Positions 1-40,488 of a DNA stretch of 40,488 nucleotides are shown here, piece after piece. The position numbers and the translations under genes were made by a program. The first letter of the stretch is position 1. Each line of letters starts with the position of its first letter. The notes under the pieces were generated by a model, which made no database searches, was not told the origin of the DNA, and saw nothing but the letters and a program-made list of their open reading frames with translations. The stretch is from a virus. The stretch is from positions 1 through 40,488 of IMG/VR virus record IMGVR_UViG_3300027856_000076. The stretch is one strand, 5' to 3'.

Positions 1-134
1 CAGTACATGACTCGTGCGGCTCAGTTACATTCAGGGACGGCTGGTGTTGCGATTAGTAAATGGTCAGACATTGCTAACGCAGGCGCTTTATTTAAAGAGA
101 TTGGCGCCCCTGCTGGTAAAAAGTATGCAGCTAT
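1..134. repeat. Terminal overlap, left copy
   Basis: This stretch recurs at the right end (40356-40488), the only difference being a missing G (base 127 here) in the right copy. It lies inside the coat gene and keeps the coat frame open, so the two ends are the same locus read twice. P22-like phages package headfuls with permuted ends, so an assembly overlap of a circular or permuted genome is more likely than a fixed terminal repeat. Confidence 0.9.
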
Positions 135-894
135 CAACTCTTTTGATGAAACTGTGCTTGCTGACTTGCAAACTCAGTTAGGCGTTAACCCTGAAGTAAA
201 TCAAGCGTGGAATGATGCGGTTATCAAAACTGGCTTTGCTGGTTTAAACCAAGTTATGACTACTAACAACCTTGATGAATATGCTTCTGGTGTACCTGGT
301 ACTGGTATTACGTTAGCGGCTACCCCTGCTGCAACCTACGTAACATATAAAGATAGTTACCAAATGTCTTTATCGTTAACAGGCTTAACTGTAACTACTG
401 GCACACTTAAAGCCGGTCAACAATTATCGTTCCCTGCATCTTCTTTATTGAATATGCGCAATGGTAAGATCGTACGTAAGAGTGGTACTGCTGTTCCATT
501 TACTGCAACTGTATTAGCTGACGTTACTGCTGACGGTTCTGGTAACGCAACTGTATTGGTGTCTGGTGCTGCTATCTTTGAATCTGGCGGAGCATACAAC
601 ACTGTTAACGCTGCATTAACTTCTGGCGACACTGTTACCATTATTGATGGTGCTACTTCGGTAGATAAACGCCCTGCACTTGCATACTGTGAAGGTTTTG
701 TTGGTATGGGTTCGGTTGTTCTTCCTAAGCTACACTCGATTGATTCGAATATCATCAACCATAAAGGCGTTAGTATTCGCGTACATCGCTTCAGTGACGG
801 CTTAGGTAACAAAAACCGTTACCGCTTTGATATCTTACCAACGTTCGCCACTTTCAACCCAAGCTGGGGCATCCAGTTGGAAGGAACAGCATAA
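1..894 (+). CDS. Major coat protein, P22 gp5-like (3' part; begins at 39969)
   Basis: This is the C-terminal 297 codons of the coat gene; the 5' part is at 39969-40355, giving about 426 aa in all (P22 coat is 430 aa). The segment encoded at roughly 400-660 (GQQLSF ... VTIIDG) matches in position and style the inserted I-domain of P22-type coats, a small beta-barrel involved in folding and capsid size. The remainder is the HK97 fold that forms the shell. It follows the scaffold gene directly and is followed by a hairpin terminator, as expected for a very highly expressed gene. In this linear copy the gene looks split only because of where the sequence was cut. Confidence 0.88.
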   Translation, partial: QYMTRAAQLHSGTAGVAISKWSDIANAGALFKEIGAPAGKKYAAINSFDETVLADLQTQLGVNPEVNQAWNDAVIKTGFAGLNQVMTTNNLDEYASGVPGTGITLAATPAATYVTYKDSYQMSLSLTGLTVTTGTLKAGQQLSFPASSLLNMRNGKIVRKSGTAVPFTATVLADVTADGSGNATVLVSGAAIFESGGAYNTVNAALTSGDTVTIIDGATSVDKRPALAYCEGFVGMGSVVLPKLHSIDSNIINHKGVSIRVHRFSDGLGNKNRYRFDILPTFATFNPSWGIQLEGTA

Positions 895-925
895 GTTTAA
901 AAGCTTATCAATTGGTGTTATTATT

Positions 926-952
926 AAGGGACTTTAAACAGTCCCTTTTTTT
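926..952 (+). terminator. Rho-independent terminator after coat gene
   Basis: The hairpin is AAGGGACT / AGTCCCTT with loop TTAAAC, followed by a run of seven T. It lies 30 bases after the coat stop codon and probably lets only part of the transcription continue into the tail genes, which have no obvious promoter of their own here. Confidence 0.85.
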
Positions 953-961
953 GGAGCTAAA

Positions 962-1126
962 ATGCACATAACAATGTTAATTAAAAACAATCAAGACGAG
1001 GTTATACAATGCGTTATTGATGACTCATTTAAATCAGACTTTGAAGCGTTGGGGTTTGTTGATCACGACTCAAAAATAAAGCCTAAGCCTAAAGCAAAAG
1101 TAACCAAGGCCAAAGCCGATGCCTAA
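962..1126 (+). CDS. Small Lys/Ala-tailed protein between coat and gp4
   Basis: A 54-aa ORF preceded by TTGGAG (good ribosome-binding site). Its stop overlaps the next start (ATGCCTAA), typical of translational coupling. The N-terminal half is mixed; the last 17 residues are a basic Lys/Pro/Ala tail (KPKPKAKVTKAKADA). Its position resembles the small head-completion or decoration ORFs that often sit between coat and gp4 in P22-like phages, but no family was recognised. Confidence 0.7.
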   Translation: MHITMLIKNNQDEVIQCVIDDSFKSDFEALGFVDHDSKIKPKPKAKVTKAKADA

Positions 1127-1838
1127 AAAGATTGATTTAGTTAACGGTGCTTACCAGTTGATTAGAATCAGCGGGTTAACGTCGAATGCTGTACCTGAAG
1201 AAATATCCATAGGGGTGCAAGTCTCTGATGATTTAGCGGGCGAGTTATCCACAACGTTAGACACAGGTTATATACAGCCTGTTGAGTATGGCACAAGTGA
1301 TCCGAACGATTATTCAGGATTGACTGCACAAACTGCTGGCCCATTCAAGAAGCTATTAGCTATAGAGCTAGTGGACTTTTTCGGCAAACAAGTGCCGATA
1401 TCTCTCAAGATGAATGCAGATAAAGGCCTTAGGTCGCTAGAGCAATTGCTAGTTAATGTATTGCCATCACAAAACCCTGGTACTCTACCTATTGGCTCTG
1501 GTAACGAGTGGGACTATCGTGGTGATAAATTTTATCCTGAGCCTATTAGTGATGATGATGCAGATTATAAGTATCAAAGTGACGTATTTCAAGTACCTAT
1601 CGATTGGACGCAGTGGCTAGCGGGATTGTATACTTTATCAGCGGTAACTTATGAGTTTGACGATGGTATTGTCCTTACTGATGAGGCTATAACTGATAGT
1701 ATGTCAATTGTAACTGTTAGCTTCTCTACTGCTGGTCAGTTTACCCTGTGCGCTAAAGCCACTAATTCAGATGGCGATGTTAAAAGTGAAAAAGTCATAT
1801 ACAACGTCATAAAATGCAGCAGCAACTACTACCCATAA
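1119..1838 (+). CDS. gp4-like tail accessory protein with C-terminal Ig-like extension
   Basis: 239 aa. Residues 1 to about 140 resemble P22 gp4, which binds the portal after packaging and forms the adaptor ring for gp10; the conserved LPIGSGNEW segment (residues 123-131) and the following FYPEP match the end of P22 gp4. P22 gp4 is about 166 aa; here a further domain (about 155-239) follows, beta-rich and similar in style to the phage surface module that begins VDWT.WL. Order coat-gp4-gp10 is that of P22. The extension could be exposed at the tail neck. The gp4 call is firm; the extension's role is inferred. Confidence 0.8.
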   Translation: MPKKIDLVNGAYQLIRISGLTSNAVPEEISIGVQVSDDLAGELSTTLDTGYIQPVEYGTSDPNDYSGLTAQTAGPFKKLLAIELVDFFGKQVPISLKMNADKGLRSLEQLLVNVLPSQNPGTLPIGSGNEWDYRGDKFYPEPISDDDADYKYQSDVFQVPIDWTQWLAGLYTLSAVTYEFDDGIVLTDEAITDSMSIVTVSFSTAGQFTLCAKATNSDGDVKSEKVIYNVIKCSSNYYP

Positions 1839-1847
1839 GGTTTGATA

Positions 1848-3287
1848 ATGGCTTCAATACCGTTTATTAAAGGCGATAAAGCAGACAACAATACTGATTA
1901 CCGAGACTCATTGCCTGTAAATTATTATGCTGTATTGCGTAATATTTCCGGCGAGCAGGGTTACATGCTTAACTATTACGGGTTATCTACTTTCGCCACA
2001 GGTCAAGGCATTAGTAGAGGCTCTATGTGGGTAGCGCGTACCACCTTTGAGGGGCAGTATAGAGTATCGGGTCAGAATTTAATCAAGATTGAAGATGATG
2101 AAAGCGCAACTATTCTGGGTTATATCGGCGGCACAGGGCAAGCATCATTAACTTACTCGCTTAACAACTTAGCTATCGTTGCTAATGGCAAGCTGTATTA
2201 TTACAATCCAACAGCAGGGTTTAGACAGATTACAGACTCAACTGTTGGTACTCCTATCGATATTGTATGGTCAGACTTTCGGTTTATTCTTACTGATGGC
2301 GAATACTTGTTTCAATCTAAAAGCTTGGATGAAGAAGCATACGAGCCGTTGGATTTTCAAGGGTCGGACTTTCAGCCAGATCAAATATGGGGTGTTGGAC
2401 TTAACGATGACAACGAGCTAATAGCGTTTAACGAATTAACTACCGAATACTTTATTAACACAGGTGTAAATAACACTACCTCAGTCGATCCAGCAACGGC
2501 TAACTTTTCATATTCACGCATACAATTAAAAGCAGTGAAGTCTGGTATTGTAGGCACTCACGCAAAGGCTGAGCATAAAGATGCTTGGTACGTACTATCA
2601 AGACGCGCTAATACTCAATATCAATTTACAATAATTCAACCAGGTTCGTCTGAGTCAATAACCAGTCGTGAGATTGAAAAGGTACTTGCTACTTATACCG
2701 GTGATCAACTAGCTAAAACCGTCATAGAGGTATTCACCAAAGATGGCGTTACGTGGATGATTGCCCACCTACCAAATGAAACACTCGCTTATAATGATAC
2801 TGTCGCTAAGAAGTTCGGAATTGAATTGGCTTGGTCTATATTAAAAACTGACGTACTTGGCGATGCCACTTATCGCGGCAAAGATATGACGTATGATCCG
2901 AGATTCAGCAAGTGGTGTATCGGTGATAAATTAGACGAGAAAATAGGCTTTCTCGATGATTCTGTGTGTACTCATTATGGCGCAATAGTCGAAGGTATGC
3001 TGTATACGCCTGTTATGGATATGGAGGCACTTTCTATTGATCAGCTAAGGGTTGAAACTATCCCAGGCATATCACCAGATAATGACGCCACTGTATTTAT
3101 ATCTCGCTCAGAAGATTTACGAGTTAACGGCATGGAATGGACGGCAGAATACGGCTCTAATCTTGACTACAATAAAAACTTTGAGGTTAGGCGTTTAGGG
3201 TATGTTAGAAATAGCGTATCATTTAGACTAAGAACAGCATCACGGTCAAGGATGGCATTTTGCCGGCTTGATGTGGATGCTTCATAA
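1848..3287 (+). CDS. gp10-like packaged-DNA stabilisation (tail hub) protein
   Basis: 479 aa, close to P22 gp10 (472 aa). Family-like segments include YRDSLPVNYYA near the N terminus, IWGVGLNDDNELIAF, EIEKVLATYTGDQLA, DVLGDATYRGKDM and the C-terminal RRLGYVRNSVSFRLR. gp10 closes the portal channel below gp4 and holds the packaged DNA. ATG at 1848 is chosen because AAGG lies 7 bases upstream; a TTG two codons earlier has no site. The next gene starts on the stop codon (TAATGG), so the tail genes are coupled. Confidence 0.9.
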   Translation: MASIPFIKGDKADNNTDYRDSLPVNYYAVLRNISGEQGYMLNYYGLSTFATGQGISRGSMWVARTTFEGQYRVSGQNLIKIEDDESATILGYIGGTGQASLTYSLNNLAIVANGKLYYYNPTAGFRQITDSTVGTPIDIVWSDFRFILTDGEYLFQSKSLDEEAYEPLDFQGSDFQPDQIWGVGLNDDNELIAFNELTTEYFINTGVNNTTSVDPATANFSYSRIQLKAVKSGIVGTHAKAEHKDAWYVLSRRANTQYQFTIIQPGSSESITSREIEKVLATYTGDQLAKTVIEVFTKDGVTWMIAHLPNETLAYNDTVAKKFGIELAWSILKTDVLGDATYRGKDMTYDPRFSKWCIGDKLDEKIGFLDDSVCTHYGAIVEGMLYTPVMDMEALSIDQLRVETIPGISPDNDATVFISRSEDLRVNGMEWTAEYGSNLDYNKNFEVRRLGYVRNSVSFRLRTASRSRMAFCRLDVDAS

Positions 3288-3622
3288 TGGCTGACCCTAG
3301 ACGAATAGCAACAAGGCGAGCGGTATTAAGTTATAGCCAGTTAAAAAAAATGAACCCTCAGTGGGATCCATTGATGATTAATGATTACCAAGGGATATTA
3401 CCTGATTTTGCCTTTATCTCTGATGAGATAGATGACTTAGAGGTCGTTGTTATTGAAAACAGTAGTGATATTGTTGAACTGCAAGACTCTCATTACCCTA
3501 GTCTTTCAGCTCAAATGCAACAGATACAAAAACAATTAAACGGATTGCCTGAGTTCACAATTGATACGACTGGCTTTACAACTGATTTAAGCTTCATAAC
3601 AACTGATAAGGTTATAGCGTAA
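3287..3622 (+). CDS. Possible tail-needle-type protein (gp26 position)
   Basis: 111 aa, beginning MADP and containing a central segment with heptad spacing (about residues 43-90: DEIDDLEVVVIENSSDIVEL then LSAQMQQIQKQL), suggesting a trimeric coiled coil. It sits directly after gp10, where P22 encodes the tail needle gp26 (233 aa). It is much shorter than gp26, so the call rests on position and coiled-coil character. The next ORF may supply the distal knob. Confidence 0.4.
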   Translation: MADPRRIATRRAVLSYSQLKKMNPQWDPLMINDYQGILPDFAFISDEIDDLEVVVIENSSDIVELQDSHYPSLSAQMQQIQKQLNGLPEFTIDTTGFTTDLSFITTDKVIA

Positions 3623-4884
3623 TGGCTCAACAAAATATAATTATAGGCACTCAAGACGCCAAAGCAGGCGATACTTTATTTTCTGCTTTCACGAAAACAG
3701 AAGCTAACTTCACTGATCTGTACGATAATTTAGGCTCAAACAATACGGTATACATACGCGCCGAAGCTGACTTACCAAACAAAACCGCTACAACATGGGT
3801 TATGAACCCTGACGTACCTTACAAATTAGCTAGCTCTTTCACCACTAGTTTGCAAGCAATTCCTGCGGCAGGGGCAAGCCTTAGAGGGGATAACTTAGGA
3901 AGCCACATTCTTTCATTTTCTGGCTCAGGGTCAATGTTTAAAGGTACTGACGTTGACTTTTATATTAATAATATAACTATTGACCCTGGTATTGCAAATA
4001 CAGGGTTTGAGTTTAACGATACGGCTGGCGGGGTGCGTAGGTTTATATCTGAAAACGTACAGGTATTAAACTGTGCTGTATGGGGTAAGTTCACAGATAT
4101 GCTTCTGTCTCAGGTGTCAAATTGTAGCGGTGAGAACGCTGCGCAAGGTGTTCAGTTCTTCGGTACTTCGGGGGTTGTATGGTCTATAGATAGGCTTGCC
4201 CTTACATCATCAAGTGCAACATTTAAAGCTATCGATATGGGTACGGCTACAGCGCCAGTGATCGAGCTGGATGATTTATTTGTAAATGCTCCGGCTGGGG
4301 CTTTTGGCTTATCAGGGCTTGCCAACAGTGGTAACGTTCCCGTAGGGCGAAGGGGAAGAGTTTCGGGTTGTGAATTCATAGGTGGCATGACTGACTTGCA
4401 AAACCTAGTTGTTAACGATGACGTCAGATGGTTTTTTAATGACAATTCCCCCACTGCTGATACTTTCCCTGACTCGCTTATATCATTCAGGGGCAACGCT
4501 ACAGAGACGATTATAGGCGTAGTTAATACGCCTGTTTTGGTTGCTGGCACATGGATTGATCAAGGCTCCTCTTTATTCTCAACAACATCGGCGGGACGTG
4601 TCACCTCACTGTCAGAAAGACCGTTAAAGGCTCCTGTCACAATATCGGCAGGCTTAATATCTAGTGGTGGTGGTGGTATCGCTGTTACGGTATACCTTGC
4701 TAAAAACGGGGTAGTTGATGTGGCTAGTGGTATTGACATTTCAATAAGTGGCTCACTTGCTGAAACGTTAACAATACCCTGGCAAATTACCTTTGCTGAA
4801 AATGATTATGTGGAAGTATTTGTTGAGAATAACTCTAACACTACTAATATTATTGTTGACCACGCAATACTAAGGGTTCTGTAA
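3622..4884 (+). CDS. Tail fibre/spike-like protein
   Basis: 420 aa. The first 35 residues (IIGTQDAKAGDTLFSAFTKT then EANFTDLYD) match the short N-terminal module of many tail fibres (GT..DGTGD.LR.AF.K.N.NF.ELY). Residues about 80-300 are Ser/Gly/Asn-rich with the short turns of a beta-helix. The last ~90 residues (from AGRVTSLSERP) look like a beta jelly-roll tip. No catalytic motif was recognised. It is coupled to both neighbours by TAATG overlaps. Likely a receptor-contacting part of the tail, perhaps the needle knob. Confidence 0.6.
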   Translation: MAQQNIIIGTQDAKAGDTLFSAFTKTEANFTDLYDNLGSNNTVYIRAEADLPNKTATTWVMNPDVPYKLASSFTTSLQAIPAAGASLRGDNLGSHILSFSGSGSMFKGTDVDFYINNITIDPGIANTGFEFNDTAGGVRRFISENVQVLNCAVWGKFTDMLLSQVSNCSGENAAQGVQFFGTSGVVWSIDRLALTSSSATFKAIDMGTATAPVIELDDLFVNAPAGAFGLSGLANSGNVPVGRRGRVSGCEFIGGMTDLQNLVVNDDVRWFFNDNSPTADTFPDSLISFRGNATETIIGVVNTPVLVAGTWIDQGSSLFSTTSAGRVTSLSERPLKAPVTISAGLISSGGGGIAVTVYLAKNGVVDVASGIDISISGSLAETLTIPWQITFAENDYVEVFVENNSNTTNIIVDHAILRVL

Positions 4885-5210
4885 TGGCAACCAAACAGAT
4901 AGTTGACAACTTTAAAAACACCATTGTAGATACGGTGCAAGTTGCGTTTACTGCCACAGCGCCCGTAGTTATAGAGGCATTCACGGCAGTCAACAACTCC
5001 ACAGTTAACGCTAGTTATAAAGCCTACATTGTATCAGCTTCAGGAGTTGAGCAGCCGCAAGTACCGCTTACGGTGATTGTATGGGGTGATAATGATTTTG
5101 GTCAAGGGCTGGCCAATCAAGTTATCCCTGCTGGCGGATATTTAAAGGTAGAATCATCAGCTTTAGACTCTATATACTTTACTGTTTCTGGTAGGGAAGT
5201 TACGGGTTAA
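4884..5210 (+). CDS. Small beta-rich tail-associated protein
   Basis: 108 aa, starting on the stop codon of the fibre gene. The sequence is Val/Ala/Thr-rich and beta-type (FTATAPVVIEAFTAVNNSTV, then a pro-rich turn and a closing VIPAGGYLKVESSALDSIYF). Similar small beta-sandwich proteins accompany fibre genes in other phages; no specific family was recognised. The 41-base gap to the next gene carries GAGGGCGG as a ribosome-binding site. Confidence 0.6.
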   Translation: MATKQIVDNFKNTIVDTVQVAFTATAPVVIEAFTAVNNSTVNASYKAYIVSASGVEQPQVPLTVIVWGDNDFGQGLANQVIPAGGYLKVESSALDSIYFTVSGREVTG

Positions 5211-5251
5211 GTTACGTGATATAATAAACAAAACAAAACGAGGGCGGTACA

Positions 5252-6070
5252 ATGGGACTTTTTGACTTTACCAAGAAATTCAGAACAGGGCGAACAGCGG
5301 CAGGAAAGGCGGGTGATGCAGCGGCGGCACAAGCTAAAGAGTTGGGTGCTCAAACACTAGCCGAGCAACAAGCTTTAAAAACTCAGATAGGCGGTATATA
5401 CCAGCCTGTTATGGACGCCGGAGGTGCTGCCTTTAATGATTTGTCTGGTTATTATGCGGGTGATCAACAGCCTATATTAAATCAAGCTATGGACTCGCCG
5501 TTTATGAGCCAATTAGTTAATCAAGGTGAACAGGCAATTGCTAGAAACGCACAGGCAACAGGTGGTTTTAGGTCTGGTTCGACTCAAGAGAACTTAGCGG
5601 TTAATAGTCAAAATGTATTGATGAGCCTTGTTAATCAAGTGTTACAAGGTAAGCAAGGAATCGCTAACGCTGGCATGGGTGCCACTGGTGCGTATTCTGA
5701 TGCACTTCAAAATATACAAGCGGGTGTTGGTGCCACTCGCGGTCAAATTGCCAACGTTGACATAGCTAATGCGGCACAGAAGTCAAACCAAGCAGCAGGT
5801 ATGACGGGGTTATATGGCAGTGTTTTAGGTGGCGCTGCTTCTGGTGGTACGACTGCATTGATGAGTGATGCCAGGCTTAAAAAGAATGTAGTCAAGGTTG
5901 ATGAAAAGCACGATCTCCCTTGGTATACGTGGGATTGGAATTCAAAGGCCGAAGAACTAGGCTTAACTGGTAGTGATGAAGGTCATATCGCACAAGAGGT
6001 TCAAGTTGCTAGACCTGAGCTTGTTGTGGAAAGAAACGGCTACTTAGCAATTAATTACGGAGGCTTTTAA
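5252..6070 (+). CDS. DNA transfer/ejection protein (gp7-like) with C-terminal S74-like domain
   Basis: 272 aa. Residues 12-200 are Ala/Gln/Gly-rich and largely helical, as in internal virion proteins that leave with the DNA. Residues 205-272 (SDARLKKN ... GHIAQEVQ ... GYLAINYGGF) match the start of the Peptidase_S74 intramolecular chaperone domain, best known from the ends of endosialidases and tail fibres. The protein stops right after the NYGGF core, so the usual trailing helices are absent. It occupies the gp7 position as first of three ejection genes; P22 gp7 is 229 aa and has no such domain. Confidence 0.7.
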   Translation: MGLFDFTKKFRTGRTAAGKAGDAAAAQAKELGAQTLAEQQALKTQIGGIYQPVMDAGGAAFNDLSGYYAGDQQPILNQAMDSPFMSQLVNQGEQAIARNAQATGGFRSGSTQENLAVNSQNVLMSLVNQVLQGKQGIANAGMGATGAYSDALQNIQAGVGATRGQIANVDIANAAQKSNQAAGMTGLYGSVLGGAASGGTTALMSDARLKKNVVKVDEKHDLPWYTWDWNSKAEELGLTGSDEGHIAQEVQVARPELVVERNGYLAINYGGF

Positions 6071-6071
6071 A

Positions 6072-7385
6072 ATGGCAGGTTTTCAAGTTGATATGTCACC
6101 ACTGGTGAACAGTTCTATAAATATGGGTAATACTTACCGGGGTATTGGGCAGCAATTAGGCGGTTCGATTCAAAACGCCGGTAATATGTACGCGCAAAAG
6201 CAACAGCAAGAGCAACAGTTATTGCAGCAGCAAAACACACAGGATGAGCTTAACAGGGTTAAATCAGCAGCTATGGGCGGCAATGAGCAAGCGTTTGAAT
6301 TGCTAATGACAAACTACCCTGGCGAGGTTCAAGGGGTGGCTGAATATTTACAGCAGAAGATGACGCACAAGCAAGAGCAAAACCAATACGATCAACAGAA
6401 CACCGAATTCAATCAATCACAAACTGTATTTAACCAAGAGCAGGCCGAGAGGCAGGAAGGTATAGATGCTGAAGCAAAGAAAGCAGCCAACCAAGCGACA
6501 GTTAAAAAACTCCATGATGTTAAGTTACTACCAGCAGATAAACAGGATGCCGCACTAAATGAGATTATAGGGAACGAAACTGATGATTTTGGCCCAGAAG
6601 AACTCGCCATGTACAAAGCTGATCCTGATGAGATACTTAATCGTGCAACTGTCGAGTATTACGGTGAGGATTTGGCAAAGTCTATGTTTGGCATCGGTGG
6701 TGATGCGATAAAGCAACAAGAGCTTGATATCAAGCAAGAGGCTAACGACATAAGGCGGTTAGAAAACAAGGAGCGCGCATTAGATAGGCAGTTAGCAAGA
6801 GAGACTAACGAGCTAAAAAGGCAGCAACTAGAAGACAAGATAGTTGACACAAAGACTAAAAAAGAATCCAAGATCAATGACGTAAAAGTTGAGGGGGAAA
6901 GGGCGATTGTTGATATAGATGACGCGACAAGTGTGGCTAGCGCAATTCTTGCGCATCCAGGGCTGGATGCGTCCGTGGGTGGGACTTCATTATTTCCAAC
7001 TATACCAGGTAGTGATGCGTCTAACTTCGAGTCAAAGTTAGAGCAGTTTAAATCAAAACAGTTCCTAACAAACATACAAAAAATGAAAGGGATGGGGTCA
7101 TTATCCGAGGCTGAAGGGAAGAAAATAGCAGCGGCAGCAGGTGCTTTAGATCTAAATATGTCAGAGGATGCGTTTAGGGCTGAAATGCAGGTGATAATAG
7201 ACGGACTCAAGAAGGCGAAAACCTTTATAAATAAAAAATACGGCAACACAGGGAGTTCAAGCACCAACAAAGCAGAAGGTGCGAGCAATCCGGCGCCACA
7301 AGCGGCACTACAAATGCTACAACAAAATCCAGCAATGCGTGAGCAATTCAAAGCCAAATACGGCTATTTACCAGAGGGCATGTAA
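6072..7385 (+). CDS. DNA ejection protein, gp20-like
   Basis: 437 aa, second of three genes in the P22 order gp7-gp20-gp16 (P22 gp20 is 471 aa). The N-terminal quarter is extremely Gln-rich (residues 40-70 and 95-130). Residues about 215-275 are a charged coiled coil (KQQELDIKQEANDIRRLENK onward). A conserved-looking helical region ends with a pattern typical of these proteins (LPEGM at the C terminus). It probably travels in the capsid and enters the cell with the DNA. The next start overlaps its stop (GTAATGG). Confidence 0.65.
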   Translation: MAGFQVDMSPLVNSSINMGNTYRGIGQQLGGSIQNAGNMYAQKQQQEQQLLQQQNTQDELNRVKSAAMGGNEQAFELLMTNYPGEVQGVAEYLQQKMTHKQEQNQYDQQNTEFNQSQTVFNQEQAERQEGIDAEAKKAANQATVKKLHDVKLLPADKQDAALNEIIGNETDDFGPEELAMYKADPDEILNRATVEYYGEDLAKSMFGIGGDAIKQQELDIKQEANDIRRLENKERALDRQLARETNELKRQQLEDKIVDTKTKKESKINDVKVEGERAIVDIDDATSVASAILAHPGLDASVGGTSLFPTIPGSDASNFESKLEQFKSKQFLTNIQKMKGMGSLSEAEGKKIAAAAGALDLNMSEDAFRAEMQVIIDGLKKAKTFINKKYGNTGSSSTNKAEGASNPAPQAALQMLQQNPAMREQFKAKYGYLPEGM

Positions 7386-9151
7386 TGGATAATCCTTTTG
7401 ACCAGTTTGATAGTGTGTCTCAACCGAATGCGTTTGATCAATTCGACGCAGTATCACAAGCGCCGCAACAATTTAACAATGAGGATGTACCGCGATCTGA
7501 GGGTGTGGCATTCCCGCAAGACCCTAATCAACCAATTAAACCCGAAAGAACATGGGGTGAAGTTGCCGAGGGCGTGGGAGAAACTGCGTTAACTTTAGGT
7601 ACTGGCGCAACTACTGGCGCTTTAGGTTTTTTAGGTGGCTCAATCGAGGCCGCAATAGGTAAATTAACGGGCGGATTAACTGAAGAGGAAGCAATCAAGT
7701 TAATTCAAGAGCGCTCTGGTGGGTTAACTAACATGCCAGAAAGTGAGGCGGGGCAAGAGTATGTAAAAACTATCGGTGACACTTTGGGCGTGTTACCTCC
7801 TGTGCTTGGTGCTGGCCCTGCTGCTGGACTTAACGCTCTAAGATACAGACCAGAAACACCAACAATAAGAAGAAACTCACCGGCTTCTAATTCTGTAGGT
7901 GCAGCACAAACAGATTTAAGTGTAGCTAGGGGATCGCAAGCGCAAGGATTACCCGTACCAATAGCATTAACTAAAGGACAAAAAACACAAGATTTACCTA
8001 CGCAAAGGTTTGAAAGGGAAACGGCTAAAACTGAATTAGGTGGTGATTTAAGGGCGCGTTATGTTGAGCAAAACGAACAGGTTTTACAAAATATTGATGC
8101 GTTTATAGATGAAACCGGAACTAAACTACCTGACCAACAAAGCGCAGCGCAAACAGGGACAGCCGTTGATTTGGCCTTAAGAAATAGAGCGGCAAAGGAT
8201 AAAACAAAAATACGTAACGCTTACAAAATTGCTGAAAACTCAAAAGAGGCTAACGAGCTTGTTGATATATCCAACGTGGCCAAATACCTTGACGAGAATA
8301 GCTCAGGCATGAGTACAGCGCCTATTATGAAAGTGATAGAGTCTGAATCAATAAAACAAGGCTATGGCTCTGGTTCTATTGCCGATGGTACTTTCAATAT
8401 CGGTGATATGACGCTTAAACAGTCTGAAGGGTTGCGGAAGGTGATCAACAAATTCACTAAGGGCGATGACGCTAACGATATTCGCGTAGCTTCAGAAGTC
8501 AAGGGTATCATTGACGAGGCCACAAAAGACTCAGGAGGCGCAACTTACAAAAGAGCTAGAGGCTTAAGGTCTGATTACGCTAAGAAATATGAAAGGGTTG
8601 AGATAATCAAAAACCTTTTAGGTAAAAAAAGAGGGAGTGACGACAGGAAAATAGCGCTAGAACAAGTAAAAAATAAAATCGTTGATACAGGTACGGTTGC
8701 AGATTTAAAGCAGGTTAAGCGGCTACTTACTTCAGCAGGTGAAGAGGGTAAGCAGGCGTTTAGGGAAATACAAGCGCAAACCATAAAAGACTTCCGTGAA
8801 AGTATAACTAGCAACGTTGGCAGAGACCCGAATGGAAACCCTTTGGTATCAGCCGCTAAACTTGACAGGGCTATAAAGGCACTAGACCAGAACGGAAAGC
8901 TAGATATATTATTTACTAGCGACGGGGCCGATCAACTAAGGTTCTTAAATGATGTAGCTAAAGATGTATTTGTATCACAGCCTGGCGCAGTGAATTACAG
9001 CAATACATCAACCGCTATAGTTGCCGCGCTTGATTTGATGGGATCAGCATTTGCTGGTGTTCCATTGCCTTTAGCTATTGCAGTTAAAAAAGGCGGTTCA
9101 ATGATGAAAGAAAGAAAGACCAAGAAGCTTATAAAAGAGTCCCTTGATTAA
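7385..9151 (+). CDS. DNA ejection protein, gp16-like
   Basis: 588 aa (P22 gp16 is 609 aa). It opens with a duplicated short motif, NPFDQFDSVSQ then NAFDQFDAVSQ, also seen in other large ejection proteins, followed by a Gly/Ala-rich potentially membrane-active stretch (about 70-90, TLGTGATTGALGFLGG). The middle is helical and charged. Near the C terminus (about 548-570) is a second hydrophobic segment. By analogy with gp16 it would help carry the genome across the envelope. Third gene of the ejection trio. Confidence 0.7.
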   Translation: MDNPFDQFDSVSQPNAFDQFDAVSQAPQQFNNEDVPRSEGVAFPQDPNQPIKPERTWGEVAEGVGETALTLGTGATTGALGFLGGSIEAAIGKLTGGLTEEEAIKLIQERSGGLTNMPESEAGQEYVKTIGDTLGVLPPVLGAGPAAGLNALRYRPETPTIRRNSPASNSVGAAQTDLSVARGSQAQGLPVPIALTKGQKTQDLPTQRFERETAKTELGGDLRARYVEQNEQVLQNIDAFIDETGTKLPDQQSAAQTGTAVDLALRNRAAKDKTKIRNAYKIAENSKEANELVDISNVAKYLDENSSGMSTAPIMKVIESESIKQGYGSGSIADGTFNIGDMTLKQSEGLRKVINKFTKGDDANDIRVASEVKGIIDEATKDSGGATYKRARGLRSDYAKKYERVEIIKNLLGKKRGSDDRKIALEQVKNKIVDTGTVADLKQVKRLLTSAGEEGKQAFREIQAQTIKDFRESITSNVGRDPNGNPLVSAAKLDRAIKALDQNGKLDILFTSDGADQLRFLNDVAKDVFVSQPGAVNYSNTSTAIVAALDLMGSAFAGVPLPLAIAVKKGGSMMKERKTKKLIKESLD

Positions 9152-9300
9152 TCGAAGCAGAATTTACAAATAAAAACCAGCAGTGCGAACGTCATTAGTT
9201 CAAGCATAAAAACCCTTAATTAAAATAGTATAAACAGAGTTTAGCAAAAAAAACCGTTAAATAAACCAAACCACCGTAAACTAAATAAATAGGTGATAAA

Positions 9301-11250
9301 ATGTCATTAGTAATACTACCAATTATGTACGTGCCAGACCCTGTAAAAGGCCGGCCTTTATTCAGCGGGCAAATATACGCGGGCACTGTTGACTTAGATC
9401 CCCAGGTGCAAGCAAACCAAGTTCAACTTTATGTAGTGCAGGAGGATGGAACATCCGTACCTGTCCAACAGCCTTTTTTGTTGTCTGCTGGCGGAGTCCC
9501 TGTATATAACGGCTCTTATGTTCGACTGGCTGTTTCTCAGGATAATTATTCGCTAAAGATTCTAGATAAGCAAGGCGCCCAGGTTTACTACTTTGATAAC
9601 GCAGCAGACGACGGAAGCGGAGGTACTGGAAGTATAACAATAGAAAGAACGTTTACTCTTTCTGATGGCCAGTTGGTTATTGATACCGGAGATTTGACGG
9701 CTTCAGGCGCGTCTTTTTATGTGGGTAGTCGAGGCGGAGACAGGGGAAGGCTTTTTATTGGTGATGACTACACCGTCACCGGAGTGACAGAAATACAGTT
9801 AACAAAATCATACCCTGCTGGCACTATTTGCACCGCTATTTCTGACGAGTACACTGGGCAGGATAATTTAACAGTTAGAAATACACCTTTCGGAACTACT
9901 ATATCGAACTATGAAAACCTTGTTGATGGCATTCATGTGATGGAGTCAGTAACAGGTAATGTTTACATGTTTTCCAATGCAAACCTATCTTTGGAGGTTT
10001 CTTTTGACAGCTTATCGGGGTACTACATTCCGCCCTCAACGGACTTAACCGGCGCTTCTGGTGCTTGGATTCTTGTAAGTGGCTCCATAACTGCTGATGC
10101 ATCCGTTATCGTAGGATCAGGGGAAAAGCACGAAACCATTAATTCACTACTGGCAGCGCTAGAAAACATCACATCAGCTAATAAAAATTCTATGGAGGTT
10201 ACCCTAAAGGCAGGCTTTGTGATGGCTGAGCAGGTTTTAATATACGGCAGCAATCTAGGGTGGATTAAAATAAGCTCGGTAGATTCAGAGGTTGTTGTTT
10301 CAAGGTCGGCTATGGTGCTTGATCTAGGTTCGTTTGATAGCTCGATACCTGCCTTTGGTGGTGTAAGCTCAACACTTCCCGTAATAAATACGGCATTCAG
10401 GATGGACACTAGTGGGTCTGCTATAGCAAGGCAGGACGGGTTGTTTGTTGAGAACGGCAACGCTATAATTTTACCTGGTGCCGGATTTCAGGATTTTACA
10501 GAGGTTGGAATATACGCTAACTCTGGTTCAGATATAACAGCAGAGGGCACCAATTGCAGTGGCAGTGGGGTTTATGGTTATTTTTCATTTAAAGCATCCT
10601 CTGTAAATTGTCAAAGTGCTATTGCTGATAATTGCGGCGAGTATGGGCTATATATAAACAGAGCATCACAAGGAAGCGCAAACCTTGCAAGATTTAACAA
10701 TGCGGGCGTTAACGCTGTAAGAGTGATCCGAGCGTCAACGCTGTCATGGGAAGATGGCGTTGGCATAGGGTCAGGAAGTGAAGGGTTGTATGTATTAAAC
10801 TCTGTGGCCCAGTGTTTAAGAGCCGATGTTTCCAACTCTGGACTGGCTGGGGTATACTCCCATGACTCGTCATCAGTTGGCTTTAGGGAAGGGGTTGCTA
10901 TAGCTTGCGGTGGCGAGGCTACAATATGGGCGTTTAGGCATGGGAATATCGACGCTGACAGTGCAATACTTACGGGGTCCTTATCATCCACTGCCGCAGT
11001 TTTGGCGCAGAGAGCATCAAATATAAATATTCAAGATTCAGACTGTTCAGGGTCTACAGCAACATACGGTATCAGGTGTTCAGAGTCGTCAAATACTAAC
11101 GCTAAAGATGCAAACGCTCAAAAGGGCGCGTCCCCAGCACCAGAGGATTGCTCTGTAGAGTTCGGAGGCACCATCGGTTTTAATGGTGGCACTGGTGGTA
11201 CAGATACCTCAGTTAACACTATTACCTCTAAAGGCATCATTTTTCAATAA
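9301..11250 (+). CDS. Tailspike with P22-type head-binding domain
   Basis: 649 aa (P22 tailspike is 667 aa). Residues 1 to about 100 match the P22 tailspike head-binding domain, including GQIYAGTVDLDP, ANQVQLYVVQEDG, PVYNGSYVRL and the closing YYFDN. The rest is Ser/Gly/Asn-rich with repeated short turns, a right-handed beta-helix that probably binds or cleaves surface polysaccharide; the catalytic residues cannot be assigned from sequence. A 149-base gap precedes it with AGGTGATAAA as ribosome-binding site, so it may have separate expression. It is the spike that attaches directly to the gp4/gp10 tail machine. Confidence 0.85.
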   Translation: MSLVILPIMYVPDPVKGRPLFSGQIYAGTVDLDPQVQANQVQLYVVQEDGTSVPVQQPFLLSAGGVPVYNGSYVRLAVSQDNYSLKILDKQGAQVYYFDNAADDGSGGTGSITIERTFTLSDGQLVIDTGDLTASGASFYVGSRGGDRGRLFIGDDYTVTGVTEIQLTKSYPAGTICTAISDEYTGQDNLTVRNTPFGTTISNYENLVDGIHVMESVTGNVYMFSNANLSLEVSFDSLSGYYIPPSTDLTGASGAWILVSGSITADASVIVGSGEKHETINSLLAALENITSANKNSMEVTLKAGFVMAEQVLIYGSNLGWIKISSVDSEVVVSRSAMVLDLGSFDSSIPAFGGVSSTLPVINTAFRMDTSGSAIARQDGLFVENGNAIILPGAGFQDFTEVGIYANSGSDITAEGTNCSGSGVYGYFSFKASSVNCQSAIADNCGEYGLYINRASQGSANLARFNNAGVNAVRVIRASTLSWEDGVGIGSGSEGLYVLNSVAQCLRADVSNSGLAGVYSHDSSSVGFREGVAIACGGEATIWAFRHGNIDADSAILTGSLSSTAAVLAQRASNINIQDSDCSGSTATYGIRCSESSNTNAKDANAQKGASPAPEDCSVEFGGTIGFNGGTGGTDTSVNTITSKGIIFQ

Positions 11251-11259
11251 GGGCATACA

Positions 11260-12930
11260 ATGAGACAATTTAATACACTAACAGGTTTTTTAGATAGTAA
11301 GTCACTAAACATATCAACAAGCGATACCGTAGAGCTTCAGGGGTTCAGTACGATAGGTGATGGATATAGCTCAAAGTTTCAGCATAACGGCGTTACAGGC
11401 CAAACACCTAGCCAGTCCCCTGTTGATTTAGGTTTAGCTATCCCTACACTTAATGACGCCGATGGGAATCAGTGGGTTTTGATTAGCGGAGCGGAGCAGG
11501 AGTTTAACGCCACTCTATTTTACCCCTCCCCTTTTGGCGATAGTGGAAAGGGAATGTATGCCTTTCTTGATTCTTCGTGGGTTAAGCTTAGCGATACAAC
11601 ATTTATATCACCAATCACAACTACAGAACTAATTAATAGCTCAGCCGCCTTTTTGAGTGATGCTAATATAACAACCACAGGCTTCACTGCTAGCGGTGAT
11701 GGCGGCTCTGGCTCATGGATTCAAAATGGCGTTACAGGGCAAACACCTAGTCAATCACCTGCACAATTAGGTGATGCGTTGTTAAATGACGCTAATGGTA
11801 ATCAGTGGGTTATTGTTGGTGATACTGTAAATGTACAGGCGTTCGGAGGGGTGATTGATGGTTCTACAGATAACACGCTGGTAACTGCTGCTATAGTAGA
11901 ATGGGGTAACAAGGTGTTATTTCCTGTCGGCATTTATATTACCACGTCATTCGTTTTGACTAATAAGCGTATTGAGATTGAAGGGGCCGGAGAGGGTTTA
12001 ACAGTAATAAAAATGTTAAATAATGCTGTGCAGAATGTGTTTAGCCTGTCTGGAACTGGATTTTTAAAAGCCTCCAACTTGACGATAGACCAAAACTTCG
12101 ATAACAATTCAGGAGGTCATGGGATAAGGAGTGGCGGCTGTGATGGTTTGATTCTTGATTATGTAACTATACAAAATTGCGCAACCTATGGTATTGGGTT
12201 TCAGGGGGGGACAGCTAAGGGGGTGAGCCTTTCTAACTTCACAATAAAAAACACTAACTCAGATGGGATTGATATAAAAGACTATAACTTTGATAATGAG
12301 TGTATTTTTATAACAAACTATAGCGCCATTAATGTATCTATAATACAGTCGGATGATGTTGCGTTAGATATTCGCGGTGAAGTTTGCGTGAATGGCATGA
12401 CCGTGCAGACAGTTACAGCTAGCAGGGGCGTAAGAACTAGAGTGGTTTCTGCACAAGGACGGGCTGGCTTCGGTGTTGTTAATAATGTATCGTTTACCGG
12501 TCATGGGTCGGGCGGTACAATAGCACTACATCTTGAGGCAGACGAGGGTAATATGGCATTCAATAACATAGCAACTAAAAATTGTGACCAGTCAGTCCTT
12601 CAATCACTAAGTTCGGTGGGTGGAATTATAAGCAACCTAACTGCTACGGGTATTCATGGTGACGGGATGTCCATAGGAGGGTCTGATTTAATAATTAACG
12701 GATATACAGGGAAAAACACAGTAGGATCATCCAGACTGTGTGATGTAGAAGTGTCAGCAATTAACTTTAGCTTAAGAAACTTTCACGTAGAAGAAACCAC
12801 AGCAAGCATACAGGCCATTCGTGTGCAAGCGGGGGCCGTTGAAACTAACTTTTCAAGCGGAACTATCAGAGGTGGCAGTATAGGAGATTCAGGAACAGGG
12901 ACAGTGCAGGATAATATAAGGCTGTTATAA
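11260..12930 (+). CDS. Second tailspike, pectate-lyase-like beta-helix, duplicated adaptor
   Basis: 556 aa with no P22 head-binding domain. A ~40-residue module occurs twice: residues about 32-77 and 142-187, both with NGVTGQTPSQSP and a closing NGNQWV or DGNQWV. From about residue 190 (VNVQAFGGVIDGSTDN, then FPVGIY) it matches the start of pectate-lyase-superfamily beta-helices, and the rest has regular beta-helix turns. A 9-base gap separates it from the first spike. It may attach to that spike through the duplicated adaptors, or replace it as an alternative receptor-binding protein; both are inferences. Confidence 0.75.
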   Translation: MRQFNTLTGFLDSKSLNISTSDTVELQGFSTIGDGYSSKFQHNGVTGQTPSQSPVDLGLAIPTLNDADGNQWVLISGAEQEFNATLFYPSPFGDSGKGMYAFLDSSWVKLSDTTFISPITTTELINSSAAFLSDANITTTGFTASGDGGSGSWIQNGVTGQTPSQSPAQLGDALLNDANGNQWVIVGDTVNVQAFGGVIDGSTDNTLVTAAIVEWGNKVLFPVGIYITTSFVLTNKRIEIEGAGEGLTVIKMLNNAVQNVFSLSGTGFLKASNLTIDQNFDNNSGGHGIRSGGCDGLILDYVTIQNCATYGIGFQGGTAKGVSLSNFTIKNTNSDGIDIKDYNFDNECIFITNYSAINVSIIQSDDVALDIRGEVCVNGMTVQTVTASRGVRTRVVSAQGRAGFGVVNNVSFTGHGSGGTIALHLEADEGNMAFNNIATKNCDQSVLQSLSSVGGIISNLTATGIHGDGMSIGGSDLIINGYTGKNTVGSSRLCDVEVSAINFSLRNFHVEETTASIQAIRVQAGAVETNFSSGTIRGGSIGDSGTGTVQDNIRLL

Positions 12931-12950
12931 GCGCTTAATTCGACAATAGC

Positions 12951-12978
12951 GAAAAAGCCCGTACCTCTACGGGCTTTC
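12951..12978. terminator. Bidirectional terminator between convergent operons
   Basis: The stem AAAGCCCGTA / TACGGGCTTT with loop CCTC is preceded by A-runs and followed by T's, so it can stop rightward tail transcription and leftward early transcription. It sits between the spike stop (12930) and the rusA stop (12982). Confidence 0.9.
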
Positions 12979-12981
12979 ATT

Positions 12982-13314
12982 TTATGCCCCGTTATTTAGT
13001 TTAATTATTTCAAATTGTATGAATTCTTCGCCTTTTTTAACCTTGACCTTTTCAGTTACCGCCCTGACAACTCGGTTATCATTAAAGCTATACTTCTTTT
13101 GTAAGCAATCTTGGAACGGTTTAATCGGATTATCCCAGTCACTACCGGCAGAGCTAAAGCCCCACTTCAAATGTAATTCTAAATCACCTTCCGGTATATC
13201 CATAGGGCGAAGCATTAGCAACACTGCCTTTTCAAAGTTTCGGTATTTTTTAGTCTTAACCCTTCTTCCTTGCCATGCTTCATTTACTGATAGCGGCTTA
13301 ATACTTAATATCAC
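12982..13314 (-). CDS. rusA: RusA-type Holliday junction resolvase
   Basis: 110 aa, the usual RusA size (120 aa in E. coli). The metal-binding motif is clear: D59 and D61 in DWDN, K65, D69, and D79 in NDN, matching the D.DN..K...D pattern that cuts four-way junctions. It would resolve recombination or replication intermediates before packaging. It is the last gene of the leftward operon and its start overlaps the stop of the preceding nuclease-like gene by 4 bases, suggesting coupled expression of two recombination enzymes. Confidence 0.9.
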   Translation of the reverse strand: MILSIKPLSVNEAWQGRRVKTKKYRNFEKAVLLMLRPMDIPEGDLELHLKWGFSSAGSDWDNPIKPFQDCLQKKYSFNDNRVVRAVTEKVKVKKGEEFIQFEIIKLNNGA

Positions 13315-13847
13315 GCGTTAGTCTCCAATATTGCATGATGATTAATCATCGGCGGCACGTCATAACCAGCGTTTGACATAGATGTTACAAGTTGCTCGTA
13401 AATATCACGCTGATTACCAAACTTTTTAACAAACTCTTTTTTTGAATGCCCTACATGAAATTGATGTTTTAAGTTAGGTTCATGCAATTCATACGGTACC
13501 GGTATTATAAACCAGTGGCCAATGTGTATTTTATTGTGCTTAGCGGTACGACCTAAAACATGATGTCGCTGTATATCGGTACGCCCCTCGTACTCGTGCC
13601 CGTACAGGTCACCCAAGCCGTTTTCGTTTACATAATCGGTAATGTCATCCATCCATTTTCGCTGTTTTACGTTTGCCTGTTTAGCCACTTCAGCCTCTCT
13701 TATTTTTGCTGTTTCTACTTTGTGTATAGATAATACTTTGCTGTTAAGTTGCTCAGATGTTTTAAATTTATATTGCGGCATACAGTCCAGTGATGCTTTC
13801 CTATTAGACCAAGCCCAATATTCTCCGTTTTTTATTTCACAGTACAT
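13311..13847 (-). CDS. Probable HNH-like/Ref-type nuclease
   Basis: 178 aa. The C-terminal half carries a histidine-rich metal-site pattern: RHHVLGR (near residue 96), KIHIGHWFIIPVPYELHE, and a downstream KKEFVKKFGNQ. This order (HH..G, hydrophobic strand, ELH, then E/K-F..K.G.Q) resembles the P1 Ref family of RecA-dependent nucleases, though the Cys pairs of many HNH folds are missing. The N-terminal 60 residues are unassigned. It overlaps the upstream small membrane protein gene by 16 bases and rusA by 4. Confidence 0.5.
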   Translation of the reverse strand: MYCEIKNGEYWAWSNRKASLDCMPQYKFKTSEQLNSKVLSIHKVETAKIREAEVAKQANVKQRKWMDDITDYVNENGLGDLYGHEYEGRTDIQRHHVLGRTAKHNKIHIGHWFIIPVPYELHEPNLKHQFHVGHSKKEFVKKFGNQRDIYEQLVTSMSNAGYDVPPMINHHAILETNA

Positions 13848-13987
13848 TTATCACCCTTCACCTCGCAAGGCTTATAATGAACCTCTTCCACAGGAATTAT
13901 CACGCTATCATCCCCTGATTCATAATCGTAAACTAGGAACCCCGCCATACAGACTAATGATATGCCTAGTGCTATGTTTTGTTTCAT
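13832..13987 (-). CDS. Small membrane-anchored protein
   Basis: 51 aa. Residues 4-20 are a hydrophobic segment (IALGISLVCMAGFLVY), followed by an acidic exposed tail with two Cys near the C terminus (C41, C48). The start of the nuclease-like gene lies inside its 3' end, and GGTGA within this ORF is that gene's ribosome-binding site. Function unknown. Confidence 0.6.
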   Translation of the reverse strand: MKQNIALGISLVCMAGFLVYDYESGDDSVIIPVEEVHYKPCEVKGDKCTVK

Positions 13988-13991
13988 TTAC

Positions 13992-14096
13992 TTACTTCCG
14001 TTTGATTGCTTTAAAATATAACGCCATGGCCAGTGCCACAACAGCCCACCCAAAGCACACGATTAGTAAAAAAATAGCAAACCTTTCATCATTCAT
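13992..14096 (-). CDS. 34-aa single-span membrane peptide
   Basis: One transmembrane segment (about residues 7-28, AIFLLIVCFGWAVVALAMAL) ends with a basic tail (KAIKRK), suggesting an inside-positive C terminus. AAGGGGTGAG lies just upstream of ATG in the first copy of a 34-base repeat. The strong ribosome-binding site and tight packing support a real gene; function unknown. Confidence 0.55.
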   Translation of the reverse strand: MNDERFAIFLLIVCFGWAVVALAMALYFKAIKRK

Positions 14097-14127
14097 CACT
14101 CACCCCTTATCAGTTTATAAATTATTA
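14094..14127 (-). repeat. 34-bp direct repeat, copy 1 (ribosome-binding leader)
   Basis: Read leftward, this element contains an AT-rich stretch, AAGGGGTGAGTG and the start codon ATG. An exact second copy lies at 14452-14485. Each copy supplies the ribosome-binding site and start of a small membrane protein gene, so the repeat is a duplicated initiation region. Confidence 0.85.
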
Positions 14128-14271
14128 CTTACTGCTATAGTTAATTAAACATGCATGAACATCAACTCCAGGGCTGTAAGTTTTCCCGCAAAGACTACAC
14201 TTAACCACGTAATACCGTCTAATTTTTGGTTTCATTGGTTTTTGTGTTATTTCTGTTATTTCTGTGCTCAT
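14125..14271 (-). CDS. Small Cys-pair (zinc-knuckle-like) protein
   Basis: 48 aa with CSLC at residues 25-28 and a later H...C (about 39-41), enough for a small metal-binding knuckle. Basic N-terminal third (KPMKPKIRR). GGGGTGAATA precedes ATG. The stop overlaps the end of the 34-base repeat that launches the next gene. Function unknown. Confidence 0.55.
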   Translation of the reverse strand: MSTEITEITQKPMKPKIRRYYVVKCSLCGKTYSPGVDVHACLINYSSK

Positions 14272-14274
14272 TAT

Positions 14275-14454
14275 TCACCCCTTTATATATAAACTTAAAA
14301 AGTAACTAGTCGCAAACCCTGCGGTCAAAGACACTACGAACACGCCAAGGCAGAACAAAATAAAATCCTTTTTAAGTTTACCTAGTGTCGCCTTTCTCTG
14401 ATCTTCACACTCCTTAATCCTTAACTTAAAATCTATACCTTTATTGTTACCCAT
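14275..14454 (-). CDS. Small membrane protein with basic N-terminal helix
   Basis: 59 aa from ATG 14454, which has AAGGGGTGAG at good spacing; a GTG one codon earlier falls inside that site and is unlikely. A charged helix (residues 6-30) leads to one membrane span (about 32-53, FCLGVFVVSLTAGFATSYF). The initiation region is the second copy of the 34-base repeat. Function unknown. Confidence 0.6.
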   Translation of the reverse strand: MGNNKGIDFKLRIKECEDQRKATLGKLKKDFILFCLGVFVVSLTAGFATSYFLSLYIKG

Positions 14455-14485
14455 CACTCACCCCTTATCAGTTTATAAATTATTA
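14452..14485 (-). repeat. 34-bp direct repeat, copy 2
   Basis: Identical to 14094-14127. It provides AAGGGGTGAG and the ATG for the membrane protein ending at 14275. The two genes started by the repeats do not resemble each other, so only the leader was duplicated or kept identical. Confidence 0.85.
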
Positions 14486-14494
14486 ACCAACCTG

Positions 14495-14698
14495 TTAACC
14501 ACGTAAATCTACTAAATATTTATATCCGCAAATAGGCGTTTCATCATCCCCGTTATCTTCATTGTGCGGGCACGTTACCTTTATCACTGCACCATCCCAC
14601 TCTTCGATTGCCTCGTAATCCATAACCTGATCGGTTGTTTGGCTGCATATAGGGCATACCCAGCTTGCGCACCATTCAATACTATTGACTGTATCCAT
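14495..14698 (-). CDS. Small zinc-ribbon-like protein
   Basis: 67 aa from ATG 14698 (GGGAG 9 bases upstream); an in-frame ATG at 14713 lacks a site. Cys pair CPIC near residue 15 and a second set (C..H, then C near the end, PICGY) suggest a treble-clef or zinc-ribbon fold. Acidic middle. Probably cytoplasmic; unassigned. Confidence 0.6.
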   Translation of the reverse strand: MDTVNSIEWCASWVCPICSQTTDQVMDYEAIEEWDGAVIKVTCPHNEDNGDDETPICGYKYLVDLRG

Positions 14699-14729
14699 CT
14701 TCAACACTCCCATTCAATTAATACATGCG

Positions 14730-14876
14730 CTATAGTTGTTTATTGCGTAACTCAGCTAACCGAGCCTTTACCGCTTCATGCTCTTCAGGTGTCGCCCAGT
14801 ATGGGCGTTTAACCTTACCTTCTGCTTCGCACCTTGCTTTTAGCTCGGCTTGGCGAACTTTGTTTGATTTAGGCAA
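14730..14876 (-). CDS. Small charged helical protein, start uncertain
   Basis: The confident part is about 48 aa beginning LPKSNKVRQAELKARCEAEG and ending in a charged helix (PYWATPEEHEAVKARLAELR), a pattern found in small phage proteins of unknown function. A TTG at 14876 has GGAG 7 bases upstream and overlaps the previous stop by 8 bases, so it is preferred. The frame stays open to a TTG at 14942, which would overlap the neighbour by 74 bases. Confidence 0.5.
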   Translation of the reverse strand: MPKSNKVRQAELKARCEAEGKVKRPYWATPEEHEAVKARLAELRNKQL

Positions 14877-15177
14877 AATACAACTCCAGCGTTTCTTTTT
14901 TAATTCCACGCTGTAACATTTTTTTGTATATCGCTCTTGCAATCTTACAGCCTAACTCTTCATCTTTAACTAACTTAGCTGCCTTTGCGTTACCCGCTTC
15001 AGTTCCAGCTTCTTTTACATTAATCTGACCTTCGTTTGTTTGCATGTAAACCATACCAGCGAACTCTTCAAAAGAATCATACTCACCATTTTCAAGTTTA
15101 GACCAGTGAATGCCTTCAATGTAATCTTCGTACATTTCGTTAAGTTCGAAGTCGTTATCTTTAAGCCATTGTTTCAT
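14869..15177 (-). CDS. Hypothetical acidic protein
   Basis: 102 aa, acidic N-terminal half (MKQWLKDNDFELNEMYEDYI) and a basic helical C terminus. Translation starts after one of the four repeated AACAACGCAAC leaders. It is the first gene downstream of the palindrome-bearing promoter at 15209-15237. No family recognised. Confidence 0.65.
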   Translation of the reverse strand: MKQWLKDNDFELNEMYEDYIEGIHWSKLENGEYDSFEEFAGMVYMQTNEGQINVKEAGTEAGNAKAAKLVKDEELGCKIARAIYKKMLQRGIKKETLELYFA

Positions 15178-15208
15178 TTTGTTCTGCCGTTGCGTTGTTG
15201 ATGAAGTA

Positions 15209-15237
15209 ACTATAACCTATCGTTAGCGCTAACGCAA
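15209..15237 (-). promoter_or_regulatory. Leftward promoter with palindromic operator
   Basis: Read leftward: TTGCGT, 17 bases, TATAGT. The perfect 14-bp palindrome CGTTAGCGCTAACG (15221-15234) overlaps the -35 box and half the spacer, where a dimeric repressor would block polymerase. It would drive the genes from 15177 leftward separately from the main early promoter. A two-fold symmetric regulator (the Arc-like or HTH protein here, or a host factor) could act on it. Confidence 0.5.
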
Positions 15238-15246
15238 GTATTAATA

Positions 15247-15711
15247 TTAATTATTCTGTTCATCTATTAATTCTTGGTACTCTGACTTGCGAGGCTTAAA
15301 AAGTGTGATTCCTTTTATTGATGCCCACTCTTCATGTTTTCGTAACGCGTCGAACCTTTCGCCCCGGGTTGCCTTTCGTTGATCACCAGACTTTGCCCAA
15401 CTCAATCTAACGCCGTTTTCGTCTACCCCTAAATGCTGTCGTGTGAATAACTCATGGGCATCTTCTGAATTAAAAGGGCGACTACCATACCATTCACCAT
15501 CAGGCTTAATGTATAACGGCATAATAGCCCCATGCCCCGCCATATATTTAGCTGTTGTTGCCATCCATCCACGCCAAAGCCTATCCATTCCCCACTTTCC
15601 CGTTCCTGCTGGCTGTGAGTTAATGATAACTAACTTGTGTTCATCGATTTCAGCCTGTATATCATCCATGAATTGCTGAAGGTTATGATTGCTAACTTGT
15701 ATATCTTTCAT
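15247..15711 (-). CDS. Hypothetical protein, possibly NinB-like recombination accessory
   Basis: 154 aa. Features are GKWGMDRLWRGWMATTAKYM (about 39-58), then PFNSEDAHELFTRQHLG and KATRGERF. The Trp-rich helix and the position among recombination genes recall lambda NinB-type proteins, but the characteristic DQN..LW motif is not intact, so the assignment is weak. The start codon lies inside the 3' end of a 31-aa ORF, with AGGTG upstream. Confidence 0.5.
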   Translation of the reverse strand: MKDIQVSNHNLQQFMDDIQAEIDEHKLVIINSQPAGTGKWGMDRLWRGWMATTAKYMAGHGAIMPLYIKPDGEWYGSRPFNSEDAHELFTRQHLGVDENGVRLSWAKSGDQRKATRGERFDALRKHEEWASIKGITLFKPRKSEYQELIDEQNN

Positions 15712-15787
15712 TTATACACCTAATCATTTTGGTTAGCTCACTCAACACATGAGCGAGCGTGGATAGGTTTAGTTTATGCTCTGTCAT
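15692..15787 (-). CDS. 31-aa small ORF
   Basis: Starts on the stop codon of the preceding gene (TGATG) and overlaps the next start by 20 bases, so it fills the gap exactly. The sequence is a single amphipathic helix type (NLSTLAHVLSELTKMIRCI). It may chiefly couple translation. Confidence 0.45.
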   Translation of the reverse strand: MTEHKLNLSTLAHVLSELTKMIRCINERYTS

Positions 15788-16248
15788 CAAAACGCGCCGA
15801 GCTTATCAAATATCATTCCCACCTCGTCCTCGTCAAAGTCGCGACCAACAGGCGAAGCCAACCAGCCACACCCGGTAACATTAACGTTTAACGCCTTTTG
15901 TCGAGCCATGAAAGACTGATGCTTAATATTCAAGTCAGCAACAATATTTCTTTGTAGCTCCCTGCTATTTTTGGTTTTAAGCTCTGCCAGTTCCATTTTA
16001 ATTGTGGGTAACCCTTTCTCAATGCAGAAAATACAAAGCATTACACTCCACTTGTAAGGGTACATTTGAAGCGCATCAGCTAATTTAGGCGTAACCTTTA
16101 ACAACTCACCTTGTAGATTAACCGGCTCAGGCTGTTGGTCGTGGTCGTTATCATTAACGAAATACGATACCGCTACATTTCGCAGGTGCTTTTCATTCTC
16201 AATCGTGACCATGCGTAACGGGTTGTGTTTTTTATTGCGCTTACTCAT
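15787..16248 (-). CDS. Hypothetical protein
   Basis: 153 aa from ATG 16248, which overlaps the upstream stop by 8 bases with TTGAG/GGGG upstream; an in-frame ATG at 16266 has no site. N terminus very basic (MSKRNKKHNPLRM); a central helical hydrophobic part (YKWSVMLCIFCIEKGLPTIK) and acidic C terminus. It could bind nucleic acid through the N terminus; no family recognised. Confidence 0.6.
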   Translation of the reverse strand: MSKRNKKHNPLRMVTIENEKHLRNVAVSYFVNDNDHDQQPEPVNLQGELLKVTPKLADALQMYPYKWSVMLCIFCIEKGLPTIKMELAELKTKNSRELQRNIVADLNIKHQSFMARQKALNVNVTGCGWLASPVGRDFDEDEVGMIFDKLGAF

Positions 16249-16708
16249 ACTCAAGGCCCCATGCAATATCTAAGTTTCGCTCTAGTGTTCTGCGCTCCAA
16301 TATCGCGTCTATTCTGCGTCGGCTGTCTGTGTGAATCACCCTGGCAGGTAATGCGTTGTTATTTATAAACGTAGGTGACTTTGTTTTGTCAACACACGAA
16401 GAACAGTGGGCGCTCGCTTCGACCTTCTCTTCTTTGCTTTTATACCGGCCACAATTACCACACCAGAACTCATTATCCGGTGCTGGTGATTTATTCCGAA
16501 CATAACCCGCTTCAAATTTATGTGAGTTAATTACTAGCCATTCATTTAACTCTTTAAGGTCGTAATAGTTAGTGCCGTTTTTAACGAAGGTTGAATTAAT
16601 GCCTCTATCGTGTCGCACCATACTGCGTAGAGCTTGAACGTTTAAATCGTTATTGTTAGCGAACTGTAAAACTGTTACATTTCCGTGATCGATAAATACT
16701 CTTTTCAT
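16241..16708 (-). CDS. Protein with winged-helix-like N terminus and zinc ribbon
   Basis: 155 aa. Residues about 11-60 (VTVLQFANNNDLNVQALRSM ... YYDLKELNEWL) look like an excisionase/MerR-style DNA-binding fold. Residues about 83-105 hold CGNC and CSSC, a zinc ribbon. The C terminus is basic (DSRRRIDAILERRTLERN). The combination suggests a DNA-binding regulator or recombination accessory. AGGAAG precedes ATG. Confidence 0.6.
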   Translation of the reverse strand: MKRVFIDHGNVTVLQFANNNDLNVQALRSMVRHDRGINSTFVKNGTNYYDLKELNEWLVINSHKFEAGYVRNKSPAPDNEFWCGNCGRYKSKEEKVEASAHCSSCVDKTKSPTFINNNALPARVIHTDSRRRIDAILERRTLERNLDIAWGLEYE

Positions 16709-16750
16709 GTTATAATCTTCCTACTAATTTGGTTGTTAGTGATTCGTGTA

Positions 16751-16780
16751 GCCGTTAATGTAATGTTAGCGGCTTTTATT
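16751..16780 (+). terminator. Rightward terminator inside the leftward operon
   Basis: GCCGTTAA / TTAGCGGC (one T-G wobble) with a 7-base loop, followed by TTTTATTTT when read rightward. It would stop antisense transcription coming up from the tail side; on the leftward strand the hairpin has no T-run. Confidence 0.5.
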
Positions 16781-17005
16781 TTACCTAAAATACCTATCAT
16801 CAAACGCGCTTGGCGATATTGCCATTGCTGTAGAGATAAACATACCAACCCGTCTAGCTGCTCGTCTACTCGGTCTATATTTTTCAGGATTGTCAATTTT
16901 ATCCTGTTCAATTCTAGCGTTTTCAATAATCGCTTCTCTGCGCTTTCTGTTGTGTAACTCTGCGGCACGTTTCTTTATTTGATTGTTGCCCATATAATTA
17001 TTCAT
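16781..17005 (-). CDS. Basic small protein
   Basis: 74 aa, strongly basic (KKRAAELHNRKRREAI, then RPSRRAARRVG) with a hydrophobic stretch near the C terminus (MFISTAMAIS). AGGGGTAGAAG lies directly upstream of ATG, a better start than those of two competing overlapping frames. Possibly DNA-binding or membrane-associated; unassigned. Confidence 0.6.
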   Translation of the reverse strand: MNNYMGNNQIKKRAAELHNRKRREAIIENARIEQDKIDNPEKYRPSRRAARRVGMFISTAMAISPSAFDDRYFR

Positions 17006-17017
17006 CTTCTACCCCTG

Positions 17018-17221
17018 TTAATTATAAAAAGTTACTAGCGTTAAATTATCAGGCGCTTTACTATCAGTTGATTTCAACCACTCCTGTAATTCTTCAATCG
17101 CTATTTCTTTGCATGGAAACGTGCCGTATAAATCCACGTCGTACCCGTATTGCTTTACAGGTGGTACCGGAATTAACCGACCTTCATGCGTTAATACTTT
17201 CCATTCGTAATATTTATTCAT
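17018..17221 (-). CDS. Hypothetical small protein
   Basis: 67 aa, mixed alpha/beta with Tyr-rich N terminus (MNKYYEWKVLTHEGRLIPVP) and an EELQEWLKSTD helix. It follows a copy of the AACAACGCAAC leader with AGGATAATAAA before ATG. Function unknown. Confidence 0.6.
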   Translation of the reverse strand: MNKYYEWKVLTHEGRLIPVPPVKQYGYDVDLYGTFPCKEIAIEELQEWLKSTDSKAPDNLTLVTFYN

Positions 17222-17241
17222 TTTATTATCCTGTTGCGTTG

Positions 17242-17448
17242 TTAAAGATTAAACTCTTCAATCATAAACTTAACACCCTTAACTATTGGTTCGGGCTGCG
17301 GTATTTCGTAAGCATCAAGCGTTGCTGTAAACTCACCTAACACCCCATAAATTACTTGGTAGTCTTTATTTATTAACCAATTCTTACCTAGCTCGCTACC
17401 TAGGAATTTCATTGCTAACGATGTGTTAGCCCCTGCTGGTATATTCAT
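17242..17448 (-). CDS. Hypothetical small protein
   Basis: 68 aa, slightly acidic (ELGKNWLINKDYQVIYGVLG). It follows a variant leader copy (AACAACACAAC) with GGGAGAATGAA before ATG. No recognised motif. Confidence 0.6.
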   Translation of the reverse strand: MNIPAGANTSLAMKFLGSELGKNWLINKDYQVIYGVLGEFTATLDAYEIPQPEPIVKGVKFMIEEFNL

Positions 17449-17472
17449 TTCATTCTCCCGTTGTGTTGTTAA

Positions 17473-17718
17473 TTAATCGTCACTAGGTAGCGACATATCC
17501 ATTTCTTTGTAAAGCGTTAAAAGCTTGTTTGATAAAGCGTCCACCATAAGCGTTTCCCCGAGTTCGAATCCCATATAAGACTGCCCGCTCTCTTTAAACT
17601 TACTTATAACAACTGCATTTAAGTTAAGGTCGCTGAACATATTTACCGCTATGGTCATTAGTGAAAATTCATTAAAGCTCATTTCCAGCTCTATTTTTTC
17701 AATCTTTTTAGCTTTCAT
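17473..17718 (-). CDS. Hypothetical small protein, first gene of the leftward operon
   Basis: 81 aa, acidic C terminus (EMDMSLPSDD) and basic start (MKAKKIEKIELEM). It is nearest the leftward promoter at 17753-17781, so it should be made earliest after infection; such genes are often host-takeover or anti-defence proteins, but nothing here shows which. Ribosome-binding site AGAGAATTGAA after a leader-motif copy. Confidence 0.6.
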   Translation of the reverse strand: MKAKKIEKIELEMSFNEFSLMTIAVNMFSDLNLNAVVISKFKESGQSYMGFELGETLMVDALSNKLLTLYKEMDMSLPSDD

Positions 17719-17752
17719 TTCAATTCTCTTTAGTTGTTGCGTTGATGAACAA

Positions 17753-17781
17753 ACAATAGCAAAGGAATATTAATAAAGCAA
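17753..17781 (-). promoter_or_regulatory. Main leftward early promoter
   Basis: Read leftward: TTGCTT, 17 bases, TATTGT, about 28-40 bases ahead of the first leftward gene. It is back to back with the rightward promoter at 17792-17819, the usual layout of a regulated early switch. Confidence 0.45.
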
Positions 17782-17791
17782 TAACTTTTAC

Positions 17792-17819
17792 TTGATTGTT
17801 ATTAATTAATTTGTAATAC
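17792..17819 (+). promoter_or_regulatory. Rightward promoter for the Arc-like gene and replication genes
   Basis: TTGATT, 16 bases, TAATAC. The spacer contains the palindrome ATTAATTAAT. Only 10 bases separate it from the leftward -35 box, so one bound regulator could affect both directions. Confidence 0.45.
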
Positions 17820-17863
17820 TTGTTCCCGAAGTCAAAACACTATTAACTAATAAGGCGGTATAT

Positions 17864-18016
17864 ATGAGTGATAAAAAAGTACGTGGTTCGTTTCAGATGA
17901 TGGAGTCTACAAGAAAGGCGATAGCAGATGCGGCAACCAAAGAGGGTAGGACGTTCAATAATATGCTTGAGCAGTTAGCTAAGCGAGCTATTGATAATAA
18001 ATTAGTTCAGGCATAA
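17864..18016 (+). CDS. Arc-like ribbon-helix-helix regulator
   Basis: 50 aa, the size of P22 Arc (53 aa). A short beta-strand (GSFQMM) is followed by two helices with the RHH pattern (STRKAIADAATKEGRTFNNM then LEQLAKRAI), the G.T/S.N turn being typical. RHH proteins bind DNA as dimers through the strand pair; this one probably controls the divergent promoters just upstream. TAAGGCGG precedes ATG. No arc/ant pair is visible, so the circuit differs from P22 immI. Confidence 0.75.
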   Translation: MSDKKVRGSFQMMESTRKAIADAATKEGRTFNNMLEQLAKRAIDNKLVQA

Positions 18017-18041
18017 AAAAAGGCGCTCCGTAAAAGCACCT
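18014..18041 (-). terminator. Leftward terminator behind the Arc-like gene
   Basis: Read leftward: AGGTGCT / AGCGCCT with a 7-base loop (one G-U pair) and then seven T. It would stop leftward transcription from the replication region before it reaches the Arc-like gene. Confidence 0.5.
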
Positions 18042-18067
18042 AATTAATAACCCTAAGGCAATTATAT

Positions 18068-18688
18068 ATGACTAACAAAAAGAAGTCATTTTTACTACAC
18101 ATTGATAGCTTAGATATTCTTGACGACTTAACAAATGGTCAGGCAGGAGTTTTATTTAAAGCTATAAAGGCGTATCAACATGATGATGATTACCCTTTAG
18201 ATAGTATTGTAAAAATAGCGTTTTCACCATTCAAAAACCAGTTTGCAAGGGATGATGAAAAGTATATTAAAACTTGTGAAAGGCGCGCCATTGCTGGCTC
18301 TAAAGGAGGCAAGCAAAAGGTAGCAAATGCTAGCAAATGCAAGCAAGAGGTAGCAAACGTAGCAGATAGTAAGAATAAGAATAAGAATAAAACAAAGAAT
18401 AAGAATGATAATAAGAGTAAAGAGATATCAGTAACTAGCCGGTTTTCACCGCCGACAGATATTGAAACAGTTTCTTATTTTGAGTCTAAAGGATCGACAA
18501 ACATTGAAGCTGAAAAGTTTTGGTTATTCTATGACTCTAAAAACTGGATGGTAGGTAAAAGTAAAATGAAAAAATGGGAGTCGGCAGCTAGTGGTTGGAT
18601 AACTAGAAACAAACAAGACGACAACAAGAAAGATATTCTACAAGCCTCAGCTAATAGCGACTGGCATTTACAAGACCAAGGATTTTAA
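18068..18688 (+). CDS. Replisome-organiser-like (O-type) protein
   Basis: 206 aa. The N-terminal ~60 residues (SFLLHIDSLDILDDLTNGQA ... AFSPFKNQF) and the RRAIAGSKGGK segment occur in phage replication proteins encoded just before a helicase loader. Residues about 100-118 are an Asn/Lys repeat encoded by an AAT/AAG run. The C-terminal part (EKFWLFYDSKNWMVGKSKMK) recurs in phage origin-binding proteins. As in lambda O, the gene itself carries the likely origin (18311-18425). Two bases separate it from the P-like gene. Confidence 0.65.
   Translation: MTNKKKSFLLHIDSLDILDDLTNGQAGVLFKAIKAYQHDDDYPLDSIVKIAFSPFKNQFARDDEKYIKTCERRAIAGSKGGKQKVANASKCKQEVANVADSKNKNKNKTKNKNDNKSKEISVTSRFSPPTDIETVSYFESKGSTNIEAEKFWLFYDSKNWMVGKSKMKKWESAASGWITRNKQDDNKKDILQASANSDWHLQDQGF
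18311..18425. other. Candidate replication origin: 10-bp iterons plus AT-rich tract
   Basis: Five 10-base units lie head to tail from 18311: AAGCAAAAGG, TAGCAAATGC (twice), AAGCAAGAGG, TAGCAAACGT, then a weaker AGCAGATAGT. They share core AGCAAA and stay in exact 10-base register, so bound proteins would line up on one DNA face. From 18371 follows a ~55-base A-rich tract of AATAAG units, suited to melting. Iterons plus an AT-rich segment inside the O-type gene is the lambda origin layout. Confidence 0.6.
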
Positions 18689-18690
18689 TC

Positions 18691-19428
18691 ATGAAAGATT
18701 TATCAGAATTAGTTAACAACTTTAAACCTACGACAACAGCAAACAGACAAATGCAAACTGATGTTGTCATAGATGAATTTGCTAAAAACATTATCAACAA
18801 AGTGTTTGATCAGCTATCTGTAATATTTCCCGCATGGAAACACGCATGGCCAACAGATAAAGAATTATCACTGGCAAAAATGGAATGGACGAAAGCATTT
18901 AATGAAAACAACATAAATACACTTGAGCAAGTTAAATTTGGCTTTGTAAAGGCTAGGCGGTCGGAAAGTGACTTCCTCCCAAGTTGCGGAAAGTTTATTT
19001 CATGGTGTACACCAACCGCCGAAGATCTTGGTTATCCTTCTGAGCATAACGCACTGAGAGCTTGTCAATCACACAAGAGGCTAAAGGATATGGTAAGCCA
19101 AGGCTCTAGCATAAAAATGACAACCAGGCCTTTTATAATAGAGCTTTACAGCCATGTGGACTGGTGGTTAATGAATCACGCAACAAGCAAAACAGAGCTA
19201 GCAAGATCAGAAAAGCATTTTAAAGAAGAATACATAGCATTAATAAAGTCTGGATACCAAGAGCCTGTAGAAACCACTCACGAGCGATTGGAGACAGAAG
19301 AAGTTACAAAGGTACGTATGACACCAGAGCAGAAAGAAGATGAAAAACAGCGAGCATTAGAACGCATTAAAGATATGAGAAAGGCGTTTGCTAAGTCTAA
19401 AGCTGATAATTTATTTAACAAGGAATAA
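18691..19428 (+). CDS. Replication protein P-like helicase loader
   Basis: 245 aa (lambda P is 233 aa). Residues about 33-115 match lambda P: IINKVFDQLSVIFPAWK, EWTKAFNENNINTLEQVKFG, KARRSESDFLPSCGKFISWC. Lambda P captures host DnaB helicase and hands it to the O-bound origin. The C-terminal ~50 residues are charged (EEVTKVRMTPEQKEDEKQRA), as in P. It lies 3' of the O-like gene, the lambda order. Confidence 0.85.
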   Translation: MKDLSELVNNFKPTTTANRQMQTDVVIDEFAKNIINKVFDQLSVIFPAWKHAWPTDKELSLAKMEWTKAFNENNINTLEQVKFGFVKARRSESDFLPSCGKFISWCTPTAEDLGYPSEHNALRACQSHKRLKDMVSQGSSIKMTTRPFIIELYSHVDWWLMNHATSKTELARSEKHFKEEYIALIKSGYQEPVETTHERLETEEVTKVRMTPEQKEDEKQRALERIKDMRKAFAKSKADNLFNKE

Positions 19429-19432
19429 GCAC

Positions 19433-19621
19433 ATGAGCAAGGCAAATGAATTATTGATGATGTTTATCAAGGATAGTTACAAATCACCGACAGGAAAGCC
19501 AAGCAAGAAGACGGCAATAGCAATGATGAAATTTGTAGCTGGACAGCCTGATTTACAGCAGCTGATTAACGATGGTGATCATGCCGAGATATTGAAATTT
19601 AAAATTAACAAGGGTGAATAA
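19433..19621 (+). CDS. Small hypothetical protein after P
   Basis: 62 aa, basic and helical (SKANELLMMFIKDSYKSPTG, KKTAIAMMKFVAGQP). AGGAATAAGC precedes ATG 19433, 5 bases after the P-like stop. No family recognised; probably coexpressed with the replication genes. Confidence 0.6.
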   Translation: MSKANELLMMFIKDSYKSPTGKPSKKTAIAMMKFVAGQPDLQQLINDGDHAEILKFKINKGE

Positions 19622-19623
19622 GA

Positions 19624-20136
19624 ATGTACAAATTCACAGGAGAAGAGCAAATAATACACGAGCGTAACGAGTTCGAGCGGGAGAATATCAGGCTTAGATT
19701 AGAGTTAGAGCCATTCAAAAACAGACGGAACTGGACGCGCCCATATAATTACACGGGCGTTTTAATAAATGAACATGCGCTTTACATACCAAAGCTTAAT
19801 GTAGAGGCCATGAGGGCTTGGCATACGTTGCCAGGTGAAACACCTAAAAAAGATGCGCGAATAGAGATGACGCAGGATAATTTTTACCGTGTGATAGCTA
19901 TGAATGATGAATTGATACATGAACAAAAAACAGAGATAGCATCTTTAAAGTCCAAAATAAACAAGCTAGAGCAAAAGTCAACAAAAGAGAATATCAGACT
20001 TAAATCAGAGTTGGGCGAAATATGCGAAGCTATGATTAATATATTCAACGGTGGATTTGATGAAGAGCACCAGAAAGTTATCGACGAAGATGTTAATCGA
20101 TTAATTAACAAAAATAAACAATATGTGAGTAAATAA
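19624..20136 (+). CDS. Coiled-coil hypothetical protein
   Basis: 170 aa. Two charged helical segments (about 8-35, EEQIIHERNEFERENIRLRL, and 98-140, HEQKTEIASLKSKINKLEQ) flank a Tyr/Trp-containing middle. Start is 3 bases after the previous stop; its stop overlaps the next ATG (TAATG). Function unknown. Confidence 0.6.
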   Translation: MYKFTGEEQIIHERNEFERENIRLRLELEPFKNRRNWTRPYNYTGVLINEHALYIPKLNVEAMRAWHTLPGETPKKDARIEMTQDNFYRVIAMNDELIHEQKTEIASLKSKINKLEQKSTKENIRLKSELGEICEAMINIFNGGFDEEHQKVIDEDVNRLINKNKQYVSK

Positions 20137-20441
20137 TGAAAACTAAATTTACAGAAGGACCATGGGGTGTAGGAAATTGCGGAAAGCACCAGCCAGCAAC
20201 GACGGTTTATTGTGATGACGCTTTAGGTAGTGCTGTAGCAGATGCCTTTATGAAGTACACGACTACTTCTAATGAAGAGGCCCAGGCTAATGCCCATTTG
20301 ATAGCTTCTGCTCCTGATATGTATAAATTATTAGATAGCATCGCTGAGTTAATGAACTGTGATGATCAAACGATTGCCGATGAAATGATGCAGAAGTTTG
20401 ACGATATTGAATTCCTACTTAAAGAGGCGAGAGGCGAATAA
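20136..20441 (+). CDS. Conserved phage protein of FTEGPW/HLIASAP type
   Basis: 101 aa. It starts KFTEGPWGV and contains EEAQANAHLIASAPDMYKLL, hallmarks of a small protein very common in phages and prophages of proteobacteria, with no established function. Stop and next start overlap (TAATG). Confidence 0.7.
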   Translation: MKTKFTEGPWGVGNCGKHQPATTVYCDDALGSAVADAFMKYTTTSNEEAQANAHLIASAPDMYKLLDSIAELMNCDDQTIADEMMQKFDDIEFLLKEARGE

Positions 20442-20584
20442 TGAAAACTAAATACTACAAATACGAGTGCTCAAACTGCACCATAGGCACAATAGAAACT
20501 AACACGAACCACGGAAGCATTAGATTCGGTACAGGCTGTTCACGATGCAACTGTAAATCATTTATTTTGATGGGAGAGCGATAA
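20441..20584 (+). CDS. Small zinc-finger-like protein
   Basis: 47 aa with CSNC at residues 10-13 and CSRCNC at about 33-38, enough for one zinc site. It starts on the previous stop and ends in an overlapping start (TAATG). Confidence 0.6.
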   Translation: MKTKYYKYECSNCTIGTIETNTNHGSIRFGTGCSRCNCKSFILMGER

Positions 20585-20664
20585 TGAAACGTAAAACATA
20601 CATGATAGGTTTGGTGTTGGTTTCAGTGCTATTGGTGGTTGTTGAGAGTATGACATGGACATAA
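20584..20664 (+). CDS. 26-aa membrane peptide
   Basis: Basic start (MKRKTYM) followed by one hydrophobic span (IGLVLVSVLLVVVE). It overlaps the genes on both sides and GGGAGAG lies upstream. A one-helix phage peptide of unknown role. Confidence 0.45.
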   Translation: MKRKTYMIGLVLVSVLLVVVESMTWT

Positions 20665-20849
20665 AAACAGAAAAGTCTTTGGTAGATAACGCCATAGCAA
20701 ACTTACACGATACAGGTTATCCGGTACTTGTTAATGGGTCGGACTTTGCTGATGATATGGCCCACGCGTTAAGTGTTATTAATGTATTGCTAATTGAAGT
20801 TGATAGACTGAAAAAAGTCGTTGAATTAAATATTAAAGGGCAACTATGA
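20655..20849 (+). CDS. Hypothetical small protein
   Basis: 64 aa with a helical C-terminal part (ALSVINVLLIEVDRLKKVVE). ATG lies inside the end of the membrane peptide gene; the next gene starts inside its last codons. No family recognised. Confidence 0.55.
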   Translation: MDIKTEKSLVDNAIANLHDTGYPVLVNGSDFADDMAHALSVINVLLIEVDRLKKVVELNIKGQL

Positions 20850-21007
20850 ACGCATTAACAGAGTACAAACAAAGCGTAAGAAAAACGGTTCACAATGGAC
20901 GGATAACAATCAGCTGTATTGAGGGTAAATGGACCACTAAAAGTAGTTTATGTTATTCTAAAGTTGTTAGGCAGGCGCAGAAGTTATTTTTAGCTAATAA
21001 GGGGTAG
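20846..21007 (+). CDS. Small basic protein
   Basis: 53 aa, basic (KQSVRKTVHNGRITI, VVRQAQKLFLANKG), starting 4 bases before the previous stop with AAAGGG upstream. Its stop is adjacent to the next ATG. Unassigned. Confidence 0.55.
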   Translation: MNALTEYKQSVRKTVHNGRITISCIEGKWTTKSSLCYSKVVRQAQKLFLANKG

Positions 21008-21202
21008 ATGATGAAGAATGAAGAATGGTTTAACGATAAAGGTATATTCTCGCAAGAGGCCGTCAACGTAAGTAATGGTGAAGCAGGTGAGAAGGACACC
21101 GTTAACACCACAGGAATTGCCATTGTTGTTGATGGGACGGAAGTTATTCTTGAGTTGGAGCAGCTTAAAGATGTAGTTAGTTATTTAGAGGATGATTTTT
21201 AG
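21008..21202 (+). CDS. Acidic hypothetical protein
   Basis: 64 aa, acidic, beta-strand-like middle (GIAIVVDGTEVILELEQL) and a closing helix (KDVVSYLEDDF). Preceded by AAGGGGTAG. Two adjacent ATGs make the first residue ambiguous. Confidence 0.55.
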   Translation: MMKNEEWFNDKGIFSQEAVNVSNGEAGEKDTVNTTGIAIVVDGTEVILELEQLKDVVSYLEDDF

Positions 21203-21203
21203 T

Positions 21204-21371
21204 ATGGGCAACATAACCGAATTAGGGAAAGAAAAGGTATTCTCACAAGAGCAAGAGCTATCAGATAGAATGAATGATTTAATAGCCGAGTATAACGGTG
21301 ATTTATCATTAGTTTCTGTGATGGGCATTCTGGCGCTAAAGTTAATCGATCTAAGGGATAATCAGCAATAA
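21204..21371 (+). CDS. Small hypothetical protein, last of the replication operon
   Basis: 55 aa, starting 2 bases after the previous stop. A mostly helical sequence (EQELSDRMNDLIAEYNG then SVMGILALKLIDLRDN) with no recognised motif. A terminator follows immediately, closing the operon that began at the Arc-like gene. Confidence 0.55.
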   Translation: MGNITELGKEKVFSQEQELSDRMNDLIAEYNGDLSLVSVMGILALKLIDLRDNQQ

Positions 21372-21374
21372 CAA

Positions 21375-21401
21375 AAAAAGCCACTATCACAGTGGCTTTT
21401 T
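21375..21401. terminator. Bidirectional terminator
   Basis: AAAAAGCCACT / AGTGGCTTTTT with loop ATCAC. It ends the rightward replication operon and can also stop the leftward HTH transcript. Confidence 0.9.
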
Positions 21402-21421
21402 AATATTAGTTAGTAGTTAGG

Positions 21422-21496
21422 TTAGGCGCTCAAGTAACAGCATATAAGAATAATTCCTACAGCTATAAGGTAAATGTTCAGTGGGTTAGCTTTCAT
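21422..21496 (-). CDS. 24-aa membrane peptide
   Basis: One hydrophobic span (IYLIAVGIILICCYL) starting inside the last codons of the HTH gene (GATGAAAGCTAA), so it would be translated by coupling. Very short; reality uncertain. Confidence 0.3.
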   Translation of the reverse strand: MKANPLNIYLIAVGIILICCYLSA

Positions 21497-21689
21497 CAGG
21501 GACACACTTTAATTTCAATCCTAGCGCAAAAACAACAGTGGCAACATTTATTAACTTAACGCTACCATCACCATTTAATACTTGCCTAACTGTTCGCTTA
21601 TCCAATCCTGATAACTCTGCTAGCTGTACAGCGCTTTTAACACTCCTCTCTTTCATTGCTAATCTTATTTGTCCTGGTAACTCTTTCAT
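21486..21689 (-). CDS. HTH (Xre-type) transcriptional regulator
   Basis: 67 aa. Residues about 16-47 form a helix-turn-helix (SAVQLAELSGLDKRTVRQVL), followed by the SVKLINVATVVFALGL helix of Xre-type repressors. No peptidase or dimer domain, so it is Cro- or antitoxin-like rather than CI-like. It is divergent from the recombination operon and probably controls the two promoters in 21725-21827. It may be the lysogeny or early-timing switch, but no partner repressor was seen. Confidence 0.75.
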   Translation of the reverse strand: MKELPGQIRLAMKERSVKSAVQLAELSGLDKRTVRQVLNGDGSVKLINVATVVFALGLKLKCVPDES

Positions 21690-21724
21690 GGTGGTAATCC
21701 TTGCTTAATTGGTGATTATTGCAT

Positions 21725-21754
21725 TCTATACGCTAGAGCGATAATTTGCAACAA
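21725..21754 (-). promoter_or_regulatory. Leftward promoter with candidate operator
   Basis: Read leftward: TTGTTG, 18 bases, TATAGA. The spacer and -10 carry the imperfect inverted repeat TATACGCT-AG-AGCGATA (21727-21743), a plausible site for self-regulation by the HTH protein. Confidence 0.5.
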
Positions 21755-21799
21755 GTAACATCATACATAAATAAGTTTCAGTTTATTGTTCTATTTATG

Positions 21800-21827
21800 T
21801 TGCAATCAATAATCAGTGTGGTATTAT
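21800..21827 (+). promoter_or_regulatory. Rightward promoter for leader RNA and recombination genes
   Basis: TTGCAA, 16 bases, TATTAT. The expected start (about 21834-21836) falls at the first base-paired arm of the structured leader, which supports both calls. It is about 50 bases from the divergent HTH promoter. Confidence 0.6.
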
Positions 21828-21834
21828 TATCCCA

Positions 21835-22038
21835 AGTCGAGAGATTAGGGGGTTAGCAACCACACGCACCGACTATAAATAAACGCAAATGAGGGGCTAC
21901 CAAATTTAATAGTCTGTATATATGAGCGGGTTACGGTCTGCTATTGGTATGTAGTTAATCAAGAATAGGAGTACCAACCTATTTACCTTGAATAGCTCGC
22001 TCTTATATGCAGATTAAGTAACTAATTAAGGAATTAAC
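21835..22038 (+). ncRNA. Structured leader RNA upstream of the recT operon
   Basis: The ~200-base gene-free stretch is full of complementary segments. A 5' element pairs AGTCG (21835) with CGACT (21870) around GGTT-AGC-AACC. A main stem pairs AGTCTGTATATATGAGCG (21911-21928) with CGCTCTTATATGCAGATT (21998-22015): 17 of 18 positions pair, two as G-U. Inside it CTATTGGTA (21941-21949) pairs with TACC..AATAG (21984-21995), enclosing AATAGG/CCTATT (21964-21969 / 21978-21983). The loop ACCAA can also pair with TTGGT, giving an alternative fold. There is no T-run, so it is not a simple terminator. Possible roles are antitermination, as in put-type leaders, or translation control. Confidence 0.65.
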
Positions 22039-22263
22039 ATGAGTAATTCAGATATGAAAGAACTTTACAAAGATGATGCCGCCGCATTGATGATGCTAGA
22101 TGGCGTGGAAGAAATAATGATTAACGCTAAATTATCACAATTAGAAAGCCTCAACAGTGAAATTAGATTTAACGGGTGCAATACGGTTTCAGATGTTATT
22201 GAGCTGATCGACGCTAATATGGTTTTGTTGAATAAAATGAAGATTGAAAAGGGGATTAAATAA
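22039..22263 (+). CDS. Hypothetical small protein preceding recT
   Basis: 74 aa, acidic helical (MKELYKDDAAALMMLDGVEE). It starts 23 bases after the structured leader's main stem with AAGGAATTAAC upstream; its stop overlaps the recT start (TAATG). The place is where a Gam- or Kil-like gene might sit, but the sequence supports neither. Confidence 0.6.
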   Translation: MSNSDMKELYKDDAAALMMLDGVEEIMINAKLSQLESLNSEIRFNGCNTVSDVIELIDANMVLLNKMKIEKGIK

Positions 22264-23147
22264 TGAGTGATTTGGCAGTAATCCAAAAGGATATTGAGGC
22301 CGGATTAATTGCGGCTGGCGTTGAGTCGGTACTTCCTGCATCAGTTAAAATGTCAACCTTTGTTAGATGCGCTGCCGTAGCCATGGCGAGTAGCTCAGAC
22401 TTAAAGCAAGCCAATACTGACAGCCTGATAATGGCTCTAACTCAATGCGCTAAAGATGGATTGGTTCCTGACAATAAAGAAGCGGCGATACTTACATTTA
22501 ATACAAAGGTAAAACATCAAGGCAAGCCTGATGAATGGGTTAAAAAAGCTCAATATCTACCAATGATTGACGGGGTAATGAAGCGAGCAAGGATGTCTGG
22601 CCAGATAGCCGTATTATCATCAAAGGCAGTTTTTAATGATGATCAGTTTGATTACTGGATGGATGAAAACGGCGAGCATATTAATTATAGGCCATCGTTC
22701 AAAGGTGGGGATATGCGCCTTGCTTTTGCCTTTGCTAAACTAACCTCCTGCGAATTAATTGTTGAAGTAATGAGTAAGGCTGATGTTGATAAAATTAGAG
22801 CATCAAGCAAAACTGGTACTTATGGCCCTTGGGCTGACTGGTATGATCGTATGGCGTGTAAAGCAGTTATGCACCGATTAGCTAAACGACTACCTAACTC
22901 TTCAGAAATAGTTGAAATGTGTGAGCAAGGCATGAATATGGATTTTGATGCCCGTACAGAAAAAGAGATTATTCCTCACGTTGAAAACCCTCTTGATAAA
23001 TTGGCTGTACTTATCGAAGGTAGAGATTTAGCAGCATTCTATCCATGGGTGTCAAAAAATATAGGCTCGGAAATAACGGAAATAAAACAACTGTCAGACG
23101 CTCAAGCCTCAGCGTTAGTTGAAAAGTTGGAGAATTCAAAACAATGA
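22263..23147 (+). CDS. recT: RecT-family single-strand annealing protein
   Basis: 294 aa. Typical RecT segments: KMSTFVRCAAVAMASSSDLK, SLIMALTQCAKDGLVPDNKE, AQYLPMIDGVMKRARMSGQI, GTYGPWADWYDRMACKAVMH and RLAKRLPNSSE. RecT anneals complementary strands exposed by its partner exonuclease. The exonuclease ATG overlaps the recT stop (ATGA), the standard pairing. It would repair and concatenate phage DNA before headful packaging and permits recombination with other phages. Confidence 0.93.
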   Translation: MSDLAVIQKDIEAGLIAAGVESVLPASVKMSTFVRCAAVAMASSSDLKQANTDSLIMALTQCAKDGLVPDNKEAAILTFNTKVKHQGKPDEWVKKAQYLPMIDGVMKRARMSGQIAVLSSKAVFNDDQFDYWMDENGEHINYRPSFKGGDMRLAFAFAKLTSCELIVEVMSKADVDKIRASSKTGTYGPWADWYDRMACKAVMHRLAKRLPNSSEIVEMCEQGMNMDFDARTEKEIIPHVENPLDKLAVLIEGRDLAAFYPWVSKNIGSEITEIKQLSDAQASALVEKLENSKQ

Positions 23148-23878
23148 GAAACTTCATAGAAGAACTAGCGAATCTTAAAGATTTATTTGGGTTTGATCCC
23201 TCGCTGATTGAACAGGGCGGCGATGAGTGGCATATACTTAGATGGGCGGTATTTACAGCAAGTAATTCAAAACATTTACTATCAACTAAAAGAGGCGCAA
23301 AAGGCACTGTTTACGGCACTGATTATGTAATAGCGCCGCCATCAACAGTTGGTCGCAAAACTTACATGGAAGATTTAGTTGCCATGGTAGCATCACCGCA
23401 CATACCTAGCGATATTGGTGCAAAACCTTTGGAGTGGGGAAAGGACAACGAGCCATTAGCAAGGGACGCATACGAGGGCTTAACCTTTAACTCAGTGATA
23501 GAGCTACCGTTTATATATAAAGATAAATCAATGCGCGCAGGGGCCTCGCCTGACGGGTTGGTTAATGCTATAAATGGTGGGCTTGAATTAAAAAGCCCAT
23601 GGTCTCGTTCAGTTTATATTAAATTCGCTTCTCAAGATAAAATGAAGCATGAGGAGCGCCATCAATGCCAATTCAATATGTGGTGTAGTGATTTAGATTA
23701 CTGGCATGTGGCAAAGTTCGACCCTCGCATGGTCAACTGTAAAAAGCTTCACATGGTTGAAGTTGAAAGGAGTAAAACGGCTATGGATATGTTTGATGAA
23801 TCAATAGGGCTATTTACAGAAGAGATGGATTTAATGCTAGATAAACTGGGTATGTCATTCGGCATGCAGTGGAATTAA
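23144..23878 (+). CDS. Lambda-exonuclease/YqaJ-type 5'-3' exonuclease
   Basis: 244 aa. The PD-(D/E)XK site is visible: D137 in AGASPDG, then E148 and K150 in LELKSPWS, preceded by the helix LEWGKDNEPLARDAYE (E103). A downstream Gln-bearing helix (HQCQFNMW) also fits the family. It degrades one strand from DNA ends and loads RecT. The 88 bases to the SSB gene contain no other gene. Confidence 0.92.
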   Translation: MRNFIEELANLKDLFGFDPSLIEQGGDEWHILRWAVFTASNSKHLLSTKRGAKGTVYGTDYVIAPPSTVGRKTYMEDLVAMVASPHIPSDIGAKPLEWGKDNEPLARDAYEGLTFNSVIELPFIYKDKSMRAGASPDGLVNAINGGLELKSPWSRSVYIKFASQDKMKHEERHQCQFNMWCSDLDYWHVAKFDPRMVNCKKLHMVEVERSKTAMDMFDESIGLFTEEMDLMLDKLGMSFGMQWN

Positions 23879-23966
23879 AAGGCGACGGGTGAGGCAGCGT
23901 TAAGGCTTCAGGTCCCGAGCGGTACAGAAGTTTATATCTTAAATAAATAATCAGGAGTATAGAAAA

Positions 23967-24479
23967 ATGGCAGGTGTAAATAAAGTAATATTATTAGGTA
24001 ATTTAGGGCAAGATCCAGAAGTTCGTTTTATGCCGTCGGGCGGGGCAGTAGCTAACTTAACAGTGGCAACCTCTGAAAGTTGGAAGGATAAACAAACCGG
24101 TGAGCAGAAGGAAAAAACCGAGTGGCACAAGGTCGCTATCTTTGGGAAGTTAGCCGAAATTGCAGGCGAATACTTAAATAAAGGCTCAAAAGTTTACCTG
24201 GAAGGCTCATTGCAAACACGAAAATGGCAGAATCAGCAAGGTCAAGACCAATACACTACTGAAATAGTGGTACAAGGATTTAACGGTGTTATGCAAATGC
24301 TTGACGGTAAGCCACAAGGACAGCAAGCTCAAGCGCAGCAACCAGCGCCACAACCAGCGCCACAAGGCAACTACCAACCAGCGCCACAGAATTACAGCAA
24401 CCAAACGCCAGCGCAGCAGAATCAGCCATATAATGTGCCTCAACAGTCACAAGGTGGATTTATGCCTAATAACGGATAA
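23967..24479 (+). CDS. ssb: Single-stranded DNA-binding protein without the acidic tip
   Basis: 170 aa. Residues 1 to about 110 are a bacterial SSB OB-fold ([54 protein letters not shown]). The linker is Gln/Pro/Ala-rich. It ends GGFMPNNG: the DDDIPF-like tail by which host SSB recruits repair proteins is missing, and no alternative frame restores it. It probably coats single strands for RecT without calling host enzymes. Ribosome-binding site CAGGAG. Confidence 0.93.
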
Positions 24480-24497
24480 CAAAGCCACTTAAGGGCA

Positions 24498-24560
24498 ATA
24501 TAACCTTTATTATTCAGAGGAAACGGCTTCTTTGTTTTCCTTTGTAATTAGTTGTTAGGC
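24498..24560 (+). repeat. attC-like site A
   Basis: R'' ATATAAC (24498-24504), R' GTTAGGC (24554-24560), 63 bp. Inner arms CAGAGGAAAC and GTTTTCCTTTG pair with one unpaired T, as attC hairpins have. It is nearly identical to site D except for the cores. Its R' extended (GTTAGGCGG) matches the R'' of site B, the end of cassette 1. Confidence 0.78.
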
Positions 24561-24591
24561 GGGTAACTAATAAATAAAAGTGAGAATTAAG

Positions 24592-24855
24592 ATGAAAACA
24601 GTAAAAGAAAGTATTTTTAGTGGAAAGACTGTAATTATACCCATGGCGGAAGTGCAGCATATTGAGCGCGATAAGCGCAACGGGTTCGAGGATGGTATAA
24701 GTATTATATTTAAAAGTACACGATGGAGCACTGAGATGGACGCGTGGGATAATACAGCATACTTACGGCACTACGAGGCTGAAAGCTTTTTAAAGTGCTG
24801 GTGCAAATACAGGGCGGAACTTGAGTCTGATGTATTGATGGATTTAACCGCCTAA
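24592..24855 (+). CDS. Cassette 1 gene, hypothetical
   Basis: 87 aa. ATG 24592 is preceded by GTGAG; an in-frame GTG at 24580 has no site. No recognised domain; contains MAEVQHIERDKRNG and FLKCWCKYRAELE. The stop TAA is inside the closing inverse core GCCTAAC, typical of cassette genes. With opening core 24554-24562 and closing core 24848-24856 it is a complete cassette. Cargo of unknown function. Confidence 0.7.
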   Translation: MKTVKESIFSGKTVIIPMAEVQHIERDKRNGFEDGISIIFKSTRWSTEMDAWDNTAYLRHYEAESFLKCWCKYRAELESDVLMDLTA

Positions 24856-24880
24856 CCTTTATGTTAAGCGCGTTGCGCAA
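24850..24880 (+). repeat. attC-like half-site B
   Basis: R'' GCCTAAC, spacer CTTTAT and left inner arm GTTAAGCGC are present, but no right arm or GTT core follows; the gene at 24895 begins at once. Its arm resembles that of site E (GCGTTAAGCGG), whose loop contains a fragment of the same gene start. Confidence 0.6.
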
Positions 24881-24894
24881 ACTAGGAGAATACA

Positions 24895-25209
24895 ATGAGT
24901 ACAGATTACAAAGCAATATTAGAGAGTACGAGTAACCACCAGCCAGCTGTAAGCAATCCGCTTGAACATGTTGTTAGCAGTGATTCAGACAGGCTCAAGC
25001 TTGAATTGACAGTTAGGGGCAGTAAAGGCATAGACTTCGAGGAAGGTTATTCTACGGGAGATATGACTGAGGGTGGCCTTGCAATTAACACTTGTTGGTG
25101 GGTAGAAAAACAAGCAAGGCTTGGGGGTTGCTTGGATAGAGGGCAGGTTCGGGAGTTAAGGGATTATCTAAATAAGTGTATAAGCAAGTGGGATGATGAA
25201 TCCTGCTAA
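24895..25209 (+). CDS. Cassette-region gene, hypothetical (paralogous start recurs at 25658)
   Basis: 104 aa. AGGAGAATACA precedes ATG. N-terminal 20 residues (MSTDYKAILESTSNHQPAVS) are repeated almost exactly at 25658. The remainder (VRGSKGIDFEEGYSTGDMTE, CWWVEKQARLGGCLDRGQV) has no recognised motif. The stop overlaps the inverse core of site C. It lacks its own opening core, so it is either a cassette that lost its left junction or one that grew from a site-B loop. Confidence 0.65.
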   Translation: MSTDYKAILESTSNHQPAVSNPLEHVVSSDSDRLKLELTVRGSKGIDFEEGYSTGDMTEGGLAINTCWWVEKQARLGGCLDRGQVRELRDYLNKCISKWDDESC

Positions 25210-25332
25210 CCTTGAGCTAAGAGGTTGTGTAGCCTATTAAGCCAACCAGACTACACAAAAAACTTTGTAGCTATTTGAGGCTACACAAAAACAGCAAACA
25301 AAAAACAATCCTGCTTTAGTGGGTTGTTATGT
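25204..25332 (+). repeat. attC-like site C, long type with cruciform centre
   Basis: R'' TGCTAAC (25204-25210), R' GTTATGT (25326-25332), 129 bp, in the size range of long attC/VCR-like sites. Left arm CTAAGAGG pairs with right arm CCTGCTTTAG if G and T stay unpaired, the hallmark extrahelical bases. The centre has a perfect inverted repeat, TTGTGTAGCC / GGCTACACAA, and a smaller one inside. Confidence 0.75.
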
Positions 25333-25362
25333 GTAAACCAACTAAAGATAAGGGGTAAAGGA

Positions 25363-25617
25363 ATGGTAGATACTTATGAATTAGCAACAAGTCTCGCAAA
25401 TGATTTGGCTGAGGATTACTTTGCTGGAAATATAGCCGATATGATGATTGAGGGGGGCAGGGATAAAGCCAAGGATATACGTGAATTATCAGAGTCAAAC
25501 ACAGATCAATTAAATAAGCATGTACAAGAGTATAGGCGAGAACAAAGGGTTATTTATTCAGCGCTATATGATTTGATAGAAGGGTACAAGGGCTACAAGA
25601 TAGTGAAAGACACATAA
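25363..25617 (+). CDS. Cassette 2 gene, hypothetical helical protein
   Basis: 84 aa, strongly helical and acidic/charged (ELATSLANDLAEDYFAGNIA, LNKHVQEYRREQRVIYSALY). AAGGGG and AAAGGA precede ATG 25363. The opening core (GTTATGTGT, 25326-25334) and closing core (ACACATAAC, 25610-25618, containing the stop TAA) are a perfect 9-base match, the clearest cassette here. Function unknown. Confidence 0.7.
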   Translation: MVDTYELATSLANDLAEDYFAGNIADMMIEGGRDKAKDIRELSESNTDQLNKHVQEYRREQRVIYSALYDLIEGYKGYKIVKDT

Positions 25618-25744
25618 CCTTTTGCGTTAAGCGGCTACGAAATTAAAGGAGAAAACCATGAGTACAGATTATAAAGCAATGTTAGAGAGTACAAGTAACC
25701 ACCAGCAAACTGTTAGTAGTCCCACTTGCACGGCGTTGTTATGT
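25612..25744 (+). repeat. attC-like site E with a gene fragment in its loop
   Basis: R'' ACATAAC (25612-25618), R' GTTATGT (25738-25744), 133 bp. Stems GGCTAC / GTAG-T-CC and GCGTTAAG / CTTGCACGGC resemble those of site G; right end ACTTGCACGGCGTTGTTATG is the same as in G. The ~85-base loop holds the start of the paralogue of the 24895 gene, an unusual insertion. Confidence 0.72.
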
Positions 25745-25756
25745 TACCGCTACTAA
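25658..25756 (+). pseudogene. Truncated copy of the 24895 gene start, inside site E
   Basis: The ORF begins MSTDYKAMLESTSNHQQTVS, 16 of 20 residues matching the 24895 protein, with its own AAAGGAG site, then reads through the attC right arm (SPTCTALLCYRY) to a stop. Only about 60 bases are homologous. It is probably a remnant of a rearrangement that joined the start of one cassette gene to the right half of another attC. It could still be translated as a 32-aa peptide. Confidence 0.7.
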
Positions 25757-25784
25757 CTAAATTTAAAATAGTTTGATTTAACTG

Positions 25785-25812
25785 TTGTAATACTCAAATA
25801 GTTTGATATAAT
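25785..25812 (+). promoter_or_regulatory. Promoter within cassette 3, with direct repeats
   Basis: TTGTAA, 16 bases, TATAAT, a near-consensus promoter about 45 bases before the first ORF of the cassette. AAATAGTTTGAT occurs twice (25766-25777 and 25796-25807), one copy covering the spacer up to the -10, as expected of an operator pair. Confidence 0.6.
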
Positions 25813-25858
25813 AGTTTCAAGAGTTACGAAGCAACCAACTAAAACAAGTGAGAGTATT

Positions 25859-25984
25859 ATGACTACATACAACCAAGAAGCACTTACCGCACTTTACAAA
25901 TCTTTAGAGTTTATGGAATGTAACGACTTACCATGTGAAGAAGTTAAGGCGGCAATTAACGAAATAGAAAGTAACAGAAAATAA
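25859..25984 (+). CDS. Cassette 3, first ORF, 41 aa
   Basis: 41 aa, acidic helical (NQEALTALYKSLEFMECNDL). GTGAGAG precedes ATG. First of three ORFs in the cassette bounded by GTTATGTTA (25738) and TAACATAAC (26620); directly downstream of the promoter. Confidence 0.55.
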   Translation: MTTYNQEALTALYKSLEFMECNDLPCEEVKAAINEIESNRK

Positions 25985-25993
25985 TTAAGAGGT

Positions 25994-26007
25994 AGCCCTT
26001 CGGGGCT
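25994..26007 (+). terminator. UUCG hairpin between ORFs of cassette 3
   Basis: AGCCC-TTCG-GGGCT, a very stable tetraloop hairpin followed by TGTATTT. The stem is only 5 bp and the T-run is broken, so it is at best a partial terminator or RNA-stabilising element. Confidence 0.4.
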
Positions 26008-26017
26008 TGTATTTAGT

Positions 26018-26197
26018 ATGAATATAAGCGCAATGACTGATGAACAATTGCAAAATAAAGCAGAAATACTACACGCTTTGTTTGGTAATATGCCGAACAC
26101 TGACGAGCGCAAAGGGCATTTTATTGAGTGGGCAAGAGTTCGAGCAGAGCAATCAAAGCGAATTTATCGGGGCGGTGGTAAAAATGACAGCAAGTAA
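26018..26197 (+). CDS. Cassette 3, second ORF, 59 aa
   Basis: 59 aa, helical (TDEQLQNKAEILHALFGNMP) with a basic C terminus (RVRAEQSKRIYRGGGKN). The following gene starts inside its last codons (14-base overlap), suggesting the two are translated together. No clear ribosome-binding site upstream. Function unknown. Confidence 0.5.
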   Translation: MNISAMTDEQLQNKAEILHALFGNMPNTDERKGHFIEWARVRAEQSKRIYRGGGKNDSK

Positions 26198-26600
26198 AGA
26201 TGCAAAAAAGATAGGACTAAAGGGCTTGGTGAGAGTAGCGCAAGAGACTGGGCAAAGCTTGCAAACATTAATTAACTGGCATAAAAATAAACCAAAACTA
26301 TTTAATGTCGTGTTGTTTGGTTGTAAATCCATAGAAGAAATTAAGGTTTTAGCTGATATGGTTTACGATGATAAGCACGAAGTAGCTAGAACATTGGCTA
26401 TATCCAATCGACTTAAAGAGTTAGTTCAGTTTGATACGCATTATATTAATGAGTTGGCCGTGAATAATTGCGCCAATATAGAAGATCATATAGCTAAAGC
26501 TTGTGAGTGTGGGAGTGTTAACTTTGCGCTACTAAAAAGCGGTAAAGTTGAATGCAACAAATGCGGTGAGATCCATAAGATAAGCTGGGCTGATAGTTAG
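26184..26600 (+). CDS. Cassette 3, third ORF: HTH plus zinc-ribbon protein
   Basis: 138 aa. Residues about 8-44 (GLKGLVRVAQETGQSLQTLI then NWHKNKPKLFNVVLFGC) match the small HTH module of phage and cassette regulators, with NWHKNKP as its signature. C-terminal CECG...CNKCG (about 107-126) forms a zinc ribbon. GGGGCGGTGG lies upstream of ATG 26184. Could regulate the cassette's own promoter with its direct repeats. The stop lies 13 bases before the closing core. Confidence 0.65.
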   Translation: MTASKDAKKIGLKGLVRVAQETGQSLQTLINWHKNKPKLFNVVLFGCKSIEEIKVLADMVYDDKHEVARTLAISNRLKELVQFDTHYINELAVNNCANIEDHIAKACECGSVNFALLKSGKVECNKCGEIHKISWADS

Positions 26601-26613
26601 GCTTGGCTTAGTA

Positions 26614-26676
26614 ACATAACCTTTATTATTCAGAGGAAACGGCTTTATCGTTTTCCTTTGTAATTAGTTGTTATAT
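26614..26676 (+). repeat. attC-like site D
   Basis: R'' ACATAAC (26614-26620), R' GTTATAT (26670-26676), 63 bp. The middle matches site A except for four loop bases (CTTT versus TATC), and both run identically up to GTTA, beyond which the flanks differ (GGCG versus TATT). That break is where integron recombination joins cassettes. Confidence 0.78.
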
Positions 26677-26704
26677 TTTGCCGCAAACACAGGAGTGGAA
26701 ACGA

Positions 26705-26836
26705 ATGACACAGAACGAAATAAATAAAATGTACGCACTGGAGGCGGCATTTAATGACTTAGAAAGCGGGGAATTAACCGCTAGAGAGTACGAGAACGTA
26801 GTTGCTAGAATTGAAGAAGATCACGAATATGATTAG
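26705..26836 (+). CDS. Cassette 4 gene, 43 aa
   Basis: 43 aa, acidic helical (NKMYALEAAFNDLESGELTA, YENVVARIEEDHEYD). AGGAGTGG precedes ATG. Opening core GTTATATT (26670) and closing core AATATAAC (26846) match over 8 bases; the stop TAG lies 2 bases before the closing core. Function unknown. Confidence 0.6.
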   Translation: MTQNEINKMYALEAAFNDLESGELTAREYENVVARIEEDHEYD

Positions 26837-26839
26837 GCA

Positions 26840-26875
26840 ATATAACCTAGAGCTAAACGGCAATTAACTGCCACA
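26840..26875 (+). repeat. attC-like half-site F
   Basis: R'' ATATAAC, spacer CTAGA, left arm GCTAAACGGC with a small GGCA/TGCC hairpin. No right arm or GTT core follows before the lipoprotein gene. GGCAATATAACCT is shared with site A. Confidence 0.55.
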
Positions 26876-26905
26876 AATAAAAATTTAATTACGGAGTGTA
26901 TGATT

Positions 26906-27151
26906 ATGAAAAACAACAAACTGTTAATTGTCCTTTTGAGCGTGTTGTTAGTTTCGCTTTCTGGGTGTGACAAAGGGAGCGTTTTTAATGGGGAACAAAT
27001 GCTAACAGACAGAACCACTAGATTAGAAATGTCTGGATTTGATGGGCGGGTTTATGAATTCACACCTAAAACAGCACCACACATGCAGTGCGTATTCGTT
27101 GCGGCAAGTAGAAAAGGCGGATTAGTGTGTTTTGAGAAGAAAGCACACTAA
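26906..27151 (+). CDS. Cassette-region lipoprotein
   Basis: 81 aa from ATG 26906 (GGAG 9 bases upstream); an ATG two codons earlier is too near that site. Signal sequence KNNKLLIVLLSVLLVSLSGC ends with a lipobox (LSGC), followed by D, which predicts retention in the inner membrane. The mature part has two further Cys (AAHMQ-type region CVF and GLVCF). The stop lies in the inverse core CACTAAC of site G. Surface lipoproteins carried by phages often block superinfection; that is inference. Confidence 0.75.
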   Translation: MKNNKLLIVLLSVLLVSLSGCDKGSVFNGEQMLTDRTTRLEMSGFDGRVYEFTPKTAPHMQCVFVAASRKGGLVCFEKKAH

Positions 27152-27213
27152 CCTTTGCGTTAAGAGGCTTTACAGCTACTTCGTAAAGTCCTACTTGCAC
27201 GGCGTTGTTATGT
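27146..27213 (+). repeat. attC-like site G (most complete)
   Basis: R'' CACTAAC, left arm GCGTTAAGAGG, central stem CTTTAC / GTAAAG, right arm CCTACTTGCACGG, R' GTTATGT; 68 bp. The inner arms pair as AAG-AGG with CCT-A-CTT, the extra A and a second extra T being unpaired bases on one side, as in real attC sites. Its R' extended matches the inverse core of site H. Confidence 0.8.
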
Positions 27214-27244
27214 GACGCGTTAATTGATAACTGGAGAATTATTG

Positions 27245-27448
27245 ATGGATAAAGATAAGACGATTAAAAACTGGAAATGGTGGATTGTACTGCCTCTTGT
27301 ACTTCCTGTGGTTGCGGTAATTTCAGTGCCCAAGGTTGTTATACTTGTACTTGAATTTATGATTGCCGCCGTAGAGCTTGTGAATGTAGGAGAGAAAGGC
27401 AGTAAGCTTTCAAAACGCCTTGTTAGCTGGGTACAGAAAGACACATAA
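27245..27448 (+). CDS. Cassette 5 gene: membrane protein
   Basis: 67 aa with two hydrophobic stretches (WWIVLPLVLPVVAVISVP and VVILVLEFMIAAVELV) and a basic C terminus (KGSKLSKRLVSW). ATG 27245 has GGAG 8-9 bases upstream. Opening core GTTATGTG (27207) and closing core CACATAAC (27449) match; the stop TAA is inside the closing core. Possibly an envelope-acting peptide. Confidence 0.7.
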   Translation: MDKDKTIKNWKWWIVLPLVLPVVAVISVPKVVILVLEFMIAAVELVNVGEKGSKLSKRLVSWVQKDT

Positions 27449-27500
27449 CACTGTAACTAAGGAGATTAAATCCTTCTTTCACACATTGGACCAGCAAGGT
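27443..27500 (+). repeat. attC-like site H, degenerate
   Basis: R'' ACATAAC followed by AACTAAGGA / TCCTT pairing, but no convincing right core; the nearest candidate is GTTAACT around 27498. It is the last element of the array, a damaged terminal site. Confidence 0.45.
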
Positions 27501-27561
27501 TAACTATCTGTTTTGATGTGTGTTTAACTTTTTATCACGAATTTTACGGGGAAATACGGAA

Positions 27562-27669
27562 ATGATCGGAATGTTTGAACACGCATGGCAGGGAGTGCTG
27601 GCATGGTTGTTTGTGATGATTATAATATCAGCATCTATTCTAATGAGCGTGAGTATATGGGCGTTTTAA
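27562..27669 (+). CDS. 35-aa membrane peptide
   Basis: One hydrophobic span (VLAWLFVMIIISASILMSVS). GGGGAAATACGG upstream. The next gene's start overlaps its end by 13 bases. It might be a small holin-type or accessory membrane protein; nothing decides. Confidence 0.5.
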   Translation: MIGMFEHAWQGVLAWLFVMIIISASILMSVSIWAF

Positions 27670-27839
27670 AATGGGCGGCTATACTGATACTGTCGGGTTG
27701 TGTATCAACTGACTACGCGAATAAAAAAGCTTATGATAAAATCGAGGTAGAAGGGCATATTTATATATTTGTTAAATCGCCGGACTTTGATGGGTTGGCG
27801 TTGAGTCATGCGGGCCATTGTAGGGCAAAGCATTATTAG
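27657..27839 (+). CDS. Small lipoprotein
   Basis: 60 aa from ATG 27657. Signal GVLKWAAILILSGC contains a lipobox (ILSGC) and is followed by V, suggesting outer-membrane sorting. The mature part is short (CVSTDYANKKAYDKIEVEGH). The overlap with a membrane peptide gene recalls nested Rz/Rz1 genes, but the upstream peptide is far too short for Rz and this sequence is not proline-rich. Confidence 0.6.
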   Translation: MGVLKWAAILILSGCVSTDYANKKAYDKIEVEGHIYIFVKSPDFDGLALSHAGHCRAKHY

Positions 27840-27864
27840 TGTGACAAAGTGGGTAAAAGTGGGG

Positions 27865-27896
27865 AAAGACGATAATTTAACCGTTATCGGCTTTTT
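27865..27896 (+). terminator. Rho-independent terminator
   Basis: CGATAA / TTATCG with an 8-base loop; the stem resumes beyond one mismatch as AAAG / CTTTTT. It probably closes the transcription unit of the cassette array and the lipoprotein. Confidence 0.65.
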
Positions 27897-27940
27897 CATT
27901 TTGTGTTACAATAGATAAAACTCATAAACTGAATAGGCGA

Positions 27941-28201
27941 ATGAACAGAGAAAAACCGCACTATCACAGGGTATGGTGTTTGTCATGTAAACGAAAGAAC
28001 CCGCCAGTAATAACAGGCGCGGCTTTCCTTATTCCTGTTCGTGAGCGTCCGTATGATATGGTTAAGGGTACGGCTGACATTGACAGGAGGTTAGGTGGCG
28101 TTTGTTTGAGTTGCATCGACGACAAAAACAAATTCCAACAAGATAAAAAGTTACCTGTAGACGCTGAGAATCAACACCTTGTTTACAGGTTAGACGAATA
28201 A
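27941..28201 (+). CDS. Zinc-ribbon-like hypothetical protein
   Basis: 86 aa, with CLSCKRKNPP near the N terminus and CLSCIDDKNKF later: two Cys pairs about 40 residues apart, fitting a zinc ribbon. Basic overall. Ribosome-binding site AGGCGAATGA is modest. Function unknown. Confidence 0.65.
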   Translation: MNREKPHYHRVWCLSCKRKNPPVITGAAFLIPVRERPYDMVKGTADIDRRLGGVCLSCIDDKNKFQQDKKLPVDAENQHLVYRLDE

Positions 28202-28274
28202 GAATAGAATTGTAAATGGTGGTTAACGATGTGAATCAGCGGCTATTATTAAGATTAAATAAAGGTACATGATA

Positions 28275-28787
28275 ATGAAGATTACAAGCGCTATTGAATA
28301 CATGGCATTAAAAAAGAAGTTCATGCCTAAAGGTTTTGAAATATCAGATATAGATTTTGAGGCTATCGCTTTGAATGAAGATTTAATTCAGAAGGTTAAG
28401 GATTTTACCACCTCTACTGAGATGATCTTCGCTGCTGCTGATTATGGCTTAAGCTGTAACGGTGTACGTGCTACGGATGATGAGGAGTTAGCTTTTGCTC
28501 TTTGTGAATTCTGGCTAGAAGATGAGCTTGACGGCGAAGAGTTGAAATTCTTAGCTGGAGAAAAAGTTTGTGAAATTAGCGGCCTAGCTGAATACATTCA
28601 AGAAGCATCTAAGGCTGAGAAGTTAGCTGAAGAGGCTGAAAGATTAGCACGGGCGGAGCAGGAAGTTGCTGATATGGAGGCTGAATCAAAGCCTGGTAGT
28701 AATATTGTTGATGGTGACGATCTTGGTGATACTAGCGTTTCATTGGAAGAGTTATACGAAGACAAAGCCGCGGCACAAGTCGCATAA
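28275..28787 (+). CDS. Acidic hypothetical protein
   Basis: 170 aa from ATG 28275 (AAAGG 9 bases upstream; an ATG two codons earlier is too close). Very acidic; the helical segment EASKAEKLAEEAERLARAEQ (about 117-136) looks like a short coiled coil. GC content and codon use look more like the structural genes than the small genes before it. No family recognised; possibly a virion component. Confidence 0.6.
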   Translation: MKITSAIEYMALKKKFMPKGFEISDIDFEAIALNEDLIQKVKDFTTSTEMIFAAADYGLSCNGVRATDDEELAFALCEFWLEDELDGEELKFLAGEKVCEISGLAEYIQEASKAEKLAEEAERLARAEQEVADMEAESKPGSNIVDGDDLGDTSVSLEELYEDKAAAQVA

Positions 28788-28802
28788 CAAAGGTGAGTTA
28801 AT

Positions 28803-29177
28803 ATGAGAATAGCAGAAACATTTGAATGTAAGATTGTTGATGAATACGGCGGGGTTTATCCTGACGCTATCGCAACCATTTTAGATGGGCATGAGTTTTT
28901 AAATCGAGGGTTTAGCGCAGAAGCCCCAGGCAGTGAATTCACATTTAAAACTGAAACAGATGGTGCGGCTTATCGCGTCATGTATTGGTATAACAAAGAA
29001 AGTGTTGGTAAGTTTAAGTCGCGCCCTTTGCTTATTGCTGAGGGTGGCGGGTTTACTGACGTTCTCAAGGTGGATATGACACACGCAGAAGCTAAAGAAA
29101 TAGTAGCAAAGCCAATGAGTCAAGATGATAAAACGCTACAGCTTGTTAAATATGACTTGCTGAGAATGTGGGATTAG
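28803..29177 (+). CDS. Hypothetical protein before the lysis module
   Basis: 124 aa, beta-rich (FECKIVDEYGGVYPDAIATI, EFTFKTETDGAAYRVMYWYN). AAGGTGAG precedes ATG. The stop is one base before the next start. No family recognised. Confidence 0.6.
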   Translation: MRIAETFECKIVDEYGGVYPDAIATILDGHEFLNRGFSAEAPGSEFTFKTETDGAAYRVMYWYNKESVGKFKSRPLLIAEGGGFTDVLKVDMTHAEAKEIVAKPMSQDDKTLQLVKYDLLRMWD

Positions 29178-29178
29178 T

Positions 29179-29601
29179 ATGGATATTACGCTTGAGACAA
29201 TGAGCTTTAATAACTGTACGGTTGGCAAACTCTATGTTGATGGCGTGGTTTTATGCTATACGATAGAAAAACCGTGGGAGAATAACGCGCCCATGATTAG
29301 CTGTATACCGGCAGGGGTTTATGAATTGAACCCCTGTTCATCGCCTAAATTCGGGGAAACATACTGCTTAGAAAACCCATCATTAAGCGTAAGTCATTGC
29401 GGGGCCACTAGGCGCACTCATATACTTATACACAAAGCTAATATGGAAAGCCAGCTACTGGGGTGTATTGCTCCTGTTAGCTCTTTTGGCGTACTCGATG
29501 GAAAAACAGAGTGGTGCGGATTAAGTTCAGCGGTGGCGTATAACAAGCTTATGAATGTACTTGATGGTAAGCAGCATTCAATAACAATTATAAGGTCATA
29601 A
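29179..29601 (+). CDS. DUF5675-like protein, candidate lytic enzyme
   Basis: 140 aa. CYTIEKPWENNAPMISCIPA and GVYELNPCSSPKFG, then THILIHKANMESQLLGCIAP, match the conserved blocks of the DUF5675 family, in which a His-bearing strand precedes a G-C-I turn as in L,D-transpeptidase-like folds. This family is often found in phage lysis regions. No lysozyme, amidase or other endolysin was recognised here, so this is the best candidate for peptidoglycan cleavage; the catalytic role is inference. Two membrane proteins follow it. Confidence 0.7.
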   Translation: MDITLETMSFNNCTVGKLYVDGVVLCYTIEKPWENNAPMISCIPAGVYELNPCSSPKFGETYCLENPSLSVSHCGATRRTHILIHKANMESQLLGCIAPVSSFGVLDGKTEWCGLSSAVAYNKLMNVLDGKQHSITIIRS

Positions 29602-29602
29602 T

Positions 29603-29878
29603 ATGTCAGGATTACAAGACAAGGCTAACCCTGTTTACGGGCTAACCTCGGCATTAGCTTATGAGTTAAGTGAGTTAAGGAAAGAGCAGGTAAATACTAA
29701 TAAACTGCTAAAGGATATTTGTGACTACAAGGAAGAACAAAAGCAAGGTGACATTACCTATCGTAAAAAAAGCACAAAGCATAGCCGATGGGCTATAAGT
29801 ATCGCATTGCTAGCGGTCTATGTAAGTATTTTTGGTGCGGATAGTAGCTTTGTGATGTGGTTAAGGAGTTTATCGTGA
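29603..29878 (+). CDS. Small membrane protein of lysis module
   Basis: 91 aa. A charged helical N-terminal part (LRKEQVNTNKLLKDICDYKE) and one C-terminal membrane span (WAISIALLAVYVSIFGA). The topology resembles holin-accessory or spanin-like proteins. It starts 1 base after the lytic-enzyme stop; its stop overlaps the next start. Confidence 0.6.
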   Translation: MSGLQDKANPVYGLTSALAYELSELRKEQVNTNKLLKDICDYKEEQKQGDITYRKKSTKHSRWAISIALLAVYVSIFGADSSFVMWLRSLS

Positions 29879-30240
29879 ATCTATGGGGCGGATTAAAAAC
29901 AATATTCGGACTTGACGGGGTAGGAAGTACAGCGCTCAAGATAGTTGATAGAATGGCGGGTACTGACTGGACACCAGAGCAAGAAGCTGAATTTATACTG
30001 AAACATGCCGAGGTGACCAAGCATCAATCACCTATGCGCAGATTCATAGCAGGGACATACACTATTGCATGGTTGGTGTTAATTGCTACATGGTTAATTG
30101 CTACGGTTTGCGGGAGAATGTTTGAATCGGCCAATGCTATCTTGCTTGCCGGTGATATATCATCATTTATGAGTAGCAATATAAATCTTGCGATGAATGG
30201 TATATTGGCTTTTTACTTTTTAATTAATATGCGCAAATAA
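29875..30240 (+). CDS. Holin-like membrane protein
   Basis: 121 aa from GTG 29875, which overlaps the previous stop (GTGA) with AAGGAG 7 bases upstream; an ATG at 29857 would overlap by 22 bases. Soluble amphipathic N-terminal half (DWTPEQEAEFILKHAEVTKH) followed by RRFIAGTYTIAWLVLIATWL and a second span near the C terminus (INLAMNGILAFYFLI), the plan of the 3TM-holin type. Expected to form the inner-membrane lesion that times lysis. Confidence 0.65.
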   Translation: MNLWGGLKTIFGLDGVGSTALKIVDRMAGTDWTPEQEAEFILKHAEVTKHQSPMRRFIAGTYTIAWLVLIATWLIATVCGRMFESANAILLAGDISSFMSSNINLAMNGILAFYFLINMRK

Positions 30241-30242
30241 AT

Positions 30243-30389
30243 ATGATTAAATACGGAGTAATACGACCTGTATACTTTAACGAGTACAAAACAGAGAAAA
30301 GCGGAATGACACACACTGCCGGTAATGTTGTCGGTGGGTGTGTGATAAAAATAGATTGCGCGTCGAAAATAAAAATTAAGGGTAAATAA
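30243..30389 (+). CDS. Small hypothetical protein
   Basis: 48 aa, basic (KYGVIRPVYFNEYKTEKSGM, CASKIKIKGK). Begins 2 bases after the holin stop without a clear separate site; its stop overlaps the next ATG. A GC-rich hairpin lies within the gene but has no T-run. Confidence 0.55.
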   Translation: MIKYGVIRPVYFNEYKTEKSGMTHTAGNVVGGCVIKIDCASKIKIKGK

Positions 30390-32062
30390 TGGCTTTACAA
30401 GGCAATAATATATTCGTTGTAACTATCCCAAGATGGACGGCCAGCGCTGACTTTTCCATATCGGGTAAGTTTACGTACGACATAGGCACGCACCCCGTAC
30501 TTGGTGACAATGCTGGCAATCTTAATAAATTACAATGTAGCTCAGGCGGCAATATAAGCTTTGTTGCTTCCAATACTCACACAATAGGTGGGTTTATAGA
30601 TGGCGAGGTAGTAACCTGGTCATTCACTCGCGTAGGGAATACAGGTACATTTACAGCAAACGGCAACACTTCGGTCAAGGCTATAACGACACCGTTTACT
30701 TTTGATTCGTTGGGTCAGTTTAACGGCGGAGCTTTTAAGTTCGGCGGTCAATGGCAAGACCAGCTAATAATGACTGGCGGAGATGGTGCAGACGATCGTA
30801 ACTATGATTTTAATCAGTCAATAGGGGCAACTGTATTACCTGACTCTGTTGGTTCTCAAGATGGCACTTTGGTTGGCGACACTACTGGTGGTGGTTTTTT
30901 GGGTGGTGTTGGCGATAGTATTTCGATAACTTCTCACACTAACTGGGATTGTATTCAGCGTGATATAAATAATCAAGCTGTATTTACGATCGCTGGTGAT
31001 GTCGCAGGTGGTACGATTGTCGAATATGAACTAGATGCAAGCGGTACATGGGCGGTGTTAGATGCAGCAGCAACGACTACATTCTCTGGCGATGTGACAG
31101 TGACAGGGCAGCAAAGTTTAGTTGTAAGAATACAAACAGCGCCAGGTATTACAGCGTCAATAGCAAACCTATCAGCGGCTATGGTTGTGCCTTGTTGGTG
31201 GCAGTCTAACATGCAAGGGCAGGCAACTAATCACCAGCCTTTATCTGTGATTGGTAGTAATCCTATTCCGGTTATGTATAAGGTGGGCGCGTTTACTGAA
31301 ATGTCAGATCCAACAAATACTACAGGGACTAATGGTGGCTCCCTCCTTCCGTTGATTGCTCAATATTATTCTGACCAAGGAATAGCGGTTTGTTTTGGTA
31401 ATGTAGCGGTAAGTAATACGTCCATAGATTTATGGGCTAAAGGCACGGCTAATTATTTAAAGATAACGGACTTCTACAATGATGTTGGGGGTTTTGAGTT
31501 TACGCTCAGTGTTGGTGGTGAGGCAGACTCACAAGCTAATATGCCTCAAGCTGAAATGGAAACAAAGCTAAATGCCTTGGTTAACGATCTAAATACTGAC
31601 TTTGGAACTAAGCACAGACTGGTTTACTTTCCAATAGGTGATGGGTTAAGCGGTGATACAGCGACAATTCGTGCGGCTTACGATAATGTAATATCGACAA
31701 ACGTCAACTGTAAATTTGCAGGTGATTTATCTGTAATAAATATTGATGTAGCAACGACAGCAGGAAACGACGGACTGCACTTAAAATCTGATGCTGATAT
31801 GTTGACGGCATCACAAGTAATAATTGCAGCGTTAACTAGCTCCACTTTATCGATGGTTAATACTGACGTTCCAGACGGACTGTATAGTATGAAATTTTGG
31901 GATCTAAATACCAGTCTATTGATTGAAGAGTCAAGCGTAACATTTACCAGTGGTTCAGCAAGCCAATTAATAACTATAGGCGTCGGCGCTGATGTATTGG
32001 CATTTACGCCAGGCGCTAACCCTCCTATTACAGGGATCGCATACGATGGAGTAACTGAGTAA
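30389..32062 (+). CDS. LamG-like plus SGNH-type carbohydrate esterase
   Basis: 557 aa. Residues 1-175 resemble a LamG/concanavalin-type binding domain (DFSISGKFTYD, GFIDGEVVTWSFTR, PDSVGSQDGTL). Residues about 262-475 carry SGNH-esterase blocks: nucleophile S273 in WWQSNMQGQ, GGEAD (376-380), and D461/H464 in NDGLHLKSDAD. This is the sialate-O-acetylesterase/CE6 style of deacetylase, removing acetyl groups from surface sugars. A C-terminal ~90 residues look like an attachment module. Starts on the previous stop. Whether it is on the virion is inferred. Confidence 0.72.
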   Translation: MALQGNNIFVVTIPRWTASADFSISGKFTYDIGTHPVLGDNAGNLNKLQCSSGGNISFVASNTHTIGGFIDGEVVTWSFTRVGNTGTFTANGNTSVKAITTPFTFDSLGQFNGGAFKFGGQWQDQLIMTGGDGADDRNYDFNQSIGATVLPDSVGSQDGTLVGDTTGGGFLGGVGDSISITSHTNWDCIQRDINNQAVFTIAGDVAGGTIVEYELDASGTWAVLDAAATTTFSGDVTVTGQQSLVVRIQTAPGITASIANLSAAMVVPCWWQSNMQGQATNHQPLSVIGSNPIPVMYKVGAFTEMSDPTNTTGTNGGSLLPLIAQYYSDQGIAVCFGNVAVSNTSIDLWAKGTANYLKITDFYNDVGGFEFTLSVGGEADSQANMPQAEMETKLNALVNDLNTDFGTKHRLVYFPIGDGLSGDTATIRAAYDNVISTNVNCKFAGDLSVINIDVATTAGNDGLHLKSDADMLTASQVIIAALTSSTLSMVNTDVPDGLYSMKFWDLNTSLLIEESSVTFTSGSASQLITIGVGADVLAFTPGANPPITGIAYDGVTE

Positions 32063-32397
32063 TGGGATTAAGAAGGTGGGGCGGGTTAAGAAAGTGGGGT
32101 GAAGTGGTTGGTGAAGTGATAGTCGCCGGAGCTACAGGATCCTATGATTACTCAGGAGTCCTCGCAACCATAGAAATAGGTGATGTAGTAATAGTTAATG
32201 GGCAGACTGGTAACTATGATTACGGCGGAGTGGTGGCTGATTTAATTATTCAAGGGTTAGTTGTAGTGACAGGGAGTACGGGGAATTATACTTATAATGC
32301 TTTGAATGGTATAATAAGAGTACAAGGGCCAATAACTATTAATCCTAAAAACATTATTAGGGTTAGGCGATATTCAAACATAATAAGGGTTAAATAA
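32062..32397 (+). CDS. Small repeat protein (YDY-G beta repeats)
   Basis: 111 aa with three ~25-residue repeats (ATGSYDYSGVLATIEIG, QTGNYDYGGVVADLIIQG, STGNYTYNALNGIIRVQG) and basic ends. Such repeats are seen in phage surface or decoration proteins. Starts on the esterase stop codon (TAATG) and ends on the next start. Likely a virion-associated partner of the esterase; not proven. Confidence 0.6.
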   Translation: MGLRRWGGLRKWGEVVGEVIVAGATGSYDYSGVLATIEIGDVVIVNGQTGNYDYGGVVADLIIQGLVVVTGSTGNYTYNALNGIIRVQGPITINPKNIIRVRRYSNIIRVK

Positions 32398-32843
32398 TGG
32401 CGGCAGGTGATACTAAATTAATGAGCGACACTATCAGAAAGGATAGAGAGGGCGCTTACTCGGCGGCAGATAATTGGCAAGTGGTGTTTTTTTCTGACAC
32501 GTTTGCAAGTATCCTTTCAACAACAGCAAACCCAACTTCGTCCACTTATACTGTGGTGAGTGGTGGTAACTTTGCTGCTAACTATCCGCTAGCTAATGAA
32601 GCTGTAACACGTTCGGGTGCGGTAATAAAGTTTGATGCTGATGATATAGGGCAGCAACTTAAAAACGCCTCTAACCCAGCGATTAAAACAGCAGGGTTGA
32701 TTAATGCCACGGTGTCTAATGATTTATTTCAAGTGTGGGATTTGACACCAGATGGGACTACAGCTGTAGATACGGTGAACAATGATTTTACTTTTAACTT
32801 TGGCGCTGGTGGCATCAACACGGTAACCAATACCAGTACGTAG
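32397..32843 (+). CDS. Structural-looking hypothetical protein
   Basis: 148 aa. Contains LMSDTIRKDREGAYSAADNW and a Thr/Asn-rich, beta-type C terminus. It looks like proteins found among phage tail or decoration genes. It closes the cluster; a strong terminator follows. Confidence 0.6.
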   Translation: MAAGDTKLMSDTIRKDREGAYSAADNWQVVFFSDTFASILSTTANPTSSTYTVVSGGNFAANYPLANEAVTRSGAVIKFDADDIGQQLKNASNPAIKTAGLINATVSNDLFQVWDLTPDGTTAVDTVNNDFTFNFGAGGINTVTNTST

Positions 32844-32860
32844 TGTTACATCAAAATCAT

Positions 32861-32885
32861 AAGCACCTTAGCGGGTGCTTTTTTG
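32861..32885 (+). terminator. Rho-independent terminator
   Basis: AAGCACC / GGTGCTT with loop TTAGCG, followed by T's. It separates the esterase cluster from the packaging genes that begin at 32925. Confidence 0.85.
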
Positions 32886-32924
32886 TGCTATCATATAACC
32901 AAATAAGGCATTAATAAGGCATTT

Positions 32925-33356
32925 ATGGCAAACGCTAAACCAACCAAAACAACGATAACAAAAGAAACTCGTAAGCGTATGCCAGGGAGGGGTAAGAGTG
33001 AGCGCAATAAGATACTTGATGCAATGAAGCGATGCGGGAAGACTGAGGACGGGTTTTATGACTTACTGGTAACTAAAGGTCATGACGAAGAGGATAGTTT
33101 CACTTTTAAAGAGCTGTTAATAAGAATGTCTCCCGTGCCAAAAGCAGTAAATCCGATGTATGAGTTTCCATTCGATGAAAAAGGAAGCCACCACAAGCAA
33201 TCTATGCAAATAGTTAATGCGATATCCAAAGGGAAAATCCCCTCTGATATTGGGCACAGCATTATAAACACAATTTCTTCTATGCTTAACATACAAGAAA
33301 AAACAGACTTTGAAGAACGACTAAAGGCGATCGAAGATGCTAGCGAGCAGGATTAA
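32925..33356 (+). CDS. Putative small terminase subunit
   Basis: 143 aa, basic N terminus (KPTKTTITKETRKRMPGRGK) that could contact DNA, then a helical middle. It directly precedes the large terminase, overlapping its start by 20 bases, which is the standard TerS-TerL arrangement. No TerS signature is clear from sequence, so the call rests on place and size. TerS of headful phages recognises the pac site, which should lie near here. Confidence 0.65.
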   Translation: MANAKPTKTTITKETRKRMPGRGKSERNKILDAMKRCGKTEDGFYDLLVTKGHDEEDSFTFKELLIRMSPVPKAVNPMYEFPFDEKGSHHKQSMQIVNAISKGKIPSDIGHSIINTISSMLNIQEKTDFEERLKAIEDASEQD

Positions 33357-34989
33357 CAGGCTAAAGGCTGTGGAGTCTCAAGTGTCTTTTGGTTCAGGTA
33401 AGTACGAATCAACAGTTATAGGGTTTGTATCGCCATTATCAAAAATGCTAGTGGCAACATATCACCTAGTCGGGGTTAAGTGGGAGCCAACTATAAAAGA
33501 GCCTACAGCTTTCTTCCCTGAGATTGTAAAGCCGATGTTTCTTGCACCAAAAAGATTCATGGCGTTAATAGGTGGTCGTGGTTCTGGCAAAACATTAGTT
33601 GAAGGTGATCATGGTTTAATTAACATGCACGACCTCGGGCGGAATATGATGTGTATTCGTGAGTTTCAATCGTCCGTATCTGATTCTGTTCATGCTGTGC
33701 TTGGTTCGGAGATACAAAGGCTTGAGCTTGATAATTCTGACGTAACAGAGCGCACCATTAAATTTACACACAATAACGCTATGGCTAGATTTATGGGGTT
33801 GAGTCGAAACCCCGAATCGGTAAAGTCTGCTTTTGGCTTTCTTGATTGGTGGGTGGAAGAGGCTCAATTCTTATCTGAAAAATCGTTAAGGGTATTAACG
33901 CCAACAGCGCGTAAAAAACCTAAGAAGGGGCTACCAGGAAAGCAAAAGGAAATTGAAACAAATGAGATTGATATGGAAGATGTACGAATGGTCTTTTGTG
34001 CCAATCCTGCATCAAGTGAAGATCCATTTAGCCAAAGGTTTATAGTCCCATTCAAGGCTGAGTTAGATACTAACGGTATTTACGAAGATGATTTGCATTT
34101 AATAATTAAAATGAACTGGTCTGATAATCCTTGGTTCGATGAGTCAGGCTTGGAAGCTGAAAGATTATTTGATTTAAAAAACTTGCCTCGCGGGACTTAT
34201 GACTGGGTGTGGGAAGGTGGTTTTAATGACGAGATTGAAAACGGATTAATTAAACCTGAATGGTTTGATGCTTGTATTGATGCGCATATTAAATTAGACA
34301 TGAAAGAGTTTGGCGTTTCAAAGGTTACACACGACCCCTCTGATTTAGGTAACGATCCAAAAGCTACATTAGTTAGAAAGGGGAATATAATCACCAACGT
34401 TATGCAACGTACAGACTTAGATGTTAATGAGGGTAGTGATTGGGCGTTAGGTGTTGCCATTAATGAGAATGCTGACCAGTACGAGTGGGACGTTGGCGGC
34501 ATGGGTGTGACACTTAAGCGCGATGTTAATGCAGCATTAGATAATAAGCGGATAACCGTTCATCAATTTAACGGGGCAGCTAAGGTTGATCACCCCAAAT
34601 CAATATACGAATCTTCAGGTGCTTCAAATGTAATTCAACAGAAAACATGGGAGCAAGTGTGCAGAAACTTACGCGCACAATGTTATCTGAAATTACGGGA
34701 TAGAGTTTACCGGACATATAAAGCCGTTGTTGATAACAAAATGACTAACCCTGATGAGTTGATATCATTCGCGTCAACGTGTGAAAACTTAACTACACTC
34801 AGGGCTGAATTATGTAGAATGCCTATCAAACCAAGATCAGATGGTTTATTTGAGTTATATACTAAAAAAGAGATGCGCGAAAAGTTTAAGGTGCGTTCAC
34901 CTAACTGTGCAGACACGCTGATGATGTCTGAGCGTATTCATGATATTATTAGCCAAACAGAAGAAATTAACTTTGCATCTTTCTATTAA
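33337..34989 (+). CDS. terL: Large terminase subunit, P22 gp2-like
   Basis: 550 aa. Walker A GGRGSGKT (79-86), Walker B with catalytic Glu WWVEEAQ (171-177), coupling motif CANPAS (221-226), then an RNase-H-like nuclease domain whose acids are probably D333/D336 (THDPSD), D385 (DVGGMG) and D526 (NCADTLMM). It translocates DNA into the prohead and makes the headful cuts. The start lies inside terS; the portal follows after 11 bases. Confidence 0.92.
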   Translation: MLASRINRLKAVESQVSFGSGKYESTVIGFVSPLSKMLVATYHLVGVKWEPTIKEPTAFFPEIVKPMFLAPKRFMALIGGRGSGKTLVEGDHGLINMHDLGRNMMCIREFQSSVSDSVHAVLGSEIQRLELDNSDVTERTIKFTHNNAMARFMGLSRNPESVKSAFGFLDWWVEEAQFLSEKSLRVLTPTARKKPKKGLPGKQKEIETNEIDMEDVRMVFCANPASSEDPFSQRFIVPFKAELDTNGIYEDDLHLIIKMNWSDNPWFDESGLEAERLFDLKNLPRGTYDWVWEGGFNDEIENGLIKPEWFDACIDAHIKLDMKEFGVSKVTHDPSDLGNDPKATLVRKGNIITNVMQRTDLDVNEGSDWALGVAINENADQYEWDVGGMGVTLKRDVNAALDNKRITVHQFNGAAKVDHPKSIYESSGASNVIQQKTWEQVCRNLRAQCYLKLRDRVYRTYKAVVDNKMTNPDELISFASTCENLTTLRAELCRMPIKPRSDGLFELYTKKEMREKFKVRSPNCADTLMMSERIHDIISQTEEINFASFY

Positions 34990-35000
34990 AGGGTTTGACG

Positions 35001-37097
35001 ATGGCAGAAGATAAAGACAACAACGAGCATTTAACATGGTGCAATCAATTAAGCGACTTTCAACAGTCGGACTTAGACCAGCGTCAGCAAGCGCGAGAAT
35101 GTGACAGGTTCCTACTTGATAAAGATGGTCAATGGGAAGAGTCCGTTGCTCGGTCTTTAGACTCACAAAAAAGGCCGCGCTATACCTTTGATCAAGTTAC
35201 GCCAGTGATAGAAAATATCATGGCCGATATTGAGGATATGGAATTTGGGTCCAATGTTAAGCCGTCTGGCGGTGATGCCACCAAAGATTTAGCTAAGACC
35301 TATGAAGGCATGGTAAGAAGCATTGAAGCTGATTCTGGCGCTACTGATATTTATCGTAACGCTTGTCGTCGTTTAATTCGTCGCGGCTTTGATGCATGGA
35401 TAGTTAAGGCTAAGTTTAAAGAAGAATGGAGCTTTGACCAGTCGCTAGTAATTGAACCTATTCCTAATGCTATTAATCGCGTATGGACTGCCAACACTTC
35501 ATCTAAAGCTGACAGCTCAGACAGTGATGTCGCTTACGTTTTAACATCGGTTACACCTGAAGCGTACAAGGAGCAATTTCCAGAGGGTACGATGGTAAGT
35601 ATTGATGATGCTGATTTAGGTGAGCATTACGATCAATACAGGCCAGAGGTGATTATATTTGGTGAGCGGTACTATAAAAAAGAAACTACCCGCGAAGTGT
35701 GCCAATTATCTAACGGTGAAATTGTAGAGAAAGACGATAACTTTGAAAAGATTGTCGATGAATACAAGGCGCAAGGCATCACTGTTGTCCGTGAAAAGAA
35801 AGTAAAAGACTTTAAGATTTATCACAGCTTCTTTGACGGTGGCGGAGTGCTATCAAAAGAACGCGAAACAGTATTTAGAACATTACCGGTTGTAACTGTA
35901 TACGGTAATTTTGAATTGCTTGGTGAAAACAGCAAGATTACATATTCAGGCATCACGCTAAAAGAAATGGATTACCAGCGAGTATTTAATTACGCTAAGT
36001 CACGCGAGATTGAAGAAGGCGCATTAGCTCCACGCAAAAAGCTTGTTATGACCAAGAAGATGGCGGCAGGAAATGAAAAGCAAATAGCGTCGTTAAATGT
36101 ATCAGCAGACCCAGTTTTATTTGTTAACCCTGACGAGCTTATGCCTCAAGGTATACAGGAGATAGGAGGCGCACAGGTTAACCCTAACTTAGCAAACCTA
36201 GCTAATGACATGGCAATGGGTATGCAAGTAACCGGAGGCACTAACAATGCCATGAATGGGCAGTATGCGGGTAGAATGTCGGAAGATGCTTTACGTATGC
36301 AGATTGACCGAGGAACCGGAGCAACTCGCAAATGGGTTAACGCTTTAGTTAATGGCATCAAACGAACGTGTGAAATAGTAGTGCAAACCATCCCTTCCGT
36401 TTATGACACTAAGCAGCAGTTTATGGTTTTAGGTGAAGACGGCACAGAGGAAATGGTTACACTTAATGACGAGGCTTACGATACACAAACTCAGCAAATG
36501 GTTAGGGTTAACACGTTAAATAAAGGTCAATACAAAGTTACCTGTAATGCTGGCCCTGCTTTCGCTAACAAACAAGAGGCTGGTTTATCTGCAATGCTTA
36601 ACTATGCGGCTATTGACCCGTCTATTGTTCAAACTGGCGGTGACTTAATGCTTAAGAGTATTGATGCTCCACTAATGGATGAGATGGCAGCACGTAAACG
36701 AGCGCAGATTGTACAAGCAGGGATGATTCCACAAGACCAATTGACCGACGAAGAGTTAGCGGCACAAGCACAAGCGGCACAGCAACCACAACAAGAAGAT
36801 CCGGTTGTCATGCTTGAGCGAATGAAGGAGGAAAATGTAAGGCTAGCAAGGGAGAATGATGCCGTTAAAAATCAAATATCAATAGCTAAAATGCAAGAGG
36901 AAAGCGAGGGTAAGAAAGAGAAGCTACAAGTTGAGGTTCTTGCTAAGTCTCGCAGTATTGAGCAGGAGCAACAGAAGATTGATATTGACGCGCAAGATAA
37001 AGGGTACAAAAACGCTTTAGAGTTACTTAAAATTGAATTGCAGGCACAAAAGGATTTAAACACAGAACTACAAAGCAATATGCAAGTCGTGCAATGA
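35001..37097 (+). CDS. Portal protein, P22 gp1-like
   Basis: 698 aa (P22 gp1 is 725 aa). ATG 35001 has AAGGG 7 bases upstream. N-terminal QWEESVARSLDSQKRPRYTF then TFDQVTPVIENIM, and the SREIEEGALAPRKKLVMTKK-like middle match P22 portals. The C-terminal ~130 residues are a Gln-rich coiled coil (AQAQAAQQPQQE and onward), like the long barrel of P22 portal that reaches into the capsid. A dodecamer is expected. Its stop overlaps the next ATG (ATGA). Confidence 0.9.
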   Translation: MAEDKDNNEHLTWCNQLSDFQQSDLDQRQQARECDRFLLDKDGQWEESVARSLDSQKRPRYTFDQVTPVIENIMADIEDMEFGSNVKPSGGDATKDLAKTYEGMVRSIEADSGATDIYRNACRRLIRRGFDAWIVKAKFKEEWSFDQSLVIEPIPNAINRVWTANTSSKADSSDSDVAYVLTSVTPEAYKEQFPEGTMVSIDDADLGEHYDQYRPEVIIFGERYYKKETTREVCQLSNGEIVEKDDNFEKIVDEYKAQGITVVREKKVKDFKIYHSFFDGGGVLSKERETVFRTLPVVTVYGNFELLGENSKITYSGITLKEMDYQRVFNYAKSREIEEGALAPRKKLVMTKKMAAGNEKQIASLNVSADPVLFVNPDELMPQGIQEIGGAQVNPNLANLANDMAMGMQVTGGTNNAMNGQYAGRMSEDALRMQIDRGTGATRKWVNALVNGIKRTCEIVVQTIPSVYDTKQQFMVLGEDGTEEMVTLNDEAYDTQTQQMVRVNTLNKGQYKVTCNAGPAFANKQEAGLSAMLNYAAIDPSIVQTGGDLMLKSIDAPLMDEMAARKRAQIVQAGMIPQDQLTDEELAAQAQAAQQPQQEDPVVMLERMKEENVRLARENDAVKNQISIAKMQEESEGKKEKLQVEVLAKSRSIEQEQQKIDIDAQDKGYKNALELLKIELQAQKDLNTELQSNMQVVQ

Positions 37098-37276
37098 CCG
37101 AAACATTAGTAATAATCAAAGGTTATTGCCTGCCAGGTGAAAAGGTGTGGGTTACAGCCGAAGAAATGTACGAGGTATACGGCAGAATAAACCTCTGTAT
37201 TGATGACGGGAAAGAGTCGGAAATGATAATCACCGACATTACTGATGAGGGTTTAGTGGTTCAATCGTTACAATAA
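37094..37276 (+). CDS. Small acidic protein coupled to portal
   Basis: 60 aa (ETLVIIKGYCLPGEKVWVTA, SEMIITDITDEGLVVQSL), beginning inside the portal stop (ATGA). No family recognised. A terminator follows at once, so it ends the packaging unit. Confidence 0.6.
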   Translation: MTETLVIIKGYCLPGEKVWVTAEEMYEVYGRINLCIDDGKESEMIITDITDEGLVVQSLQ

Positions 37277-37282
37277 TAAACT

Positions 37283-37309
37283 AGGGTATTGACACTACCC
37301 TTTTATTTT
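37283..37309 (+). terminator. Terminator ending the packaging unit
   Basis: AGGGTA / TACCCT with loop TTGACAC and then TTTTATTTT. Its loop contains the -35 box of the next promoter, so the two elements share sequence. Confidence 0.75.
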
Positions 37310-37317
37310 ACTATATT
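37289..37317 (+). promoter_or_regulatory. Near-consensus sigma70 promoter of the moron block
   Basis: TTGACA (37289-37294), 17 bases, TATATT (37312-37317). The -35 is perfect and lies in the terminator loop. It should express the genes from 37351 on using host polymerase, even in the prophage state if one exists. Confidence 0.75.
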
Positions 37318-37350
37318 AGACTGACTAATCAGTTAAGGAGTAAAAGTATT

Positions 37351-37578
37351 ATGAAATCATTCATCATATTATCAGTTTTACTAATGTCAGGTTGTGGCTC
37401 AACGCCTGACCTTCAAACGTTACCTGAAGCAACCAAGGTACTAAGTGAGCATATCGAAAAGGCTAATCTATCAAAGGTATTTTGTGAGGGTACGGGCTTG
37501 CACTCTTATTGGGAGGGTATGAATTATTACTCGTTCAAGTGTAAGAATGGCGGCTACTTCACCTTAAGGAAAAGATGA
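37351..37578 (+). CDS. Moron lipoprotein
   Basis: 75 aa. Signal sequence KSFIILSVLLMSGC ends in a lipobox (LMSGC), next residue G, which suggests outer-membrane sorting. The mature part has two further Cys (FCEGTG, FKCKNGG) that could form a disulfide. AGGAG lies upstream of ATG. First gene behind the near-consensus promoter. Small phage lipoproteins of this kind (T5 Llp, phi80 Cor style) block receptors against superinfection; that is analogy, not homology seen here. Confidence 0.72.
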   Translation: MKSFIILSVLLMSGCGSTPDLQTLPEATKVLSEHIEKANLSKVFCEGTGLHSYWEGMNYYSFKCKNGGYFTLRKR

Positions 37579-37673
37579 TGAAAGCTAGACTGGAGGCTAT
37601 AGTGCTTGCAGCGTTGCTAATGTTAGCGGCGGGTATTTGGCTGCATGTATTTAAATTATTGGGGTGGATATAA
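37578..37673 (+). CDS. 31-aa membrane peptide
   Basis: Basic start (MKAR), one hydrophobic span (AIVLAALLMLAAGIWL) and a short aromatic tail. It starts on the lipoprotein stop (TGATG) and ends on the next start (TAATG), so the three are coupled. Confidence 0.55.
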   Translation: MKARLEAIVLAALLMLAAGIWLHVFKLLGWI

Positions 37674-37897
37674 TGAGTGACAATAAAAGACAGTATGAGT
37701 TCGACGAACTGAAGCGCACCGACTACAAGATAGAAAACCAATTAGACTTTGATGATTGCGCGGATTATTTCGATGTTATTGAGGCTGCATGCAAGCTGTT
37801 AGTTGATAATTTCGATATAGCCCATGACGGAACTTATATCAAAGAAATAATTGAGCAAGCTTGTTTTGAGAGTGCTAAGAGGGGGTGTGATGAATAA
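37673..37897 (+). CDS. Acidic hypothetical protein
   Basis: 74 aa from ATG 37673 (GGGGTGG upstream), acidic and helical (DFDDCADYFDVIEAACKLLV). An in-frame GTG at 37664 is part of that site. Overlaps the next gene. Function unknown. Confidence 0.6.
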   Translation: MSDNKRQYEFDELKRTDYKIENQLDFDDCADYFDVIEAACKLLVDNFDIAHDGTYIKEIIEQACFESAKRGCDE

Positions 37898-38078
37898 CTG
37901 TGAAAAGAAATTAGACGCGCTTATTGATGCGTTAGGGTTTGATGTTGAAGAGGTGGCTGTTTCCGATTCTTTGTGTAGAGATACGATCTTTGATTACAAA
38001 CTAACTAAGCGTGATGATAAGTTAGCTTATTTAGAGTCTATTTGTGGCGAGGATGGTTCAGAAGATGAAGAAATTTAA
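37890..38078 (+). CDS. Acidic hypothetical protein
   Basis: 62 aa, acidic (ALIDALGFDVEEVAVSDSLC, GEDGSEDEEI). GGGGGTGTG precedes ATG. Overlaps neighbours on both sides. Unassigned; highly acidic small proteins sometimes mimic DNA, which is speculation here. Confidence 0.6.
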   Translation: MNNCEKKLDALIDALGFDVEEVAVSDSLCRDTIFDYKLTKRDDKLAYLESICGEDGSEDEEI

Positions 38079-38283
38079 CGCGGGCGATCTATCAAAGAAA
38101 CCCTCAGAAGTATTCGCAGCCGCAAGGGGTGAGGGTGCAATTATTCAGCATAAGGATAGGCAAGGTAAAGTTGTTGAAGAGTTTGTTATATTGCCAATTG
38201 TGCACAATATATTAACTCTAAATAAATCTTGCGGTGATGTGGAAATGTTCCATGTTGATAAGTTCATATTGAATAAGGGGTGA
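38065..38283 (+). CDS. Phd-like small protein (orphan antitoxin type)
   Basis: 72 aa from ATG 38065 (start uncertain; ATG 38053 in frame). FNAGDLSKKPSEVFAAARGE then GAIIQHKDRQGKVVEEFVIL follows the N-terminal pattern of Phd/YefM antitoxins (strand, helix, then I..H..R..VL). No toxin gene is adjacent, so it may act alone as a DNA-binding protein or neutralise a host toxin; both are inference. Confidence 0.45.
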   Translation: MKKFNAGDLSKKPSEVFAAARGEGAIIQHKDRQGKVVEEFVILPIVHNILTLNKSCGDVEMFHVDKFILNKG

Positions 38284-38286
38284 TTT

Positions 38287-38466
38287 ATGAGTGACTGGAT
38301 GAAGGGTTTGATTGATGCTGAGGTGGATTGGGCGGCACTTGGCAGGGTTATTTGTAGAGAACAAGCATTGTACAACACAAAAGCAATGATGAGCCATGAA
38401 TATTCGAGTGGTTACTTTAGCTATGTAACAAATAAGCTTGATAGAGAGTGGAGGGGTAATTTATGA
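38287..38466 (+). CDS. Hypothetical small protein
   Basis: 59 aa, Trp-rich start (MSDWMKGLIDAEVDWAALG). AAGGGGTGA precedes ATG. The stop overlaps the next start. Unassigned. Confidence 0.55.
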   Translation: MSDWMKGLIDAEVDWAALGRVICREQALYNTKAMMSHEYSSGYFSYVTNKLDREWRGNL

Positions 38467-38543
38467 TTGATATAGATAATTTAATAAAAGAAATCAATGT
38501 GGATAAGGTGGTGATTTATGAAACCAAGGATGAAGTTTTATAA
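38463..38543 (+). CDS. 26-aa small ORF
   Basis: Acidic helical peptide (IDIDNLIKEINVDKVVIYET) starting on the previous stop (TTATGA) with GGAGGGG upstream. It overlaps the next ORF by 26 bases. Uncertain. Confidence 0.35.
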   Translation: MIDIDNLIKEINVDKVVIYETKDEVL

Positions 38544-38721
38544 TAACGGCAAGTACACAGGTGATTATTCTGGTGAAGTTGCTGTAAATGACTCGCTAGA
38601 TGAGTACAATTGCTACATGTATGTTTTGGAGCAGCCCGACCTGTGTTTATTTAGGTTTTGCAGGGGTCCTGTTATCTATAAAGCATTTCATTTCATAAAT
38701 AAACTGCACAGCTTGGTTTAA
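38518..38721 (+). CDS. Hypothetical small protein, last of the moron block
   Basis: 67 aa, Tyr/Cys-rich (YNNGKYTGDYSGEVAVNDSL, CYMYVLEQPDLCLFRFC). AAGGTGG lies 6-9 bases before ATG. No recognised family. A promoter begins immediately after its stop. Confidence 0.5.
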   Translation: MKPRMKFYNNGKYTGDYSGEVAVNDSLDEYNCYMYVLEQPDLCLFRFCRGPVIYKAFHFINKLHSLV

Positions 38722-38750
38722 TTGGCGTTTTTTGTTTTAGCGTGTATAAT
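38722..38750 (+). promoter_or_regulatory. Promoter of the structured leader and tRNA
   Basis: TTGGCG, 17 bases, TATAAT, with start expected near 38757. The -10 is consensus. The transcript would be about 100 bases of structured leader, then tRNA-Pro and a terminator. Confidence 0.65.
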
Positions 38751-38756
38751 ACATCC

Positions 38757-38854
38757 GCGCTTGGTAATTAGTAGCCGCCTGACCGAAGTCAGGAAACGGC
38801 AAGGTTACAGGAAAGAGGGAAACACTAGTCAATGCCCTGTAATACAGGTGCTCT
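38757..38854 (+). ncRNA. Structured leader upstream of tRNA-Pro
   Basis: Between promoter and tRNA there is no ORF but strong pairing: GCCG-CCTGAC-CGAA-GTCAGG-aaa-CGGC (38774-38800), one long hairpin with an AAA bulge, closed by GTAA/TTAC outside; and GC-CCTGT-aat-ACAGG-t-GC (38834-38851) just before the tRNA. It could be a pre-tRNA leader or a separate small RNA processed off by RNase P. Confidence 0.55.
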
Positions 38855-38931
38855 CGGAGTTTAGTTTAGCTTGGTAGAACGCACCGTTTGGGGCGGTGAG
38901 GTCATAGGTTCAAATCCTATAGCTCCGACCA
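38855..38931 (+). tRNA. tRNA-Pro (UGG anticodon)
   Basis: 77 nt. Acceptor CGGAGTT / AGCTCCG (one T-G pair), D arm GTTT...GAAC, anticodon stem CACCG / CGGTG with loop TTTGGGG (anticodon TGG), T arm ATAGG-TTCAAAT-CCTAT, discriminator A and encoded CCA. All arms form. It reads CCA and, with U34 wobble, other Pro codons. Phage tRNAs may offset codon bias or host tRNA cleavage. Confidence 0.93.
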
Positions 38932-38941
38932 AATAAAAAAT

Positions 38942-38965
38942 AAAACCGCTTAATTGCGGTTTTTT
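38942..38965 (+). terminator. Terminator after tRNA
   Basis: AAAACCGC / GCGGTTTT with loop TTAATT followed by T's, 10 bases beyond the tRNA. It makes leader plus tRNA a separate transcription unit between portal and scaffold. Confidence 0.9.
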
Positions 38966-39051
38966 ATTGCCCGAATTTTATTTGATGCCCTCGCGACACC
39001 TACCGAATTAATAACACTCCAATTCAAAATAACCGAATTATGTACAGGTAT

Positions 39052-39080
39052 TTGCTAGTGAAGCGAATTAGTTGTAAAAT
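39052..39080 (+). promoter_or_regulatory. Promoter of scaffold and coat genes
   Basis: TTGCTA, 17 bases, TAAAAT, about 60 bases before the scaffold start. The region from 38966 holds no gene; a CGAATT motif recurs four times (near 38976, 39003, 39034, 39064), which may be a regulatory repeat. Confidence 0.45.
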
Positions 39081-39141
39081 AAACTTAAAGGTTAACGTTA
39101 CACCTTAAGTAGCGGCTAAAATTCTCCGAAAGGTGCTTAAA

Positions 39142-39948
39142 ATGTCAGATGAAAATAACGAAGGTATAGTTATGCCTGCTGTAGTTAGTGATAAACCGAT
39201 TACAGAGGAAATAATCCAACCTGAAATTATCGCTGAGTCATCCCCAGCTAGTGAAGAAAATCACGAACAAAAATCAAATGGGGTTCAAGGTCGTATTAAT
39301 GACTTGACGGCAAAACGATACAAAGAAGAACGACGCGCAAACGAGGCAGAACAAAAGCTCGCTACATTAGAAGCTCAGTTAGCCACACAAACGCCAGTCG
39401 TTCAATCAGCGCAAGATAACGCGCCCGTATTGCCTGATGACATGTACGATGAAGAAGCTATGCGGAAATACCATATTGATAGTCAGGCGTTTTACACGTC
39501 TACTGCACAGAATGCCGCTAAGTCTCAATTTGAAACCCAACAACAAGCGAGTGTGCAACAAGCTCAAAACGCGAAGCATCAAGCTAATATTGACACTTAC
39601 GCATCAAACGCAACACGCGACGGTGTGGACTTTGACAAGCTAGCAATTGCCGAGCAAACGCTTAAGCAAAATGGTCTTAGCAATGAATTAGGTAATTACT
39701 TATTAAGTGATCCTAACGGCGCTAAAATAGTGGAATATCTTAATGATAACCCTGCTGAAATGCATGAAGTATTAAAGTTAGATCCTGTATCTGCTGGTAT
39801 ACGCATTGCCACTGAAATTAAGGCCAAAGTTTTGTCGCAAACTCCGAAAGTATCTGGCGCGCCCGATCCTATCCCTGAAGTGACAGGTGGTGGGTATGTT
39901 GCAGTTGATGACTTCAACAAGAAATACCCTGGCGCAGTAATAATTTAA
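39142..39948 (+). CDS. Scaffold protein, P22 gp8-like
   Basis: 268 aa from ATG 39142 (AAAGGTG upstream; an in-frame GTG at 39133 lies inside that site). P22 gp8 is 303 aa. Acidic disordered start, a charged helical region (DLTAKRYKEERRANEAEQKL), Gln/Ala-rich middle, and helical C terminus; position between portal and coat is diagnostic. It guides prohead assembly and then leaves for reuse. Confidence 0.8.
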   Translation: MSDENNEGIVMPAVVSDKPITEEIIQPEIIAESSPASEENHEQKSNGVQGRINDLTAKRYKEERRANEAEQKLATLEAQLATQTPVVQSAQDNAPVLPDDMYDEEAMRKYHIDSQAFYTSTAQNAAKSQFETQQQASVQQAQNAKHQANIDTYASNATRDGVDFDKLAIAEQTLKQNGLSNELGNYLLSDPNGAKIVEYLNDNPAEMHEVLKLDPVSAGIRIATEIKAKVLSQTPKVSGAPDPIPEVTGGGYVAVDDFNKKYPGAVII

Positions 39949-39968
39949 CTCCTTAAGGAATACATACA

Positions 39969-40488
39969 ATGCCTAATAATTACCAAAGTAATACAAACGA
40001 GAAGTTGCTTCGTAGCTTCATTAAAGGCTTCGAGTCTAGCACTGTTTTATTAAACACAGTGTCTAAGCAATTAGTAAATGACCTCGATGCTTCAACCGGC
40101 GCAGGCGCTACACCTGTTAAAATGAAACGCCCTACACAATACAAGCCTGTACGCTCTGCTGATGGTGATTTAACGTCAACAACTGCAAACCCTGTGCAAG
40201 TTGGTTCTGTCTACGGTCATGTTTCAGCTAACGGTTACATTACTGTTTACGTTGAAAACACGCAAGTAGAAGAAGCGCTAGAAACTGATCAACTAGATGC
40301 GCTGTTAATGCCTATCGCAGAAGATATGGTTATCACGTGTGAATCTGAATTAGCGCAGTACATGACTCGTGCGGCTCAGTTACATTCAGGGACGGCTGGT
40401 GTTGCGATTAGTAAATGGTCAGACATTGCTAACGCAGGCGCTTTATTTAAAGAGATTGGCGCCCCTGCTGGTAAAAAGTATCAGCTAT
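39969..40488 (+). CDS. Major coat protein, P22 gp5-like (5' part; continues at 1)
   Basis: First 129 codons up to 40355, then the repeated overlap with base 1 onward. AAGGAA precedes ATG. The N-terminal arm (NYQSNTNEKLLRSFIKGFES) and VKMKRPTQYKPVRSADGDLT region precede the HK97 core. In this terminal copy one base is missing near 40481, which would shift the last codons; the left copy is intact, so this is an end artefact. The whole gene is 39969-40355 plus 1-894. Confidence 0.88.
   Translation, partial: MPNNYQSNTNEKLLRSFIKGFESSTVLLNTVSKQLVNDLDASTGAGATPVKMKRPTQYKPVRSADGDLTSTTANPVQVGSVYGHVSANGYITVYVENTQVEEALETDQLDALLMPIAEDMVITCESELAQYMTRAAQLHSGTAGVAISKWSDIANAGALFKEIGAPAGKKYQL
40356..40488. 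repeat. Terminal overlap, right copy
   Basis: Matches 1-134 except for one missing G after GTAAAAAGTAT. The disagreement close to the sequence end points to a read or assembly error rather than a real variant. Confidence 0.9.

Follow-up and report, generated by a model that had tools for sequence, protein, structure and literature searches.

Integrons have been viewed as bacterial devices with cassettes that read away from attI; in the usual cassette the attC site lies 3' of the gene, and the strand antisense to that gene bears the extrahelical bases. Integrase-less attC clusters (CALINs) have already been published in virulent phages (Qi 2023; PMC9892861), and the attC sites of one of them, phage H101, are recombined by IntI1 in E. 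coli (PMC9892861). The window examined here, the whole stretch of 40,488 nucleotides that was analysed, comes from IMG/VR as a virus contig with a linear classification, and it is possibly incomplete. It carries an integron-type array of attC sites and cassettes, without an integrase, on the genome of a marine phage. Seven attC sites, clustered within 2.7 kb, and seven cassettes were found at 24498-27449, where the original prediction had placed such an array. The accompanying claim that the phage genome lacks an integrase agreed with a search for PF00589 tyrosine recombinases, which gave no match in the possibly incomplete record. With at least two clustered attC sites (seven here) and no integron integrase in this possibly incomplete record, the locus is a CALIN; the intI gene of a complete integron was not found, and the core common to both ends of a gene cassette was. 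It was noted that the array lies between the ssb and lysis-type genes of the phage. The array had no match in Rfam or, by BLASTN, among 50,697 phage and 72,556 plasmid records, and PADLOC identified no defence protein in the cargo of the window.

The attC sites were characterized with covariance models. RNAalifold predicted no structure on the MAFFT alignment of the sites because the attC arms contain indels; the structure was set by hand, followed by the covariance model. The covariation of the sites exceeded that of all shuffles and slides. Model R2, whose training included the window sites, recovered all seven array sites on the plus strand and no further site in the 40,488 b. Model R3, trained with the window left out, recovered five of the seven (E values from 1e-7 to 9e-4), and the two that it missed are the sites of 130-133 nt with long loops. 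The features originally described are present at their given coordinates.

All features of the array itself, as well as the genes preceding it, are on the plus strand. Directly upstream are the genes for a recT-like annealing protein, a RecE/lambda-type exonuclease and ssb (22263..24479; PHROGs phrog_148, phrog_149 and phrog_44), which probably supply read-through transcription and handle single-stranded DNA. The first site, attC A (24498..24560; R2 42.8 bits, R3 38.1 bits), has its left core AATATAAC 18 b after ssb, and this core resembles what is left of a unit that has disappeared. Cassette 1 encodes a 91 aa protein without a family match (24580..24855; cores GTTAGGCGG at 24554 and CCGCCTAAC ending at 24856). 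The loop of the next site, attC B (24850..24979, 130 b; R2 29.9 bits), holds an RBS and start codon, so that the gene of cassette 2 (24895..25209, 104 aa; cores GTTAGCAG at 24973 and CTGCTAAC ending at 25210) starts within the site; this cassette is also found in contig L098, with 88% identity over 271 b. The gene of cassette 3 (25363..25617; cores GTTATGTGT at 25326 and ACACATAAC ending at 25618) is flanked by attC C (25204..25332; R2 35.9 bits, R3 26.0 bits) and attC D (25612..25744, 133 b; R2 41.1 bits), the latter having a leader ORF in its loop and a counterpart in L090 that is 95% identical over 131 b. Cassette 4 (25738..26620) comprises three small ORFs (25859-25984, 26018-26197 and 26184-26600, the last of 138 aa) and a sigma70-like promoter (25785-25812), the surroundings of which are 91% alike in L097. 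It is followed by attC E (26614..26676; R2 44.9 bits, R3 42.6 bits), nearly identical to attC A, and by the 43 aa gene of cassette 5 (26705..26836; cores GTTATATT at 26670 and AATATAAC ending at 26846). The loop of attC F (26840..26953; R2 59.3 bits, R3 39.9 bits), a site 91% alike in L098, encodes the start codon and signal peptide of the cassette 6 gene (26900..27151). This gene specifies a predicted lipoprotein (MKNNKLLIVLLSVLLVSLSGC..., lipobox identified by eye) with weak matches to phrog_31944 and phrog_27004, and its 6 nt core pair (GTTAGT at 26947, ACTAAC ending at 27152) is the weakest in the window. Finally, attC G (27146..27213; R2 41.6 bits, R3 30.7 bits) precedes cassette 7, the gene of which encodes a predicted membrane protein (27245..27448; cores GTTATGTG at 27207 and CACATAAC ending at 27449). 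Five units had been counted in the original prediction; those units are real, but the total is seven, and the two additional ones (24973-25210 and 26947-27152) were probably overlooked because their gene starts sit in the long attC loop.

We assessed the pairing of the cores at the two ends of each cassette. Between 24470 and 27600 there were seven GTT...AAC pairs whose reverse-complement identity reached 8 nt or more, compared to 1.3 expected and a maximum of five in 200 Markov shuffles. Six of the seven are cassette ends chained head to tail, and the one at 26981-27271 was set aside as a chance pair. When the closing cores were permuted among the seven window cassettes, the observed fit was reached in 2 of 5040 arrangements. 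Across 65 phage units, the opening core agrees much more closely with the closing core of its own cassette than with neighbouring cores or with shuffled ones, with a match of 4.85 of 6 against 2.41 for the cores flanking the same attC and 2.49 for shuffled cores (maximum 3.08 in 2000). The core matching first described for this locus is therefore clearly above that of shuffled sequence. These statistics contradict the suggestion that the spacers are intergenic hairpins that serve in termination or translation and were multiplied through the ordinary mosaicism of phages. Terminator-like hairpins are enriched at 22-29 kb (12 against 5.4 expected), and several attC loops contain a start codon and leader. 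However, the two ends of a unit agree with one another across about 170-880 b but not with adjacent ends, and the phage attC model also detects the aadB and catB3 sites of class 1 integrons, which leaves this explanation scarcely credible.

Arrays of the same attC type were found in at least a dozen other phage contigs, and individual cassettes are common to different contigs in differing contexts. The block is absent from L001 and L010, the nearest comparable relatives, and other relatives carry arrays with different cargo; the same genes and spacers are thus not a fixture of all relatives. Phage early-region sequence is part of the cargo in a related array, and among the genes of the cassette pool are those for DNA methyltransferases and for Lar-type proteins of restriction alleviation. 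No viral match was obtained with a long exact attC pattern, and shorter attC arms were then used for exact searches. Two such arms were found in four and five viral contigs; exact matches in L093, L095 and L096 had no model match and were treated as chance. Among 84,980 prokaryote genomes the same two arms occurred once, in what proved to be a phage contig binned in a MAG, along with one Bacillaceae match without covariance-model support. The original interpretation was upheld in part: cassettes are shared across phages in differing contexts, but the two tested arms were not found in bacterial DNA, and a phage-specific pool is favoured over the ferrying of bacterial cassettes. No integron integrase was found in any array-bearing phage contig, nor any above the cut-off in the MAG holding the related phage. 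Two tyrosine recombinases were considered and rejected for this role: that of the L099 contig (L102) resembles a phage-type integrase by eye, and that of the L144 contig (L149), a short protein, scores well under the cut-off of TIGR02249.

The polarity of the attC sites relative to the genes was scored from the side of the bulged bases by arm-pairing alignment. In the phage family, 51 of 59 sites had right-arm bulges, one had left-arm bulges and seven were ties, while the controls, which comprised E. coli class 1, bacterial and phage TJE1 sites of canonical polarity, gave ten left-arm results and one tie. In 66 of 68 units the longest ORF shared the strand of the model match, and the same model finds the aadB, catB3 and TJE1 sites antisense to their genes. 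Judged by this pairing, the attC sites of the phage arrays are inverted relative to their genes, and the canonical arrangement (attC 3', bulges antisense) is not that of the phage family as a whole. The assumption of ordinary cassettes in ordinary orientation, acquired from bacterial integrons, is not supported in that form. A fusion of attC-encoded leaders to incoming cassettes was also considered and dropped, as the polarity suggested that an attC and its downstream gene form one unit. In VCR sites, inverting the extrahelical bases shifts the crossover to the other core (PMC2727003).

These observations bear on whether a fragment of a chromosomal integron entered from a host in a single illegitimate recombination event and is now decaying as ordinary cargo; Qi et al. 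suggest a capture of this kind for phage CALINs (PMC9892861). Gammaproteobacterial contigs of MAG SRR3933271_bin.2 have attC sites recognised by the phage model, and L001 and L010 lack the block, both of which would suit a capture. It is already disfavoured and appears very improbable, given that many phages have arrays sharing cassettes and ends, that all genes are inverted against attC, unlike bacterial cassettes, that the tested arms are absent from bacterial DNA, and that own-end pairing is well preserved.

A constant element was found at the end of the array (27449..27560, minus strand), with a TAA/CACTG junction followed by approximately 110 b of conserved sequence. The 110 bp segment occurs in ten copies in nine phage contigs, and the junction (TAACAC) lies at the array ends, on the side that inverted polarity predicts for attI. 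The element is a half-site with a sharp TAA/C boundary and may serve as attI. It is absent from the L090/L137 array, and its conservation could instead reflect a regulatory role for the genes downstream.

We favour, with a probability of roughly 60%, a cassette array belonging to a phage lineage, with an attI-like right end, reversed genes and a host integrase acting in trans. Cassettes would be stacked from a fixed attI-like site at 27449-27560 toward ssb. In the integron frame, the minus strand, attI and attC would be canonical with all genes on the opposite strand; in the phage frame, each unit would consist of an attC, a gene and a closing core, with all genes facing attI. Because the phage has no integrase, insertion and excision would fall to an enzyme supplied by an integron-bearing host, its substrate being the hairpins that attC sites form when the phage DNA is single-stranded, with the crossover predicted at the left TAAC core and insertion at the right-end element. 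Expression would probably come by read-through from the recT-exo-ssb operon, in some units aided by a start codon in an attC loop or a cassette-borne promoter, as in cassette 4.

The recombination boundaries were then weighed against this model. Shared cassettes stop exactly at the closing core and not within attC bodies. Some attC bodies are up to 97% alike yet flanked by unrelated genes on both sides, and a gene common to L092 and L144 can be without either attC body; a single crossover point is insufficient as an explanation. The linkage of attC to downstream over upstream genes was 8 to 0 among 34 non-independent pairs, which is only suggestive, and among four homologous gene pairs it was two downstream and two upstream. 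Such bodies, the adjoining recT, exonuclease and ssb genes and the lack of an integrase in any phage contig would all fit integron-derived cassettes that are now shuffled by a Red-type phage RecT/exonuclease, with attC bodies of 60-130 b as homology arms and no integrase active. We consider this unlikely, since the cassettes end at the closing core, the constant end has the form of a sharply bounded half-site, and own-end cores match over 8-12 nt though they differ between units, which needs selection or repair via a circular hairpin intermediate. Within the favoured model of host integrase action, RecT, exonuclease and SSB may still contribute homologous exchange at repeated attC bodies.

The outcome would be that small phage genes are pooled and shuffled among phages. 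If true, this would be a viral gene-exchange platform dependent on a host enzyme, and it would account for the trade of small genes such as methyltransferases and Lar-type proteins between phages. More tentatively, at slightly less than even odds, a marine phage lineage may keep its own integron-type platform, with an attI-like site and phage-specific reversed cassettes, often with leaders or signal peptides inside attC, whose early and anti-restriction genes host integrases shuffle in trans. On this reading, reversed genes would suit expression from a phage operon at the far side of the array and would separate the phage pool from bacterial cassettes. The shared cassettes in at least a dozen phages, the inverted attC sites and the constant end junction go beyond the original prediction.

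Compared with known systems, the array resembles gammaproteobacterial chromosomal integrons and CALINs in its small-gene cassettes of mostly unassigned function and in the attC sites of SRR3933271_bin.2, but the sites of that MAG are canonical wherever gene direction is clear and the two tested phage arms were not found in bacterial DNA. The phage model also recognises the attC geometry of E. coli plasmid class 1 integrons, with its R and L boxes and extrahelical bases; however, those integrons have their own intI1 and attI1, with genes that run away from attI. Tetrasphaera phage TJE1, a virulent phage with three attC sites and an ssb gene nearby, differs in that its attC polarity is canonical relative to its genes. 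The Pseudoalteromonas phage H101 (PH101) is an unrelated phage of 132 kb, and it likewise has an integrase-less cluster, in which the model finds four attC sites, all right-arm and so also inverted relative to the genes. Neither inversion nor an attI-like end nor a cassette-sharing phage family was reported by Qi et al. 2023 (PMC9892861), and phage CALINs already in print, that of H101 among them, merit a second look at their orientation.

The window, an entire IMG/VR virus record of 40,488 b classed as linear, encodes terminase, portal, head and tail proteins that match phage families, and a tRNA-Pro (TGG) gene was noted at 38855-38931. Its recT-exonuclease-ssb cluster ends at 24479, and seven small units (24498-27449) separate ssb from the downstream genes. 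Each unit starts with GTTAnnnn, its end is the reverse complement of that start, and sites of 63-133 b connect neighbouring units. The five units named in the original prediction were correct, although that count overlooked two. The start codons of cassette 2 (24895, in the attC B loop) and cassette 6 (26900, in the attC F loop, a predicted lipoprotein) fall inside attC sites, each with a ribosome-binding site. We found no known function among the window's cassette proteins.

Within the block, seven pairs of end matches of at least 8 nt were found against 1.3 expected, six being cassette ends and one a chance pair outside the chain; cassette 6 had the weakest end match, at 6 nt. Only 2 of 5040 permutations of the window's closing cores fitted as well as the observed order. 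Across 65 units from the window and related phages, own ends matched at 4.85 of 6 variable positions, compared to 2.41 for the two cores flanking the same attC and 2.49 for shuffled core pairs (maximum 3.08 in 2000 shuffles). This pattern is a signature of cassettes and differs from that of simple palindromes. A covariance model built without the window sequence recovered five of its seven sites (E 1e-7 to 9e-4), while the model built from all sites recovered all seven and no further attC elsewhere in the genome. Covariation of the attC arms exceeded all shuffles and all slid controls.

Terminase relatives are common. In two whose ssb region could be compared, L001 and L010, that place held no array. 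Through exact attC-arm searches, the same attC type was encountered in further phage contigs: L090/L137 (array between an ssb-like gene and homologues of the window genes at 27.5-28.3 kb), L089 (array after a DnaB-like helicase gene, on one contig with L041, TerL 91% identical), L098 (16 units), L091, L092, L094, L097, L099, L101/L141, L140, L142-L145, and a phage contig of 42 kb that had been binned in a gammaproteobacterial MAG. L144 represents a minimal form, with an ssb-like gene, one attC-like site of weak model score, one gene and the end element described below. Single cassettes reappeared in different contexts among these contigs, including window cassette 2 in L098 (88% over 271 b), cassettes shared between L097 and the MAG phage (91% over 302 b) and between L092 and L144 (85% over 275 b), and a methyltransferase cassette common to L097 and L099 (92% over 786 b). 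Four phages (window attC F; L098 9059-9172; L099 330-448, minus strand; L135 4808-4921) share an attC type in which the coding sequence of a lipoprotein signal peptide runs across the right core; different mature proteins follow it. It was also noted that the contig carrying the L099 array (L102, IMGVR_UViG_3300021197_001693, 40 kb) possesses a ParA-like gene and a 395-aa integrase, and is perhaps a phage-plasmid. In the MAG phage contig (CAJXPP010000002.1; L105 436-980), a second ssb-like start (MAGVNKVII...) precedes an HNH-like ORF, after which comes the full ssb; the arrangement looks like insertion of an endonuclease gene at ssb.

The orientation of these sites was assessed from the model strand, which is the gene-sense strand in the window phage, and from the bulged bases counted per arm in the attC pairing. 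In class 1 integrons of E. coli the model matched the aadB and catB3 attC antisense to their genes, and it matched all three attC of the published phage TJE1 in the same antisense orientation. Bulged bases were in excess on the right arm in 51 of 59 phage-family sites (left arm 1, ties 7) and on the left arm in 10 of 11 control sites (one tie), gene direction being less certain in MAG control contig C218 than in C51. The longest ORF lay on the model strand in 66 of 68 phage units. Going by these bulge counts, antisense control matches and ORF strands, the phage-family sites are inverted relative to their genes. In the Vibrio cholerae repeat, crossover shifts to the R'' box once the extrahelical bases are inverted (PMC2727003); that box corresponds here to the TAAC core at the left of each site. 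Given inverted polarity and crossover at this core, the mobile unit would consist of an attC and the gene that follows it, which agrees with genes starting inside attC.

If the attC are inverted, an attI would be expected at the 3' end of the genes. Array right ends carried the junction TAA|CAC in the window, L098, L091, L089, L094, L097 and L099, and internal sites read TAACC in 58 of 59. Nine phage contigs supplied ten copies, in which about 110 b is kept after the junction (window 27449-27560, minus strand) and the cassette side varies. TAACACTG and TTTYACACATTRGACCAG are nearly fixed across the ten copies, a conservation partly imposed because some copies were fetched by a pattern fixing those letters; the window, L098, L091 and MAG phage copies were found without it. 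Most copies contain short hairpins of differing sequence, none individually significant. In L090/L137 the element is absent and another gene takes its place. We regard this end element as an attI-like candidate. Contig L141 carries two near-identical attI-like elements (8505-8553 and 11738-11786), each closing an array, and an additional array segment close to the contig end.

No integron integrase above the family cut-off was found among the phage contigs tested and no tyrosine recombinase within the window record, and the MAG yielded XerC/D-like matches alone, all below the integron-integrase cut-off. The best reading is that a host integrase would act in trans on the phage attC. The attC of phage H101, which fall in the same inverted class as the window family, were recombined by IntI1 in E. 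coli (PMC9892861). A serious competing or complementary mechanism to the host integrase is homologous exchange at attC bodies through the neighbouring RecT system, because some attC bodies are up to 97% alike while flanked on both sides by unrelated genes.

Exact copies of the 20-mer attC arm CTTGCACGGCGTTGTTATGT came from four IMG/VR contigs; the 84,980 prokaryote genomes searched contained none. For the 19-mer arm TTGAGCGTGTTGTTAGTTT, exact copies were present in five IMG/VR contigs and also in two contigs of the prokaryote genomes, namely the MAG phage and a Bacillaceae match lacking model support. These exact matches, a narrow test, favour a phage pool as the cassette source. N6/N4 and D12 methyltransferases and Lar-type proteins are among the cargo of related arrays. 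Two L098 cassettes (10287-11193 and 13179-13550) contain DNA similar to early-region sequence of the window phage located outside the window's array, at 14743-14871 and 15173-15253. It looks as though early genes of a phage, together with an upstream control region, had been turned into cassettes.

In our literature search, which covered few subscription papers and preprints, neither inverted phage cassettes nor an attI-like end in a phage was found reported. Class 1 integrons were already known to have short ORFs within attC and leader-coupled translation at attI (PMC8876359), and a 2023 paper described integrase-less phage attC clusters and tested attC activity (PMC9892861). In the published cluster of Pseudoalteromonas phage H101 (L147 25919-27987; KR534323, about 75.9-78.0 kb), all four attC are inverted relative to the genes, as in the phage family, whereas those of TJE1 are not.
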